The notes under the pieces were generated by a model, which ran no database searches, had not been told where the DNA came from, and saw only the letters and a program-made list of their open reading frames with translations. 64,000 nt of DNA, taken from assembly GCF_002443255.2 (NCBI RefSeq), contig NW_019211458.1, forward strand, positions 36,568,165 through 36,632,164, given 5' to 3'. Both the position numbers and the translations under genes were made by a program. Origin of the DNA: Varroa destructor. Taxonomy: Eukaryota; Arthropoda; Arachnida; Mesostigmata; Varroidae. Shown here piece after piece: positions 1-64,000 of the stretch. Positions within the stretch are counted from its first letter, which is position 1, and every line of letters starts with the position of its first letter.

Positions 1-1640
1 TGAATTCAAATCGATAGGCTTATGAGCATGTTTTGGCTAGTCATTTGCCACCGTATGATCTGGGTTCTAAACGGACAGTGCGGTCAAAGAGATACTCAGA
101 TCCGCGTCACCCATGGGTATTGCCTAACACTCCCAAAGTCAAACGAGATATACACTGGTCAGAAATCGTTGACAGTCACCCGGGAATTGGCCAGGGGAGC
201 CTATTAATAACAGGAAAATATTGTTGAATTAAAGCATACATAACAGGGAGTAACAGAGGAAGGACAGATTGATATTTCCAGCCAGCTAGAATTTATTAGA
301 CGAGTCATAGTAGCAAGAAAATCTACGTTCGCTAGAACTGATTACAAATAGATAATTTCTGTCACCTTTGTAACTTAGAAAAACATGACAATGAATGTTG
401 GAAGACTTTCTTAGTTTCCGCTGCTATATGAAAAATGAACTTAACCCCTTTTCTATGTACATTGTTCACGTGAAAGATCTGCGTTTATGTAGATCTACTA
501 TTCGGAGTTGTCTAGGGCGATGACGGTAAAATAGGTGAGAAAAAAGCTATTTGGACGGACAAAGATGCGTCAAATAACGAGAAGATGCCCTGTGCTTCAC
601 CCATGTCGCTTGCACTGTAGTGTATAACCTCACGGTATTCCTCGAAATTGGAAGCGTGCTGATAGTCAACAATAGTATCGAGCTGCCAAAGAAACTGCAA
701 CATAATTATAAGGCGCAAACATTACTTGCGGTGAACCTCTACAGTAATTTCGATTAGCAATAAAATTTAAACAACGTTTAATAATACATCTGTTTTCAAG
801 AGTTTGCCCTCCGATGAACATAAACGCAAGCAATATTTTTTAATCGCTTTTTATCAATGCCTACGCGTTGTATGAGATTTTACTTAGACGGATTCAGTAC
901 TCGATAAACAAATATAAATTACATTAAAATTGCAATATTTATACATTTGTGCATCCAATGTAACGCTTTAATTTAGTCAACTATTTATTTTGTAAGTGTT
1001 GTCCTATTGGGAACGCCGTAGGGACTACAACAGTAGTTTGCGATAGTTTATGTCGTCCTTTTCTCAATCGCTTCGAAAGATACAGCAACCATTGTCTGGC
1101 GGAGCTAATCCCCTAACTACACGTTCCTGTTCTTTCTCAATACTTCGCTAAAGCAGAGTGTTTCTAGTCTTTATGCTGAAGCCGTTAGGCATTGCTCCAT
1201 ATTGCATATAGGTAAGGTACTATTCGACAATAGTGTCTACAGGCATCAGAAAAAAAAGTGATACAAACCTTATATTTGCCTCCGTTTGACAGCTCCTCGT
1301 TGAATACTTACACTGGTCAATGTTGGCCCATTTTCACTTATCGATCCATTGATAAGCTGCTTTCCGCCGACATAAGTCGCGGTCGTTTACACATATTTCG
1401 ACAATCAGGAAAAAGTCTTAGTGGACAATAATATTAATACCGCCATAGAGAACATATGGAAACTTGTTTCATAGTGATAGGCTACGTGCTCTAGCTTTAG
1501 TATACAGAATGAAGCTCAGCGTACGCATCTGCATAAACCTTTAATAACAGCAAATGATGCAACTGACCGTCCTCGTGACGTTGTAGGAGTATTATTTGTA
1601 GGGTAGTTGAGTTCGTCCATAATGCGATGTGCCGACGGAA

Positions 1641-1659
1641 CCCCCACCCCACCCCACCC
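1641..1659 (-). other. G-quadruplex candidate
   Basis: The plus strand is a C-rich run with four C3-5 blocks separated by single A bases. The minus strand therefore has four G blocks with one-base loops, the most stable quadruplex type. Confidence 0.7.
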
Positions 1660-2637
1660 ACGGATCAACTTCTTCGTGCCCTTCTGCAAACGCCTGATCA
1701 GATAAATGAGACAACAAAATAAGGCTACAGGGTATTCGAAAATTCAAGCGGTATTCTGACTTGCGACACGATTGCGTGACTCGTTGAATACTCTATACGT
1801 AGATAAAATAAACTCGGCACCTTTTAAGTAAAGTTGTATCAAGACGGACAGCGAGACGTATTCGTTCTGTGCCACAATTTCCGTGATGTTTTGCTTTTCG
1901 GTATTTGCCTAAAGCGAGTAACCTTCGGCCGAGATCAGAGCGACTACGGCGTAAAAACTCCCATCGGTCCAAGCCTAGTTCAGATCGAAAATGCTATACC
2001 TACTGAATCTCTTGTGACTCAGATTAAAAAGACAATTATACAGGTAAACAAAAATTACTATTCCGTTACACGTTTTTAGTGAAGTATCGTGTATAATTAA
2101 GCTAAACAACTAAAACACACAGCTGCCGCACAAGGTTAACCTGAAATGTGTCGTCTGTTACTCGTGAGAGAAACCAATTTGTTGAATGTAGTTCATCATC
2201 ATGACAGAGGCCTGGCCAAGTATCGCCAATGGCAGCACCACTTAACCTTATCTTCGAAATTTAAGTGAATTGTGCACTCCGTAGCCGTAAATAAAATACT
2301 TTTGAGTCACCCTATTTCTAATAGATAACAACACCTACCCATATGTATATAAGGGCAAAATTTATAGTCTACTTGATGATCGTTAATGCAACTGTATTGC
2401 GACATCAGTGAAAAATAGCCGCTAGTAAGGTATTGCACAACAGACCTGTATAGATTTGGCCTATTCGTATCGTGGCAATCAGTTTTCGCATACTCGCTGA
2501 ACAGAGTGAAAAATTGTTATGTTGCTTCCAATAGGCCACTTTAACGTTGCTAAGTTAGTCAAGGTAACTTCAGTTTTCCAGTAAACGACACCATCCCAAG
2601 AAACAAGTCTAGTACAAGCACCGGCAACGATAGCGTG

Positions 2638-2672
<35 letters not shown>
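2638..2672. repeat. (TCA)n microsatellite
   Basis: An uninterrupted trinucleotide run of about 11.5 units. Confidence 0.95.
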
Positions 2673-5169
2673 GGCATATAATTTTTTTGCGGCAATCACC
2701 CATATCGCACCCTTTTTGTATCGCACACTTTATCTGCGTAAATATTTTTACTAATTTCCACAATGAAGGAGACAGAGCGCGGTCACTAGGCCTCTTTTGT
2801 GCCTGTTACAGCAACAACTGAGCATCTGAACCGTGATGATGGCAGAGTCCTAGAGCCTTATATATATATGTAGCACAAAATGACGACCTTGACCAAGTAT
2901 TACAATGTAACTGTTCGTATCTTTCGAATTGAATGAGCAGGTTGATTTTCGGAAACAGAGTTCTAAATAGGGAAGTGTGCCCATTTCGAATTTCCGAAAA
3001 AAATTTATTTATATTAGGAGACAAATTAAGTTAATGTATTTTAGAAGAGAAGCTATTGTATTATTTTTTAGAGCAAGGTTTGACGTTCACGGTGACATCT
3101 GTCCGAAGAACCTTTGCCCTGAGATTAAAATGGTATTTGGGTGACATATACTTCCGCCACACGATAATGATACTCTTACTGACCTATATCACACCTCCAC
3201 ATATTCATCAATTTTCACGTAATCCCTATATGGTTTAATCTGTGTTTTATACCAAACAGATCAAGGTTTCAAATGTGGATTTAGTAATAAAAATTGATAA
3301 CTGGCTTTTTATATGCCCGGTTCACTTTGTCCGAAAAGGCTGTGTACGTTTTTAAGTCTTCACAGCTTTTCCTTTGATCTTAGTTATTAAACAGACACTG
3401 GTGGGAACCCATCGAGTATGCAATGCCAGCTCGAAGTTGGCCTATACCAAATGCCGATTGTACAAAAGCAGTAAACTGGGTATAGCCAAATGACAATAAA
3501 ATATATGCTCGACTATCGTATCCCGATTAAACATATACGATTATTAAACAAAGTAGAATGGACATAATTTATAGACACCATTCTTGAAGTCGTGTAATTT
3601 ATATAGTATGATCAAATCTACGTGTTTATTTCTCGAGGGTCAGTTGCAAAACAATTAACGCTTCGTTATTGAGTACCGAAATATTTAAAGAAGAGGGACC
3701 CCTGTCATATTCTACTCGAGACGGGGCTAACGATGACGCGCTTGGAGGACAGAGAGTTCTATGCTGTTAGAGTTAGAAAGTCGGTTGACCTGGAAAACAG
3801 AGGAGACGTAGCAGCTTTGAAGTCCGTAATGAGTCTCTTCAAATTGAGGCACATTGTAATTTCAATGAACGAAGAAAAGACTAAATTATTTCTATTTAGC
3901 TATCTTGTCGACACTTTGCGATATTTTTTAGATACACGATATTTTTGAGAGAGTCCTTCCTTTATGTAAAGGAAAAAAACTACCAAGTTCTTACTCTTGT
4001 CGTAAAGAAAACAGAAAGACACTGTTATAGGCAGATCGTTGTAACAAACAAAATAAGGCAGGCACATAATGGAACAACATATCTACATAAAAATAGATCT
4101 GAGTACTTAGCAAAAATGTTAACAATACATTTAAAGTTTTCGTGATAACTAAGAAGAAGACTAAAATTACAGTATACGCGCTAAACGGTGCCAGTGTATC
4201 ATCAATATCTTATAAAAATGCCGAACAGACATCAAGCTTGGATAGTAGAAAAGAATCGGAATGTAATAATAGCATAGATCAAGAGCGGACCCTTATTGAC
4301 GAGAATATTAATATATATATTAGCACGGAAAGCTTTTTTCAAAATTAAACCAACTTTAAAATTAAACAAGAATTGTTACAAGTCAAAGTAAAAATATATC
4401 AAGAAAGCCAATAGAACTTAAGGAAAGATATATGATGATGCGCGAACTGGTGCCTCGAGCGAGAATACGAGAGTATCTCCTTGTAGCAGAGTATGCTATT
4501 TAGCTTAACATCCAGTGAAGACATTGGTTAAAAATTTCTACTAGTATCAGTAAAAAATTGAATTTGAATTGATTTTTTAACATCAAAATGGCTGAGTACA
4601 ACGAGTATCATTGCAAAGCTAACGACTATATTCACTCTGTTAAAGCCTTATGGGGCGGACGAAATGCTTAGATAGGCTTCACTTACAAAAACTATAATGG
4701 ATGATTTTTTCCACACAGACATGCGACTCGGCCTATTTAATGAATAGTCGTTTCGTAGTCAAATTATTTGCTGATATTATTACAAAGCATACTAAAGGTA
4801 GGGACCACTTTTTCCAAGAAGAAAACAAAGAGGCCAGACGGTTTAAAAGCTATTGTAAAACACAGCAAAATACATTTATTTTCACCACTTTCCTTTACAA
4901 GACGCTCGTAGAAAATCAATTTGGCCTTCCATGAGCGTGACTTTGTATTTTCACAGAAATCACTTTTTTCTCATTATCACTCTAGATTATGTGATATTAC
5001 TATTTATAACACTTTACCCCGTTAGCAATGCTTACTTGACGTGTACTGCAAACATTTAGCGTAAAATAGCTAAAGGATTAATTGCACTCATGAGCTTCCA
5101 GTTGATCACCGCTGTAGGTCTTCCTTAATCCAGCGCAACTGCTGCTCATTATCTAGTCAACTTCGTGTG

Positions 5170-5300
5170 TGCCTAGTGCAGCTGTGACGACGCAGGTGTG
5201 CAAGGCCATCGCCTTCCATCAGACGGCTGACTCCCAGCACGAAACGAAATTTGTCTGTCGATGCCCAGGTTCGAACCTAAACCACAACGTCTCCCTAGGA
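5170..5300 (+). repeat. tRNA-like SINE head with pol III B box
   Basis: A consensus B box GGTTCGAACC lies at 5268-5277, about 75 bases after an A-box-like stretch (gtgacgacgcaggtgtgcaa). The stretch between them is GC-richer than its flanks. The region does not fold as a tRNA and continues into non-tRNA sequence, as in a tRNA-derived SINE. Confidence 0.4.
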
Positions 5301-7924
5301 ATAGCGGCAAATACATTACCCAGCAAGCTATCCACCGTCGTTGAACCTTCCTGCGGCAAATTTATGATAGCGTTTGCAGGGGATACACCGAAACAATGAC
5401 TGAGCATTTAGGGCTACTATAGAGAATTTGATGAGTTAGATAATTAACTAATGTACGAGCAGATTCCTTATTCTTCTAATCGAGTTGCCTTGTGAAGGTT
5501 AGGCGACAACTAAAACGAAAAAAGTTTTACGTAAGACTCAATAAAAAACAAACTATACTAGATCTATATTTTGTCGGATGACGCTAAGCTGCTTCATCTA
5601 TATTCAGCTTACCCAGTAAGCCACTCCCATATCTGCGGCTGGCTTTGTCAGGGAACCCTTAAGGCTTCGGCGACATAGCATAAACGTGACACTCAATTAA
5701 ACAATTTAATTCGCTGGAACACTGCCTGATACAAAGAGTAAAATATTACAAGAAAACTAATGTACCTAGAGAGGACCGAGCCACGATAGTCTGGTTAAAG
5801 CATAGATATCAGGAAAAAGATCACTGGTCATTTGTTGCGCAATTTAGGTTAAAAGAAAAATCATCTTGTGTGCATCATGTGAAATAAGCTCACAACATGC
5901 TGGCAAGTACAAGACCTCAAGGCGCAAAACACAATTAAGCTTATTAAGTTAAAGAACAGAATAAACCGTTACGTCATGAGTTATCATTAATGGCTTCGAA
6001 GTTAGGAACATTGATCTAATAATCAAGCCCAAGTGGTAATTTCGTCAATGTTGCAAAAAAACTGCTGCCAGTCCGGACATCGACGATACTAAAATCCTTA
6101 CGAATTGCTCGGGAATAGATAGCCTTTTAAGTATTAAGATTGGTATATCTAGTTTACTCAAGCTTATTTGCGAAGTCAGTGATATGAGTACTGATGATGG
6201 AATACTAAACTGTACAATAAAATGAAATCCTAACACCTATTCCAGATCCTGTACAAACTCCATCTTAATAAAGCTTTTTAGGAGAGGTGTGATAGCTCTT
6301 GTAGACAAAAGTTGCGATTTCGGTGATTACCGACCATTACCAGTGCCGACTGCTTTAGGCGGATCAATGCAGGAAGTCCTACATAATGAAGTAAGCAAAA
6401 TGCGTAAGATGCAATGATAACGGTTAGATTTCTTAGGCAAGCCAGAGGAAAAGTAGCAGTAGTAATATTTTCAAGCCCCGAATTAACAAACTGTATTATT
6501 CTGGCCTAGACCATATAGACAGAAAATTTATTTACATACGAGTAATTACGACCTGTAGAAACAGCCTAAACTAAGTAGCTCGAGTGTTGCTTGTAGAACC
6601 GCCGGTAGACGTCCTTCCGTCACGTACCGTTTTTGGACCCAATGTGACGATGTTAATGCCACCGCAAGCAGCGATCGACTCAAATACAAGCCCGAAGCTT
6701 GCATGCTCAGTCTGTAATGCAAACAAATGCAAATGAAAAGTAGGGCGGTGGAATTCGGTATTGTATAGTGAAGAGTTAGAGAGAAGTTACCTCTGATTTA
6801 ATTAAACTACCCATAAAGAGAAGCTTTTTAGCTTATAGGCTTGCAAATCTTGTACAAGTATTTCCTGAACTAATCTTACACACTAAAATATACCTAAGGT
6901 GGGAGAAAAGCTTCAGACTGTTGTTAATCAGTTTCGATGGCCTATTTATAGTTTACCTGCCCTTTAAGACCAAAGGTGACATAACCGGATGAAAAGCTGT
7001 TGCCATGTCCCCTCAAGACTATACAGCGTTACAAGTCTGAGTTTATTAATGTTTCATCTCCCAGATCATTGCCAAACAGACTCGTCTATCACATAAATGG
7101 TATCTTGCTAAATGAAAGGGGTTAGTTACATGATGTATTAGGATTAAATAAAAACAACTTTGCCCAATGGTATCCGACCCCTTTGATAAAACAATTGCTA
7201 AGACGCCATCAAGAAAAATAGTTTACATAACAACTATTTACACAATAATGTTCGAGACTATTCTATCATTTTGGCCAAAGTAAAAAAAGTTTTTCCTTTT
7301 GGATAAATAATTTGCCGAGCGGACTTATGCTGAAGCCTTGTAAAGAAATGTATATGCCACTTTTACGCACACTACGAACATCTTGTAAATAGCTTCTTAA
7401 ACATCCGACGCTGCATAAATCGTATCCATTTACGCTCCTGCTTTCCTTCTTCAGCATATTGATTTAAAAATTCATACTTCGTAGGATGACGATGAATCGA
7501 TGATTTTCTTCACGCCACACTCAAGGCAAAGCCGCCAGAGACCTTTGTGTCTGGCTTCGTTCAAATGTAGCAAGTTATCAAGACATCAGGCAGACAATCT
7601 CAATCGATAATCCTGAGTCTTAAATATATATATTCGTTTTTAATGCACCAGGACTTTTTCGTCTGTTCTTGACCTGCTTGGCCGAATTGGGCTATCGACT
7701 TGTCTTTCACAGGATTGCATAAGCAGCTTATGGCTGCTTTATTGCAGGCTCCTAATGCAAGGAAGACGCCCATATACAACATATTATATGTTCTATTTGT
7801 AAAGTGGTTTAATATATAAACATACGCATTTCTTGTACAAATGAGCTCCTCGAGGACCAAAATACCTTAGAGATTTTTTTTTACCAACAATTAGTTCATC
7901 TATGAGCTATGTGAAATCTCACAC
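5301..7924. other. No confident gene; possible later exons of the 7925-8657 gene
   Basis: Most of it is featureless and AT-rich. On the minus strand near 7758-7684 and 7575-7390 there are short frames that look exon-like (ACNKAAISCLCNPVKDK; LNEARHKGLWRLCLECG; YEFLNQYAEEGKQERKW), but I could not join them with consistent phase. Confidence 0.35.
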
Positions 7925-8657
7925 GTTAGACTTCGAGTGAATATTTTGTGTTTGCCTAAATATCAAGTCTGTGACACGAAAGTCGTGCAGTTTATATCGT
8001 AGCTTTTTCACATCTGCCTTTAGCTCGGAGTTTTCGTCCGTCATTTTCGTGACTGAGATGGCAATACTGCATCATGAGCCGTAAGCGGCATCAAGTGCTA
8101 CGTTTGATGCAACCAGCAGGTACGGAACGTGCTTCTCATCACGTATTAACAAGGCATGCCAAACTAAAATGATTGGGTATAGTTTAATACATAACATAAT
8201 AGTTGCCGCTATGACGACCAGGTCCGACAGACTTCGATATACTGTTTTAGTCTTTACAAAGTTTTCTTAAAAGTGTATATTTGGCATACAACATCGAGAA
8301 TCTTTGCTGATACTTCTCTATCGGCTAAAGGATAGGTAGCGAAAACGTTCCCTGCTTCAGCCGACAATGTTGAAGTTTGCTAGTAATCATTTGTATGTGT
8401 ATGCGTTTTGCATTCGAACACAATCTAAATATCACATATATCATACGTAGATTTGAGGTAATGCCAGCGTAGTCGTACGTAGATGGAGTGTGCTTTCCCA
8501 GGATTTCCCCAAACCATGAAGCAACTGCCACCACTTGCAGAAGTCGTCGCACACCACCTCCAGCAATGAGATTTTTCAAGCCAATCGGCTCCTCCAATTG
8601 CGCAACAAGCTGCCCAGTAAACTTGTGCTTCTCTTGACGCATTAAGTTCTCATTCAT
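7925..8657 (-). CDS. Hypothetical protein, 5' end, with a coiled-coil segment
   Basis: A leader exon begins at 8689 after tttttgcag. The ATG at 8657 (context aaaaATGA) has an in-frame stop upstream, fixing the start. Exon 8657-8447 encodes 70 residues beginning MNENLMRQEKHKFTGQLVAQ and containing LIAGGGVRRLLQVVAVASWF. A GTATGA donor in phase 1 joins exon 8052-7925 (acceptor atctcag), which reads TKMTDENSELKADVKKLRYK, a short heptad-like coiled coil. The rest of the gene is not found with confidence. Open stretches with splice-like ends near 7758-7684 and 7575-7390 could be later exons. The family is not recognised. Confidence 0.4.
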
Positions 8658-9656
8658 TTTTCCCACTCAGATTGTCTCTTCCTTCGACTCTGCAAAAAGC
8701 ATACGATAATTTGTTATTACAAACACTTGCTGAAGTATCGATTTCAGCTAGCTGTTTCTATTAATACGTATTGATTATCAGTCTTATTGTTACTATTTTT
8801 TTACACTTCTATAACAGTTGTAGAGTTTAGCAAGCTCGTGATTTTAATAAAGATATAATTACTAAAGATCGAAATTAAGTATCTTTGTGCGTTGCTTGCG
8901 TAAGTATCTATTCGAATTCACTTCATGCCCCCTTTATAGAAAAAAAATGGCAAATTTCTTATCTGGGTTAATTGATCTTCACAGCAATCGTTAAATAGGC
9001 AATATTCAGGCATGGTGATTATAGCAGTCATCAACGAAGACCTGCGCAACGCATAAGGGACTGTCGCGCGTTCGATTCATAAATGAAAATTTATTTGAAT
9101 TACTAACATAATCTCGTCGTACAATTACGCTGGACCAGTGTAAATGGCAGTACAATATGCCTATTTATCAGCATCCGGGGAAAATCAAGACTTATTTTGC
9201 ATTCCCTTCAGCCAGCCAGAGCTGCAGAAGGGAATAAAGAGCAAGACTGATGATAACAAGGTGAAAATAGGGTGCATATAGAGAAGGGCGGAAGAAAGGG
9301 GGCCCTTTCGGTGAAAATTGCTCTTGTACAAAGTCTCATTTAAGGCGAGTATAATGAAAACGTATCACGCATATATATTTTAACACCCCCCAAAAAAAAC
9401 AACAACTTTACAAACTTCCCATTGAAAACCATTGTATCCTACATATATGCTATTTCAAGAAAGCAAAACCAAAACTTAACGCATCCTCTTAATTGTATAA
9501 TAGATAATTACAGACAGGTTAGTTCTAGTTACTAAGATGGCTGTGTACATAATCAAACATACAATTGCCCTAGGTTCATCTAGTCTAAGTCATAGGCTGC
9601 ACTCAGCTTTCGATAGGAGTTGATAATTCGCTACTGTGCTGTGCGATACAAAAAAA

Positions 9657-10102
9657 TCAACTAACTTTTTTTGTATCTTTTGCGGCGCTAACATACAGAA
9701 GAAAAAGTGGCAAGAAACAAAACAGGCAACCCTTTTTCGAGCGTAAATACATTTTCGTAATTTGTAATAGAGTAATCGTATGAAAAAGCCTAGCTCCCTT
9801 GCTTTCTGAATTCATATCAGATTTATCTGAAGAAGTTACAACGTGGACATCCATTCTTACACCTCAGTGTGATACATGTCACTATTTTCGTACAATTTGA
9901 AAAGTACATCTTTTTGATACGTGAGCAGCAGACGCTACATAGTTTACACATGCTTTACATAAAACGCTTCCGATGAATACCCAAAGCCAGAGGTGACTAG
10001 TCCTACTGAATCGGAGTGGAATTCGCAGGCGCGGAATGTAGCGGCTAACCCAGTATAGTGCTTTTCTATCATTTTTAGCCCAGTTTAGATACGCCACTTC
10101 CA
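9657..10102 (-). CDS. Hypothetical membrane-like protein, C-terminal two exons
   Basis: Exon 10102-9950 follows an excellent pyrimidine tract (tttttgtctttacactttttag) and encodes EVAYLNWAKNDRKALYW, then HLWLWVFIGSVLCKA. A GTGTAA donor in phase 1 joins exon 9826-9657 (acceptor aacttcttcag), which encodes KSDMNSESKGARLF, then GCLFCFLPLFLLYVSAAK, and a stop. Two hydrophobic stretches suggest membrane segments. No 5' exons are identified and no family is recognised. The GTGTAA donor is weak, so exon 1 could instead end at 9981. Confidence 0.3.
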
Positions 10103-10496
10103 CTAAAAAGTGTAAAGACAAAAATATGTCGTCCAACTGATCCAAGCTCAGCTCGTATTTAAGCGTATTTTTGGTAAGCGAAGAACTACATAGCTTATGT
10201 ATATATTTGTTTAGTTAAAAGTATAGATAGGTACCTCTTTCATTTTAAAAGGATAGAGGGAATCTGCCATCGCGGCGCACGATTTCCTGAATGATTTCTT
10301 CGTTAAGGGCGATGTCTATACAGAGTTAATCCAGAATTACTTCACCTGCTACTTCATTTCAAAAGAAAGCTTTACTTCACCTGTATACCTGACATCATCT
10401 GCAGGATTGCCACTACGGTAGAACCGACAATCTGAAATCATTTTAGATTTATTCATTCAATTTTCATTTTTGTCGGTTGACGTTTACCAACATCGG

Positions 10497-10600
10497 AGAA
10501 GCGAGTGGAGCTATCTGGGTTGTTAATACTCTCGAAGTCCGTCACCCTGATAACCAGGAGCATCGGCCACCATTGGTTCAAATTCCAGGGTCGGCAAATA
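10497..10600 (+). repeat. Second tRNA-like SINE head, different family
   Basis: A B-box-like GGTTCAAATTCC lies at 10575-10586, with an A-box-like gagctatctgggttgttaat upstream. The spacing and GC-rich character fit a tRNA-derived SINE. The 144-codon open frame through 10477-10911 is best explained as chance within or beyond this repeat, since the reverse strand is also open here and neither product looks like a protein family. Confidence 0.4.
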
Positions 10601-12066
10601 GTTGCCACGGGATACTGTTATCGTACTGCCCCATAAATGGCATGGAAAAACTACCAAGTTACGAGCCCATAATCGCTGATAAGAGACATGGCATATGGCT
10701 AACGCGTACACCTACTAACGTATATCTGCCTTTTGTGGGTTTCGACGAGGGACTGAAAAAGTTCAGTTATGCCTTGGGTACTCTTCAAATATCCTCTGTA
10801 GTAACAGACACCACACAGTTCGTATCCGGGCTGATCCAACATATAGGTTACATAGGCTACGAGCCAGCCACAAGTTCAAGAAAGGCAAATTCAATGAATG
10901 GCAGTCCATAATTTGTATTAATAAAAGAAAACAATATTGTGTTCGCTCGTAGGCGACGCTTGGAACTAATGCGAGTTAAGCAAAAATGATTTGTTAGTAT
11001 CAAAGTTTCGATGAGTTTAACACAGTGTATATAACTAATGATGAGCCGTTTGGGTTAGTAACTGAATAAGGTATCTCGATTGTTTTTAATCAGGAAAAAA
11101 ATCGGTTAAGCCAAAATTACGTAATCGTGGAAATTCTGCTATTACATCTAACATACTTATCATATCTGATGAGCTTTGACAAGAATGAATGTTCTCGTTC
11201 GAAATATCTTACAGAATTAAATAAATAAAAAAAGCTACCTTTTGTAGATCCCCACCATTTTACGTCATGTTCGCGCCTGATCTAGGTGGCAACATGTACA
11301 CGAAATTCTCAAAGCAATTCTTTCACTTTTACTTTTACTACAGTGGTGACACACTACGAAAAAGATCTATCTTCAATGACCTGACTGAAACCGATAAATT
11401 CAAAATCCTATTTAAGGTCTTTGTTGAGACGACACTGATTTTCAGTTTTTTGTATCAATTTCGAAAACTTGCTTGCGTAAAATAATACCTGCTTTGTTAT
11501 AATATGCTTGATGGGATAGCGTATCCAATAATTCTCGGAAGAACAGGGTCTCTTTAAGTTCAAAGGGCACATGCGAGCCGTCTCGTACGCTCAAATTTCT
11601 TGAAACGTTAACAAATTAAGTATTTATAGTAAATAAGTAAGTAAACAATTAAGTATTTGCTAATTTTATCGTTCTTATATCGTGTCCATCAACGTCATAT
11701 CTCGACGACCTCAAATACACGCCGTTCACTAGACTAATTATAGAATTGGTAGACAAGCTTCCTATTTCTAAATAATGCCATATTACATATGTTTACATAT
11801 GTGAAAAACAAGCGACAATTTTAAGGAGAACGATTCAAAGACATAAACGTTTTTATTTACTTCTACATTATTTCATAGATATTCACTATGCACTAAACTG
11901 AATTTATATTTTACACATTCATAAAAATTACAAATTAAAAAAACTAGCCAGTAATTCAGGTGCGGACATCGCATCGAAGACAGTGTATTCCAGTTCTCGA
12001 CTGATTGCGGTTTCGCCAACCAACCTTCCCGTTTTTCGCCATTCCTAATTTAGCAAAGGTCGCGAT
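10601..12066. other. No supportable gene
   Basis: SINE-flanking and AT-rich intergenic sequence. A small tandem duplication of aattaagtattt lies near 11613-11660. Confidence 0.5.
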
Positions 12067-13409
12067 TTACATGAAAGGGAGCAAAAAAAAAATAAACAAA
12101 AACACTACTACATGTATCAGAGGCATCAATATCAAAACGTAACTTGCAGAAATAGAACGCAAAGGGCACGAATAGGACAAGCTATTCCAGCACACTAAGA
12201 GAAACCTCTATTGATGGTCATCACAGAGGTTTGAATGTCTAGATTCACTGCCATGTAGCATTTGTGGAGATGAAGGTTGGTTAAGTTAATTCCAACATAA
12301 ATTAATTGACTTGTCATACTAACGACATGTTAAACATGGTAAATACAATAAACGGAGCACACTTACTATTTTTAGCTTTCGACGCCGAGCAAAGACTATT
12401 TTCCAGAAATAGGAGAATGAGACGTGCCAGGGCGTCTTGCGGTGGAGCAATCTGTTGTCGACAACGGTCTCACATCATCGTATGTATAAGGATCAACTGC
12501 TGCTCGACTAGATTTTATGGTTCTCCGCAAGTGTCGTACACTACGCTGCTCGAATAAACCAACAATTTTTGAATGTCATAATTGTCCAAAGTACGTTAGC
12601 GACCCATAAAAACTAATTATCTTTACCCTGACTACACTGAAGCTTTTGCGTAGTTGATAAAACTTCCGAGACAAGGCACTGGGCTATACTATAATCGTTT
12701 TGCTTTTCGTAGGGGTTTGCTGTTCAAACATAAATCAACTGTTTATTTACACAAAAATTTAAGACCGAAAGACGAAATAGTAGCACAGTATTTTACGTGT
12801 AGCATTGACACATTTATCCATTATTTTGTACCTGCTTTAGTTTTAAAAGTTCTAGTTTTTGTGCAATATGTCGTTCCAAGACGCCAATCCTGCGGTACAG
12901 TTCATCAGCCTTGGCGGCGACATTTTCGCAAAGGTCACAACTCTCAACGCCTTCGCTAACTTCTTTTTCTGCTGTTTCCGTGACAACAGGAAAACGTTCA
13001 AGAACGCAAGACGCGTTCGAGTCTGACACTTCCGCTTTTCCGGCTTTGCTCACTTTTTCGCAACTAAAGACAATAAACAGGATTTGATTGCGACAAATCG
13101 TTTCTCGTACGTCGTTTATTACAACTTTATTGCGCATCTACAATTTCAACTGCCTCAAGTATTAGATAAAGTTAATTGGTCAAGGGAATCATCAAGTAAG
13201 TTAAATAAGCACTTTTCCGAGGTTGAAGTCAACGTTTGGCTGATCGAGGAGAATCATAGGTTTTTAAACTCCAACAATACATACCTTTTTTTAAGAAATA
13301 GGTGATCACCATGAAGCACGAAAATTTTCTGCGGACTTTTTGTAAAAAGATCAATAATTTCCTTTTTCGACCATACGCCTTCGTTTAAGCTTTCTATCAT
13401 CATGCGCAC
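12067..13409 (-). CDS. Hypothetical coiled-coil protein with a hydrophobic C-terminal tail
   Basis: Exons, all phase-consistent: 13409-13285 (MMIESLNEGVWSKKEIIDLF, then KIFVLHGDHLFLKK), 13063-12832 (acidic and Cys-containing, then ADELYRRIGVLERHIAQKLE, a coiled coil), 12451-12367 (IAPPQDALARLILLFLENSL) and 12194-12067 (ending in about 20 hydrophobic residues, VLILMPLIHVVVFLFIFFLL, then PFM and stop). A coiled coil plus a terminal hydrophobic segment suggests a tail-anchored membrane protein. The exon starting 13409 may have coding exons upstream that I did not find. An alternative terminal exon exists at 13239-13155. A second possible start for the coiled-coil part is the ATG at 13137, which is open into the 13063 exon. 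The family is not recognised. Confidence 0.45.
13155..13239 (-). CDS. Alternative terminal exon with polyadenylation signals
   Basis: After acceptor ctcctcgatcag, this exon completes the split codon left by the 13285 donor and reads QTLTSTSEKCLFNLLDDSLD and onward to a TGA at 13157-13155. Two AATAAA signals follow on the minus strand at 13131-13126 and 13120-13115. Splicing to this exon would give a short, tail-less isoform. Splicing to the 13063 exon gives the longer one. Confidence 0.4.
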
Positions 13410-13699
13410 CTAAACCAATTAATACAAACGTTATCTACGAGAACAACTTAATACCTTAGCAAATAATAGCTCTTTATATAAATTTTATTGATTAACATAA
13501 CATAACAGTGTATATATATACACGCAATATATGTTACACGCGAACTCGGCAGACTTCGAAATTGGATAACTTTCGAACTATACGCCGTTAGCTAACATGA
13601 TTATAAATGGAATAAATAAGTACTCCAGTTTCAACCTGTGAGTAAGAATCGGTTGAAATTATTGCAGAAAAAAAATAATTTTTCCCAAATTAACATTCG

Positions 13700-13880
13700 G
13701 TGTGCTTGTTCATCAAAGATCACAATGCTGTTGAAATTCCTCAAAAAGCAATGAAGACAATAGGCATGAAAGTTTTAAACGAAAACACAGTATGCGAATG
13801 GTACAAACGTTTCAAGGGTGGGAATTATAATGTCGAATACCAGCGAGGTCATGATCACATGTTGGAATTCAAAAGGCAAA
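13700..13880 (+). pseudogene. Mariner-type transposase fragment (N-terminal helix-turn-helix), decayed
   Basis: The translation IKDHNAVEIPQKAMKTIG, then LNENTVCEWYKRFKGGNYN, matches the conserved start of mariner and SETMAR-like transposases (…NAAE…..G…V…TV..W..RF..G…). There is no proper start, and the frame is lost after about 70 codons. I see no DDD catalytic region or clear terminal inverted repeats. An old, inactive copy fragment. Confidence 0.6.
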
Positions 13881-16796
13881 AACAACAGAGAAGACTTTTC
13901 ACGGAAGCATAACTTAAGTATGAGGGCTCCATCAACCAAAATTAACATTTTGGATGTAACGCGTTACAAAATAACAAACGTATAAAATAACAGTACTGAA
14001 TAAAAATGGGTTTAGTATTGGTTAAAGTTAGCTTAAAATCATACCTCTTTGATGCTAACACTGTTGGAGGCGGATAGAGAAATCGACTCCTGCATCATTG
14101 AGCATAATTTAGCAGGATTGCCGAGCATTTTGTAACTGTAATTTACCCACGTGCATATGACATAGATAAATGAAATGATACGAATTTAAAAATTCATCGT
14201 AGCCTAAGCTGGTTTTCTTCAGTGAGAACAGATTATTAATAACAACAGACTTCGCAGACAACACTAACAATTTGCATTGATAAAACAAAGTACTACAATT
14301 TGAACAAATATACAAATGTACGGAATAAATGTATACAGGTAAACAACGTTTACATCTAACTCTTGGATCCCGCCGAATGCCGAATCTGTGGATCCTAAAC
14401 CGAAACAACGGTGCCTTAATTGTTTATATCGTGGCTATACAAATGAGCCCCTTTGGCATTCAGATTCAATGATCTAGCTTATTTTGCAATGAATCGAATT
14501 TGTGTGCAATATGACAAAAACTGAAAGTACTTCGAAATATATTGTAATAATAAATATAGCTGGACCTTAATAAATAAAATTTTATTGAGTATCAATTGTG
14601 CTCTAGTCGATAGTATATTTTTTTGAGTGCAATATGAGGTCAAGGTCTACGACTCAGAGGCTAAGTCCACTGTGTTTACGGTATTAATAAGGCCTAAATA
14701 AAATTTAAAACAATATAAATACAAGAGAGCAATTATGTACGGACATTGCGTTAGTATTAATGTATCTAATAGAACTGAATTTACGTTTTGAGTTTTACAC
14801 CCTAAACTGTTACACATTGCATTAAGGATGGCTGACTTTCGATATTTCACGCTGTTCTATCGGACTGCTTTAAAAATCAGTCGTTACTAAGAGGAATGAT
14901 AGTATCTGTTATCTTCTAATTTACAATTGTACTAACACTGATATTATTGTAGTCTTCAAGTCAACACGTTCTGTACCCAGTAATGTATGCGTGTTTCTTG
15001 TTAATTCTGGTCTTGTCAATTTTTTCGTTATAGTGCATTTTCCAGTGTTTTTATGGTGGTTTACCCTTATTGGGTTTTTATGGTGGAAGTTGGTCAGCAT
15101 GCCATTCTAGAGAGGCCTCTATGAATAGATGCACGTTGTTACTTACAGCTGAGATTAACTGAGTTACTGATCACGTTTATTGTCTGAAAGTTACTTTTAT
15201 TTATCTTAAAGCTGTAGTGGTTTCATCACGAGTACTAACCTGCTCTTTTCTGCCATCGTTCGAGCACAATCTGCAAAAAAATCAAAGATTCCCCGATATA
15301 TTGCTCTCCACCTGGATCAAGAAAGAACATCAACTGATAACTTTCCAAACTGCCCTTTCTATAGTACAGTTTGTTTCTAGCCCTAAGAAATTGTAACAAA
15401 AATGCTTTGAAGCGTAGTACAGAAAATGTCGCTAACGGTCATAATACCACGTCGACTTTCTTTTTAACACAAAAATATAGTCAGCATGGTTGCATTCGCC
15501 TTAATGATCATGCCAGCTATTTCGAATTTTCTACTCACGAAATATTGTTTAGACTATCCTTACTTTAGGAATTTTATTTTTGAAGAAAACGAAAAGGTAA
15601 ATGTTGTGTTCACAAGGTGATTTCTAGAGTTAAGATTCACTGCTATAACTAAAACGCCCAGCAGCGATACGATCTACACACACAATACCCTCACACAATA
15701 CAGTCTCCTTTCGCACTTCTAAGATTAGATAGAGAATTTGTTTTAGTTGTTCTTTTGTATTTTACTCGGATTGTAACTGTTTCCGTTTGATCGCCACTTC
15801 TTTTGAATTCTTCTACGGTTTATCTTCTCTTGCCACCCGGTCCAAATTAGCAAATAAATCATTTTGCCTTAAAAGCTCTATTTCAAACGAACGAAGTGAC
15901 AAGCACAAACCTCCTACAAAACATTAAATGCAGACACACGATAAACAAACTTCCGTTGAATTACGCTCATTCCCTCAGATTTTTCTGTCTAGTGCCGGGC
16001 GTTTGACTGTTGTAGAAAGGGGAACTCGTACAACAAATGGGAAAGCATATTAGCGGCAAGGGTAGATGACCGGTAATATTTAATTCGTTTCACTGGGCAA
16101 TTCAGGCTGACGAAAAATAGATTCGTCCGTTCTAGATTGCGAGCGAAGTGTATATATATATATATATATACTTTTTTGCTATAAGTGTAGGCAAGAGTTC
16201 ATACCTAAGTCTAACAATATTTTCGATTTGATGTTTCCTATATTCCTGGAAAATAGGTAATTATATTTAACACATTATTAATATAAGGCCATAATTCAAA
16301 GCTTGGAACCAAAGGAGTTCTGATTCGAACCTGTCATACGAGTATACACATCTTAGCCTAGTATAGGAGGTTATGCCAATAATGATAATAAGTACTTTCG
16401 TTGCATATCTATTTAAAATAGAAGGACGACGCCACAGAATATGTAGGAACACCTGTTTGAGTCCTTTATTCATCTGCGACAGCTAAGCTATACCAATTCA
16501 TATATGTAACAAAATTAACCTCCCTTGCAGTAAACTCGTGCTTGCGAGAGATGATTATACGTCAGCTTGTGAAAGGCTAACTGGTTCATGAATAACGGAA
16601 CCATAGATAGTCTTCGCCTCTCTGATGATTCACCAGTGCATTTTTCCCTTTACTGTATGGAATTTTTTTTTTTATAGATATATGGCTCGATCTAAGACTG
16701 GAGTATATACAACGTGCAGCACTTAAATCACTGCAAAAAATTTTGCCTCCGGGAAACGATACTGGTTCATTATTATTACGCCGCTTTTAAGCTTTG
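13881..16796. other. Intergenic sequence downstream of TDP1
   Basis: AT-rich, with only short chance frames and (TA)n. No polyadenylation signal is obvious in the first 100 bases after the TDP1 stop. Confidence 0.5.
16150..16170. repeat. (TA)n microsatellite
   Basis: An uninterrupted TA run downstream of TDP1. Confidence 0.95.
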
Positions 16797-19700
16797 TCAA
16801 ATGGTTGGAACCACGCCGCCTTGACGTGGATCCCACGAATGACCAAAGTCGTCAGGCTCGTTGTAGATATTATCCTGTATCCAAAGGCGGTCCGAGGACG
16901 AGTATCTGAAAGGTATTTTGTTTGTGAAAAATAGAACACTTATCTAGAATAATCAAACGTACAAGCTCCGATTAACCATTATAGTACAATTACATACACA
17001 CATAGTAGTTATACACATACTATACAGTCTAGGCTAATGAAGAAAGTTATAATGATAATAATATTTGTTATTATTATTACAGCGGGTCGATTTTAGATAG
17101 CATCTCCACTTTTTCGTCGGAGGAAATTAATGGTATATAACTTGTTTTATGTCTAACGCTAAACTCTTCTTCGTATGTAATAGCCATAAACTTTATTTAC
17201 TTCCGATTGGTTAACTGAATATAAATAAGAAGTACATGAGCTTTTAAAATCATTCTTACTCTTGTGGCGGCAAATCGAATGGTACAACAACCTGATCCGT
17301 GCTAATGGGCCTATTAGGCACATACAAAATACCGCACTCGTATGAAAGTGGCGCTTTCGTTTGCAGATTACCCCAAGCTGCTTTCGACAGATTGGCAGAG
17401 CTCATCAAAAACCAGAACGTTCGCTGATAATCCGGCGATGTTCGTATATAAAACTTAACATGAGGCGCCGCTCTGGACCTGCCCACTTGATCCGCTTTCC
17501 ATCGATGAAGCCATTTGGACAGCCATCGTTGTTTCATATGAACCTATGCGAGCGAAACATTGAGGCTTGAACAATAAATGCTAATAGAGTCGAAATAAGG
17601 TCACTGTGCCTTTCGCTCTCTTTTCTCTCTCTCCCTCTCTCTCTCGACAGAGAGAGAGGGGGAGATAGAGAAAGAGAGAGAGAAATTACACATACACTAG
17701 AGTTGTCCCTATTTGTTCAAATTTGAGAGCAAACGCTATTTTAGAATGACATGTGGAAAGATGAAGATATCAAAATGAAAGTCACTTCAGACTAAAGAAT
17801 TTGTAGAGGTCGTTCTCAACGCAGTTTTTAATTCCTACCTTTCCGGAGTAAGGTAAACTCCGTCCTGCCTCATAGCCTTCGAAGCTCTTACGGACTTCTT
17901 CGATAGTCGGATACAACGCCTATAGCCAGGAGAATACTTAGCGTGTGTTATCTTCAGCTCAAAAGAGGACAATATATTTTATGGCAAAACGTTCATACCT
18001 AGATATATCGGCTAACCGCTCCAGAAAAATGAATATTAGCTATGATAATACGTGGCGGTCAAACGTAAAAATATACAATATGTCAAATATTATTTTATGA
18101 AATACAAATCCTCTAAAGATATGAAATACAATCCTCCCCCAGGCCTAAAAAAGCGAACGTCACTTGCCAAGCTGTTATTGTGTAACAAATAAAGGAAATT
18201 ATTTAATTTTAACGTCGTTTAGAGTGCGTATATATATACATATATGTATATAGTAAAGCTTTAGGTTGAATTAAACTTGCTTGTATGTTGTTCACGGTAA
18301 CATCAGTGATATTTGTGCCTTTCTGAGTAGTTCGGTTGTTAGCCAAGAGTGCACGACCGAAGGTTGGTCTCAGCCAAGCTGGGTAGACGTCAAGGATCAA
18401 CATTCAGGAAACACAGTCAGACAATAAGACGATATAGCAATCGAATCCTTAATAAAAAGTTCGTTCTACGGTTGGATATACAGTTCGAGTCAGACATTTT
18501 CACATGCCTCAGCTCTGGCTCTACTCATCGTTATATTATAATTGTGCATTAGTCGAAGAGCGATTTTACATACAGAGCGATAATAAGAAGCACATTGAGA
18601 AAAGGAACAGCTAAAAAGGCGTCGTGAAATTCATCTAGCGCTGGCTACACAAATAAAATGAGGTGCACACAAAATAAATGCAGACAGCCCATATTTTGAA
18701 ACGGCCTGTGCGCTTACCGGTGTCGTCTTGTCCAAGGGTACCGATACTGGAAAAACAGAACGTGACAGGATTCTCCTTGGAGAGCGGAGGAACATTCTTA
18801 GTTAGAATAGAATCCACTGTCACTAGCCCGCTCTTGATCGAATTTGGTGTAGATCCTAAAATAAGGCAGGTTTTGTAGCATCATTCACGGTTTTCACTAG
18901 AGATTACTACTGAATAATTTGATACAGCTTTAAAAAGAGTATTTGCATCAAGTAAGTCATATTAATGCATTGTGTATAAAATATATGTGTCGCAGATATG
19001 ATTATTCATTTCGATTTTTCTAAAAATAGAAACTACGGCGTAGATAAAATAGGTTATACCGATGAAGTAGCAGTTATCGATAAGCGAAAAATCATAGTCA
19101 GCATAACTTTCTGCTAGTTCAAGCAACTTTTTCTTCTGGTATGAACGCAGATATGTGCATAATGCCGATCGAAATCCTGGAATACACATTGACACTCCGG
19201 TAAATGTGTGTTAAGACGTTTTACCAATGTACTGAAGCATAGTACGATATCTGGTGACCTGTAGACTTGCGATACTATTTAGTTTCAATGACGACTGAAC
19301 AAAGGAGAAAGCAGTGTCTCTAGCTTGCAGAATAAAACTATATATATATACATATATATCGCAAAAAATGTTTATGAAATTCAATAAGTTAAAGCATCCG
19401 ATTCAACTAGTAGATATATTAGTGTACAAGTAATCGCTGCAGCCTTATAACCGTAACTAGTCAAATTTATTTATTGTTTTTATTTTACTCCCATTTCTTT
19501 CACACGATTGTAGGTTGACGCTTTTCATTCTAGTTCTTTGTGGGCCAACAGCTGACTTGGAAATTTTCTTTTTGCCATACCAACCTGTGTCTGAATCCTG
19601 TCCTTTCTTGGGCTGGGAAGATTTTTTCAGGAGCGGACTGACCCACAACATTTGGCTTTTTTTACCCCAGTCGGGCCCGTAGAGATTAGCTGTAGTTACG

Positions 19701-22322
19701 ATGAGCCGCAGGTGACCTTTATACTTCAGCGAAATCATTTTGCTGTGGTGAGTGCCAAAGCGCGATAGTTCAATAGGCAGTAAAGCCACGTTCCGAAATA
19801 CCTACAAACCGAGATTACACAACGGAGAAAAGAAATCACTACAAAAAATTAGCATTAAAAACGAGTATTGTCGGAAAGGAGCAGACAATATGAGCACAAA
19901 AACGATCGACGTGCAACCCCCCATCAAAAACGATGTCTCCGGACAAAACGGGTACCATGCGCATAATCATCTAGAAACTGAATAATTTTCTGCGTTATGC
20001 TCTAATCTAAACAAAGTCATTCAAATATTACGTCCGGGATACCACTGGACGTAGACCAAAAAGGATTGAATATTTTCTTTTTTCGTTATCAACTATTTCA
20101 CTCATTGTTATATTGGTGCAACAAGTAAACAGAAGTATAACTATCAAACTTACAAAGAACGACGACAAGTAGTTTGGCAACAAAAGATTTTTGACAAAGC
20201 CACTTATTGACAAGATTTGCAAATATGACGACTCGTATTAATCGCTAGTATATAATCACATTTTTCTTCATTCTTCATAACTATATGCCTACAACAACAG
20301 TGGAAATAATAGTTTGGTTAAGGGCGTAATACCTGTCTCTGGGCTATTAAAAGCTTAAGAAGGTCGTCACTTTGTTGCACTACGAGTAGCATAGGGATTT
20401 GTCGGTACTCTGGCGGATACTGCTCCAACAGCCACTCCATATCGTAGACATAGCTAAGCATTGATACGAAATTGTACATCATAGTTAGTATCCATTGGAT
20501 TGAATTAAACTATTAACCAACCATCTGCACATAAAAAGCCTGCTCACTGACCTTCGTGCCAAACGTGACCAGCTTTAACACTTCAACATTTATAAAAGCT
20601 GAGTCAAAATTTTTTTTTTTTTGAAACATCACATGTACACATAATAGCGACACAAGTATATGTACGATATACATACATAAAGTTACCTGAAGTGCACAGC
20701 TGACTCAAGTTGGTCGCTCACATCCTCATGAAGTATTTGCTTCAAAGATCGAGTAAAAGTATCCGAATTAAATTTGCTTTGAAGGCCTTCGCACTTCGTA
20801 AGATAGAAGCCACGTAGCCGCGAGTCATGTGAATTTTCCAGAAGATGTTCTGAGCTTGTGCGATAACACATAAATCCATACGGACATGGTTTTGTGCCTT
20901 TAAATAAAATGATTTTATTTCTCCTATAACATTTTCCTCAGTTGATTTTCATGTTTACCCACTTTAGAAGCTTTCTATCAATTGGTCTAGATAGACCGCT
21001 TAGGCTCCCCGAACAGAAATTTTGAGCTTTAAAGCGTATGCGCCACGAAGTAGAATGTTCGCATAACCTCTTAGGAACCATTTTTCTGCATCAAGATAAA
21101 ATTTCTACGTAAGCAATAGTACAGTGAATACCTGAGCTCTCGAAATTATGATCAGAGCCAACTGCAGAATGCGATGCCGGTTCCCCTTTCGATGGGCAGT
21201 TCAAATGGTTTACCGAATACTCGGGTGGGAATTCCTGTAAGCGTCTTTGTATTTTTCTACATTTTTCTTCATTTTTCTCTAAGTCGTTCTCCTCCACGGA
21301 CGTTTTCGTCAAACCCTGATCTTTCCTGGATGATTTTGTGAAGACGAAGCAATGGCTGGATCCTAAAGCTGGACCATTAACGGAAACTGGCCTATATGAG
21401 CAACATACAACTTCGGCTGTTTTGTTTGAGGACACAAAACTTGTGTTTAACTTTGACGATGAAGGAGCGGTAGATAACGGCTTCTGATGTGGGATCCGTT
21501 CAATTTGTGGCTTTTTCCTTGGAGAGGCAAAGGTGTCGGGTTTAAGCTTCACGGGCGAAATCTTTGAGACAGCTGAAGCAGACCGTTCGAGAATTGAGAC
21601 AAAATATAAATAAGTAAAATTGATATGACCGTAACTCCTGCATTAATATTTTCTAGAACGAAAGCTAGGCTCTTTCCTAAGATTTTGTGATTTCTTATAG
21701 GTAATTATAGCTTCCCGTTATGTACAACAGGAGTTGCCGCAAAATCTTCCGTGTAATTAGCGTTTCCTGTAAAAAAGCATAAATTGTAGCGTCCGGAGAA
21801 AATTATACCAAACAATTTTTTACACTGGTTCGTGGTATTTTTTCGCATTATAATATAATTTTTGCGCGTCAAATGCCGCTAGCCTCAAAGAACTTTGTGT
21901 CGGCCTTATTTTTTGCAAAACCAGAAAATTCTCCGTAGTAATATTCACCTCTGTACGTCAATTCCTTGGTAATGACCTTTTAGAATAACCTGTACGCATA
22001 TAATGTGCGAAATATATAATGCGATTTCTATATAGTTTCTATATAGTTGTAGCAGCTGTCTGGTAAATGTTATATATCCTTAAGACAGGGCATATGTACA
22101 TCTGTAAGGTCCATTTTAAACAGGTTCGCTGACGCAAGCCTGTCTATATAGGGTTATTTAAGAGAAATTTCACTTACGAGCGCTGTCATTTTTGGTAGAA
22201 TCTTTTGTCGAATTTTTATCTGGTGACTCTGCTTGTCGGCTTTTTTTCGGCACATTAGATACGATTTCCACATCACTGTCATCACTATCTGAAATTTCGT
22301 GTACTTTTCTTGGACCCGCCAT
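16797..22322 (-). CDS. TDP1: Tyrosyl-DNA phosphodiesterase 1 with an N-terminal PBZ zinc finger, 11 exons, complete
   Basis: This enzyme hydrolyses 3'-phosphotyrosyl bonds, releasing stalled topoisomerase 1 from DNA in the nucleus, and belongs to the phospholipase D superfamily. Exons in order: 22322-22178, 21572-21132, 20897-20687, 20453-20333, 19801-19585, 19176-19060, 18855-18718, 18378-18296, 17919-17839, 17543-17260, 16905-16797. All are bounded by GT/AG with matching phase, giving 648 residues (human about 608). The N-terminus is acidic and Ser/Asp-rich (ISDSDDSDVEI), as in other TDP1s. Residues 200-219 form a CPYGFMCYR-type PBZ finger. Catalytic motif 1 is GTHHSKM...TTANL (H325, K327, N345); motif 2 is PHVKFY...SSANLSKAAWG (H546, K548, N569). 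The spacings of 20 and 23 match the human enzyme. The intron before exon 4 carries a TACTAAC-like branch site. The exon 8 donor (GTGAAC) is the least certain junction; a GC donor 15 bases further is an alternative. Confidence 0.95.
17605..17690. repeat. Polypyrimidine tract followed by polypurine tract (CT)n/(GA)n in a TDP1 intron
   Basis: CT-rich sequence (about 17617-17646) is followed by GA-rich sequence (about 17649-17684) around a short gacag centre. The two halves are largely complementary, so the strand can fold into a long imperfect hairpin. It lies in the intron between TDP1 exons 9 and 10. Confidence 0.85.
20832..20891 (-). other. PBZ-type (C2H2) poly(ADP-ribose)-binding zinc finger inside TDP1 exon 3
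   Basis: The segment matches the PBZ consensus C-x5-C-x6-H-x5-H exactly, with ligands C200, C206, H213 and H219. The family signature PYGxxCYR between and after the cysteines is present. The known family includes APLF and CHFR, which bind poly(ADP-ribose). It lies at the start of exon 3, immediately before the first core strand (GFYLTKCEG). The consensus HPGD after the last histidine is not kept: here HDSR follows. Confidence 0.88.
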
Positions 22323-22360
22323 AATTTCCGTTAGTGCTCTATTTCGAGCCAATAGCAGCA

Positions 22361-22400
22361 TTCACAGTAGTCACGTGGCTTCATCTAAGTAAAGGAGAAT
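22361..22400 (-). promoter_or_regulatory. TDP1 proximal promoter: E-box beside an alternative upstream ATG
   Basis: A perfect CACGTG E-box lies at 22372-22377, and a CCAAT sequence lies at 22349-22353 on the plus strand. An in-frame ATG at 22361 would add 13 residues (MLLLARNRALTEI). Because that ATG is only about 11 bases from the E-box, transcription may start downstream of it, so I chose the ATG at 22322. Confidence 0.35.
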
Positions 22401-25400
22401 ATCACTTTAGTAAGACGTTAATCGCGTGACATCCTGTTTTGTCAGTAAAATCATAAGTATGATGGATTTTCTCATTATCGTCTTTTTACGATCATTTAGC
22501 TGGCTTAAATAAATAAACCGGCTTGGAGTTCGAACATGGCTGAATTATTGATGTTTCTATATTTGTAGCAGACGATCTGTCGCGACGTGTGTTGACCGCG
22601 CAAATGTGACCGGTGTTACGACGAGCGGAGAGGTGACTGAACGAGCGGTGGACAAGAAACCCGAATAGATCTTTTTTATATTTTACATTAGTAGTTTCAT
22701 AGGTAACGATTTTATCTACCATGATATTACTTTTTTTTTAGCTTGAGTCACAAATCTGTTTTACAGTGCTGGATTACTGAGACTACTTCTATTCAGGGTA
22801 TCTCTTATTTCTGCTTATTGGTTGAGAACAGTTATTTTACCGTCGCCTCCTATACAAACTTTAAAATCAGCCATTAATGAAAATTAGCGAATCCTTGGTA
22901 CAAAGAAGCTAAAACACAAACTAGTTAATTTGCAATGGTTTCAAATAATCAATTTCAGTTGAATCTGCGACGCCGCGAGAATAACAATTTCGATACACTT
23001 TAAAGCAATTTCACTTAGAAACAAAACACTATTTATTAGCCAGTTAATTATTGTTTCATAATAGGAGGTAATATGGGTGCCGTTCGCTACTTTAGTAACA
23101 AATTTCATAGCAAAGTAAAATCTCAAAAGACTTGATGAAAGCCGTTCGAAAAATATAATTTTGGACCTCATATAATTGTAAACAGGTACCACTTTACCTA
23201 TTCTGGGGTTTAAGTTGACATTTACATACTTATTATATATATATATAAATCATCAAATTTTGAGCTTCAAGGTGTAATTTTCAATTCTGACGACAAGAAC
23301 GATCTATTGGAGTATAAACAATCAACGACTAGCTTTTGTTCGGCAAGCTAAAGCTGAATAAGATCAGTCTCTAAGTTCTTTTATCGGATAGTCGAAAGAT
23401 TGAGGTTACAACTAAATCAGGCAAGTAAATTGTTATGATGAAAAAGAAAATTGGCGAGGTTGGCAAGCGCTTTACTCAAGAGTTGCGCGTTTCCGGCTAA
23501 AAGAATGATTTATGATGAGTAGTTGCCAAGTAATTTCAAGGTTCGAAGTTCACAAGTATATGTTTACAGCGATCGAAACTATTTTTTGACTTCTTTCCTT
23601 TTGTTTCGCGGATCGCGTGTTTTTTCAAGTAGCTTCGTTTTGTTAGCGCGCTAATAAAAGAATGTCTGGTCTTGACGTTTTCAATGATGACGAAACTTTA
23701 GACTTAATTTTTCATAGAAAAGTGTTTCAAAAAGAGATTCTTTATTTCCAGGAATAATGAGTTAATGTACGCAGCACAGCTTTATTATTTTTAAAATGTT
23801 TTAAACCTTTCTCATCCTGTAAGTCCTGTGACAGTGACCACGGACGAGACCATCATTCCTTTTACGGTTTTTTCGACCGTCAGGGAATCGCACATTATAC
23901 ATTTGTAGACATCTAAGTCTTTATTAAAAAAAAACCTTCCGGACGTAACGTCCTACGACTCTTTCCTATTGCCAAAACTAAAAAAGTCTGGAAAAGTGTT
24001 TCGATGCGATAAGAAAAAATGATGGAAAAATCGCTAGCTGAGCTGAGGGCTATTCCAGAAATCTGGCGTCCTGGCCTGGGAAAAAAATGTGGTGTGAGTG
24101 TATTGCATTCGGCAGGAACTGCTTCAAAGAAAACAGCTCGAATGGGGACGATTCGCTGATTAGTCCGTAATCTGGAACAAACGATTAATTCGTTTTTGAC
24201 AAAAATATTTTCCTCGGTGATTTAATCTTTCCTTGGATCAATGTACAGTATATAATACGAAATTTGACAAACACGGTTTTTAAAAGTGCTGTAATTGGTT
24301 TTTATTCTCTATAACTGTTGTATTTAGATTTAGACACTTCTTTGGGGTTATAAATAATAAACTTTATTACTTCAATAACATAGCCAAACACCGTAGCAAA
24401 CATTGTCATTGAACATTTTTTATCCGTCTCATTTTTTACCCAAAAAGTTACTGCTGTGATACTATTGCTGTTGTATTGTTTTTTTTCCATACTCTTGCGC
24501 TCTTACGTAATCATAGTGGTACCAATATAGATTTCTTTCTCTGACAGTCGCCGTTGATTTTTTATGAGGGTATTCCTTGTTTTCATCCCAACCATCTACC
24601 ATTATATATTAATTCATTTTTGTATGTATTTTTTTAGCTATATTTACTCTTCATATCCATTATCTCATTTCTCTTCAATCGTATTATAATAATGATTGAA
24701 GCTATTATCATTTTTCATTCATATAAATTGCTACAAACTGTCCCTTGCGTTGAAACTGCAATTTGAATTGCAATCCGTTTCCTTTACTGTATGACCCGCG
24801 ATGATCGGTCTGTCGTACTTTGTCTCTCGGTGTAGTAACAATCCTCGTTAGCGTATAAATGTCTATCAATTTCGGATTATTGTGCTTGTCGAAGAACTAT
24901 ATTCGGCCATTATCACGGGTGCTTGTTTCTATTTTTGCGCACCACTACAACTGTCGTCTTCGTCTTTAGAACGTTTGCTGTGAGCTGTTGCGTGGATATT
25001 GATCAGCTTATATTTTTGTGTGTTCATGCCTGTGTCCTAAAAGCTTAACTTAGTGTTCCTACTCGGCTCTAATTTTTCAACAGTCAGACAGACAACGAAC
25101 AAACCAAATCCAAGACGCTTCTGTTGGTCACGTCAACCCATCCCATTACTATACGTTTTACGACCTCTTTTTGCAGCTCGATTTAGCTGGATCAGTTAGA
25201 CGTCAATAGCAAGCATTAAAAAGTGCATCCATTTCTGTAAAGCGACATCGGTCAAGCCGATTGACGTGGGTGTAATTCGCCCAAAGCTGTGTAAGATATG
25301 CTGCTAGCTAAAACGGCACCGCAGCCGGTGAAAGTCTGGATACATATGCATAACCTAGGTTTACCCCCTAGCTTGTATAGTCCGCTGACCTACAAAAATT

Positions 25401-26358
25401 CAGCGCCTAAGCTTAAAAGTATTCCTTTCACATGCATTAACGGATATACATAATATCGCATATTAATTTGAGGATTTTGTCATGATGGCATGGTAGTAAT
25501 TATAATTGACGGAGCTACCGAAACGGTTGGGATGAATCAGAAGGACGTAACACCGCGATGACGATACGAAAACTAGAAACGAACGCTCTTTTAGGAGGTT
25601 CGTTAACTATTACAGCAAAAATATAAGGTAGGCCATACGAAATACACGAAAATCCTTAGACACACCAACTACCGGCACTACTCGGAGTAGTAAAAATCAA
25701 GTTAGAAATGTACTAAGAACAGATCAAAATGACTGAAAATGTGGCACTGAAACCGTTTATGAAAGATTACAATATATGACACAATAAATATACTTCTGTC
25801 ATCAATATCTAACATTATATAAAACCATGGGATTGAAAATGTTCGCAGCCGGCAATCAGTCGGCCGCACAAGGCGTTCAATTACCAACCCTCTGTTTGGA
25901 TTCAGGCAAGATCTCCAACTTTAACTAAAGTTATATATAGAAATTTGACCGAAAAGCTGACTGCAGTAATAATCGTTTCAGGATAAGATTAGAGCCGAAA
26001 AGGGCAAGACAGTAACAGATTTTAATGCTACGATTCAACTTATCTTGCTTTTTCCCTATCAAGTAACGTTCCATTGGATGCGACAGTTGGATCTTAATAG
26101 CAGTTGTGTCACCGACAATAGTTAATACTTACACGCAATAATAATAATAATCATAATACATGTTATATGTACGTAACTGTTTATGGATAAACGTTGTGTA
26201 GTTATATTCCTCTTTTGTTAACCACACGGGATTCTGACTAGAGTGGAAACGTTCTCGTACGTAATGACGCGTCGTCTTGCTACTTTTACAGCACAAATTT
26301 CCGTAGCAAAGATGATGTGGTGTCGATGGTTATATGGGCGCACGAATGATTTTTTTAA
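22400..26358. other. Upstream region of TDP1; no confident gene
   Basis: Short frames only. A 31-codon plus-strand frame at 23661-23756 (MSGLDVFNDDETLDLIFHRK) has coding-like composition but ends in two stops with no clear donor. Confidence 0.45.
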
Positions 26359-27137
26359 TCATGTTTTTACATGACAGAAATATTCTACAGCCGAACTTTT
26401 TCGAGGTCTCGCCTCATTCACAGCGTCTAATGGATAATTAGTTTCCAATCGAACTGATGATTTAGCGATCCGCCGGGTTACAGCAAAAGGACAACAAGGG
26501 TCAACTTCTAAATCACAGTGCTTCAGTAAAGAAAAAGAAAAACTAGTAATAACTTTTATTATAGTATAAAAGAAGCCATCCGCACCGAGGTACTGGATAC
26601 ATGTAAATAAGTATGTATAATGATAAAATAAGATATTTTGAAAAGGTACCAGAAAATTAATTATAAATGACGGCTCAATTGTTTTTTGAAACAACAAGAA
26701 AATTACCTGATTTTTTCAGAATTAGTTTACCAATAGTTTTCTAGCTTTGGAAACGATGTCGTACCTGCAAAATCGCATGTTTCTAATTGGTGACGTCTTG
26801 AGTTAAATTCGACATATATATATATATATATATATAACACGCGGTGGATGTAGCAATGGCGCAAATGCAATCAATCGGATTCCTTATCGCGCATTGTTGC
26901 CACTGTATTCGTTCAATTCTTTTAAAAGGACTTTTACTTTCTCAACGAATTAATTATCTTCCGATGCTCATATTTGTTGTATAAACTATATATAATGTTG
27001 CTTGTTGCGTTATGTGCATGTTACGGTAACCGGTCCTTTTATTTCTCCATTGGCTCGGAAGGACATTCGCCAAACGTGAAATTGTCATTAGTCAAGCAGA
27101 CTTACTAAATAGGCTTTGTCCACTTCGTCGTTCGGCG
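26359..27137 (-). CDS. Hypothetical protein fragment, two exons
   Basis: A 32-base exon 27137-27106 (acceptor atcaccag, donor GTAAGT) encodes PNDEVDKAYL. It joins in phase 0 to an exon starting at 26520 after a strong pyrimidine tract (tttttctttttctttactgaag). That exon reads HCDLEVDPCCPFAVTRRIAK, then RLETNYPLDAVNEARPRK, and either stops at 26359 or splices at 26371. No family is recognised and no upstream exon fits with confidence. Confidence 0.3.
26814..26836. repeat. (AT)n microsatellite
   Basis: An uninterrupted AT run between the two exons of the 26359-27137 candidate gene. Confidence 0.95.
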
Positions 27138-27454
27138 CTGGTGATTAGCGGAGTACCAAACTTAAGGTATATGCACATATGTCTCATCACTTTGTCTCCA
27201 TTTACCTCATCAACTCTTCGATTATTCAATGAATACTGTTTGTTTTCCCTGCACGTTTCGACGTTATACGTCCGTAATAAATGACACAATGCGCCTTATC
27301 ACCAGTGCCTGCATCCGTTATGTGTAATGTGTGTCTTTAGTCAACTTTTAGAATTGTGCTTTACCAGAGAGAATGTAGACAGTCGTTAAAGCTAAAAGGT
27401 ATCCACCGTCCTCTGTCAGGCACATGTTTGTCGTTGGGAGCACAATCGCTTGAC

Positions 27455-27838
27455 ATGGAGCGCAGGATCATTGAGGAGTTACTTTACAAATCGAGTTTAT
27501 TGTAAGTTCACTAATTTACTTCAGTAAAAACACATCATTAGTACTCCCGTAACTCGGGCTCGTAATGAAGTTCCAGCGATCAGGCACACTGAAATGCATT
27601 GGGGAATCAATCTGTCGTTGATGTCCAGAAGTTTCTTTTCTTTCTGCTCTAGTTCAAGAAGTTTTCATGGATATTTTATCTATACATTCGACATTTATTC
27701 TTTATCTTTTTCAGGTACCGCATACCTATACACAATCCCCGTATACAGCTCGCCCTTGGCTGGTTCCCTCCCTGGTTTTTATATAGGGATACATCTATCG
27801 ACCAAGTGGTCATGCATCGCACATCATGGTACAAATAG
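27455..27838 (+). CDS. Hypothetical 56-residue protein, two exons
   Basis: Exon 27455-27501 begins MERRIIEELLYKSSL and ends at a consensus GTAAGT donor. Exon 27715-27838 follows a strong pyrimidine tract and CAG, restores the frame, and reads YRIPIHNPRIQLALGWFPP and onward to a stop. The product has a charged start, a short hydrophobic aromatic stretch (LALGWFPPWFLY) and a basic end, resembling small mitochondrial or membrane proteins in style only. I do not recognise the family. Its 3' end faces the tetraspanin stop 220 bases away. A spurious splice pairing cannot be excluded. Confidence 0.4.
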
Positions 27839-28057
27839 TGAACTTTTCACCGTTCTATGCTCGTTTGATTTCTAATCGTTCGGTTCCATTCAATGAATTT
27901 TATGATTTATATATTAGTACCTTCTTCACGTTAATTTTTCTATGGGCTTAACAATGTAATAGATGCACATCCACAGTTCGACTGGTATCGTCATGTTTCT
28001 TCTTGAATCATTTTGACTGCTGTTACTTCGACCTCAAACGTACACTCGATTATCGAT

Positions 28058-29644
28058 TTATGATTTGACCCCGTTGGCCAGACAACAGGCAAAGCAGATG
28101 CCTATCAGCTCAATAGCGCCAATGACGAAGCCAGCTATGCCGACGTACACGGAGAACTTCTCGACCTTCTGAACAAGCATTTCCATACAGCCCGGGCGTG
28201 CGCTCGGGTTAGCACCGCAGGACTCAGGTATGCTAGCGGGTTGCTCCAGGTTGACCCAGTCCGTGGATGAAGTCACTCCGCAACACTCCAGCTAACATGA
28301 CAAAATAGATGTTATTAGTGGCTAACGCACTCGAAGAGACAAAATCGATAGTAATTGTTCAGTAGCAAACCGAGCACAATACCTGCGCTACAATACAGAA
28401 AAATTGTGTTATAAAGCAAGCAAAAAAGATTATGGCATTTCATATAACAAAAAGAGTCTTTACGGTGAACTCATTGAGCTACTTTTTTACTCAAAACATG
28501 ATCAAGGCCATACAATGTATCTGCTAACCATATCTGCCTGAGCTAAAAGGCGCTACAACGCGCCCTCCGCCTTCTCGATCAGCTCAATGAGAATAAAGGC
28601 TCCTCATGCTGCGTCTCACGTAATATCAAATCATTAAATCTTTCAGTTCCTACATTGCTTCCCTCTTAGGCATCCTTAAACTGTAGTACGTCCACACATT
28701 TTACAGCATGCACTGCCCTAGGCATGTTCCACGCACGTTGAGCCATAGAGCTTCTGTGCGTTCCGCTCAGTTTTATATCCACATCGTGATCAACTAATCA
28801 TATACTTATCGTCAAATAAATAACTTAATGTTTATACCCGTTTGAGAAAAACAACTAGCTATAATATTGACGGCGATAAGTGTGTCATGCGAATTTCAAA
28901 TAACACAAAACTCGATCAGGTCCCGTCAGAATAGATAAGCATCCAGCATTTCTTTAGCACGTTAACGCGCCGGTCTCGTAATGTATGTCCATGCAGTCAT
29001 ATGCTGAGCGTCTTTCCTACCTGCTTCTGTACAAAGTCCCAAGCTTGCTTTGCCGGATTGACCTCGCCACGCTTGTAATAGTCGCGCATTGATGCTCTTA
29101 ACTGCTGCTCGGTGATCTCCTTCGCTTTGCCGCGATAGACGAAGGCCAGAACGCCGACTGTGATCTCGGCACACAACAATAAGAACAGCAACGTTGAAAA
29201 CTGCAATGATAAGCAGGATGAATGACAAAAAAAGACCGTAAATGTATGACACGAACGAAGAAGGAAGTCATCTCTTAGAAAGGGCGTACTTACTAGATGA
29301 CGTTCAACGGTCCTACGAACAATTCAAATACTCCCATCATATCACACGTGGCTTAGGTAAAAGATAGTGCCTGGTAGATTGCTAGGCCACGAGGCTCGAT
29401 TCTACCTATGGGCACACATACACAACATGAGTCAATAAAACGGATGACGTAATACCATCGTGAGCATGCAGTAGCTCTCCTGAGAAGCGCCACAGCATCC
29501 TAAGAAAGCAAGCAGAAATACGGCTACACCGATCACTATAAGAGCTATGGGAGCGCTGACGTAGTTCTCTCCAATGAGAGGGCCTGTCCCCTTCATGAAG
29601 TGCAGGGATACCGCGCCGCACACGATGACCACTATGCCGCATAC
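28058..29644 (-). CDS. Tetraspanin, CD63-like; first exon uncertain
   Basis: A four-pass membrane scaffold protein. Three exons are certain and in phase 0: 29644-29456 (end of TM1, small loop and TM2, with VCGIVVIVCGAV and FLGCCGASQESYCML), 29200-29021 (TM3 LLFLLLCAEITVGVLAF, start of the large loop) and 28291-28058 (LECCGVTSSTDW, PESC, GC, then TM4 ending FACCLANGVKS). The CCG motif and PxSC...GC define the family; the end resembles CD63 (GIVFACCL in human). The large loop has only four cysteines because PESC is followed by G rather than C. A candidate first exon at 31031-30975 reads MKSIWDIF...IFSIFWG and splices in phase, giving 219 residues. It lacks the usual Cys-rich N-terminus and KYLLF-like motif, so I leave it out of the span. 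Confidence 0.9.
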
Positions 29645-30974
29645 CTGAAACGAACAATGTGCCGAAAAATTGTTCAAGTTAAGTTGGCCTTGAAGACAAT
29701 CAGAATAAGATTCAGCACATCACTGATCATAGGGATCGACCTCTCTGGCCGGATACTTTCTGCACTCTGTACTCAGCACTCTCTGAACAATTGGCGTACT
29801 CGGCATATGTATGCAGATGATTTACGATACGTCAAAGTCAGAAAATGAAAAACAGATTTATCTGATTTGGCTTAGGAAAGTTAGAAACAGCATAACATGT
29901 ACATAAACTTTGGTGAGTTTAATGTGGTCAAGTAAGCACCCATTTTTTTTTATAGAGAAGCGTCACAAAGTTATATATCAATAAGACTCTTCTTTTTTTT
30001 TTTATTTGATATCATTTCACGGTGAGCTTAGATGGTTGGATGGTTATTAAATAGGAAGCTACAGCTATCCGACCGATCTTCGATAGCGAGAAAGCTAAAT
30101 TGTCACGCAACGTTTCAAAGCACCACTGCGTAAGTATTCGAAATACGTTACTGGCGAAAAAAAAAATGAGATTTATAAGCAACCAGATTGTGTCGTTACG
30201 CTTCGAATAAGTTTATCTAAAAAACGCCAACATTTTTACACACAATTACCTATAGGTTACCAATCGAATAGAGAGTAGTGGAAAAAAATCGTATACCTGC
30301 AACTAAATTATCGCTTATATGTATGTTTGTCATGCATATCTTTAAAATAGCTTAACTGTTGTACCACTGAAGAAAGGCCCCGGTCGATCCCACGGTCTGG
30401 ACCAGCATTTGCATTAAGCCACTACTTAAATTTTAGGCCACATATAACCCACAAATAACCCATTAAAGCAAAATCTTGCCTTCAAGTTAATAACAATAAC
30501 AAATAAATCAGCAGGTAGAATTGTAGGTAACCTGCCTATTTAAAGGTCACTGGGGATGTCCGTTACAGCTAAACACAAACATGTAGCGGATTTGAGTATG
30601 ACAGCAACAGAGATATTATCCATTAAGGATCGACGTAATTAAGCGATTTGTGCATGTAATTTAGGTTATATATTTTATAAAAGAGATTTAGAAACGTTTC
30701 TAGTAAAGAGGTTGAACATTAGGTTTACCGGTTCGCAAATTGCATCACGTACACACGACCTACATATATAAGATGTGCTTCCAAACCGGTAAAATACACA
30801 CTACGTATATTGAAACCTCTATTCTAAACTTCTTTTTAGAAGTGAAAATAATGCTAATACGGTCATATACCCGATTCGCTATTCCTTCAAAGTTTTGGGA
30901 AAGCAAACACAGCACATGATGAAATAAGGAATGGCCCAGATCTGGCGATTTGCTCCCCAGCAAGCACAAGCAAC

Positions 30975-31031
30975 CCCCCAGAAAATGGAAAATATGGATA
31001 TGTCCTTGAATATGTCCCAGATGGACTTCAT
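30975..31031 (-). CDS. Candidate first coding exon of the tetraspanin
   Basis: An ATG at 31031 opens 19 codons ending IFSIFWG at a GTTGCT donor, in phase 0 with the TM1 exon at 29644. Joined, it yields a plausible first membrane helix. The support is phase and hydrophobicity only; a different first exon further upstream is possible. Confidence 0.3.
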
Positions 31032-33887
31032 CAGATAGCCTGCTTCAACGTTTAATGATTATTTTCCGAAAAACGCTTGTTTCGGTGTACGTTCGATGCG
31101 AACGACCACACATCAGCACATTCTTAGCGCATTCGACAATTTGGCCGTCCCTTTTTGGAGGATTTCAAATGAGTCTTCAGGGAATGTTCTGTCAACCGAT
31201 GTCTTCATTATCTTACCCAATGCCACACTTATTCGGTGAAGCAGTTATTTTACCTATATTTATTGAACGCTGTTAATCATCAATTCTAGCATTCAGCATA
31301 AAAACTGCATTCGACCAAAACATTTTTCTTTTCTCAGCTCTGTTTACCTTCAATTCGCACTTTCTGCCCTTGGGTTGCGCTGTCAGAAGAGCCTAAAACA
31401 GCTTCTTTTCTAGTTTTTTATCACTATGAACTTCATCAAGCGACACTGCAAAAAACAAACGTATCGCCCAGAACTAACCATCTTAGAATGTTAGGCAACG
31501 TCCTGAGGAACTTAACAGTTTCTTTTCAATAGACTTTACATTGTATTGTGTAAATTCCATGACAAACCTCCGCCGTTTGTCTATAGAAGGTTGCATACTT
31601 CTCCGTTAACTGTTGGAAACAATAGGAAAAAAGAACAAAGGCGAGTAAAAAGATCGCTGACAGGACATTCGTTTTCGATTTGAGTTTCTTTACTGATTAC
31701 TGACTCAGGTAAGAATAGTAGGTCTGAGAGCGCGCAACGATAGCGGGTAAATGGACTAATATGACAGCAGCAAAGTCTGGCAAATCTAGGAGAGGTTTCC
31801 CAGAACTACCCACTCGGGCCATCCATATTTGACCAACTGGCATAGATCTACGTCGCCTCGTGTCCTAGCAATATGAACACCTTGTTTCTTCTCCACGCGA
31901 ACGTTCTATGCAAATTCGAATGCGATTAGAACGATGTAAATAGATGGCACGCGTTCGTCCGCATTGAGAAAATCATGAACGCTCTTCTGAACAAACAGAT
32001 ATGATAGATAGCACAGTGTTTTCTGAAGAGCCATGGCCAAGCTTCGGCGAGAAGCCGTCAAGGATCTGGTTACAGCGATTCCTGTTGGAGCTAATTCATT
32101 TCGCTATTGGCTCACCTACGTGTCACAGATCTCTTCCATGCGTCACGTTAACACAACTGGCGGCTGTGTCACATCCAAAAAAATATACATCAGCGGCCGC
32201 GGCTACGCCTTCCGCGCTAATACGGCACAAGAAGACTCTGTGGACAAAACGATCCGTAATAGCGGATCCAGACGCCCACCAGTTCGAAGTCTATGCAGAT
32301 TGCGGTGGGTCTGCAACTGAAAAAACGACATCCAAACGACAAAGGTCTATCGAGACGAGAACATACGAACGAGCACATGGCCAAATTTGCCCCACATTTC
32401 ATTTACGCACGATTGTCACCACAAATTTATTGTGATCAGCATAAGCAGTACTATTGTTTTACCTCGTCGGTTTAATGGGAGCGCACATCACAGAGGACGG
32501 GGCGAATTGTGTCGACTAAGAATTTAATGGGGCTTCAACACCACGCGAAGGGATAACGCAAGTGTACGGTATAGTTTTCCTAAAGGCTCGGTAGTAGCCA
32601 AATGACGGGCCTGTCATCTCCCTTTTCTATTTTTAGTTTATATTATAAATAGCGTCTTTTTTTTCGAATAATCAATTAAAATATCTTACTATTAACGTTT
32701 ATTTGTTACATACGAACAAAACGTAGATCGTGGGAATGTCACCTGGGATAACGGTGTTAAAATAAAGACATATTAAAGGCATATATTGTCAATAGCCAAT
32801 GCTATATATATATATATATATAGCATTGGCTAAAGTCTAAAAGATAGAATAAATTTATACTTTAATATGCCTTTATTTTAACACCGTTATCCCAGGTGAC
32901 ATTCCCACGATTTATGTTTTGTCTATATATATATATATATATAGTGTGCCGCTAATGATCTGTTAGATAGCGAACAGGGCGATAATAGCGACTTGGGATC
33001 ATAACGTCCCGCCTTCTAATCCTTTAGGCCACCGTTATAATAATATCAATCACGTAAATCGATAACAATTGGGGTTATTTTAGCATCGTTTTCTGCAACA
33101 ATGGCAAACAAGGAGCGATATCGATAACTTTTAACTCACTTAATCGAAAGCTAACCACACCAATTTGTTGCATAGAAGTCCTAATAAGAATGGCAGTACT
33201 CTGTGAAGCAACGAGCTAGCTTTATTGCTATTCAGGTTCAAACAACCTTAAAAGGTAACGAGTACAGCTGTTACGGAGTCAAAAGCGCGCCTATAACAAA
33301 ATCATCTATAACAATCACCTATAGTACAATCAATAACGACGCGTTATCATGCAATACATAACCATTAGACTTTAACAACTGGTTTACAATGTAAATGCAT
33401 CATTACATTTCGTTAAACAAAATCGATTAAAAAATAATCAAATCAGAAGATAAAAATTTATGCAGTAATATATATGAGAAATATCCGATAACATAATTAG
33501 AAAACTGCGGTTTTCGGAAATTGTTGGATCAAAATCTCAAAGTTGACTTCATTTTTTTTTGCAAAAGCTGCTATAGATCATTGTAGTTTTTCTAGTCTGA
33601 ACGATTTATCGTACCCATATATTTGTACTACACGTAACTATACAATTATACTATATCCTAGCAGAAGTTATAGCTTCGTCATAAGTTTTATCTTATTTGT
33701 TTTCAGTAGACAAGGCCATATCACTCCATATATATCGAATAAGGATAGCCTTAAAAATGGACCAGGATATTGTGACATAATATTAGAATAAATATAGAGG
33801 ATTACCTACTTCGCGTACATCAAAAATTCTCCACAGCGTACAAAAAACAATACACATTAGGTACACGGTACAAGTACTCACTAATAC
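31032..33887. other. Mostly intergenic; GC-richer block 32001-32435 with overlapping frames
   Basis: At 32001-32435 two plus-strand frames (144 and 95 codons) overlap, and the reverse strand is also partly open. One begins at a good context (agccATGG, MAKLRREAVKDLVTAIP). I recognise neither. The foldback element lies at 32716-32922. A plus-strand frame after a strong acceptor at about 33706 (DKAISLHIYRIRIALKMDQD) may be a last exon. Confidence 0.35.
32716..32922. mobile_element. Foldback (long inverted repeat) element, about 207 bp
   Basis: Left arm 32716-32812 and right arm 32822-32922 are inverted copies. The outer 60 or so bases match with only a few differences. Then comes an unequal, unmatched patch, then an inner stem (tagccaatgc) closed by (TA)n. 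A further (TA)n tract follows at 32924-32943. This is the layout of a MITE or foldback element inserted in or near TA repeats. The unmatched patches show it is not an assembly artefact of one arm. Confidence 0.8.
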
Positions 33888-33998
33888 CTCAGTAGATAGT
33901 TCCTTCCAGCTCATTCGAAGACTAGTCTTGGCATACCTTGCAATAGAATGTACCACTTCATGCAGTCGATGTTTCGACGGTCTACTTTTTTTGAGCAA
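33888..33998 (-). pseudogene. Possible Tc1-like transposase DNA-binding fragment
   Basis: The minus-strand frame reads LLKKSRPSKHRLHEVVHSIA, then RYAKTSLRMSWKELSTE. This follows the linker and second helix-turn-helix pattern of Tc1-like transposases (GRPSK….D…..L…AK…..S.KELA). It is short, with no catalytic domain nearby, and could be coincidence. Confidence 0.3.
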
Positions 33999-36900
33999 CG
34001 ATATGTCGTATGTCGAGTGGCATGTTGTTCAGGATAAATACTCGGCAAAGAGAAACGAACCGTGCTAGCCGTCCGCCTCGGCTGAAGTAATACCACACTA
34101 ACTCCAGTCCATTAGGTTTATTCCAGAACCCGCCGGTCTGGTATATCGAGACTGCTGCTATTCACGGTCATCCTCACATAGTCTGAACTGTTCCTGGCAC
34201 ATCGTGGCGTTGTGTTTACTCATGTAATGACGCTCCACTCCCACTCTAAATAAAAAAACACCTCACACTTGTCGATCGCGTACGTTAAACCTCAGCTACT
34301 GTTGTTCTGCCGTTATCCGATACAAATCGAATTCAAATGAAATAATAAGAAACCACCACAGTCCCCTGGGCTGTTAGTTTGCATTAACCCTTAAGGTGCA
34401 AAGAGTGCGCTTGCTTCCTATTTGCTGGAAAACATCCTGAATGGATGTATCAATTGCTAATTGCCTCAAGAGCGAAGGCTATGCAAAGCTGGCGAGCGTC
34501 AGACTTATTCGTTTTTACAATTGAGTCTATCTCTGAATACTATGCATGCTTGCCTTGTTGTCATTTCAGATAGGAACTAGCCACGCCATTAAGCACACTA
34601 TTCGTGTTACGGAAGTACCTCTACTAGAAATAACCGGCATTTTGTTTCTCACGTATTTTCATTTCCGATATAGTGAAGTCTCCTATGAGGTACAATGCCG
34701 GTCGAAGTGATTAAACCTAAAGTTCACTTCCAGATAGATTATTAACGATTATCCTACTCTTGCGTTAAAACGAAACAACATTTTTATTGTTATGACAACT
34801 ATCCTGGCGACTTCAGGTTAGCTCTTCAAATTTTGCAAAAACAAAAGGCACAATATTGATCGTGGTTATCGATGGGTTTGATTGTACCTGATAGCTGCTA
34901 TTGTCATCAGCGTCAAGCGCGTTCGTCGCGTGTTTGAACTTATCATTGTGAGCTCTTAGCCGCACTGAAACCATACAAGCGTGACCCAGTTATGTCGTCA
35001 CAGCCGATCTGACGACCTCTCCCGAAGGCAACGTGAGTCTTCCAATGTATATCATATTGATTAGGACTTCTAACATCGTCAAGTGAATTACTTTAGCCTA
35101 CAAGTATGTTTTTGATGGCTCGGTTTAAAATTGCGGAAATGAAATTTTATCTTGAGCTAGCACAAATGTAGCTGGCCTTTCTTGCGGCAAACTTAGTTAA
35201 TTAGCAAAAAAAAAGAAACTCAGTGATTCGATACGCATTTATATATCTTACTTAGAACCTACAGCATAAACCTACGACACCCGCTCCCAAGCTCACGGTT
35301 AGCCGACCTGCAGAATAGCGTCACATGAAGCGTTTCAATAACACAAACCGTGAGTGTCAGGTATTGTTATTCGATAGCCGTTGTTGCTCAGGCTAGAATT
35401 TAAATAGGCCAACTAGTTTTTTTTTTTTTTGATCGATCAGTTGAGGCCGAAGATGCCAACAGCAAATCTCAATGAACCCTGCTTTCGATCTGTAGCTGTT
35501 TCCACACCGTGGCTGACGACTATGCATCAAGCTTACTCTACGTGTCTCACAGAGACACGCACGCAACATATAACTAACGATTCAAAAAAGTTTTATTGAG
35601 CCAATTCACTGCATTTGTGTCCCACGATTTTAGCTATTCGTTAATAAATCGTGTGCAGCAGAATGAAATATTGTAGAAATACGGACGCCTTCGATAGGCT
35701 TTACACGCGTACTTTTTCGTTACACAGACAAGCGTTTGTTGCGCACGATTTACAATGAGCAAAAGACCAGCGGGTATATACTACAAAACTACGTTTCATT
35801 TCCAAGACGCTTTTCTTTTGCTCCCAACGTGTAGTATCTGCGTGTATATGTGGATCGGGTCCTGTCGCACAGAGGAAAAGGGGTCCGCTGATAACTAACA
35901 TAAGCCCAAGTCGTATGTCAGGGGTCAAACCGTTCTCCGCGGTTATTCTATCTACTTCCCAGTGGCTACGCCGTATAAGTATATTGTTCATATGACATTG
36001 TGTACGTGACAGGTAAAAACCCAGCGGTAATATTATTTGTTTGCATCGCTGCCCAGATGCGTGTACATTTGCAACAAACGAAGTAAAAGTCGTATCCACA
36101 TTACTGCTATTACATTGCATTGAAGCGTCCCACGTAACAGTGGTCTACAGCGTGGATGAACTAAGACATAACCAGCGCACGTTGCTAACTTAAAGCGTCT
36201 TCATTAACCAACCATTATACTAACGCTATCAGAGATCAAAGTTGCTCCTATACGCCAATTGTATTTTTACTTAGACGGACTTCGGCTTCCTTTTTCTGCA
36301 ATACCCATATATTTCTATATATCAATTCTCACGTCAATAGATGAATTATGGCTGACAGTTCATACTGAGATACTAGTCACAGCTTGTGTCGCTAACGATT
36401 ATAGCTTATAGGTGGTGCGGGTCGTCTGCATCAAACAATCCGACATAGGAAATGTTACCTCAACTTAGATCGTCAACTTACTTATATGATAAATTCGAAC
36501 AATGTACTTTTCTTTAGCGAGCGAATTATACCAGCTTACCACAAGCAAATGTACAACGATGTAGGCGATGTTGAACGGGAAGGGCATCGTCATTTGGTAT
36601 CATTTATATATTCCCTGGCCTTGAATAAAGCATACTTTGATTCGAAGGGCACCATACGGCCATTTAGCACTGGTACGTGATTCGACACAAGTTCTGTTCG
36701 ATGGACGAAAAGTTCGCACTTTCGACAATTACTTCCCATGGGAGTTACTCCCCAGCAAGCGCCCGTGTGAAGTTTGCACCCCACCTCCTGAATGGCCGCG
36801 AGAATACCTTTACCCGAATTCCCTATTCACTTAATAAATGAATCCACTTTAGCCACGCTGCGACATAAAGCGATAGCCATTGCCGTATTAAGCTGTTTCC

Positions 36901-39900
36901 TATGCACTGCTTTGTAATTAGTTGAAAGTAATCACATTTTAGCGGCCTTTCCGATCAAGCTCATAGAAACGCAATGGCTCATTTATCGATTGCATATCGA
37001 TACGTACACCCGTACACGTTGGCAGCGGCCGGTCGAAAAACCGCTTGAAGTGCTGCCAACGATACTTAACCGGTACTAGCGTATTTGGGAATGCTATCAT
37101 GGGTTTACTGGTAATCGATTGTACTAACAGATAACCAGCTTAAACAGCGGCCGATGCAGATTTAAAAGCCGATTCTGCCTAATCCTAGCGAGCGTACAGA
37201 ATCATCCATAGACGACAATTGTCTTTGTCGATAGCTACAATTGGCTAAATCCAAACCGGATTATGACGAGGTAAATGAGTCCACCTTTATTCTGATTTCA
37301 TTGGACGTTTTATAATTAATAGTGAACGTGAAGATTAGCTATTCACTACGCATGCGTCGTACAGATAAACGGAACCCATACTATAATAATGTTATTATAG
37401 AACAATGGCTCGTTTTAACAACCTATGGCATTTTTTTTTAGTAGATCAGGCAAATACTTCGCTACTGGTTAACTCACATAACTACGCTCTTCCCTCCGTG
37501 GAGTCAGCGGCGAGATAGAAGAAATGATGTTTAGCTATAATCACATAATTTAAAATTGACAACGCAGTGGTTCCAACATGATGTTGAAACAAGAGTTTTA
37601 TTTCCGTTTCGATGATGCTACGTTAATAGATAGTTTCGTAAGAGTGTGATCACAAGCAAAACATGGTCGATTTAGAAAAAATATCAACAATATATGGAAA
37701 ATTACTATTTTATGCGATATCGAGCTCTGCCGCTGTTTGGTAACGAGTCACCATCTTCGGCGTTCATGCATTTGCTATATGGGCGCTAAAACAGAGCAGA
37801 CAGCCAATAATGTGAATTCGCCCCCCAAATAGATTGACACCAAGCTAACTATAGAAATAGCAGTCTGCCGTTCAACGCTGCACGATGTAACCATCCCGGC
37901 AATTGTTTCTGCGGATAAAAAAATATGCCGTGTGATGGTCTGTCTTACATCTCAACCTTTGCTTTTTCGTTGTTCTCTTTAGACTATAGCATGTTACGGT
38001 ACCTAGAAGGGAGAAGTCTATTTAGAACTCTCACGTTTGGATTTCTACCTAGCAGCTAGCTAACGAATTGGCGACAATAGAAAAACGATTCCAGCCATTT
38101 GCAATTACCAGCCCTCACTCACATGAAATGACCACATCGTGAACACCAGCAGGTCGTCAACAGGAGCAATGACAACAACTGCTTCTGGCGGAACAACGAT
38201 AGCAATAAAAATGCAGCAAAATATGGCTGGCTCCAGGTCTAGCGGGATCCAGTTCTTCATGACGAAATTGTTGAAGAACCATGTGCACTTTTTGATATAG
38301 ATTTCATTCACGTTGTCGCTTGCCACATGTAACAACGATCAACCACGAGTCCAGCCAGCTCATTGCAGCTGTCTACTTAACTGTTTTATCCAAAAAACCA
38401 CGAGGTACACTACCGTCACACATTTCCCGCCCATTCGCTGACGCTGATTATGGCCATGACGAGGTCCCAGATGATTGCGGTTCTGTAGCGGGGCAACAGT
38501 GAGGTGCGCCGTTGATTCGTCCGACAATTTAACATGCTTGGCCAACGGGGCTTGCGCGCAACTTTGTACGGACGACAATGTCTTTTCTATGTATTTCTCA
38601 GTTGTAGAAGAATTTTCACTAGTACTTCCATTCACTCGTTCATTGTTTTGTTAGGGGGCCCCCTCCTTGTCCTGCAGCGAGGTCCAGCTAATGAAGTAGG
38701 TTACATTTACCAAAACGAATGTCATGCCAGTGCGAACATTCCACTTTTTAGCTCCACATGGTAACTATCTATGTGCAGCACGATTCAATATCAGCGACTT
38801 CAAAACCGATCCGCAACAAAGATTCAACACGCTCATGGCAGCCGACTATATCAGTAAACGTCAGATTTTTAGCAAGGCAAACCACATACGTATGCGATAT
38901 TGGTCGCAACGCGCTGATAGGCTCTGGACGGACAATAGACTTTTGTATATCGTCTCGGATATTGAATGCCTCAAATAACAAGCTTCTGATTAGGATTTTG
39001 TAAATACTATATGGTCGAGCGATGCTGTCACGTATAGCAACACCTAGGTATTTGAGCTCACCCTACTGAACAAGATGAAGATATTCATTGATGATAACGA
39101 TACTGAATTGAAACTAGCATCTCCGATAAATCTTCAACACAACTCGATTAAAACAAATGTCGAGTATCTTGGAATACCGGCGTTATGCGCTACCAGCTAA
39201 AATACAGACGAAGGCTTTGTAAGAATCGTATACACAAACGCTATCAAGAACATCATGGCTCACATACGATACTCGTTTTGCGATTGTAGAAGTCGTCTCG
39301 TTGATTAAAGCCCATTTCTATTATCGAATATGTATAACTAAAACCCGTATGGCAGACAGATAATTTAACGAGACTGAAATGGAGCGCCCGTTTTGCTTAG
39401 AGCACTTGGCTCCCATTCTAGGTCGGCAGTACTACAAATCATATTGAATCAGTATTCAATCTGTCCTAAACTTTACTCTGACTCTACCGTGCGACAGCTT
39501 GCGTACTTCAGAGTAGGTTAACTTTTACTCAGAGCTTGAATCAGATTTCATTTTCAAGCATCGGAAGTCCGCGTTCGGTGCAAATGGAAGAAAATACCCA
39601 TAGAAATTTAACGCATTCATAAGCTTCGTACTTCGAAACACCACCTTCCTGTTCTGTATTTGCCTGTTAGAAATTTTATATCATATAGATAGAGCACTTC
39701 ATGTATTTAATCTGCGAATAGACTGTGAGCCCTGGTCACGCTATTTTGTCACTGTTGCTGTATTAGGCACCCGTTAAATACATTTTCTAGATCGCTGCTT
39801 CAGTCCCTATCTTTTACACAACTTCCGAATGTCGCTCACACATACGAACATCTAAAAATGATAGACAATGTAAATATATAGATAGAAAAAGCAAGGCTCA

Positions 39901-42169
39901 TCTATACAAATTTCTATTTTCTATTTTTGCAGCGTCCATATTCTCTCGTGTGCTTGCCAAGCTCTATATGAACACTTCATACGGAACTGAGCAGGAAGTT
40001 GATCACGTTGACCAGAAAGCTCCCAATCTGAGTAGCTTTCGTGACTATTAAGCCAGCAAAATCAGGCCGCACGTATACAACAGACTACTCCGCTATCCGG
40101 CTTCACAGATGGTTGGTAACGAGAGCTTTTTAGACCTAGCTGCTGATACCAGCACGGTTTACTGTGGTCTCGCCGTCACCAGCGTCTACAGCCCACGCCG
40201 CCCCCGCGCGCTACCCACCACAATCGATATTCCCAGCTTGGGTCGACCCTAATCTACTGTTCATGCCCCTCAATAGCCCTCTATTGGGTAATAGAGAAGG
40301 AAGAAAGCTACCGCCAGAGCAACTCCTCATCGGTCTCGCCCCGCCGCTCGTTGGTCCAGTGTCCTCTCATCATACTCTGAAGTGTAGACACATGTTCTGT
40401 TATCTGCTATGACAGCAACCAAGCGGCCGGAGCTAGCCGACCTGGTCTTGTCTGCCAATTTACCAGTCATAAACTGCTGTTCTGTAGGCTGCGAGCGAGT
40501 CGCACAAATTGAGAAAAAGTTATTAGAAAAAGCAACATTTCCTGATTCACCAAACCTCACTGACACAACCACACACACGTTTATAGCCCCTTTCGTATAT
40601 ATAGGTATATACAGGTGTGGGTGTCTAAACATCCTGTTCCGTAGCTAGGGGCAACAGGACGCCGCACCTGGCCTTCGTTGCTGAATTTCAATACGGCTGT
40701 TTTCGATGTCACCTGTCGTGTTACGTGCCGTACACAGAGTTCCTGCACAGAGTGACAGGAGGTCAGTGAATGATGTAAAGCATCCACGGGGCAAATCTGC
40801 TTGTGATAGTGATATAATGTCTATTGTTATTGTTGGCGTGGCTAGTTTCGGGGCAGTCATTTATTAAAGCGCAGCTGCCTGTCAGTTTAACATCCGTGAT
40901 AAAATAACAACATTATACGACACAGCTTTGAAGCATGTTATGCTCTATGCATGAACTGCCCATTGTAGTTACCTTAATAAAAACCTCCTATTAAGTAATT
41001 CTAGGACAGTTCATATTCACGCAAGTGTTCAGCATATAAAAGATGGCGAATCGCACCGGACTAGACAGTTGACATAAAAGTCTAGATAAGTGGTTGTTAC
41101 GGCTTAGAAACAGTCGTCGGCTTTTTTTTTGTTTGTGCACGAGAAATAACTTACTAGAGACATGACCGACAATGTTCAGGTAGATCGACGGGATGAGGCC
41201 TGACTTTTCGGAAATCAAAATTAGATTTCTGTAAAATAAATTAAATTAAAAATTCGAGGAAATAATATCATCATTCGAGCATAGATTATCTCGAAGGTTG
41301 TGAGAATGTTTATGCAGTAACGTACACCGATTGACTCTTGGACGTAATTTATGGGAAAAAATACTTTTTCAGGTAAGCTTGCGCTCGTGAGTATCTGTTT
41401 TTTTTCCTTTCGAAAATTCATTGGATTGAAAGATATCCAGGAGTACCAACGCACAGTTTTAAGGTAGATGTTATCCGCTCCAAATTGAGTGCGTACAATT
41501 ATGGCATTCTAGATTTTCCTAGCAGTAACCGATACGAGCTCAACTAACCCTTGCTTCTAAGATGTATTAGAAGGAATACGCTGCTTCTAAATTTGGGATC
41601 TGGCCTATTCTTAATAGGCTCGACTTGGACAACTTCCGTAATCGTTTTCATGTTTCGTAGAAAATCCATGATAATTTGCCCGGTAGGATAGATCCCATCC
41701 CAATCTGGCAAAACATGATCGAGCAGGTCTCGAACCCATTAGTTACTTCACGGGATAGTTAGCTGCTTGCGGATGGCGGACGCAGTTATTACATGAGTTT
41801 CGGTGCATTTATTCAAGAATTATTTATATTCCAACCAAGAGACTGTTGGTTATAGCCAATCGCTAACCAGCCATAATCTTTATCAGCTAATATGATCTGT
41901 AGTAATACTGAACAGAACTACTAGAAACACAGACGACTTTACCTAGCAAGAACGCGTCAAAATAGTTTCAACGTTCTTGAGTAAGTACCAGTCAGTGTCA
42001 AGATGAATTTTCTCAGCTGTCTCTAATTTTATTTCTTTGTTCGTTTACCTGATCGGAACTGTCTGCCGCTTTACAAGAAGTACCGCTGGCTTACCTTAGT
42101 CCATTCTTTATTTCTGGTTTACGTTATAGGCGTTCCTTTTCGAAAAAAAAAACAAAATTTCTCCTTACT
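33999..42169. other. No confident gene; candidate exons near 40.4-40.9 kb
   Basis: At 40409-40601 (plus, MTATKRPELADLVLSANLPV) and 40860-40660 (minus, MTAPKLATPTITIDIISLSQ) there are convergent ATG-started frames with plausible donors, but no partners. The block 40140-40870 is GC-richer than its flanks. Frames at 35701-36120 (minus, 139 codons) and 36486-36834 (plus) are unrecognised. Short hairpins lie at 35541-35559 and 37381-37400. Confidence 0.3.
37381..37400. repeat. Short perfect hairpin, 9-bp arms
   Basis: ctataataa and ttattatag flank a TG loop. This length is expected by chance in 64 kb of AT-rich DNA. Confidence 0.6.
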
Positions 42170-43820
42170 TTACGGACATTTTTTTTTCTGACTGCCTCCA
42201 ACATACGCCGATGTTATTTGCGTGTGCAGCTTTGTTGACTCTGACGATCTTGGGATGTCTAAAGAGCTCGGAACAATTGGTGAGCCGGAAGTGCTTTGAA
42301 ACCCAGCATCAAAGCTTTTGTGCTTATCGATGCCCCTCTTTGGTATTTTCTTTTTCTTGCTGTTCCATGCTCGTCCTAGGCGAACTATTTCCAACTCGAC
42401 AAACCCCCAATACTCCTCCAAAGTGTTCACGTTCTGCTGATACTTTTGCGACAGGTCGACCAGCTCTGCCAGGTCCAACTTGATACCGTTCTCAACAATT
42501 TGCTTAATGATACCACCGGAATAGCCTTCTGCAAAATTTCGTAACAAAACAACAGACGTAAACTCATGTTTGTAATTAATAATCTAAGTAAATTAGTCCT
42601 GAGTTTCATAGACAGAAGTGCAAATAGCCGTTGTTTTTTGATAATCCGGTTTGTTCCTTTAAATCTAAAGCCGATGTGGCAAATTATGAATACATAGTCG
42701 CTACGCCAATAAATTCCGCCCATCGCGACAAGTTTCTCCTGAGATTTATCACGGAAGCCACCACATTATTACAGTGACGGTAGAATATTTTGATTCGGAT
42801 TTTATTCCCGCCAGATCGGTCGAGCAGTTAAGCTCAGGGCAGCGCTGAAAGTGCCACCGGTGTTTTGGGGTAATCTTAGTTCAATGCTACTTCGGTACCC
42901 TGTTTCGGCCAGAAGAGACGAGAAAAATCGTCTCAGCAAGATCATTACGATCATCTCAAGCCTGCGCTAAAGTTGAAAGGTGGCAACGGCGCTAACAGAA
43001 CTAGCAGACAATAAAGTAAGGGAAAACATTATCGCTTTGAAAGCATGCTGACACAATAGTTCCGGTAAAATATCAACCACTTATAGTATCTGCCCGTCGT
43101 CAATGTATGCGCTTCTTCAACCACTATCACCTTTAGAAATCTCTGTACGAAGTAAACCTCTATGAGTCAACGATTGCGCACTGTTCAGTGTTACGTGTGT
43201 CCGTTACTTGTGTGCTGGATTCACACGGAAGTTGTATACGCCAAATTTAGAATTTGTCCAAGCCTGGTTGACTCTGTTCTAACATTCTGACACCCCGTGG
43301 CTCGACTACAATCTTCTATATTCCTTCTGTTCCCTGTCGATTTGATGCTATACCGGAAAGGCGCTATGGCTTTCGCAGAGGCTAATTTCACTCGTTGAAT
43401 TTTTGTCCGTTAAGTTAATTATACCTCTGAAGCTACCTATGAGTAGCAAGAATAATCACATCTGTTAAGTTGTGCTGAAGCTGTAAATGCCAACCTCAAT
43501 CACCATCGTTGTTTGCCATCACAGAACGGTACAGGTCACCACAACGTATGCTGCTGTGCGCAAAGCTTCGATGAACTCTTCCGTATCAACAGCCATTAGT
43601 CTATAGTTTTTGCTATACATGTTACTCGGCTTCCTGTACGTTCTCATAATAAAATACCTTTATATATATGTATATAAAGTCATTAATTCATAGGTATAAG
43701 TATTGTGTAGAGCTTATTGTTCAAGCTTGGGCAATCCGCATAATCATCACTCATGTGTTATCAGTCAGACTTGTCAAAAGCAATGAGAATGACACGAATG
43801 TAAAGAGCTCGATTTGCTAC

Positions 43821-43857
<37 letters not shown>

Positions 43858-46566
43858 CAGCAACAAAATTCCTTCGCCCATAATTATTGAAATTTGATTT
43901 TTCAATCGGCCTACAGTTGAGACATTGAAACGGGTCATTATGTTAGCGCCCCCAACAACAGTGCTAGACATTTTATTTTTTGTTATTTGGCATTATATTA
44001 AAATCAATTTTCCTTTGAGGACCGTTGGGACACTGGGTCAATGGCTGTGGCGTATTCCACCTGTCACATTAGTTAAGGCTTCCTCGGTTAGAGTCTTATA
44101 ATAGGAATAAACTCGGATGTGCGTACGCGATATTATACGTAGAAAGATATCAGAAATACTAACAGATCTTTTACACGTTAATGATAATCGTGTTTGCAAT
44201 GGTACTTGCCTGTTACCCGAACCTGTTATGCTTTAATTGTAAGATATTACGCGAATTTATTGGCGTCAACTGGACGCGCGCCCCTCCCCCCCTTATGTAC
44301 CCACCCAGATCATTAACGAAGTCGATCATTTGCTCAAGGGTTATGGGCGCGGTTTTCGGCAAATGAAGTTTTAGGATGGCGAGGCGCTCAACGGCGTTCG
44401 GCAGTGGCATTAAAATCCGTGTTTCGAACTGATCAAGTAGCTCATCTGGAAGCTCCCATGGCTTGATACATGTTGCTACAAAGTTGACATTTTCCACATT
44501 TTCCGCAGTCTGAGTGCGCAGATATTTCACCTTCTCCGCCAGAAGCTAAGTACCACACGAGGAGCAATATCGTTCCGGATGACGTTAGTTACAATTTCGA
44601 AATTTGGGCATATGAAGGCTATTTTTATATACTATAAAAATAAAAAAATAGAAATATAAAAAAACTGTTGACTCGTGCTTTATACTAAAGCACGAGTCAA
44701 CAGTTGCTATCCAAAGATATGGGTAATTACGGGACGGTAAATGTAACGAACAGTGGATTTACTAAAGTGTAGTCTATCGTGTAATGACTAGAGTGCATAA
44801 TTGGCGCGTCTAGAGCAAATAATAATAGGGGCTTCCTAAAAGCCGATGGGTTTTGTCGCAATCGTGGGCATGTTATGATATGTTGCTTCTGCACGCACTA
44901 AACCGTCTTCTTATTGTCGCCGCTTACGGTAACAGTTTCCGGATGGGTCCTGATCTTGTGCAAATCGTCGACAAGAAGCACGGCTGGTGAGTAACAGACC
45001 GCCGAGAAAAACGCCAATTCCAAAAATGTCTTATCGGCGGTCAACGCGTGAACGTCAAGACGTAGACAGCGCCAGGGTCTGGCCACGCAATTTTCTAGAA
45101 CCTTTTTCATAATCAAATAGCACATACCATTAATTGTATCCGAATAGAAGCGTATTTCTGATTTAGCGTCATAGTATTGTAGGTTTATAGGTGTCAAAAG
45201 GTTAGGTCTTACGTCGTCAAACATTGAAAGACGAAATTCGCAGCAGCGCGTTAATTAGCAATCGCCGCGACGAACGGGCTTAACATATCTACATAAAGCA
45301 AAAACCACATTTAACTGAAACTGGGATAAATTGCGAAGCCGTTATGGTTCAGAAAGGCAATTAAAAACTAACTCTGAGTAGAAGGGACTTCCCGACACCG
45401 TTTGGACCGTAGAGAAGTGTGGTCCTTGGCATTTGGATTCCGCCAACTTCAGGATATCGCCCAGTTGCTGCTGCCAGGGCTCCCTTCGCCAGCTGATGAC
45501 CTGATGTGATATCATAAGATGTATAGGGGATATGGGACGTGTCACAAATGGCGCCTGGATCTCAGCACTAATAGCTTATCCAGTATATCACTCGGTAGCT
45601 CATAATCTGTTCCGAACAATCGCGGACTGATACAGCTAGAAATAACTGTCATGTATGTGTGTGTATGTATATATATATATATATATATAGAATATGTAAA
45701 ATATATACTATATGGAAAATGTAGTGGTACTATGAAAACAGAACGCTTTGAAAGGTTAATACCAACTACGGTGCGCGGTTCGAGGCAGTTAGAGTTGATG
45801 AGTTGGATCCCGGGCGAATTCGAAAAGTAAAAATGCGGTCCGTGTAATGAAGGTATCTTCGATACATCTGGAGCTTTTTCTTTTAATATTTTGCTAAGAG
45901 AAACGGTGAAGAAAGTATTCAAACAGTTTATATGCAACATATAGATACTCTACGATACCTGTCTGGGAAGGTCTAGGAAGAGCACGAATCAACACGATTT
46001 GCGACGGTAAACGTGACTAGAATATTGGTAGTTCGTGTAAAGTACATAAATAAGTACCAATAATTATCTTTCAACTAAAGGCCACACTTCCAGCTTTGCG
46101 CAGATACCGCAAGGACACGAGTGTGTGAATCAGAAGTAGGTGCTAGCATACGATCCAAAGTTTTCACCGCCAATGAAATATAGGGCCTACTGTAAGGTGA
46201 CGTTGATACTGATCTTGGCCGTAAGCATCTTTGTTGATCATGCGATTCCGCGTACGTGTTCGAAAACATTAAATCTCCACACAGCATAGAATGATTTTTA
46301 GGGAAAGTCGAACGGCTATAGCAGAACTGTTGTGTTCGTATCTGAAGTATATTGACCTCGATGCAGGGACGGGTAGTTGAACAAGTCGTCTCGCTCACGT
46401 ACCTTTTCAAGTTACACATAGCCAAAGCATGCTGATTGACTAGCTGTAATTGTAGAAATTTTGCCGACAGAGAGTACATTAAACGTAACAGTGTGTCGAG
46501 TTTCTCCCCCGCGCTATTTGTTGGCAGAGTATCCAAGATATCCTTCACATACTTCACAAACGACAT
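42170..46566 (-). CDS. AAA-type ATPase with degenerate catalytic residues; N-terminal part incomplete
   Basis: In-phase exons: 45492-45373 (Walker A LLYGPNGVGKS), 45101-44928 (Walker B-like PAVLLVDDLHKI), 44545-44305 (FVATCIKPWELPDELL, FETRILMPLPNAVERL) and 42528-42170 (EGYSGGIIKQIVENG, then a basic Lys-rich tail and stop). The small-domain pattern (PLP..ER, EGYSG) is that of the Vps4/katanin group, while the Walker B region also resembles the first ATPase domain of PEX1. Walker B ends DD rather than DE, sensor 1 is Cys where Asn is usual, and the arginine-finger pair is replaced by DQ before FETR. The pore-loop region is about five residues short. Upstream exons 46566-46403 (MSFVKYVKDILDTLP) and 45893-45770 join in phase. 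I could not connect 45770 to 45492, so at least one exon is missing or wrong. Confidence 0.7.
43818..43858. repeat. (CTAT)n microsatellite
   Basis: About ten perfect tetranucleotide units in the intron before the last exon of the AAA gene. Confidence 0.95.
44663..44705. repeat. Perfect 20-bp inverted repeat with a 3-base loop
   Basis: Arms 44663-44682 and 44686-44705 are exactly complementary, separated by TAC. It lies in an intron of the AAA gene, between the Walker B exon and the following exon. Confidence 0.95.
45667..45689. repeat. (TA)n microsatellite
   Basis: A TA run in the 5' part of the AAA gene. Confidence 0.9.
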
Positions 46567-49500
46567 CGTCTTCGTTGTCCCTCACGTTTAACCTCAATTG
46601 CGGGAGAAAGCCCACGAGACGTTCACAGTCTAGGCGTTGACTTTAGTATCTAGGGGCTCCGAGTGATAAGTACGTAGAACAAACAATAAAGCCGTATAAT
46701 AAAACGAAGCCGTTCTATTTCTAATAAAATACAATTGTCCTGTTCGCCAGCGTAACCAAAATTACTGTGTATGTACATCGAATACATAGATGGCGTTTCA
46801 GTATTATCGTAGCACTTCCAGCATTTTGTGTTTTTCGATCTTTTGCTTATCGAAAAGATGCGCTGGACGCGTTCGGTAATTGTCCCTGTGCATGTCCCTC
46901 CCGATGCAACATGTCGTAACTTTAACGGTATTCTTAGTGATACCTGTTGCCGAAACATTGCGTACCGTCAATTGTGCAGTTCTGAGCGAAAACCTTGGTT
47001 CTGATTACGTAACCTAGACGGGAGCCTGAGAAAAAAATAGACGCCATCGTGCTAAGTAACATCGTGCTCTCTAGTCAGCTTCCTTTTAACATTGTCCGCC
47101 ATTACAGTTTACTTGGATAAACAAACCAGTCTATCGGGAGAAATACATCAGTTTTCAGCATCTGTTATATTCTGCCATGGTATTTTCCGTTATATAGTGA
47201 TCAAGACAGATCTGTTGCTTTTCCCTTATGATGCTTCATCTTCCATCGGACGTCAGCGTCACTTGCACACCTATAAACAACGGTCACTTTCTTATGCTAT
47301 AAAAAATAAGATATATTTGCCTAATGTTCTGTTTATCTACTCAAACTGATTATATACGCAGCGTAAGTAAGCTGTCAATTTGCATTAGGCTCGTAGAAAA
47401 TCGTAGAAAATTTCAGTGATACTAAAAAAACAGCACATCATGAGCATGTGTAAATACACACAAGTCTCGATCATAATATATATATGTTTTGTATGGACTT
47501 GATCACATGGCGGTAGGTTAGGCTCAATTGATCACGGTTCAAATCGAAACATTGCTCATACATAAGATGTTCCATATATCAGGCGCTATTTACTACCTAT
47601 CGTATTTTAGTAAGGCTGTTGTGTTGTCTTTCCATAACTATTGTTATTGATTTAGGACTATGTACTGTTATGTTGCCGTCTAGATATATCCGTATCATCG
47701 CCAAAGACCTTGTCTATGATATTTCATAAAGATTATTTATTACGTGCGACCGAACCAGCTGGTGAACATCCGACCCGGATTGGATATCGGCGGGTTTCCC
47801 AGTGGGAATCAGTCGAACAACTCCGGATGTTGTCGTCCAAAATACGATAAGCGTCAATGACACGAAGCAGTCAGCATTATCTAGACAAGTTTCTAAAAGT
47901 CCTACAGTTTGTTATGCAGACTGTTGTCTGCGCGCATGATAATCGAGCGTTCGTATTGCAGGTAGAAGACCCCAAACTGGTAGAAGAGGCACAAATAAGA
48001 TGATCCACAAAGTCTCAAGTAAATGGAAACTGTGAAATCTTAAGTTAAATAGCTACATTTCCCGGGGCACAAGCAACCGAGCGAAATGAATAAATAGCAA
48101 CAAATGATTAACAAGTGAAGACTTGTCAAGTTGTTGCGTTTAGGGATCTCGTAGCAAAATCGTACTGCTACGACATCTCGACCGAGTTTTCGATGGTGTG
48201 CTTACATGTGCTTGATGACTAACTTACATAGAACGTATATCATTAGTATCAGGTGAAGTGTTTACGTAGAGCTAGGTTAGCATCGGATACGTATCAATGT
48301 TGATTCGTGAAAAGTTGTGCAAATCGACTGCAATCTGTATAATCGTGCAACCAACAGAACAATAGGTAATAGTTGTCTTTGTTTAATAATTTCATAGTTC
48401 TGTGAACAAGATAGTAACAGCAAGATGAAGGTCTCTCCTTTCCTCTCTCTCACATAATATTATATATATATATGTATGAGACTACTTCGTCTCGTGTAGA
48501 TTGGGCCCATAATCCAGCCACTTCTCCAGCAGAGCGCACAATGGCATCAGTTACCCTGCGCCCGAAACAGCGCTATACTTGCCCACCTAATAACAGAAAC
48601 GAAAAGCAATTGCCGTGGGGAGAACAGATTCAGTCGGTCGGCCCTACAGCGAGTGGATAGCCATCTCAGCATCGTGTCGTAGGAGGCGTAGCTACAAATC
48701 GATCCTTCTCTACTCTCCCCGTTATATGTTCTCACGATTTTCGATCATTTCACGACAACTTTACCATTGCATTGGTAGAGACGCGCGGGCAGTCACCGTG
48801 CTCTATCGATCGGCCACTGAATGGGGTGAAAATCTATGGGCGCGAGAACGATTTCAAGTTGCAGTAACTCCCTCAACATCGAAAGCTTGACGAGAAGACG
48901 GCCACAACAGCAGCAGCGGCGGCAAATGAGAGACACTGGTAGTTGAACGGGCATTGCCCGTACGACCCCGTTCGTCTCAGCGGGTTCTTCCTAACGACGT
49001 CGCACATAACAAATTCTGACCTGTACTTAGGAATCTGAAGTCGGCATCCCTGAATCGTGAATATTAAACTGAACTCGCGCTAAGCTCGTCAGCTTAACAT
49101 ATTTATACATGTTACAAAGCAAATCTCTTAACTTAATCTCTAATCTTAATGCTTGCAAAAGTTTAGACAGGAATATATGCAAGGGTCTCTGAATACACAG
49201 AGCACTTAGAATGTTAGCCTGTGAAAGATCTTTTTTATGACCCTTGCCTCACAGCTATTGACTCGGAGGTCTTTTGGACACCGCTAGGCCGTAAGCTGCT
49301 ATGTGTGCTAGCCTGAACCTTGCAACAACGCGCCCTCCAAGCTTGTGCGTTCGATATCATTAGCACATAGTGGAACTATTTTTCCTGCCACTGAAAACAA
49401 GTCCTTCTTTCCGGATAGAGTGTTTTACAGTGTTCTCTCCTGCTGTTCTCTATAATTCTTCTAGCCACTACAAAGCAGTATGCCTTTATTAGCCCTCCAT

Positions 49501-49710
49501 CAGCAGTCCTTAGAATAACTTTTGTAGGCTCTAATCTTAATGGCAGTCACCCGAAGATCATCTATAATATTTGAAAAGCCAAGACGACTTCAGTATGACA
49601 CGTCTGACCATAACAAATATCGTAATCGAGAATGTAAAGATCGGCCAATTCAAACATCATGCTTACTGAAGCAATATACTATTACCAATCAACGATGTAA
49701 AAAGCGATCA

Positions 49711-49777
<67 letters not shown>

Positions 49778-50119
49778 ACTTTATATATAAAGTTTTTTTT
49801 TTTTTTTATCATTAGCTGAAGTGGTTGGAGTAGTGAATATTATTGAACGCATACATGGGAAAAATGTCTGCATTGCACTGATTGCCTTTTTTCTGGTTTG
49901 GCTAGAAAGTCGCGTTAGGGAAAGAAGGGTTTGTTTTGCTTGTCACACGTTCAAACATGTTATATACATAATATAAACAGTTCTGAATAGATTTTGAAAC
50001 AACCATAATTTTACACGGAAGCAGTTATGCTAAATACGAAGCCTCACCCCTTTTACTAAAAGCGTGTACACTGTGTGCACCTGATACGAATAGACCATAT
50101 ATGATATTTATTCCAGCTG
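46567..50119. other. No confident gene
   Basis: A minus-strand frame 46958-46650 (MFRQQVSLRIPLKLRHVASG, with CWKC) has a mitochondrial-presequence-like start, but no continuation was found. A GC-richer block at 48472-48900 holds overlapping plus-strand frames of unknown meaning. Confidence 0.35.
49711..49807. repeat. Long (TA)n tract, 18-bp palindrome and T15 run
   Basis: A TA run of about 62 bases (49711-49772) is followed by a perfect palindrome (49777-49794) and a run of 15 T (49793-49807). The run ends an otherwise meaningless open frame. Confidence 0.9.
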
Positions 50120-50960
50120 TTATATGATAGTTCTTTTCGACGACTCACTGAAATCCGTCACACAAAGACGGATCGCACGATTTGGCGGAATCAGCCAAGT
50201 GTTGATCATGCGGAAACGGAGCCCCTTAAATGCTAAAGAACTTTTACTTGGATCAACCGGTCCAGCTTGGTAACGGTCGACTACTCTCCCTTCATCGTCG
50301 AAACTGATAGCCGACAATATGGACATTTTTTTAAATTAAAGCAACGATAAAGCACACACCCTTTCTAACTGTTGTCCCTTTAAAGTTATTGCCATCAAAT
50401 TAATTGTGTATGTTCATGCAAATATTCGGAAGCGTTGAATTCTGATGCAGTAAAAGCACAGCCAAGCACAGACAGCGGGTCCGAGAACTTCAGAATCATA
50501 ATGAAAACAGATTATATGTATTTCGTCGAACCCTGCCAAAAATGGTCATTAGTGACCCCAATGAGCCACGTAGTGATGGCTACGCTACCGTTAATCAAAA
50601 AAAAAAAACTGAAACATGAATTTCAGCATAAATGAAGTACCAGGTCGTTCATATCTCCTTACTTGCTGAAGCGTGACAATTGCAAAATTTCAGCGACGTC
50701 AAACGTATTGTTAATCATCGTCATAAAGCGCATTTTCAATAAATGAAATCTTAGCCAGTACGACAAACCGTTTCCCATTACCGACCGCAGAGAGTGCACA
50801 TAATTTAGCACACAAAAGCTACCCAGTGCCGGGTGTGTCAGGGACGCCAATCAAGTATGAATGATGGTTCTCGTGATGCTTTAATGCTGGGAACCGTAGT
50901 GTGCTGCCGTATCTGCTCTGATCAATTTAGGATCCCTTGTTAGCCAACTTACCAAAACAT
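50120..50960 (-). CDS. Hypothetical 115-residue protein, three exons
   Basis: A tiny first coding exon 50960-50953 (MF plus two bases, donor GTAAGT) joins 50818-50663 (FCVLNYVHSLRSVMGNGLSY, then FDVAEILQLSRF; donor GTAAGG) and 50303-50120 (FDDEGRVVDRYQAGPVDPSK, then FRMINTWLIPPNRAIRL, stop). All three phases agree. FDDEGRVVDRY after a strand-rich region is reminiscent of the edge of NTF2/SnoaL-like folds, but this is only a resemblance. An AT-rich TATA-like sequence lies about 170 bases upstream of the ATG. The acceptor at 50818 (cactgggtag) lacks a strong pyrimidine tract, so the 5' half is less sure than the last exon. Confidence 0.4.
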
Positions 50961-51121
50961 ATCACAAGACGTTGTGCCAATGGCCAGTATTCTACATACA
51001 CATCAACTTCAAGCAGTCAACCACCGTTTCATATGTTAGAGAAAGATTCTGAAGGCTCTGACCGCACAGACTTCCTCCGTTCCCGCCGCGCTGTCCGATA
51101 TAATAGGACGTGCACCGATTG

Positions 51122-51136
51122 CCATTTATATATTTG
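51122..51136 (-). promoter_or_regulatory. TATA-like sequence upstream of the 50120-50960 gene
   Basis: On the minus strand the sequence reads caaatatataaatgg, a plausible TATA element. It is followed by a leader that could end at the 50953 donor. Its placement fits the gene model, but AT-rich matches are common in this DNA. Confidence 0.25.
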
Positions 51137-52625
51137 CAAAGTGAGGCTTCACGTCGTCACCCCTTCAGCCGTTGCTCACGAAGTGACGGAGCCAAACAGT
51201 TTCTTTTCGACACTTTTCTGAAAAAACCTTGGCTAGGACGCAGCTGCAGTCAAATAATTTGCTGGGCGCAATTACGGAAACGAGAACCAGATAGCGACGA
51301 GTCTCTTTCCCTCCCGCTGTAGTCGTGCATCATTCAGCCATCTTCGGGCTAGAACGTTACGTCGGGCTGATATATGCGTCGAATGCTGCCTTTGGCCTGG
51401 AGATAATTTATCGGCAACTCCGTTGACGATTCATCTTCACCTTGTTTTATTCTATTCTACATTATAGCATCGATATGGACGTGATATAAGGAAGACTTTA
51501 AACTAAAACAATCAACTCGCTGTTCTATTGGATTGTAATGATAACAATAGCACTATATATAAATTACTGACGATGATTATTTGGGAACTAGCTGGTCTAT
51601 CGTGCCGACATGTTTCACGCGGGCTAGAGTAAATGACTAACAAATATATCTATATACCAGTATAGAAGGACGGTTTTGTTGCCTGTAACGTTGACGGCTG
51701 TGATTACAACTGAAATTGATACTGATGACCCGCAGATCAGGCTCATCTGCCCAGCATCGCCGATACCAGGCGGATCAATGGGAAAGAAACAGACAAACTG
51801 GAGATAGTTCGATGACAGCGATAGAGCTACAGTAGCAATCGGTAGTTGGTCCAGCCAGAAAAATATAACTAACTAACTGGCATTTTATAACGATAATAAA
51901 TTATATATGTATATAGGAATATGTATAACTTCTTAAAATGTATTAAAAGACACAAGAAGAAATTTAAAAAATAATCTAGCTTATGGTCGTTTTCTGAGAT
52001 GACTCATCGATCCTAGTCCATTAACGATTTGCCACTAGAAAGGTTGGGAATCAGAGATGTTTGTTTTGTAGTTGTCACATATAATGGTAGACGGATAGCA
52101 TACGAAGTCAGACTGACAAGCAGCTTTAAAATCTAATGTTCAGTCTAGTCAGCCGTCCTGGCGTACACAGACGGAATAGAAGAAAGACTATGTCCATCGA
52201 TTGGACAGGCCTGTGTGGACAAAGGTGTAAGACAACGAAGGTTACGCTTTATCTTACTTTGATCTGAAGTTCACCTTCTCGATTACGATAAAATTATCAC
52301 AGCTGCGACTACTACTAACTGTGTGACATCATATTTTAACACTAGATATGGGTTTCGCTATCCGTCTTAATCTACGCAGTTAAAATACTTCTGTGAATAT
52401 TGTAAATTTGTTGGCAGACCCCGCCTCTATTCTGTGCTGAGTACGGGCTACGTTTCGATCCATTAGCTCGATGCAGCTTTTCGCTGATACGGCTAGTAGA
52501 GAGAAAGAAGTTGATAATCAATCAATCAATCGATTGGCATTATATCCTTGCTTTTTCGTCTTCTGATTCTGATCTATTGCGAAAATTGAACTTATTGTGC
52601 CTACTTTCAGGAAGGCCACTATGAT

Positions 52626-52659
52626 GATAAGCCGTTTAGTATCGATTAAACGGCTTATC
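52626..52659. repeat. Perfect 13-bp inverted repeat, 8-base loop
   Basis: Arms 52626-52638 and 52647-52659 (gataagccgttta and its complement) are perfect. Confidence 0.9.
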
Positions 52660-52760
52660 GTTTAGTGGGATCGCCACTATGCAAGCCTACAGGCCTTAAG
52701 CGCAGCATTTGCTGAAAATCGAGAACGATCGTAGCTGTAAAATATAAAGCCGAGTGTTAG

Positions 52761-52784
52761 ATAGGACAATTGGCATTGTCCTAT
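52761..52784. repeat. Perfect 10-bp inverted repeat, TGGC loop
   Basis: Arms ataggacaat and attgtcctat, loop TGGC. Confidence 0.85.
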
Positions 52785-55524
52785 TAAACCAGTTCATTTT
52801 CCTCTATGGAGGAGAGTGGACTCATTCAATCGTTTCATATGCTTGTTCAGCACGAGAGGGCACAAAATCTATCCGTCATTTATAAATGTGTCATACTTCT
52901 GGATTTCGGAACAGATATCTGTTCTGTCTGGTATTAATCGCATTCTGTAGAATGGTACTAATAGAAATAATGTAACATTTCCCTTTATGCGGTATCGAGA
53001 TTCGATTTATCTAGGACCAGTAATCTTTTAGCTGGTATATATGATAAACACACATGACAGATCCGTCATTCACCCTGGTCTAGTCTGTCAGCAGGCAACT
53101 TGTAAGAGCTTTGTGTCTACGAGACTACCGAAACGACGGATACTCTTGACAGAATCAATTTTTATCAGCGAAGGACAACGTTGCTAGACGAAGTTAATTT
53201 GCCGCCGCAGTCTTTGTGCATTGCTATATAGTTCCCTTCTTGAACCCTAATAATTTTTCATTTATTTCGGCAAATCTATTTTACCCACCTAGAACAAATA
53301 GTCATATCCATCTAACAATAGAACATCTCGGAGCAACCAGGAGCTAGATGTGTAGAGATGTTGCAGATAAAACAGTTACCGTGTTGAATGTTGTCTACAC
53401 ATCTGAATCAAGATGACTTGTTAGACATGACAATTTGGTGGATAGTTGAGTGAAGACTGTGCAACAAAGGGTTCAAGGTTACGAAATTGTGTCTTTTTCC
53501 CTAATATTGGCTTCGTTCAAATATCGGCTTCGTACGTACATCCTTTATGCCCATAATAATAACTTCATAATTTTTTTTTTTTATAGAACTTACGGTAATG
53601 AATCACCGAAATGACTATTTGTTGATAAAGGCAATTCTAAGGATCGTTATCTGAATCTAACCAAGCCCGAAAGCTTTAAGGTCAATTTCAGCGTTACCGA
53701 TTAACCTGCTGACCCTTTTGCGAAAGGTCCGACTGCTACTGAACCTACTTTGTCAGTAAAACAGCAAGTTGCCATACCTGCCTGTTGCCGTATCAATTCC
53801 TAACCATTTTGTATACGATAATTAATTAGGTCCCACTTAAGATGAAGGGGCTCAAACGTGATTGAAACGAAGCAATTTCGTAGCGCTTGTATGTAAGTGG
53901 GAAAATGAGTCGATCTCTGTATATGATCTTCTTTGATTTTAGCTCGTCGTTGTTCGCCAATAGCTGGTTTTCCTTAAAGGCCACTTGAATTCATTTGAAG
54001 AACTCCAGCTGGCCTATTGGCCTAGCTGAAGGTCCGGATCGATAATTTACCGTCCATTTTTTTTTAACAACATAACATTCTATTCAAATTGAAAAAAGCC
54101 TAACATTTAGAAGATAATTACGACAGTATGTAATACAAACTGGGCTATCGACACTTCCGATAGCTTACGTGCTTTAGTTCATTCATATTATGGTCTGTCA
54201 TGTAATAATAGCCCACTAGCCAGGCAACTGTTCAGAGATGTTTTTCAGATATATATAGCAGACATCGATTGATAAAAAACAACAGTAAATAGTTGTCGAT
54301 AAGGCTACCGTGGTCATCGTACTTGATGACGCATATACAACAGTAATATGCAATAAGAAAACCTAACGTCAGGGCTACGAAAAATGTACCGTATAACTTT
54401 GCGAAAGGACGGCGTCCTTAGTTGACAGTTAGGTTTGCTTTCTGCTTACGTTTACGAAAAAACGAGTTTCTTAATCCGATACCTGATGAGACTGATATAC
54501 CTGCGGACTTTTATATCATATACTGGTCAGGAGGAATTTTTTTATACTAGTAGTTATTCGCTGTCATAATCCATAGAATATATCGAGGGTCCACATTCTA
54601 TTCAGAGATCAGCAATTCGATAATGCCGGTTGTCCTGATGGCGCCACTCAAAAGAATTCTGGCCAAAAATTGTATAGAATTAATTAAAAACGTGCTTAGA
54701 ATTATTTCTTGTTCAGGGGCCCAACAATTATCAGCAGTCCATCAGTTGTTCCACTGAACACGACAAGACTTCACACAATTTAATCATAACAAACACATTC
54801 ACACAAACGCACGCACCCAGATACACACACACAAAGTTTATGAAAACACAATTGGAAGCTGGCCGCCTCGTTGTTTTCCTCCAGTTCTGTAAAGAAAAAC
54901 TCGTATCGAAATGAAGCCAGCCGCCTCAATCTTGACTGGCTTTCGCGTTAAATGCTTTCGATTATTAAAATTGTATCAAGCACATGTGTATACAGACAAA
55001 CTTATGTTATTAAAATTATCATTCGCGTTATAACAGTTGCCGTCGCAATGGAAAAAAACACTAACTACAGCAACCACATTCAGTTGAAGTAATTACCATG
55101 ATCGATCCGATATACGGGGGACCCATTTACTGTAATACTTCGCGTAAGTGACAGGCCTCTGATCGGAAACCGGCAACTGCTTTTCTAGTGTACATTTCAA
55201 TTTCCTTGAAGCGCAAGGATCTAATAGCTTCTTCTACAACACAACCGTTTATGCAACACAATTTTTACGGAACTAAATATTTGACGATACATCACGGCGT
55301 ATCATACTGGCGGCAGTTTTTGAAACGCCAGTACGACGCTACCCTTAAACATCTAAAATAAGAACGGAATGACTGTTACGAAAGTCTACGACTGAGCAAA
55401 TGAATATTACACTCTATGAGAAACAAGCAATCTTTGTCTTTTAAAGGGCAAAAGTATTAACCCAATGGGCCCCATCTGCTACACAGATTTTCCTAGAACG
55501 ACTCATAAAAATCAGCTTTAATGA

Positions 55525-55554
55525 ACGGACGGACGGGCGAGCGGGCGGGCGGGC
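55525..55554 (+). repeat. GC-rich tetranucleotide repeat (GGAC/GGGC)n, G-quadruplex candidate
   Basis: Two GGAC units pass into GGGC units. Four GGG blocks lie at 55535-55553 with loops of 5, 1 and 1 bases. It is striking in otherwise AT-rich DNA with no gene nearby. Confidence 0.75.
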
Positions 55555-58500
55555 TCAAGCACTTAATTCTAAAGAAAATAATGTGTTGCACTTTAGTTAC
55601 AGCCGCTATCGCTGACACTGCTGCTCTATTATACATAGAATTAATTTATCAATTATTTTAACAATAATCGTAGCAGCCGAAAAACGCATAAGGGTTCAAA
55701 AGTTACACAAGTCGACACGCTCTCCGTTTCGATTTGGCATGCCCAATTCAACGTGGCATCTTTGATGGACACAACAGTGTCGACGGCTTCATGTTTGTGC
55801 GTTGACACGATTTGGCCCTCTTGTTATTGCCGTCAGCATTCGTTCGCATTTACGTTTTTTTTTTTTTTTTTTCTGATACCGTTCTTCCCAGACTTCCACG
55901 CCGCCTGCGGCGAAAGTTAGCCCCAGCAACGGATTTATCAAATGCCCCAAGTAAACTGTTGTAAGTGGTGATGCGCAACAAGTACCTATGTTGTCATTAG
56001 TTCCAAGAGCAAGCAGCCTATACTACTCGCTTATTCGATGTGTAGAAATCTTTCAGGGAATGGCTGCAAAGTCATTAAGACATCACTGTCACTGTTATAT
56101 TGAAACTAGGAAAAGAAAGCACTTCTGCTTTCGGAACTAACGGACACAGGCCAGCGAGGCCATGCTTGATTGTTAAGCAATTCAAGAGTCACTCTTAGGG
56201 TCACGCAACAGCCGCTCGCTTAATATCAAATAGGAAAAGATAGTTAAGTACGTACGCGGCTATTCTGTTCAATTGTATACCAAATAGAAACTCGACTAGA
56301 ACGACAGACGTTCTGCGTGGTCGGTTAATATGTCTTATGGGCAAAAAGCATTGAAGTAAATGTGTCAAGTATTTTTATCGGCATTGTGTTGCCTGTGTCG
56401 CGCATTTAGATATTCCTAAGATTCACTTCTTTACGTACTCACGTTATTCAGTAAGTGTTTTTGCAAGCTTGTCTAAAAAGGCAGTTATGTCCAACTGGCA
56501 GATTGACAGTGCCCATTCCAATTCTGCCCCATGACAACCTGATGCGTAACAGGAACAAGATCCTGGAGTGCGTATTGGTTTTTAATAAAACGTATAAATA
56601 CAAAAGAGATCTATTACGCTGAGCGTCAGTTGGCCGACATTTTATTGAGATTGAGACGTGATGATCTTCAGTGTTAAATTATTAGTAATGAGAAATATCG
56701 TTTGATTCAAGCCTCGTGCTAGGACCTACCCATCGTATGCACCATGACGCTTCGTTGAGCAGCCGCCTGGAGCAGCACCTAACGGCAGTATCAGAGGTAG
56801 CACACGAAATATTATTTACTTAGAATAACTACGTTATTACCTTACGATTTGATGGCCTGCAAACGCTATCTGCCTTAGTTATTCGTATCGACACCAAGCC
56901 GCGTAATAGATACAAAACAATCACGCTACGTATACAGAGATCCTTGAAACGCCAGCCGGGTGCATAGAATAAGACAGGCTTAATAAAACGGCAATAGGTA
57001 AGCTACGTTAACTTTTTCTCAGCTTGTAACCTGGCTTGTTACAAAAGAAACAGTTTGAATATTCACTGAATTGTGAAACGCGCATGGATCAACTCCACCA
57101 GCGATGACTATATGATTCCAGCTATATGGCTCAATCAAGAAAACGAGGCATGGACACGTTCTCAAAAAAGAACCATATGGCAATAGTAAGAAGTTGAAAG
57201 CCCACATGTATCGGCTATGAGTCATTTATGCCCCATAAAGCTCTTTGTAACACATTTCTTGAGTAATCGAGAGGCAAGCATATAAAGCGACACAACCATA
57301 GAAACACTGCTAGCAGTGTGACGTCTCTCGTGTTGCCAAGCGCTTACGAGACTCAGGTTGGGGCAACTCAGAGAAAGATCAATTCACTTAGTAACCATAT
57401 TCGGAGCTTATGAACAATCTGTGGGTGTCATCATCAGCCTCGACGTGTCAGGACAGATTTTTCCTATTTGTGCGGCCACAGGTAGCCAGTAGATGGGCAG
57501 CTTTCGAAGCGTCATTGCCGCCATAGTCCGCTGCGGAAAGACTTTTAGGAGAGATAGACTATCCGAACCTGTACGTAGAAAATCTGTATAGATCCTTTCA
57601 TTTATCATAGCCAGGTGAAAACCTATGTTCACTATTATCGTGTCTCTAACTCTGTGATACAGATGACTAATGTGACTGTTGTTGGCAGGTGGACGTGAAT
57701 CGCTTCCAACAGGGTTGTTGCCGTCGGTTACAAATGGAAGACATCTTCTGACCAAGATGCCATAACATCCTTAGAACCAGTCATAGCAGAACATAGCACA
57801 GCAAAAAAAGTACATCACTCCGACAAAAAAAAAATAAGCAATCAACGGCTGTAAACTTACTTATGCACGTGCAGGTACGTACAAACGATACGTAATAATG
57901 TAATACGTGGTTTCTCAGCTGTGGCGCAGCGAAGAATAGCACTCCCATGCCATGCTGACCGTAGTCGAGGCGTGTGAAATTGATTTCCGCTGTTCGGCTC
58001 ACTCTGCCTGACCAAGAATGAGATCACAGGAGTGAATACATATTGTATATAACGCGAAGACAAACATTCAATGCTTCGACAAAGCATCTTAATTTTGTTT
58101 CGAAAATTTTGACAACATTTGCGCTTGGCCATATTAAACACTGGCTTTGGCTTGTCGTATTAGATTGCTTCCGCCATAGAGCCAATGCCCGAGCGATCCG
58201 CAAACGACCAAGATGGTTTGACCCAGAAATAACTCCTGCGGACACTCTTTATCTTCGCGCCGGCTCGGTGTGGGTCAGAGGTGAGCCAATATCCGCCGGA
58301 GCCTAAAGACATGTTTCGCCAAGATCCAATCAGGCGTCACCGTCGTCCTACGTTGCCAACACACATCCAATGCAAATCCTGAACAGAAATGTACAGAAAT
58401 GCAACATCTGATTACCCGCAGCCATTTTCACGCATCTAACTATATACCCACATTGAAATTCGCTTTTATAAACATCCATCCTAATTAGGTACTATCGTAA

Positions 58501-60434
58501 AAATTGTTGCTGGCCTCTTATAGACGTTCGTTTATTCCTAGCCAAATGCTCCACTTTTAAAATCATCAGCCACCACTATCGCTAAACTGAGATTTATCAT
58601 TTATTTACCGTTATTTGGGTTTAATCTGTCTGCACTGAACATGTGACATTTGACATGATTTCCTTTATCCAGTTGCCCCACAACATAGGCGTTATTACAA
58701 AGATCTGAACCTTTAAACCGCGTTGATCCCTGAAAGGAGCCATAACTGTCTATCGTCCGCCGTCGGCTAGTTGCAGACAACGGTAAAATATAACTTCTAT
58801 CTGACGCAGTTACTAGACGATAATAAATGCAAGAAAATTTTTCAGGGTACCACAGTTGGTGTCACACTAGCAATCAAGCTCAATCGAGATATGGCGATAG
58901 ATAAATGTTACTTATTATATTTTACATGACAAATTCGCTCGGTCACGTAAAATAGGATGTTTCTTTTCAAAAAGGAAACGCTTTACGGATTTATGTAATA
59001 TGGATATAGGTGCAAATGATAACAACAGCGTTCATATTGACGAGTAGTGATCCGAATCAGCGATGGCGCCTAAAGTGAAAGCGAAAAAACAAAGTTAAAA
59101 ATCAAAGCTTTACTAAAGCAACATACTAACAAAACTAAGCGCATAGCAATAGTATCTTTTTTTCAATGAATGTGTCCGTTTTACCTGCTTCTGTTTATGT
59201 TGTACCCTGCAACTCCCGACGCAGTCTCTGTCCTGCACCGTACAACAGACCATTTCAACGACCTGTGCTCGCTGTTTGCACGCATACCAAAATTTCGTTC
59301 TAACACGACTTTCACATTTGATATTCCCGTACCCACACATCAGTTTTGGCGTTTGAACATCTTGTATCGACACCTCTCCGTGAGCCTATTGGAGCACTGA
59401 AAGCTAGTTATTTATGTAAATCCTAGTCCCCTCTCTCTTCGCCCCCGTAATGGTTCCGCTATAACTTATATACTGTAGTAATAAGCACACGAAATGGGCC
59501 AGGTTCAAAGGCGGGGTAGGCAGACTTTGATCCACGCCACAGGCCAGCCATCCGGAGCAGTGCTTAACCGTAGCATCAGACGTCAACGTTTTAGATGGTT
59601 ACTTACTTATCTTTCCCTTTAGATTTGTGTCGATCTTCTGACAACGTCTTGATGAGGCACGTCGATGCAATCAGCTGGGCCAACTTATCTTAGAAGCGGC
59701 CCGAGCACGTAGCTCAACGAAGAAAGAAGCTGATTCTTGAACAGCGTTAATGCAAGGAACGATTCCTTCAAAACACATCTGGTCTAGGAAGAAGCCGCTT
59801 GCCCCTATGCGTACCTCCTCCGCCGCTCATCCCACCAAATCGAAACACATTAAATATATTCCGATACGGCTGGCATCATATCATAGAATAATGACATAGA
59901 AATATTTGTTGTAACAATTGCACCAGTCATATCAGCAGTAGGGCAATGCAAATAGGTGTTCGTTGAATTAATTGGTCACCTGTAACATTGAGGCACACTA
60001 TTTATATAAATGTTATTATTCTCTGCTTGTGGCCAGATGTGACGGGGCCTGTGCTGACCACGACTGACGATGCCACCAGTGCCTCTAGGGCTCGATGCGA
60101 CGCGTAACTAGGCGCATTGCTAAGTAGCTTTAACTACAGTGATGCGGCTTGTGCCTTCTTTGAACTCCTCCGCGCGATACGGACAGGCAGAGTTCCTGCC
60201 AGCTCAGAGGAGCAACGCTAGTTGGCACTGAGCCTTGCCCACCGCGAATAAAGGATTCAATCGGGATGCGGTTGAGTTTCGAAACGCAGCAAGAAAACTC
60301 GTTAATAGCTTACGTCCGAAGGTAAGAAACCGGAAATTTGCATACGGTATCATGGACATGTCAATGACAAATAAACGGATCCATGTTTAATATGGTGCAC
60401 TAGCATTTAAAGCAGTCGAAAATAATTGGATTGT

Positions 60435-60462
60435 TTATTACATAACTGGCGTTATGTAATAA
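60435..60462. repeat. Perfect 12-bp inverted repeat, TGGC loop
   Basis: Arms ttattacataac and gttatgtaataa, loop TGGC, the same loop as at 52761. Confidence 0.9.
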
Positions 60463-63400
60463 AGCCGGCTTTAGAACGTATGCGTTCCTGGACTATTTAT
60501 AAATAAAAAATCGTGCCTTAGGGTAATCGGAGGTTGTCGAGCAGTGTTCTTAATGGTTCAACTATCAATTGATCTAAACCATTAACAGGCCGTGACCATT
60601 GCAACGGTTTTTGTTGACACGAGGTAGAAGAAACAGGACCATGCAGTAAAACTGAATGGCTCACAAATGCAAACACCTTTAGTCAATTCTTTACCGGTCC
60701 TTAGCTCCGTACCGAGCTTAGTTGAGAAATCCTCCCGAACCGTTTTGGATAAAACTTAAATTCTGCTGAGTCTAAAATTGAATTATATTCAACGTATTAC
60801 TACCTAGATACTCCTGTTACCATCAGTATAATCGTACTACCATTATATGATGCCGGCTATAGCTTCCGAAGGTTTACTGCAATAATTCTAAGCGTTCTAA
60901 AAGTAACAGAAGATATTTAAACGTCGCTTAAATGATTTTCGCTACGCAAGGCGAAATTATGCCATTTTACTATGAAAAGCTCATTTGGGCTATTCTTTTC
61001 ACAGTAATCGTACGTATTTCTACTATTTCGATCTTCAACGAGGCATATATTGATAATAGTCTCTTGAAGATAACTGCCATCGACAGTCTAATAAAAGCGC
61101 TCTATTACTCTCAAAATACTAGCGGTTTTTTTCGATCGAAGTCGCTGATAGTGCGCAGTGAAGAAGCTAGGATTTTGAAATAAATCAATCATAGGACATA
61201 GTCCTGCGAGCCGAATGCTATTATCTCATTATTTACATTTAGGTCAATTGGAGGAAACGCTATGGGGTGTTTAATTGACATCAGTGTACTTTTCCCTGTA
61301 CGCGTAATTACTTAGCTTTCGATGAAATCGAGCTGACCTTAAGCATCAGCGAATTCCATCTCAAAAATCTAAACTCCCTGAAAAAACGCGGCCTATCAAT
61401 ATGTAGATCAATAGGTAAAAGATGGGTCGCACTCATTCAGCTTGGCTTTCTAGTAGATCTTTAGATTGATCCTGTTTGCTGTTTATTTCCAATGAAATGG
61501 GCACCCCAGTTGCTTATTTTCGTCCTCTACATTGTTCAAAGCTCGCTTAACGGGGAAGTATTTGAGACTTGCTAGGCGCCTATAGGATTCTGTGATCATC
61601 TAGCTGGAAACCATACTAGTTTTGAGGCTACTTTTATCGCTTGCCATATTTCTACACGAAAAAAACATCAAGAACCGCTTCACATCTACAAACATTGACG
61701 TTTTTATGGATTTTAATGAATCTTCGACTATTTGAGGGTCAAAGCAATTAAGGTGCCACCAGCGGCTCAATACCCCACCACACATTGGAATGGATTTTTT
61801 TTATTTCGGAAAAGTACTTATAATAGTAATTAAGAGTCGAATAACATTAGTGTAAAATTTCTTATAACCAATCAGACGAAAATACTAGCACCGAAATGTA
61901 CACTATCGCTGTTGGTTACCTGCTAATGATTCATTCATCGGGTCATTGTTGCTACGATCACGTTAACGATGCTGGTGTTGTTGGGGGGTTGAGGAGGTTG
62001 TTCGATCAGTTTTTGTATGCACACAAGGTCTGGCGAAGACTTAAGGTGGCCATTTTTTCATAGTTTTAAGTGGTTGATCAGATAAATCATAGATCACCCA
62101 AAATGAACCTTCATAGAGAACATAATTTATTGTTATTTATGATGCCTTACCTATTTGTTTTTAATTACCGGTCTACACTGCCAGCTGGACGTGACGGTAG
62201 CGTCTGTCCTTTCGAACGTATGGAACTGCTCGATCACCACATAACTAATAGATATAATATACGAAAAAGATGCGATGATCTATGCGGACACGGTATTCTA
62301 GTGTGAGGAGCCTTGTAACGGTGAGACCGCTATTCTCTTCAAACAACACATCAATACTCTATAAACAACCGGGTGGAATCAACGGGTTTAATTTAAAGAT
62401 CTGTACTAGGTGGCATTTAACGTTCTTATTCCGTATATTCAGATACGTTAGCCTGAGAACTCAATGGCTTCTTATATCTGATGCCTTGCTCGACGATGAA
62501 TGATTGACTCAATTGGCTTTGTAAATTCCGTTGAACTTCACTGTCTTACATTACAATATGTTAACATAATAAATACGACTACTTATCAGTAGCTGGTAGT
62601 AAATGGCCATCGTCAGGTTATTTTAATTATTCTTACTATTATAGTGGACGATACATGTATAATACAAGTCAATGCCTTTTCTATCTGATGAGCATACGTG
62701 TGGAGTCTCCTTTCGACCTTATCTTATGTTCAGAGAATGCTACTGTTGGAACCGGCTGTTCGATATTGATTTCGGAGTGAGTATATCACTTTCCGCCTAC
62801 CACTAGTCGACGGTAGACCCAAAACATGCTAGGCGGAATTTTTACTGCCGTCTAGCCAGTGACGTATAGTAAAGCAGTACTGCAGCCGGTCTTTATACAC
62901 AAACCCCAGGGTACGATAGGCCAGCGATCGGACCATTTCGAACACCGACACACTCGCCAACAGTGGCGTGAGTCCTGATTTTCGACCGATTCCTTTCGTC
63001 GTACATTGAACTCGAACGGATACAGAGTTATTTTCAACCCATGCTAGAAACAATTACAAGATACTAGTAAATGTGGCCTGAGTTAGCGGGAAACAGTGGA
63101 CAACTAAGGGCAGCGTGTTGTACTAACTGCTATTAAGTATTGCATTGTTTCTCCACGGAAATCTACTCGGTGTCGCACATGTTGCAGAGGCTGCAATCGT
63201 TGTATGTCTCTGCTTTCATCGCGGAGACAACGCTCAACATAGACTAGATAATAACGGCCAGGGCAAATGGTCGATCGCACATCGCCGTCTCATAATATCA
63301 ATGACAGCGTAGCTGTATTGACTCAGTGTCCTATGTGGCTGGCCTGTCGACTGAATGTTGCTCGCATGCAGGCTATTTGCCGTTGCAGTAGGCTCAGGCC

Positions 63401-64000
63401 GTCAGCAGGACCAGCGACGGCGATGTTACGTATTGAATAAATATAGCACCCATCAACCCGTTGACTATGAACTAATAAGTTTTTGCCTTTCTCTTTTATT
63501 TTTCGTATTGCGTACGTGCAACGTCTCACGTCATTCGATGGTTACGTCGAGTTGCTGCGACGTTCACTTCGCTGGTTTTTTCACAGAGCGGCATAAAAAG
63601 TCAGTTAGTCAGGCCGTCAGACGGATACATCACGTTTATCTTCCTGGCTGTCTAGTTTCTGCTAGCTAATCTAGCTTAAACAAACGATTTGACACCAAGG
63701 TTTCGGATGAACACATTTCCACCGCCATTCCCGCGTGGGATTACATTATTACGCGGCAGCATCGACCTTAACGCGAAGCGCCAACTATCTGTAGCGAGGT
63801 AAAAGGGCCTTTACCGCTGCAGTAATCACAATGCTGAGGTGCCGAAATTGCGGCTGCCGATAGGACAATAAAAGTGGTACGACTCCAATTCTATGGTTCG
63901 CCTCTGACTTCTACTGCTGTAAGCCAATAGTAGTTTGTTTTAGCTTTACTTTACATATAAAAAGAAGAACTGCTTAGTAAACTTGGTGATGTTTGAAAGA

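What the first reader, a model, noticed from the sequence alone, without database searches (positions are those of the whole stretch)
16797..22322. TDP1 carrying its own poly(ADP-ribose)-binding PBZ finger
The sequence shows an exact C-x5-C-x6-H-x5-H PBZ signature with PYGxxCYR in the same exon as the first TDP1 core strand. The exon joins on both sides are phase-perfect, so it is one protein. From established knowledge, vertebrate TDP1 has no PBZ and reaches damage through PARP1 contact. Inference: this lineage built the PAR reader into the repair enzyme, coupling PARP signalling directly to removal of trapped topoisomerase 1.
Basis: partly seen in the sequence, partly recalled or inferred. 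Interest (0 to 1): 0.85.

Follow-up and report, generated by a model that had tools for sequence, protein, structure and literature searches.

The report
Mite TDP1 with inherited, eroding PBZ finger
The DNA-repair enzyme TDP1 of a Varroa mite really does carry a zinc finger of the kind that reads poly(ADP-ribose) damage signals, but this is a widespread invertebrate design that the vertebrates sampled lack, and in these mites the finger looks worn rather than newly built.

Summary
An 11-exon minus-strand gene (22322..16797) encodes a 653-aa TDP1 with intact catalytic residues; CPYGFMCYRTSSEHLLENSH (residues 200-219) has PBZ ligand spacing and shares an exon with the start of the core. A V. jacobsoni record differs at 2 of 653 residues, so the window is Varroa. 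'This lineage built the PAR reader' has the wrong direction: PBZ-TDP1 records come from cnidarians, molluscs, echinoderms, lancelet, chelicerates, crustaceans and insects; 16 of 16 vertebrate rows (14 species) lack it. Pfam and UniProt already annotate it. In three mesostigmatan genera the finger is degenerate: Varroa's scores below 194 of 196 distinct fingers outside the group, keeping the ligands, Tyr-Gly, Tyr and Arg but missing five of nine consensus positions. Insects and crustaceans with equally diverged cores keep good fingers. The tether to the core is 6 residues, against at least 16 in 80 other rows. The genome holds a PARP1-like exon and another well-kept PBZ.

The parts
22178..22322 (-). 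Exon 1: start codon at 22322; HEISDSDDSD acidic N-terminus
   Evidence: similar to the starts of Galendromus and Tropilaelaps TDP1
22323..22361 (-). Possible upstream in-frame start (MLLLARNRALTEI), used in the V. jacobsoni isoform X1 record
21132..21572 (-). Exon 2: presumably disordered N-terminal region (inference)
20687..20897 (-). Exon 3: PBZ finger plus start of the TDP1 core
20827..20886 (-). PBZ finger CPYGFMCYRTSSEHLLENSH, residues 200-219
20333..20453 (-). Exon 4: TDP1 core
19585..19801 (-). Exon 5: first catalytic motif, H325 K327 N345 (H at 19747-19745)
19060..19176 (-). Exon 6: TDP1 core
18718..18855 (-). Exon 7: TDP1 core
18281..18378 (-). Exon 8: TDP1 core; followed by a GC-AG intron
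   Evidence: the join agrees with P0001
17839..17919 (-). Exon 9: TDP1 core
17260..17543 (-). Exon 10: second catalytic motif, H551 K553 N574 E592 (H at 17462-17460)
16797..16905 (-). Exon 11: C-terminus and stop codon

Best explanation
This is the only TDP1 gene seen in the mite's genome, in an old animal layout: a disordered N-terminus, one PBZ zinc finger, then the phosphodiesterase core. In other invertebrates the finger probably brings TDP1 to breaks marked with poly(ADP-ribose) by PARP1, on a flexible tether, so that trapped topoisomerase 1 is removed there (inferred from PBZ biology; I found it shown for no TDP1). In the mesostigmatan line the zinc-holding residues and the active site were kept, but several finger positions changed, the tether shrank to six residues and the core changed a great deal. 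The likeliest reading is a folded finger with weakened single-site PAR binding, held close to the catalytic domain. Shown: gene model, fusion, distribution, sequence erosion, short tether, intact catalytic residues, a PARP1-like exon in the genome. Inferred: zinc binding, PAR binding, its weakening, and recruitment.
For: Fusion and active-site residues. PBZ-TDP1 in named species from cnidarians to insects. 218 of 260 proteins (259 fetched plus the window) hold the ligand spacing; the set is biased, because searches used PBZ-bearing queries. Of 214 motif-bearing rows outside Mesostigmata, taking the best finger of each, 119 match all nine consensus positions checked and none fewer than six; Varroa 4, Tropilaelaps 2, Galendromus 5. 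All 12 of 12 zinc ligands are kept in the three genera. Conserved finger columns changed: Varroa 4 of 8, Tropilaelaps 6, Galendromus 3, against at most 2 of 8 in 80 other rows, among them insects and crustaceans whose core columns are as changed or nearly so (37-82 of 215, against 49-51 here). Tether 6 residues in 3 of 3, against a minimum of 16 and median of 45.5 in those 80 rows. A PARP1-like exon, E 1.7e-86. Another PBZ in the same genome scores 46.6 bits, against 26.1 here. Both PF06087 matches in the genome fall in this gene.
Against: The Varroa finger keeps Y202, Y207 and R208; PMC6264785 names the corresponding APLF residues as those critical for ADP-ribose (passages), so binding may be intact. 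Within each protein the excess of finger over core change is significant only for Tropilaelaps (one-sided p 0.003; Varroa 0.09, Galendromus 0.30), on eight columns. My finger scores favour rows with close relatives in the training set, and Mesostigmata had none. No structure could be predicted.
Confidence: 0.6

Rival explanations
1. Fully working PAR reader: the finger still binds PAR at damage sites through Y202, Y207 and R208 and recruits TDP1 in Varroa as it would in other invertebrates.
For: Ligands, Tyr-Gly, Tyr and Arg are present; a PARP1-like exon is in the genome.
Against: Missing: K/R at -3 (a K stands at -2), the second basic residue, Asn, Pro and the late aromatic, each 81-98% conserved in the other rows. 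Relatives lose contact residues (Tropilaelaps both Tyr, Galendromus Arg). Even single APLF fingers are reported to bind at only 0.52 and 8.3 uM (Li et al. as cited in PMC9881148, passages).
Confidence: 0.25
2. Structural relic: the finger no longer reads PAR and survives as a zinc-stabilised cap next to the start of the core, or binds something else (RNA, DNA or protein).
For: Zinc ligands kept in all three genera while contact residues vary; six-residue tether.
Against: No structural or biochemical evidence; Y202, Y207 and R208 are still there in Varroa.
Confidence: 0.13
3. New fusion made in this mite lineage.
For: None found beyond the window itself.
Against: The same order, PBZ then core, is in cnidarians, molluscs, echinoderms, lancelet, ticks, spiders, crustaceans and insects.
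Confidence: 0.02

Closest known systems
PBZ-TDP1 of ticks, spiders, molluscs, insects (some records named glaikit) and other invertebrates
   Same: PBZ upstream of a TDP1 core in one protein; acidic SDSD-type N-terminus in several
   Different: Their fingers are closer to consensus (at least six of nine positions) and are tethered by 16 or more residues in the 80 rows aligned
Human TDP1
   Same: Catalytic core (E 7e-80 to PDB 1mu7)
   Different: PMC4245714 lists APLF, CHFR and SNM1A as the only mammalian PBZ proteins (passages). Human TDP1 binds PARP1 directly, with D115 and R137 proposed as contacts (abstract of PMC13203358), inside the N-terminal region 1-149 (PMC9876888, passages), and is PARylated (PMC8095074, passages)
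Human APLF tandem PBZ
   Same: Best solved-structure match of the finger (2kqb)
   Different: Two fingers acting together; APLF is a histone chaperone and end-joining factor, not a phosphodiesterase

Membership tests
TDP1 (PF06087, phospholipase D superfamily) | Two HKN motifs plus Gln and Glu of the active site | tested here: met
   H325 K327 N345 Q356 and H551 K553 N574 E592 all present; E 1.5e-95. That these are the defining residues is partly recalled (HKN pairs also in PMC10547559)
PBZ finger (PF10283) | C-x5-C-x6-H-x5-H zinc ligands | tested here: met
   residues 200-219; 1 of 20,000 shuffles
PBZ finger (PF10283) | Score over the curated Pfam cut-off of 22.7 bits | tested here: inconclusive
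   21.4 bits in the full protein, 25.4 for a 70-aa piece of the exon, 26.1 in the genome scan
PBZ finger (PF10283) | [F/Y]G after Cys1 and a basic residue two after Cys2 (consensus in PMC4030884); aromatic right after Cys2 (APLF; PMC6264785) | tested here: met
   Y202, G203, Y207, R208
PBZ finger (PF10283) | K/R three before Cys1, second basic residue after Cys2, F/Y two before the last His (PMC4030884) | tested here: not met
   T, T and N in Varroa
PBZ finger (PF10283) | Binds poly(ADP-ribose) | not testable with these tools
PBZ-TDP1 architecture of invertebrates | PBZ upstream of the core, in one reading frame | tested here: met

The most novel reading that the evidence does not exclude
TDP1 was a built-in PAR reader in the ancestor of cnidarians and bilaterians. 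Vertebrates dropped the finger and replaced it with direct PARP1 contact through the N-terminal region where the finger had been, while mesostigmatan mites are on a second, independent path: the finger keeps its zinc but loses PAR contacts and is fused almost flush onto a remodelled catalytic core.
Probability: 0.35. Interest if true: 0.6.

Novelty: new member of a known kind. Interest (0 to 1): 0.42.

Why it matters
In mammals only three proteins are listed with PBZ fingers (PMC4245714), and the coupling of PARP1 to TDP1 is explained by protein contact and PARylation of TDP1 (PMC8095074). Many invertebrate TDP1s carry a putative PAR-reading finger of their own, which gives natural comparisons (fly, tick, mite, lancelet against fish) for how PAR signalling is wired to removal of trapped topoisomerase 1. 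Five searches of the held open library that bear on it (listings capped) showed no paper describing a PBZ in TDP1. In seven papers that hold both words I read passages (in one search the TDP1 passages only) and found none.

Tried and rejected
New fusion in this lineage: rejected by relatives in many phyla. Chance motif: rejected. Broken gene: rejected; frame open, catalytic residues intact, second species nearly identical. Second, ordinary TDP1 gene elsewhere in the genome: not seen (six frames, exon by exon, only the 4 best candidates scored). Mesostigmatan TDP1 as a foreign or ancient paralogue: not excluded; the stem is very long, but grouping with ticks (p-AU 0.20) or with all chelicerates (0.15) is not rejected, and the shared PBZ and SDSD start favour plain descent. 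Core acceleration as something unique to these mites: not borne out on conserved columns, where a damselfly row has 82 of 215 changed and a sawfly and two beetle rows 49-50. Trees as proof of loss in vertebrates: they do not give it; the root is not inferred, and fish and frog do not group with the lancelet, although that clade is not rejected (p-AU 0.33). The linker count by regular expression found an anchor in only 105 of 218 rows, one of them false (P0147); I replaced it by the alignment count. The PBZ consensus as printed in PMC4030884 has one more residue between Cys2 and His1 than these proteins; a regular expression with that spacing matched 0 of 218, so the per-position counts use the observed spacing of six. 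HPF1, PARP regulatory domain and PARG searches of the genome did not complete. The tree lost 7 of 46 chosen rows, all insects, for want of an anchor motif; one search used 26 rows, without insects, crustaceans or cephalopods. I scanned 10 of 29 long open frames of the window for other genes.
Full report
What is there. The minus strand from 22322 to 16797 encodes a complete TDP1 of 653 aa in 11 exons. Nine introns are GT-AG; intron 8 is GC-AG. Pfam gives Tyr-DNA_phospho at E 1.5e-95, and the best solved structures are human TDP1 (E 7e-80). The eight active-site residues checked are present in all three mesostigmatan rows and in every other row of an 86-sequence alignment, apart from one row gapped at the last four. 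The finger CPYGFMCYRTSSEHLLENSH is at residues 200-219, exon 3, 20886..20827. Its nearest solved relatives are the PBZ fingers of human APLF (E 2.4e-6). Shuffles make chance unlikely: 1 of 20,000 for ligand spacing, 0 of 20,000 with the tyrosines, glycine and arginine.

Where it comes from. A protein search returned a V. jacobsoni TDP1-like record (P0001) differing from the window protein at 2 of 653 residues and starting 13 residues earlier. The genome scan for PF06087 gave two matches, both in this gene.

How common the fusion is. Species are named by the records; their place in the animal tree is recalled except for Varroa and Galendromus. The search with the window protein returned 24 rows: 7 with the ligand motif and 17 without, of which 16 are named vertebrates (14 species: 13 fishes and a frog) and one is unnamed. 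A profile of five PBZ-bearing TDP1s returned 958 hits, the best 120 listed; 116 of the 120 carry PF10283 with PF06087 in the precomputed column, and of the other four Varroa, Octopus and Argonauta hold the ligand motif while a partial Trichuris row, which begins inside the core, does not. The list includes Actinia and Pocillopora, many molluscs, Lingula, Lineus, Dimorphilus, echinoderms, Saccoglossus, Branchiostoma, spiders, ticks, horseshoe crabs, a scorpion, Nymphon and a millipede. A third search, from an unnamed row whose nearest named hit is a copepod, returned 264 hits, 120 listed, with Daphnia, Eurytemora and many insects including Aedes, Tribolium and a Musca record named glaikit. In all, 218 of 260 proteins (259 fetched plus the window) hold the ligand spacing. 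The 42 without are 16 named vertebrate rows, the partial Trichuris row, a Hyalomma row that Pfam still calls PBZ but that lacks the first Cys, a Clastoptera row, and 23 unnamed rows, several of them short. Searches used PBZ-bearing queries and listed only the best hits, so the fraction is biased and the hits not listed were not seen. The fusion appears at least as old as the split of cnidarians and bilaterians, and the vertebrate lineage most likely lost it; sharks, lampreys and tunicates were not seen. UniProt already names several of these 'PBZ-type domain-containing protein'.

What is special here. Against 196 distinct finger stretches outside Mesostigmata (median 57.3 bits in my position scores, each scored without itself), Varroa scores 24.5 (below 194 of 196), Galendromus 27.8 (below 194) and Tropilaelaps 0.6 (below all 196). 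The two below Varroa are second, degenerate fingers of two bugs, Cimex and Apolygus, that also carry a good one. The scoring favours rows with close relatives in the set. Varroa misses the basic residue three before Cys1 (a Lys stands one place on), the second basic residue after Cys2, Asn and Pro (97% and 92% elsewhere) and the late aromatic (98% F or Y). Galendromus lost the arginine (98%). Tropilaelaps lost both tyrosines. No zinc ligand is lost in the three. The tether between last His and core is 6 residues in 3 of 3 mesostigmatans, against at least 16 and a median of 45.5 in the 80 other non-vertebrate rows of the alignment.

Is it only fast evolution of the whole protein? The core is much changed too: 49-51 of 215 otherwise conserved core columns differ, and 23 of 105 near-invariant columns are changed in all three genera. 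Within each protein the finger differs more (4 of 8, 6 of 8, 3 of 8 columns), but the one-sided test is significant only for Tropilaelaps (0.003; Varroa 0.09, Galendromus 0.30). A check made at the end is more telling: insect and crustacean rows with 37-82 of 215 core columns changed have at most 2 of 8 finger columns changed, and no other row of the 80 exceeds 2. So a diverged core does not by itself bring a diverged finger; and a diverged core is not peculiar to these mites. In trees the stem leading to the three genera is about 3.2-3.6 changes per column (two pieces either side of a midpoint root), while their tips are 0.13-0.21. A clade of ticks plus Mesostigmata is not rejected (p-AU 0.20).

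Is there a signal to read? The same genome holds a PARP1-type catalytic exon (E 1.7e-86 to PARP1 chains, 1.6e-57 at best to PARP2); PF00644 gave five matches in all. It also holds a second, well-kept PBZ (SKPLCKWGPLCYRKNIDHLQEFAHPH, 46.6 bits; Trp in place of the first Tyr) at the start of another gene, and a third, partial match at 23 bits. So PAR signalling parts appear to be present, and another PBZ in this genome is well kept. That is one control gene only; PARG and HPF1 searches did not complete.

Mechanism. PBZ fingers bind adenines of neighbouring ADP-ribose units through conserved aromatics (PMC4030884, passages). Single APLF fingers are reported to bind at 0.52 and 8.3 uM, the pair far more tightly (Li et al. 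as cited in PMC9881148, passages). Human TDP1 is coupled to PARP1 by direct contact and PARylation (PMC8095074, passages). My reading is that the ancestral TDP1 read PAR directly on a flexible tether, and that in mesostigmatan mites this function is weakened or changed while the zinc ligands are kept. The PAR-binding step and its weakening are inferences.

Literature. Eight searches of the held open library were answered; five bear on PBZ in TDP1 (8, 15, 28, 46, 65), with listings capped. No listed title or abstract describes it. I read passages, not whole papers, in the seven listed papers that hold both words, with no mention in what I saw; only the TDP1 passages were shown. The founding PBZ paper (Ahel 2008) and the APLF structure paper tried are not held, so either may list such proteins.

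Noticed in passing
P0029, P0031, P0036 (spiders Trichonephila, Araneus, Oedothorax): TDP1 with two PBZ motifs, recalling the tandem pair of APLF. Two bugs (Apolygus, Cimex) have a good and a degenerate one.
   Followed up: no
P0220, P0250, P0251 (unnamed sources): TDP1 records with a CUE domain (PF02845) and no PBZ ligand motif: perhaps a ubiquitin reader in place of a PAR reader.
   Followed up: no
P0021, P0026 (Octopus, Argonauta): Finger with the residue after the second Cys changed to Thr; the precomputed Pfam column misses it, but ligand spacing is intact.
   Followed up: partly
22323-22361 (-): Thirteen extra in-frame residues (MLLLARNRALTEI) in the V. jacobsoni isoform X1; basic and hydrophobic, possibly a mitochondrial presequence as an alternative start.
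   Followed up: no
L003 (G000 C1:72114839-72114916, minus): Well-kept PBZ at the start of another Varroa gene, perhaps HPF1 (recalled); the HPF1 family search did not complete.
   Followed up: partly
29000-29323 (-): Tetraspanin exon (PF00335, E 2.5e-11).
   Followed up: no
Mesostigmata stem of the TDP1 tree: About 3.2-3.6 changes per column before the three genera split, against 0.13-0.21 on their tips. Whether other genes show the same burst was not tested.
   Followed up: partly
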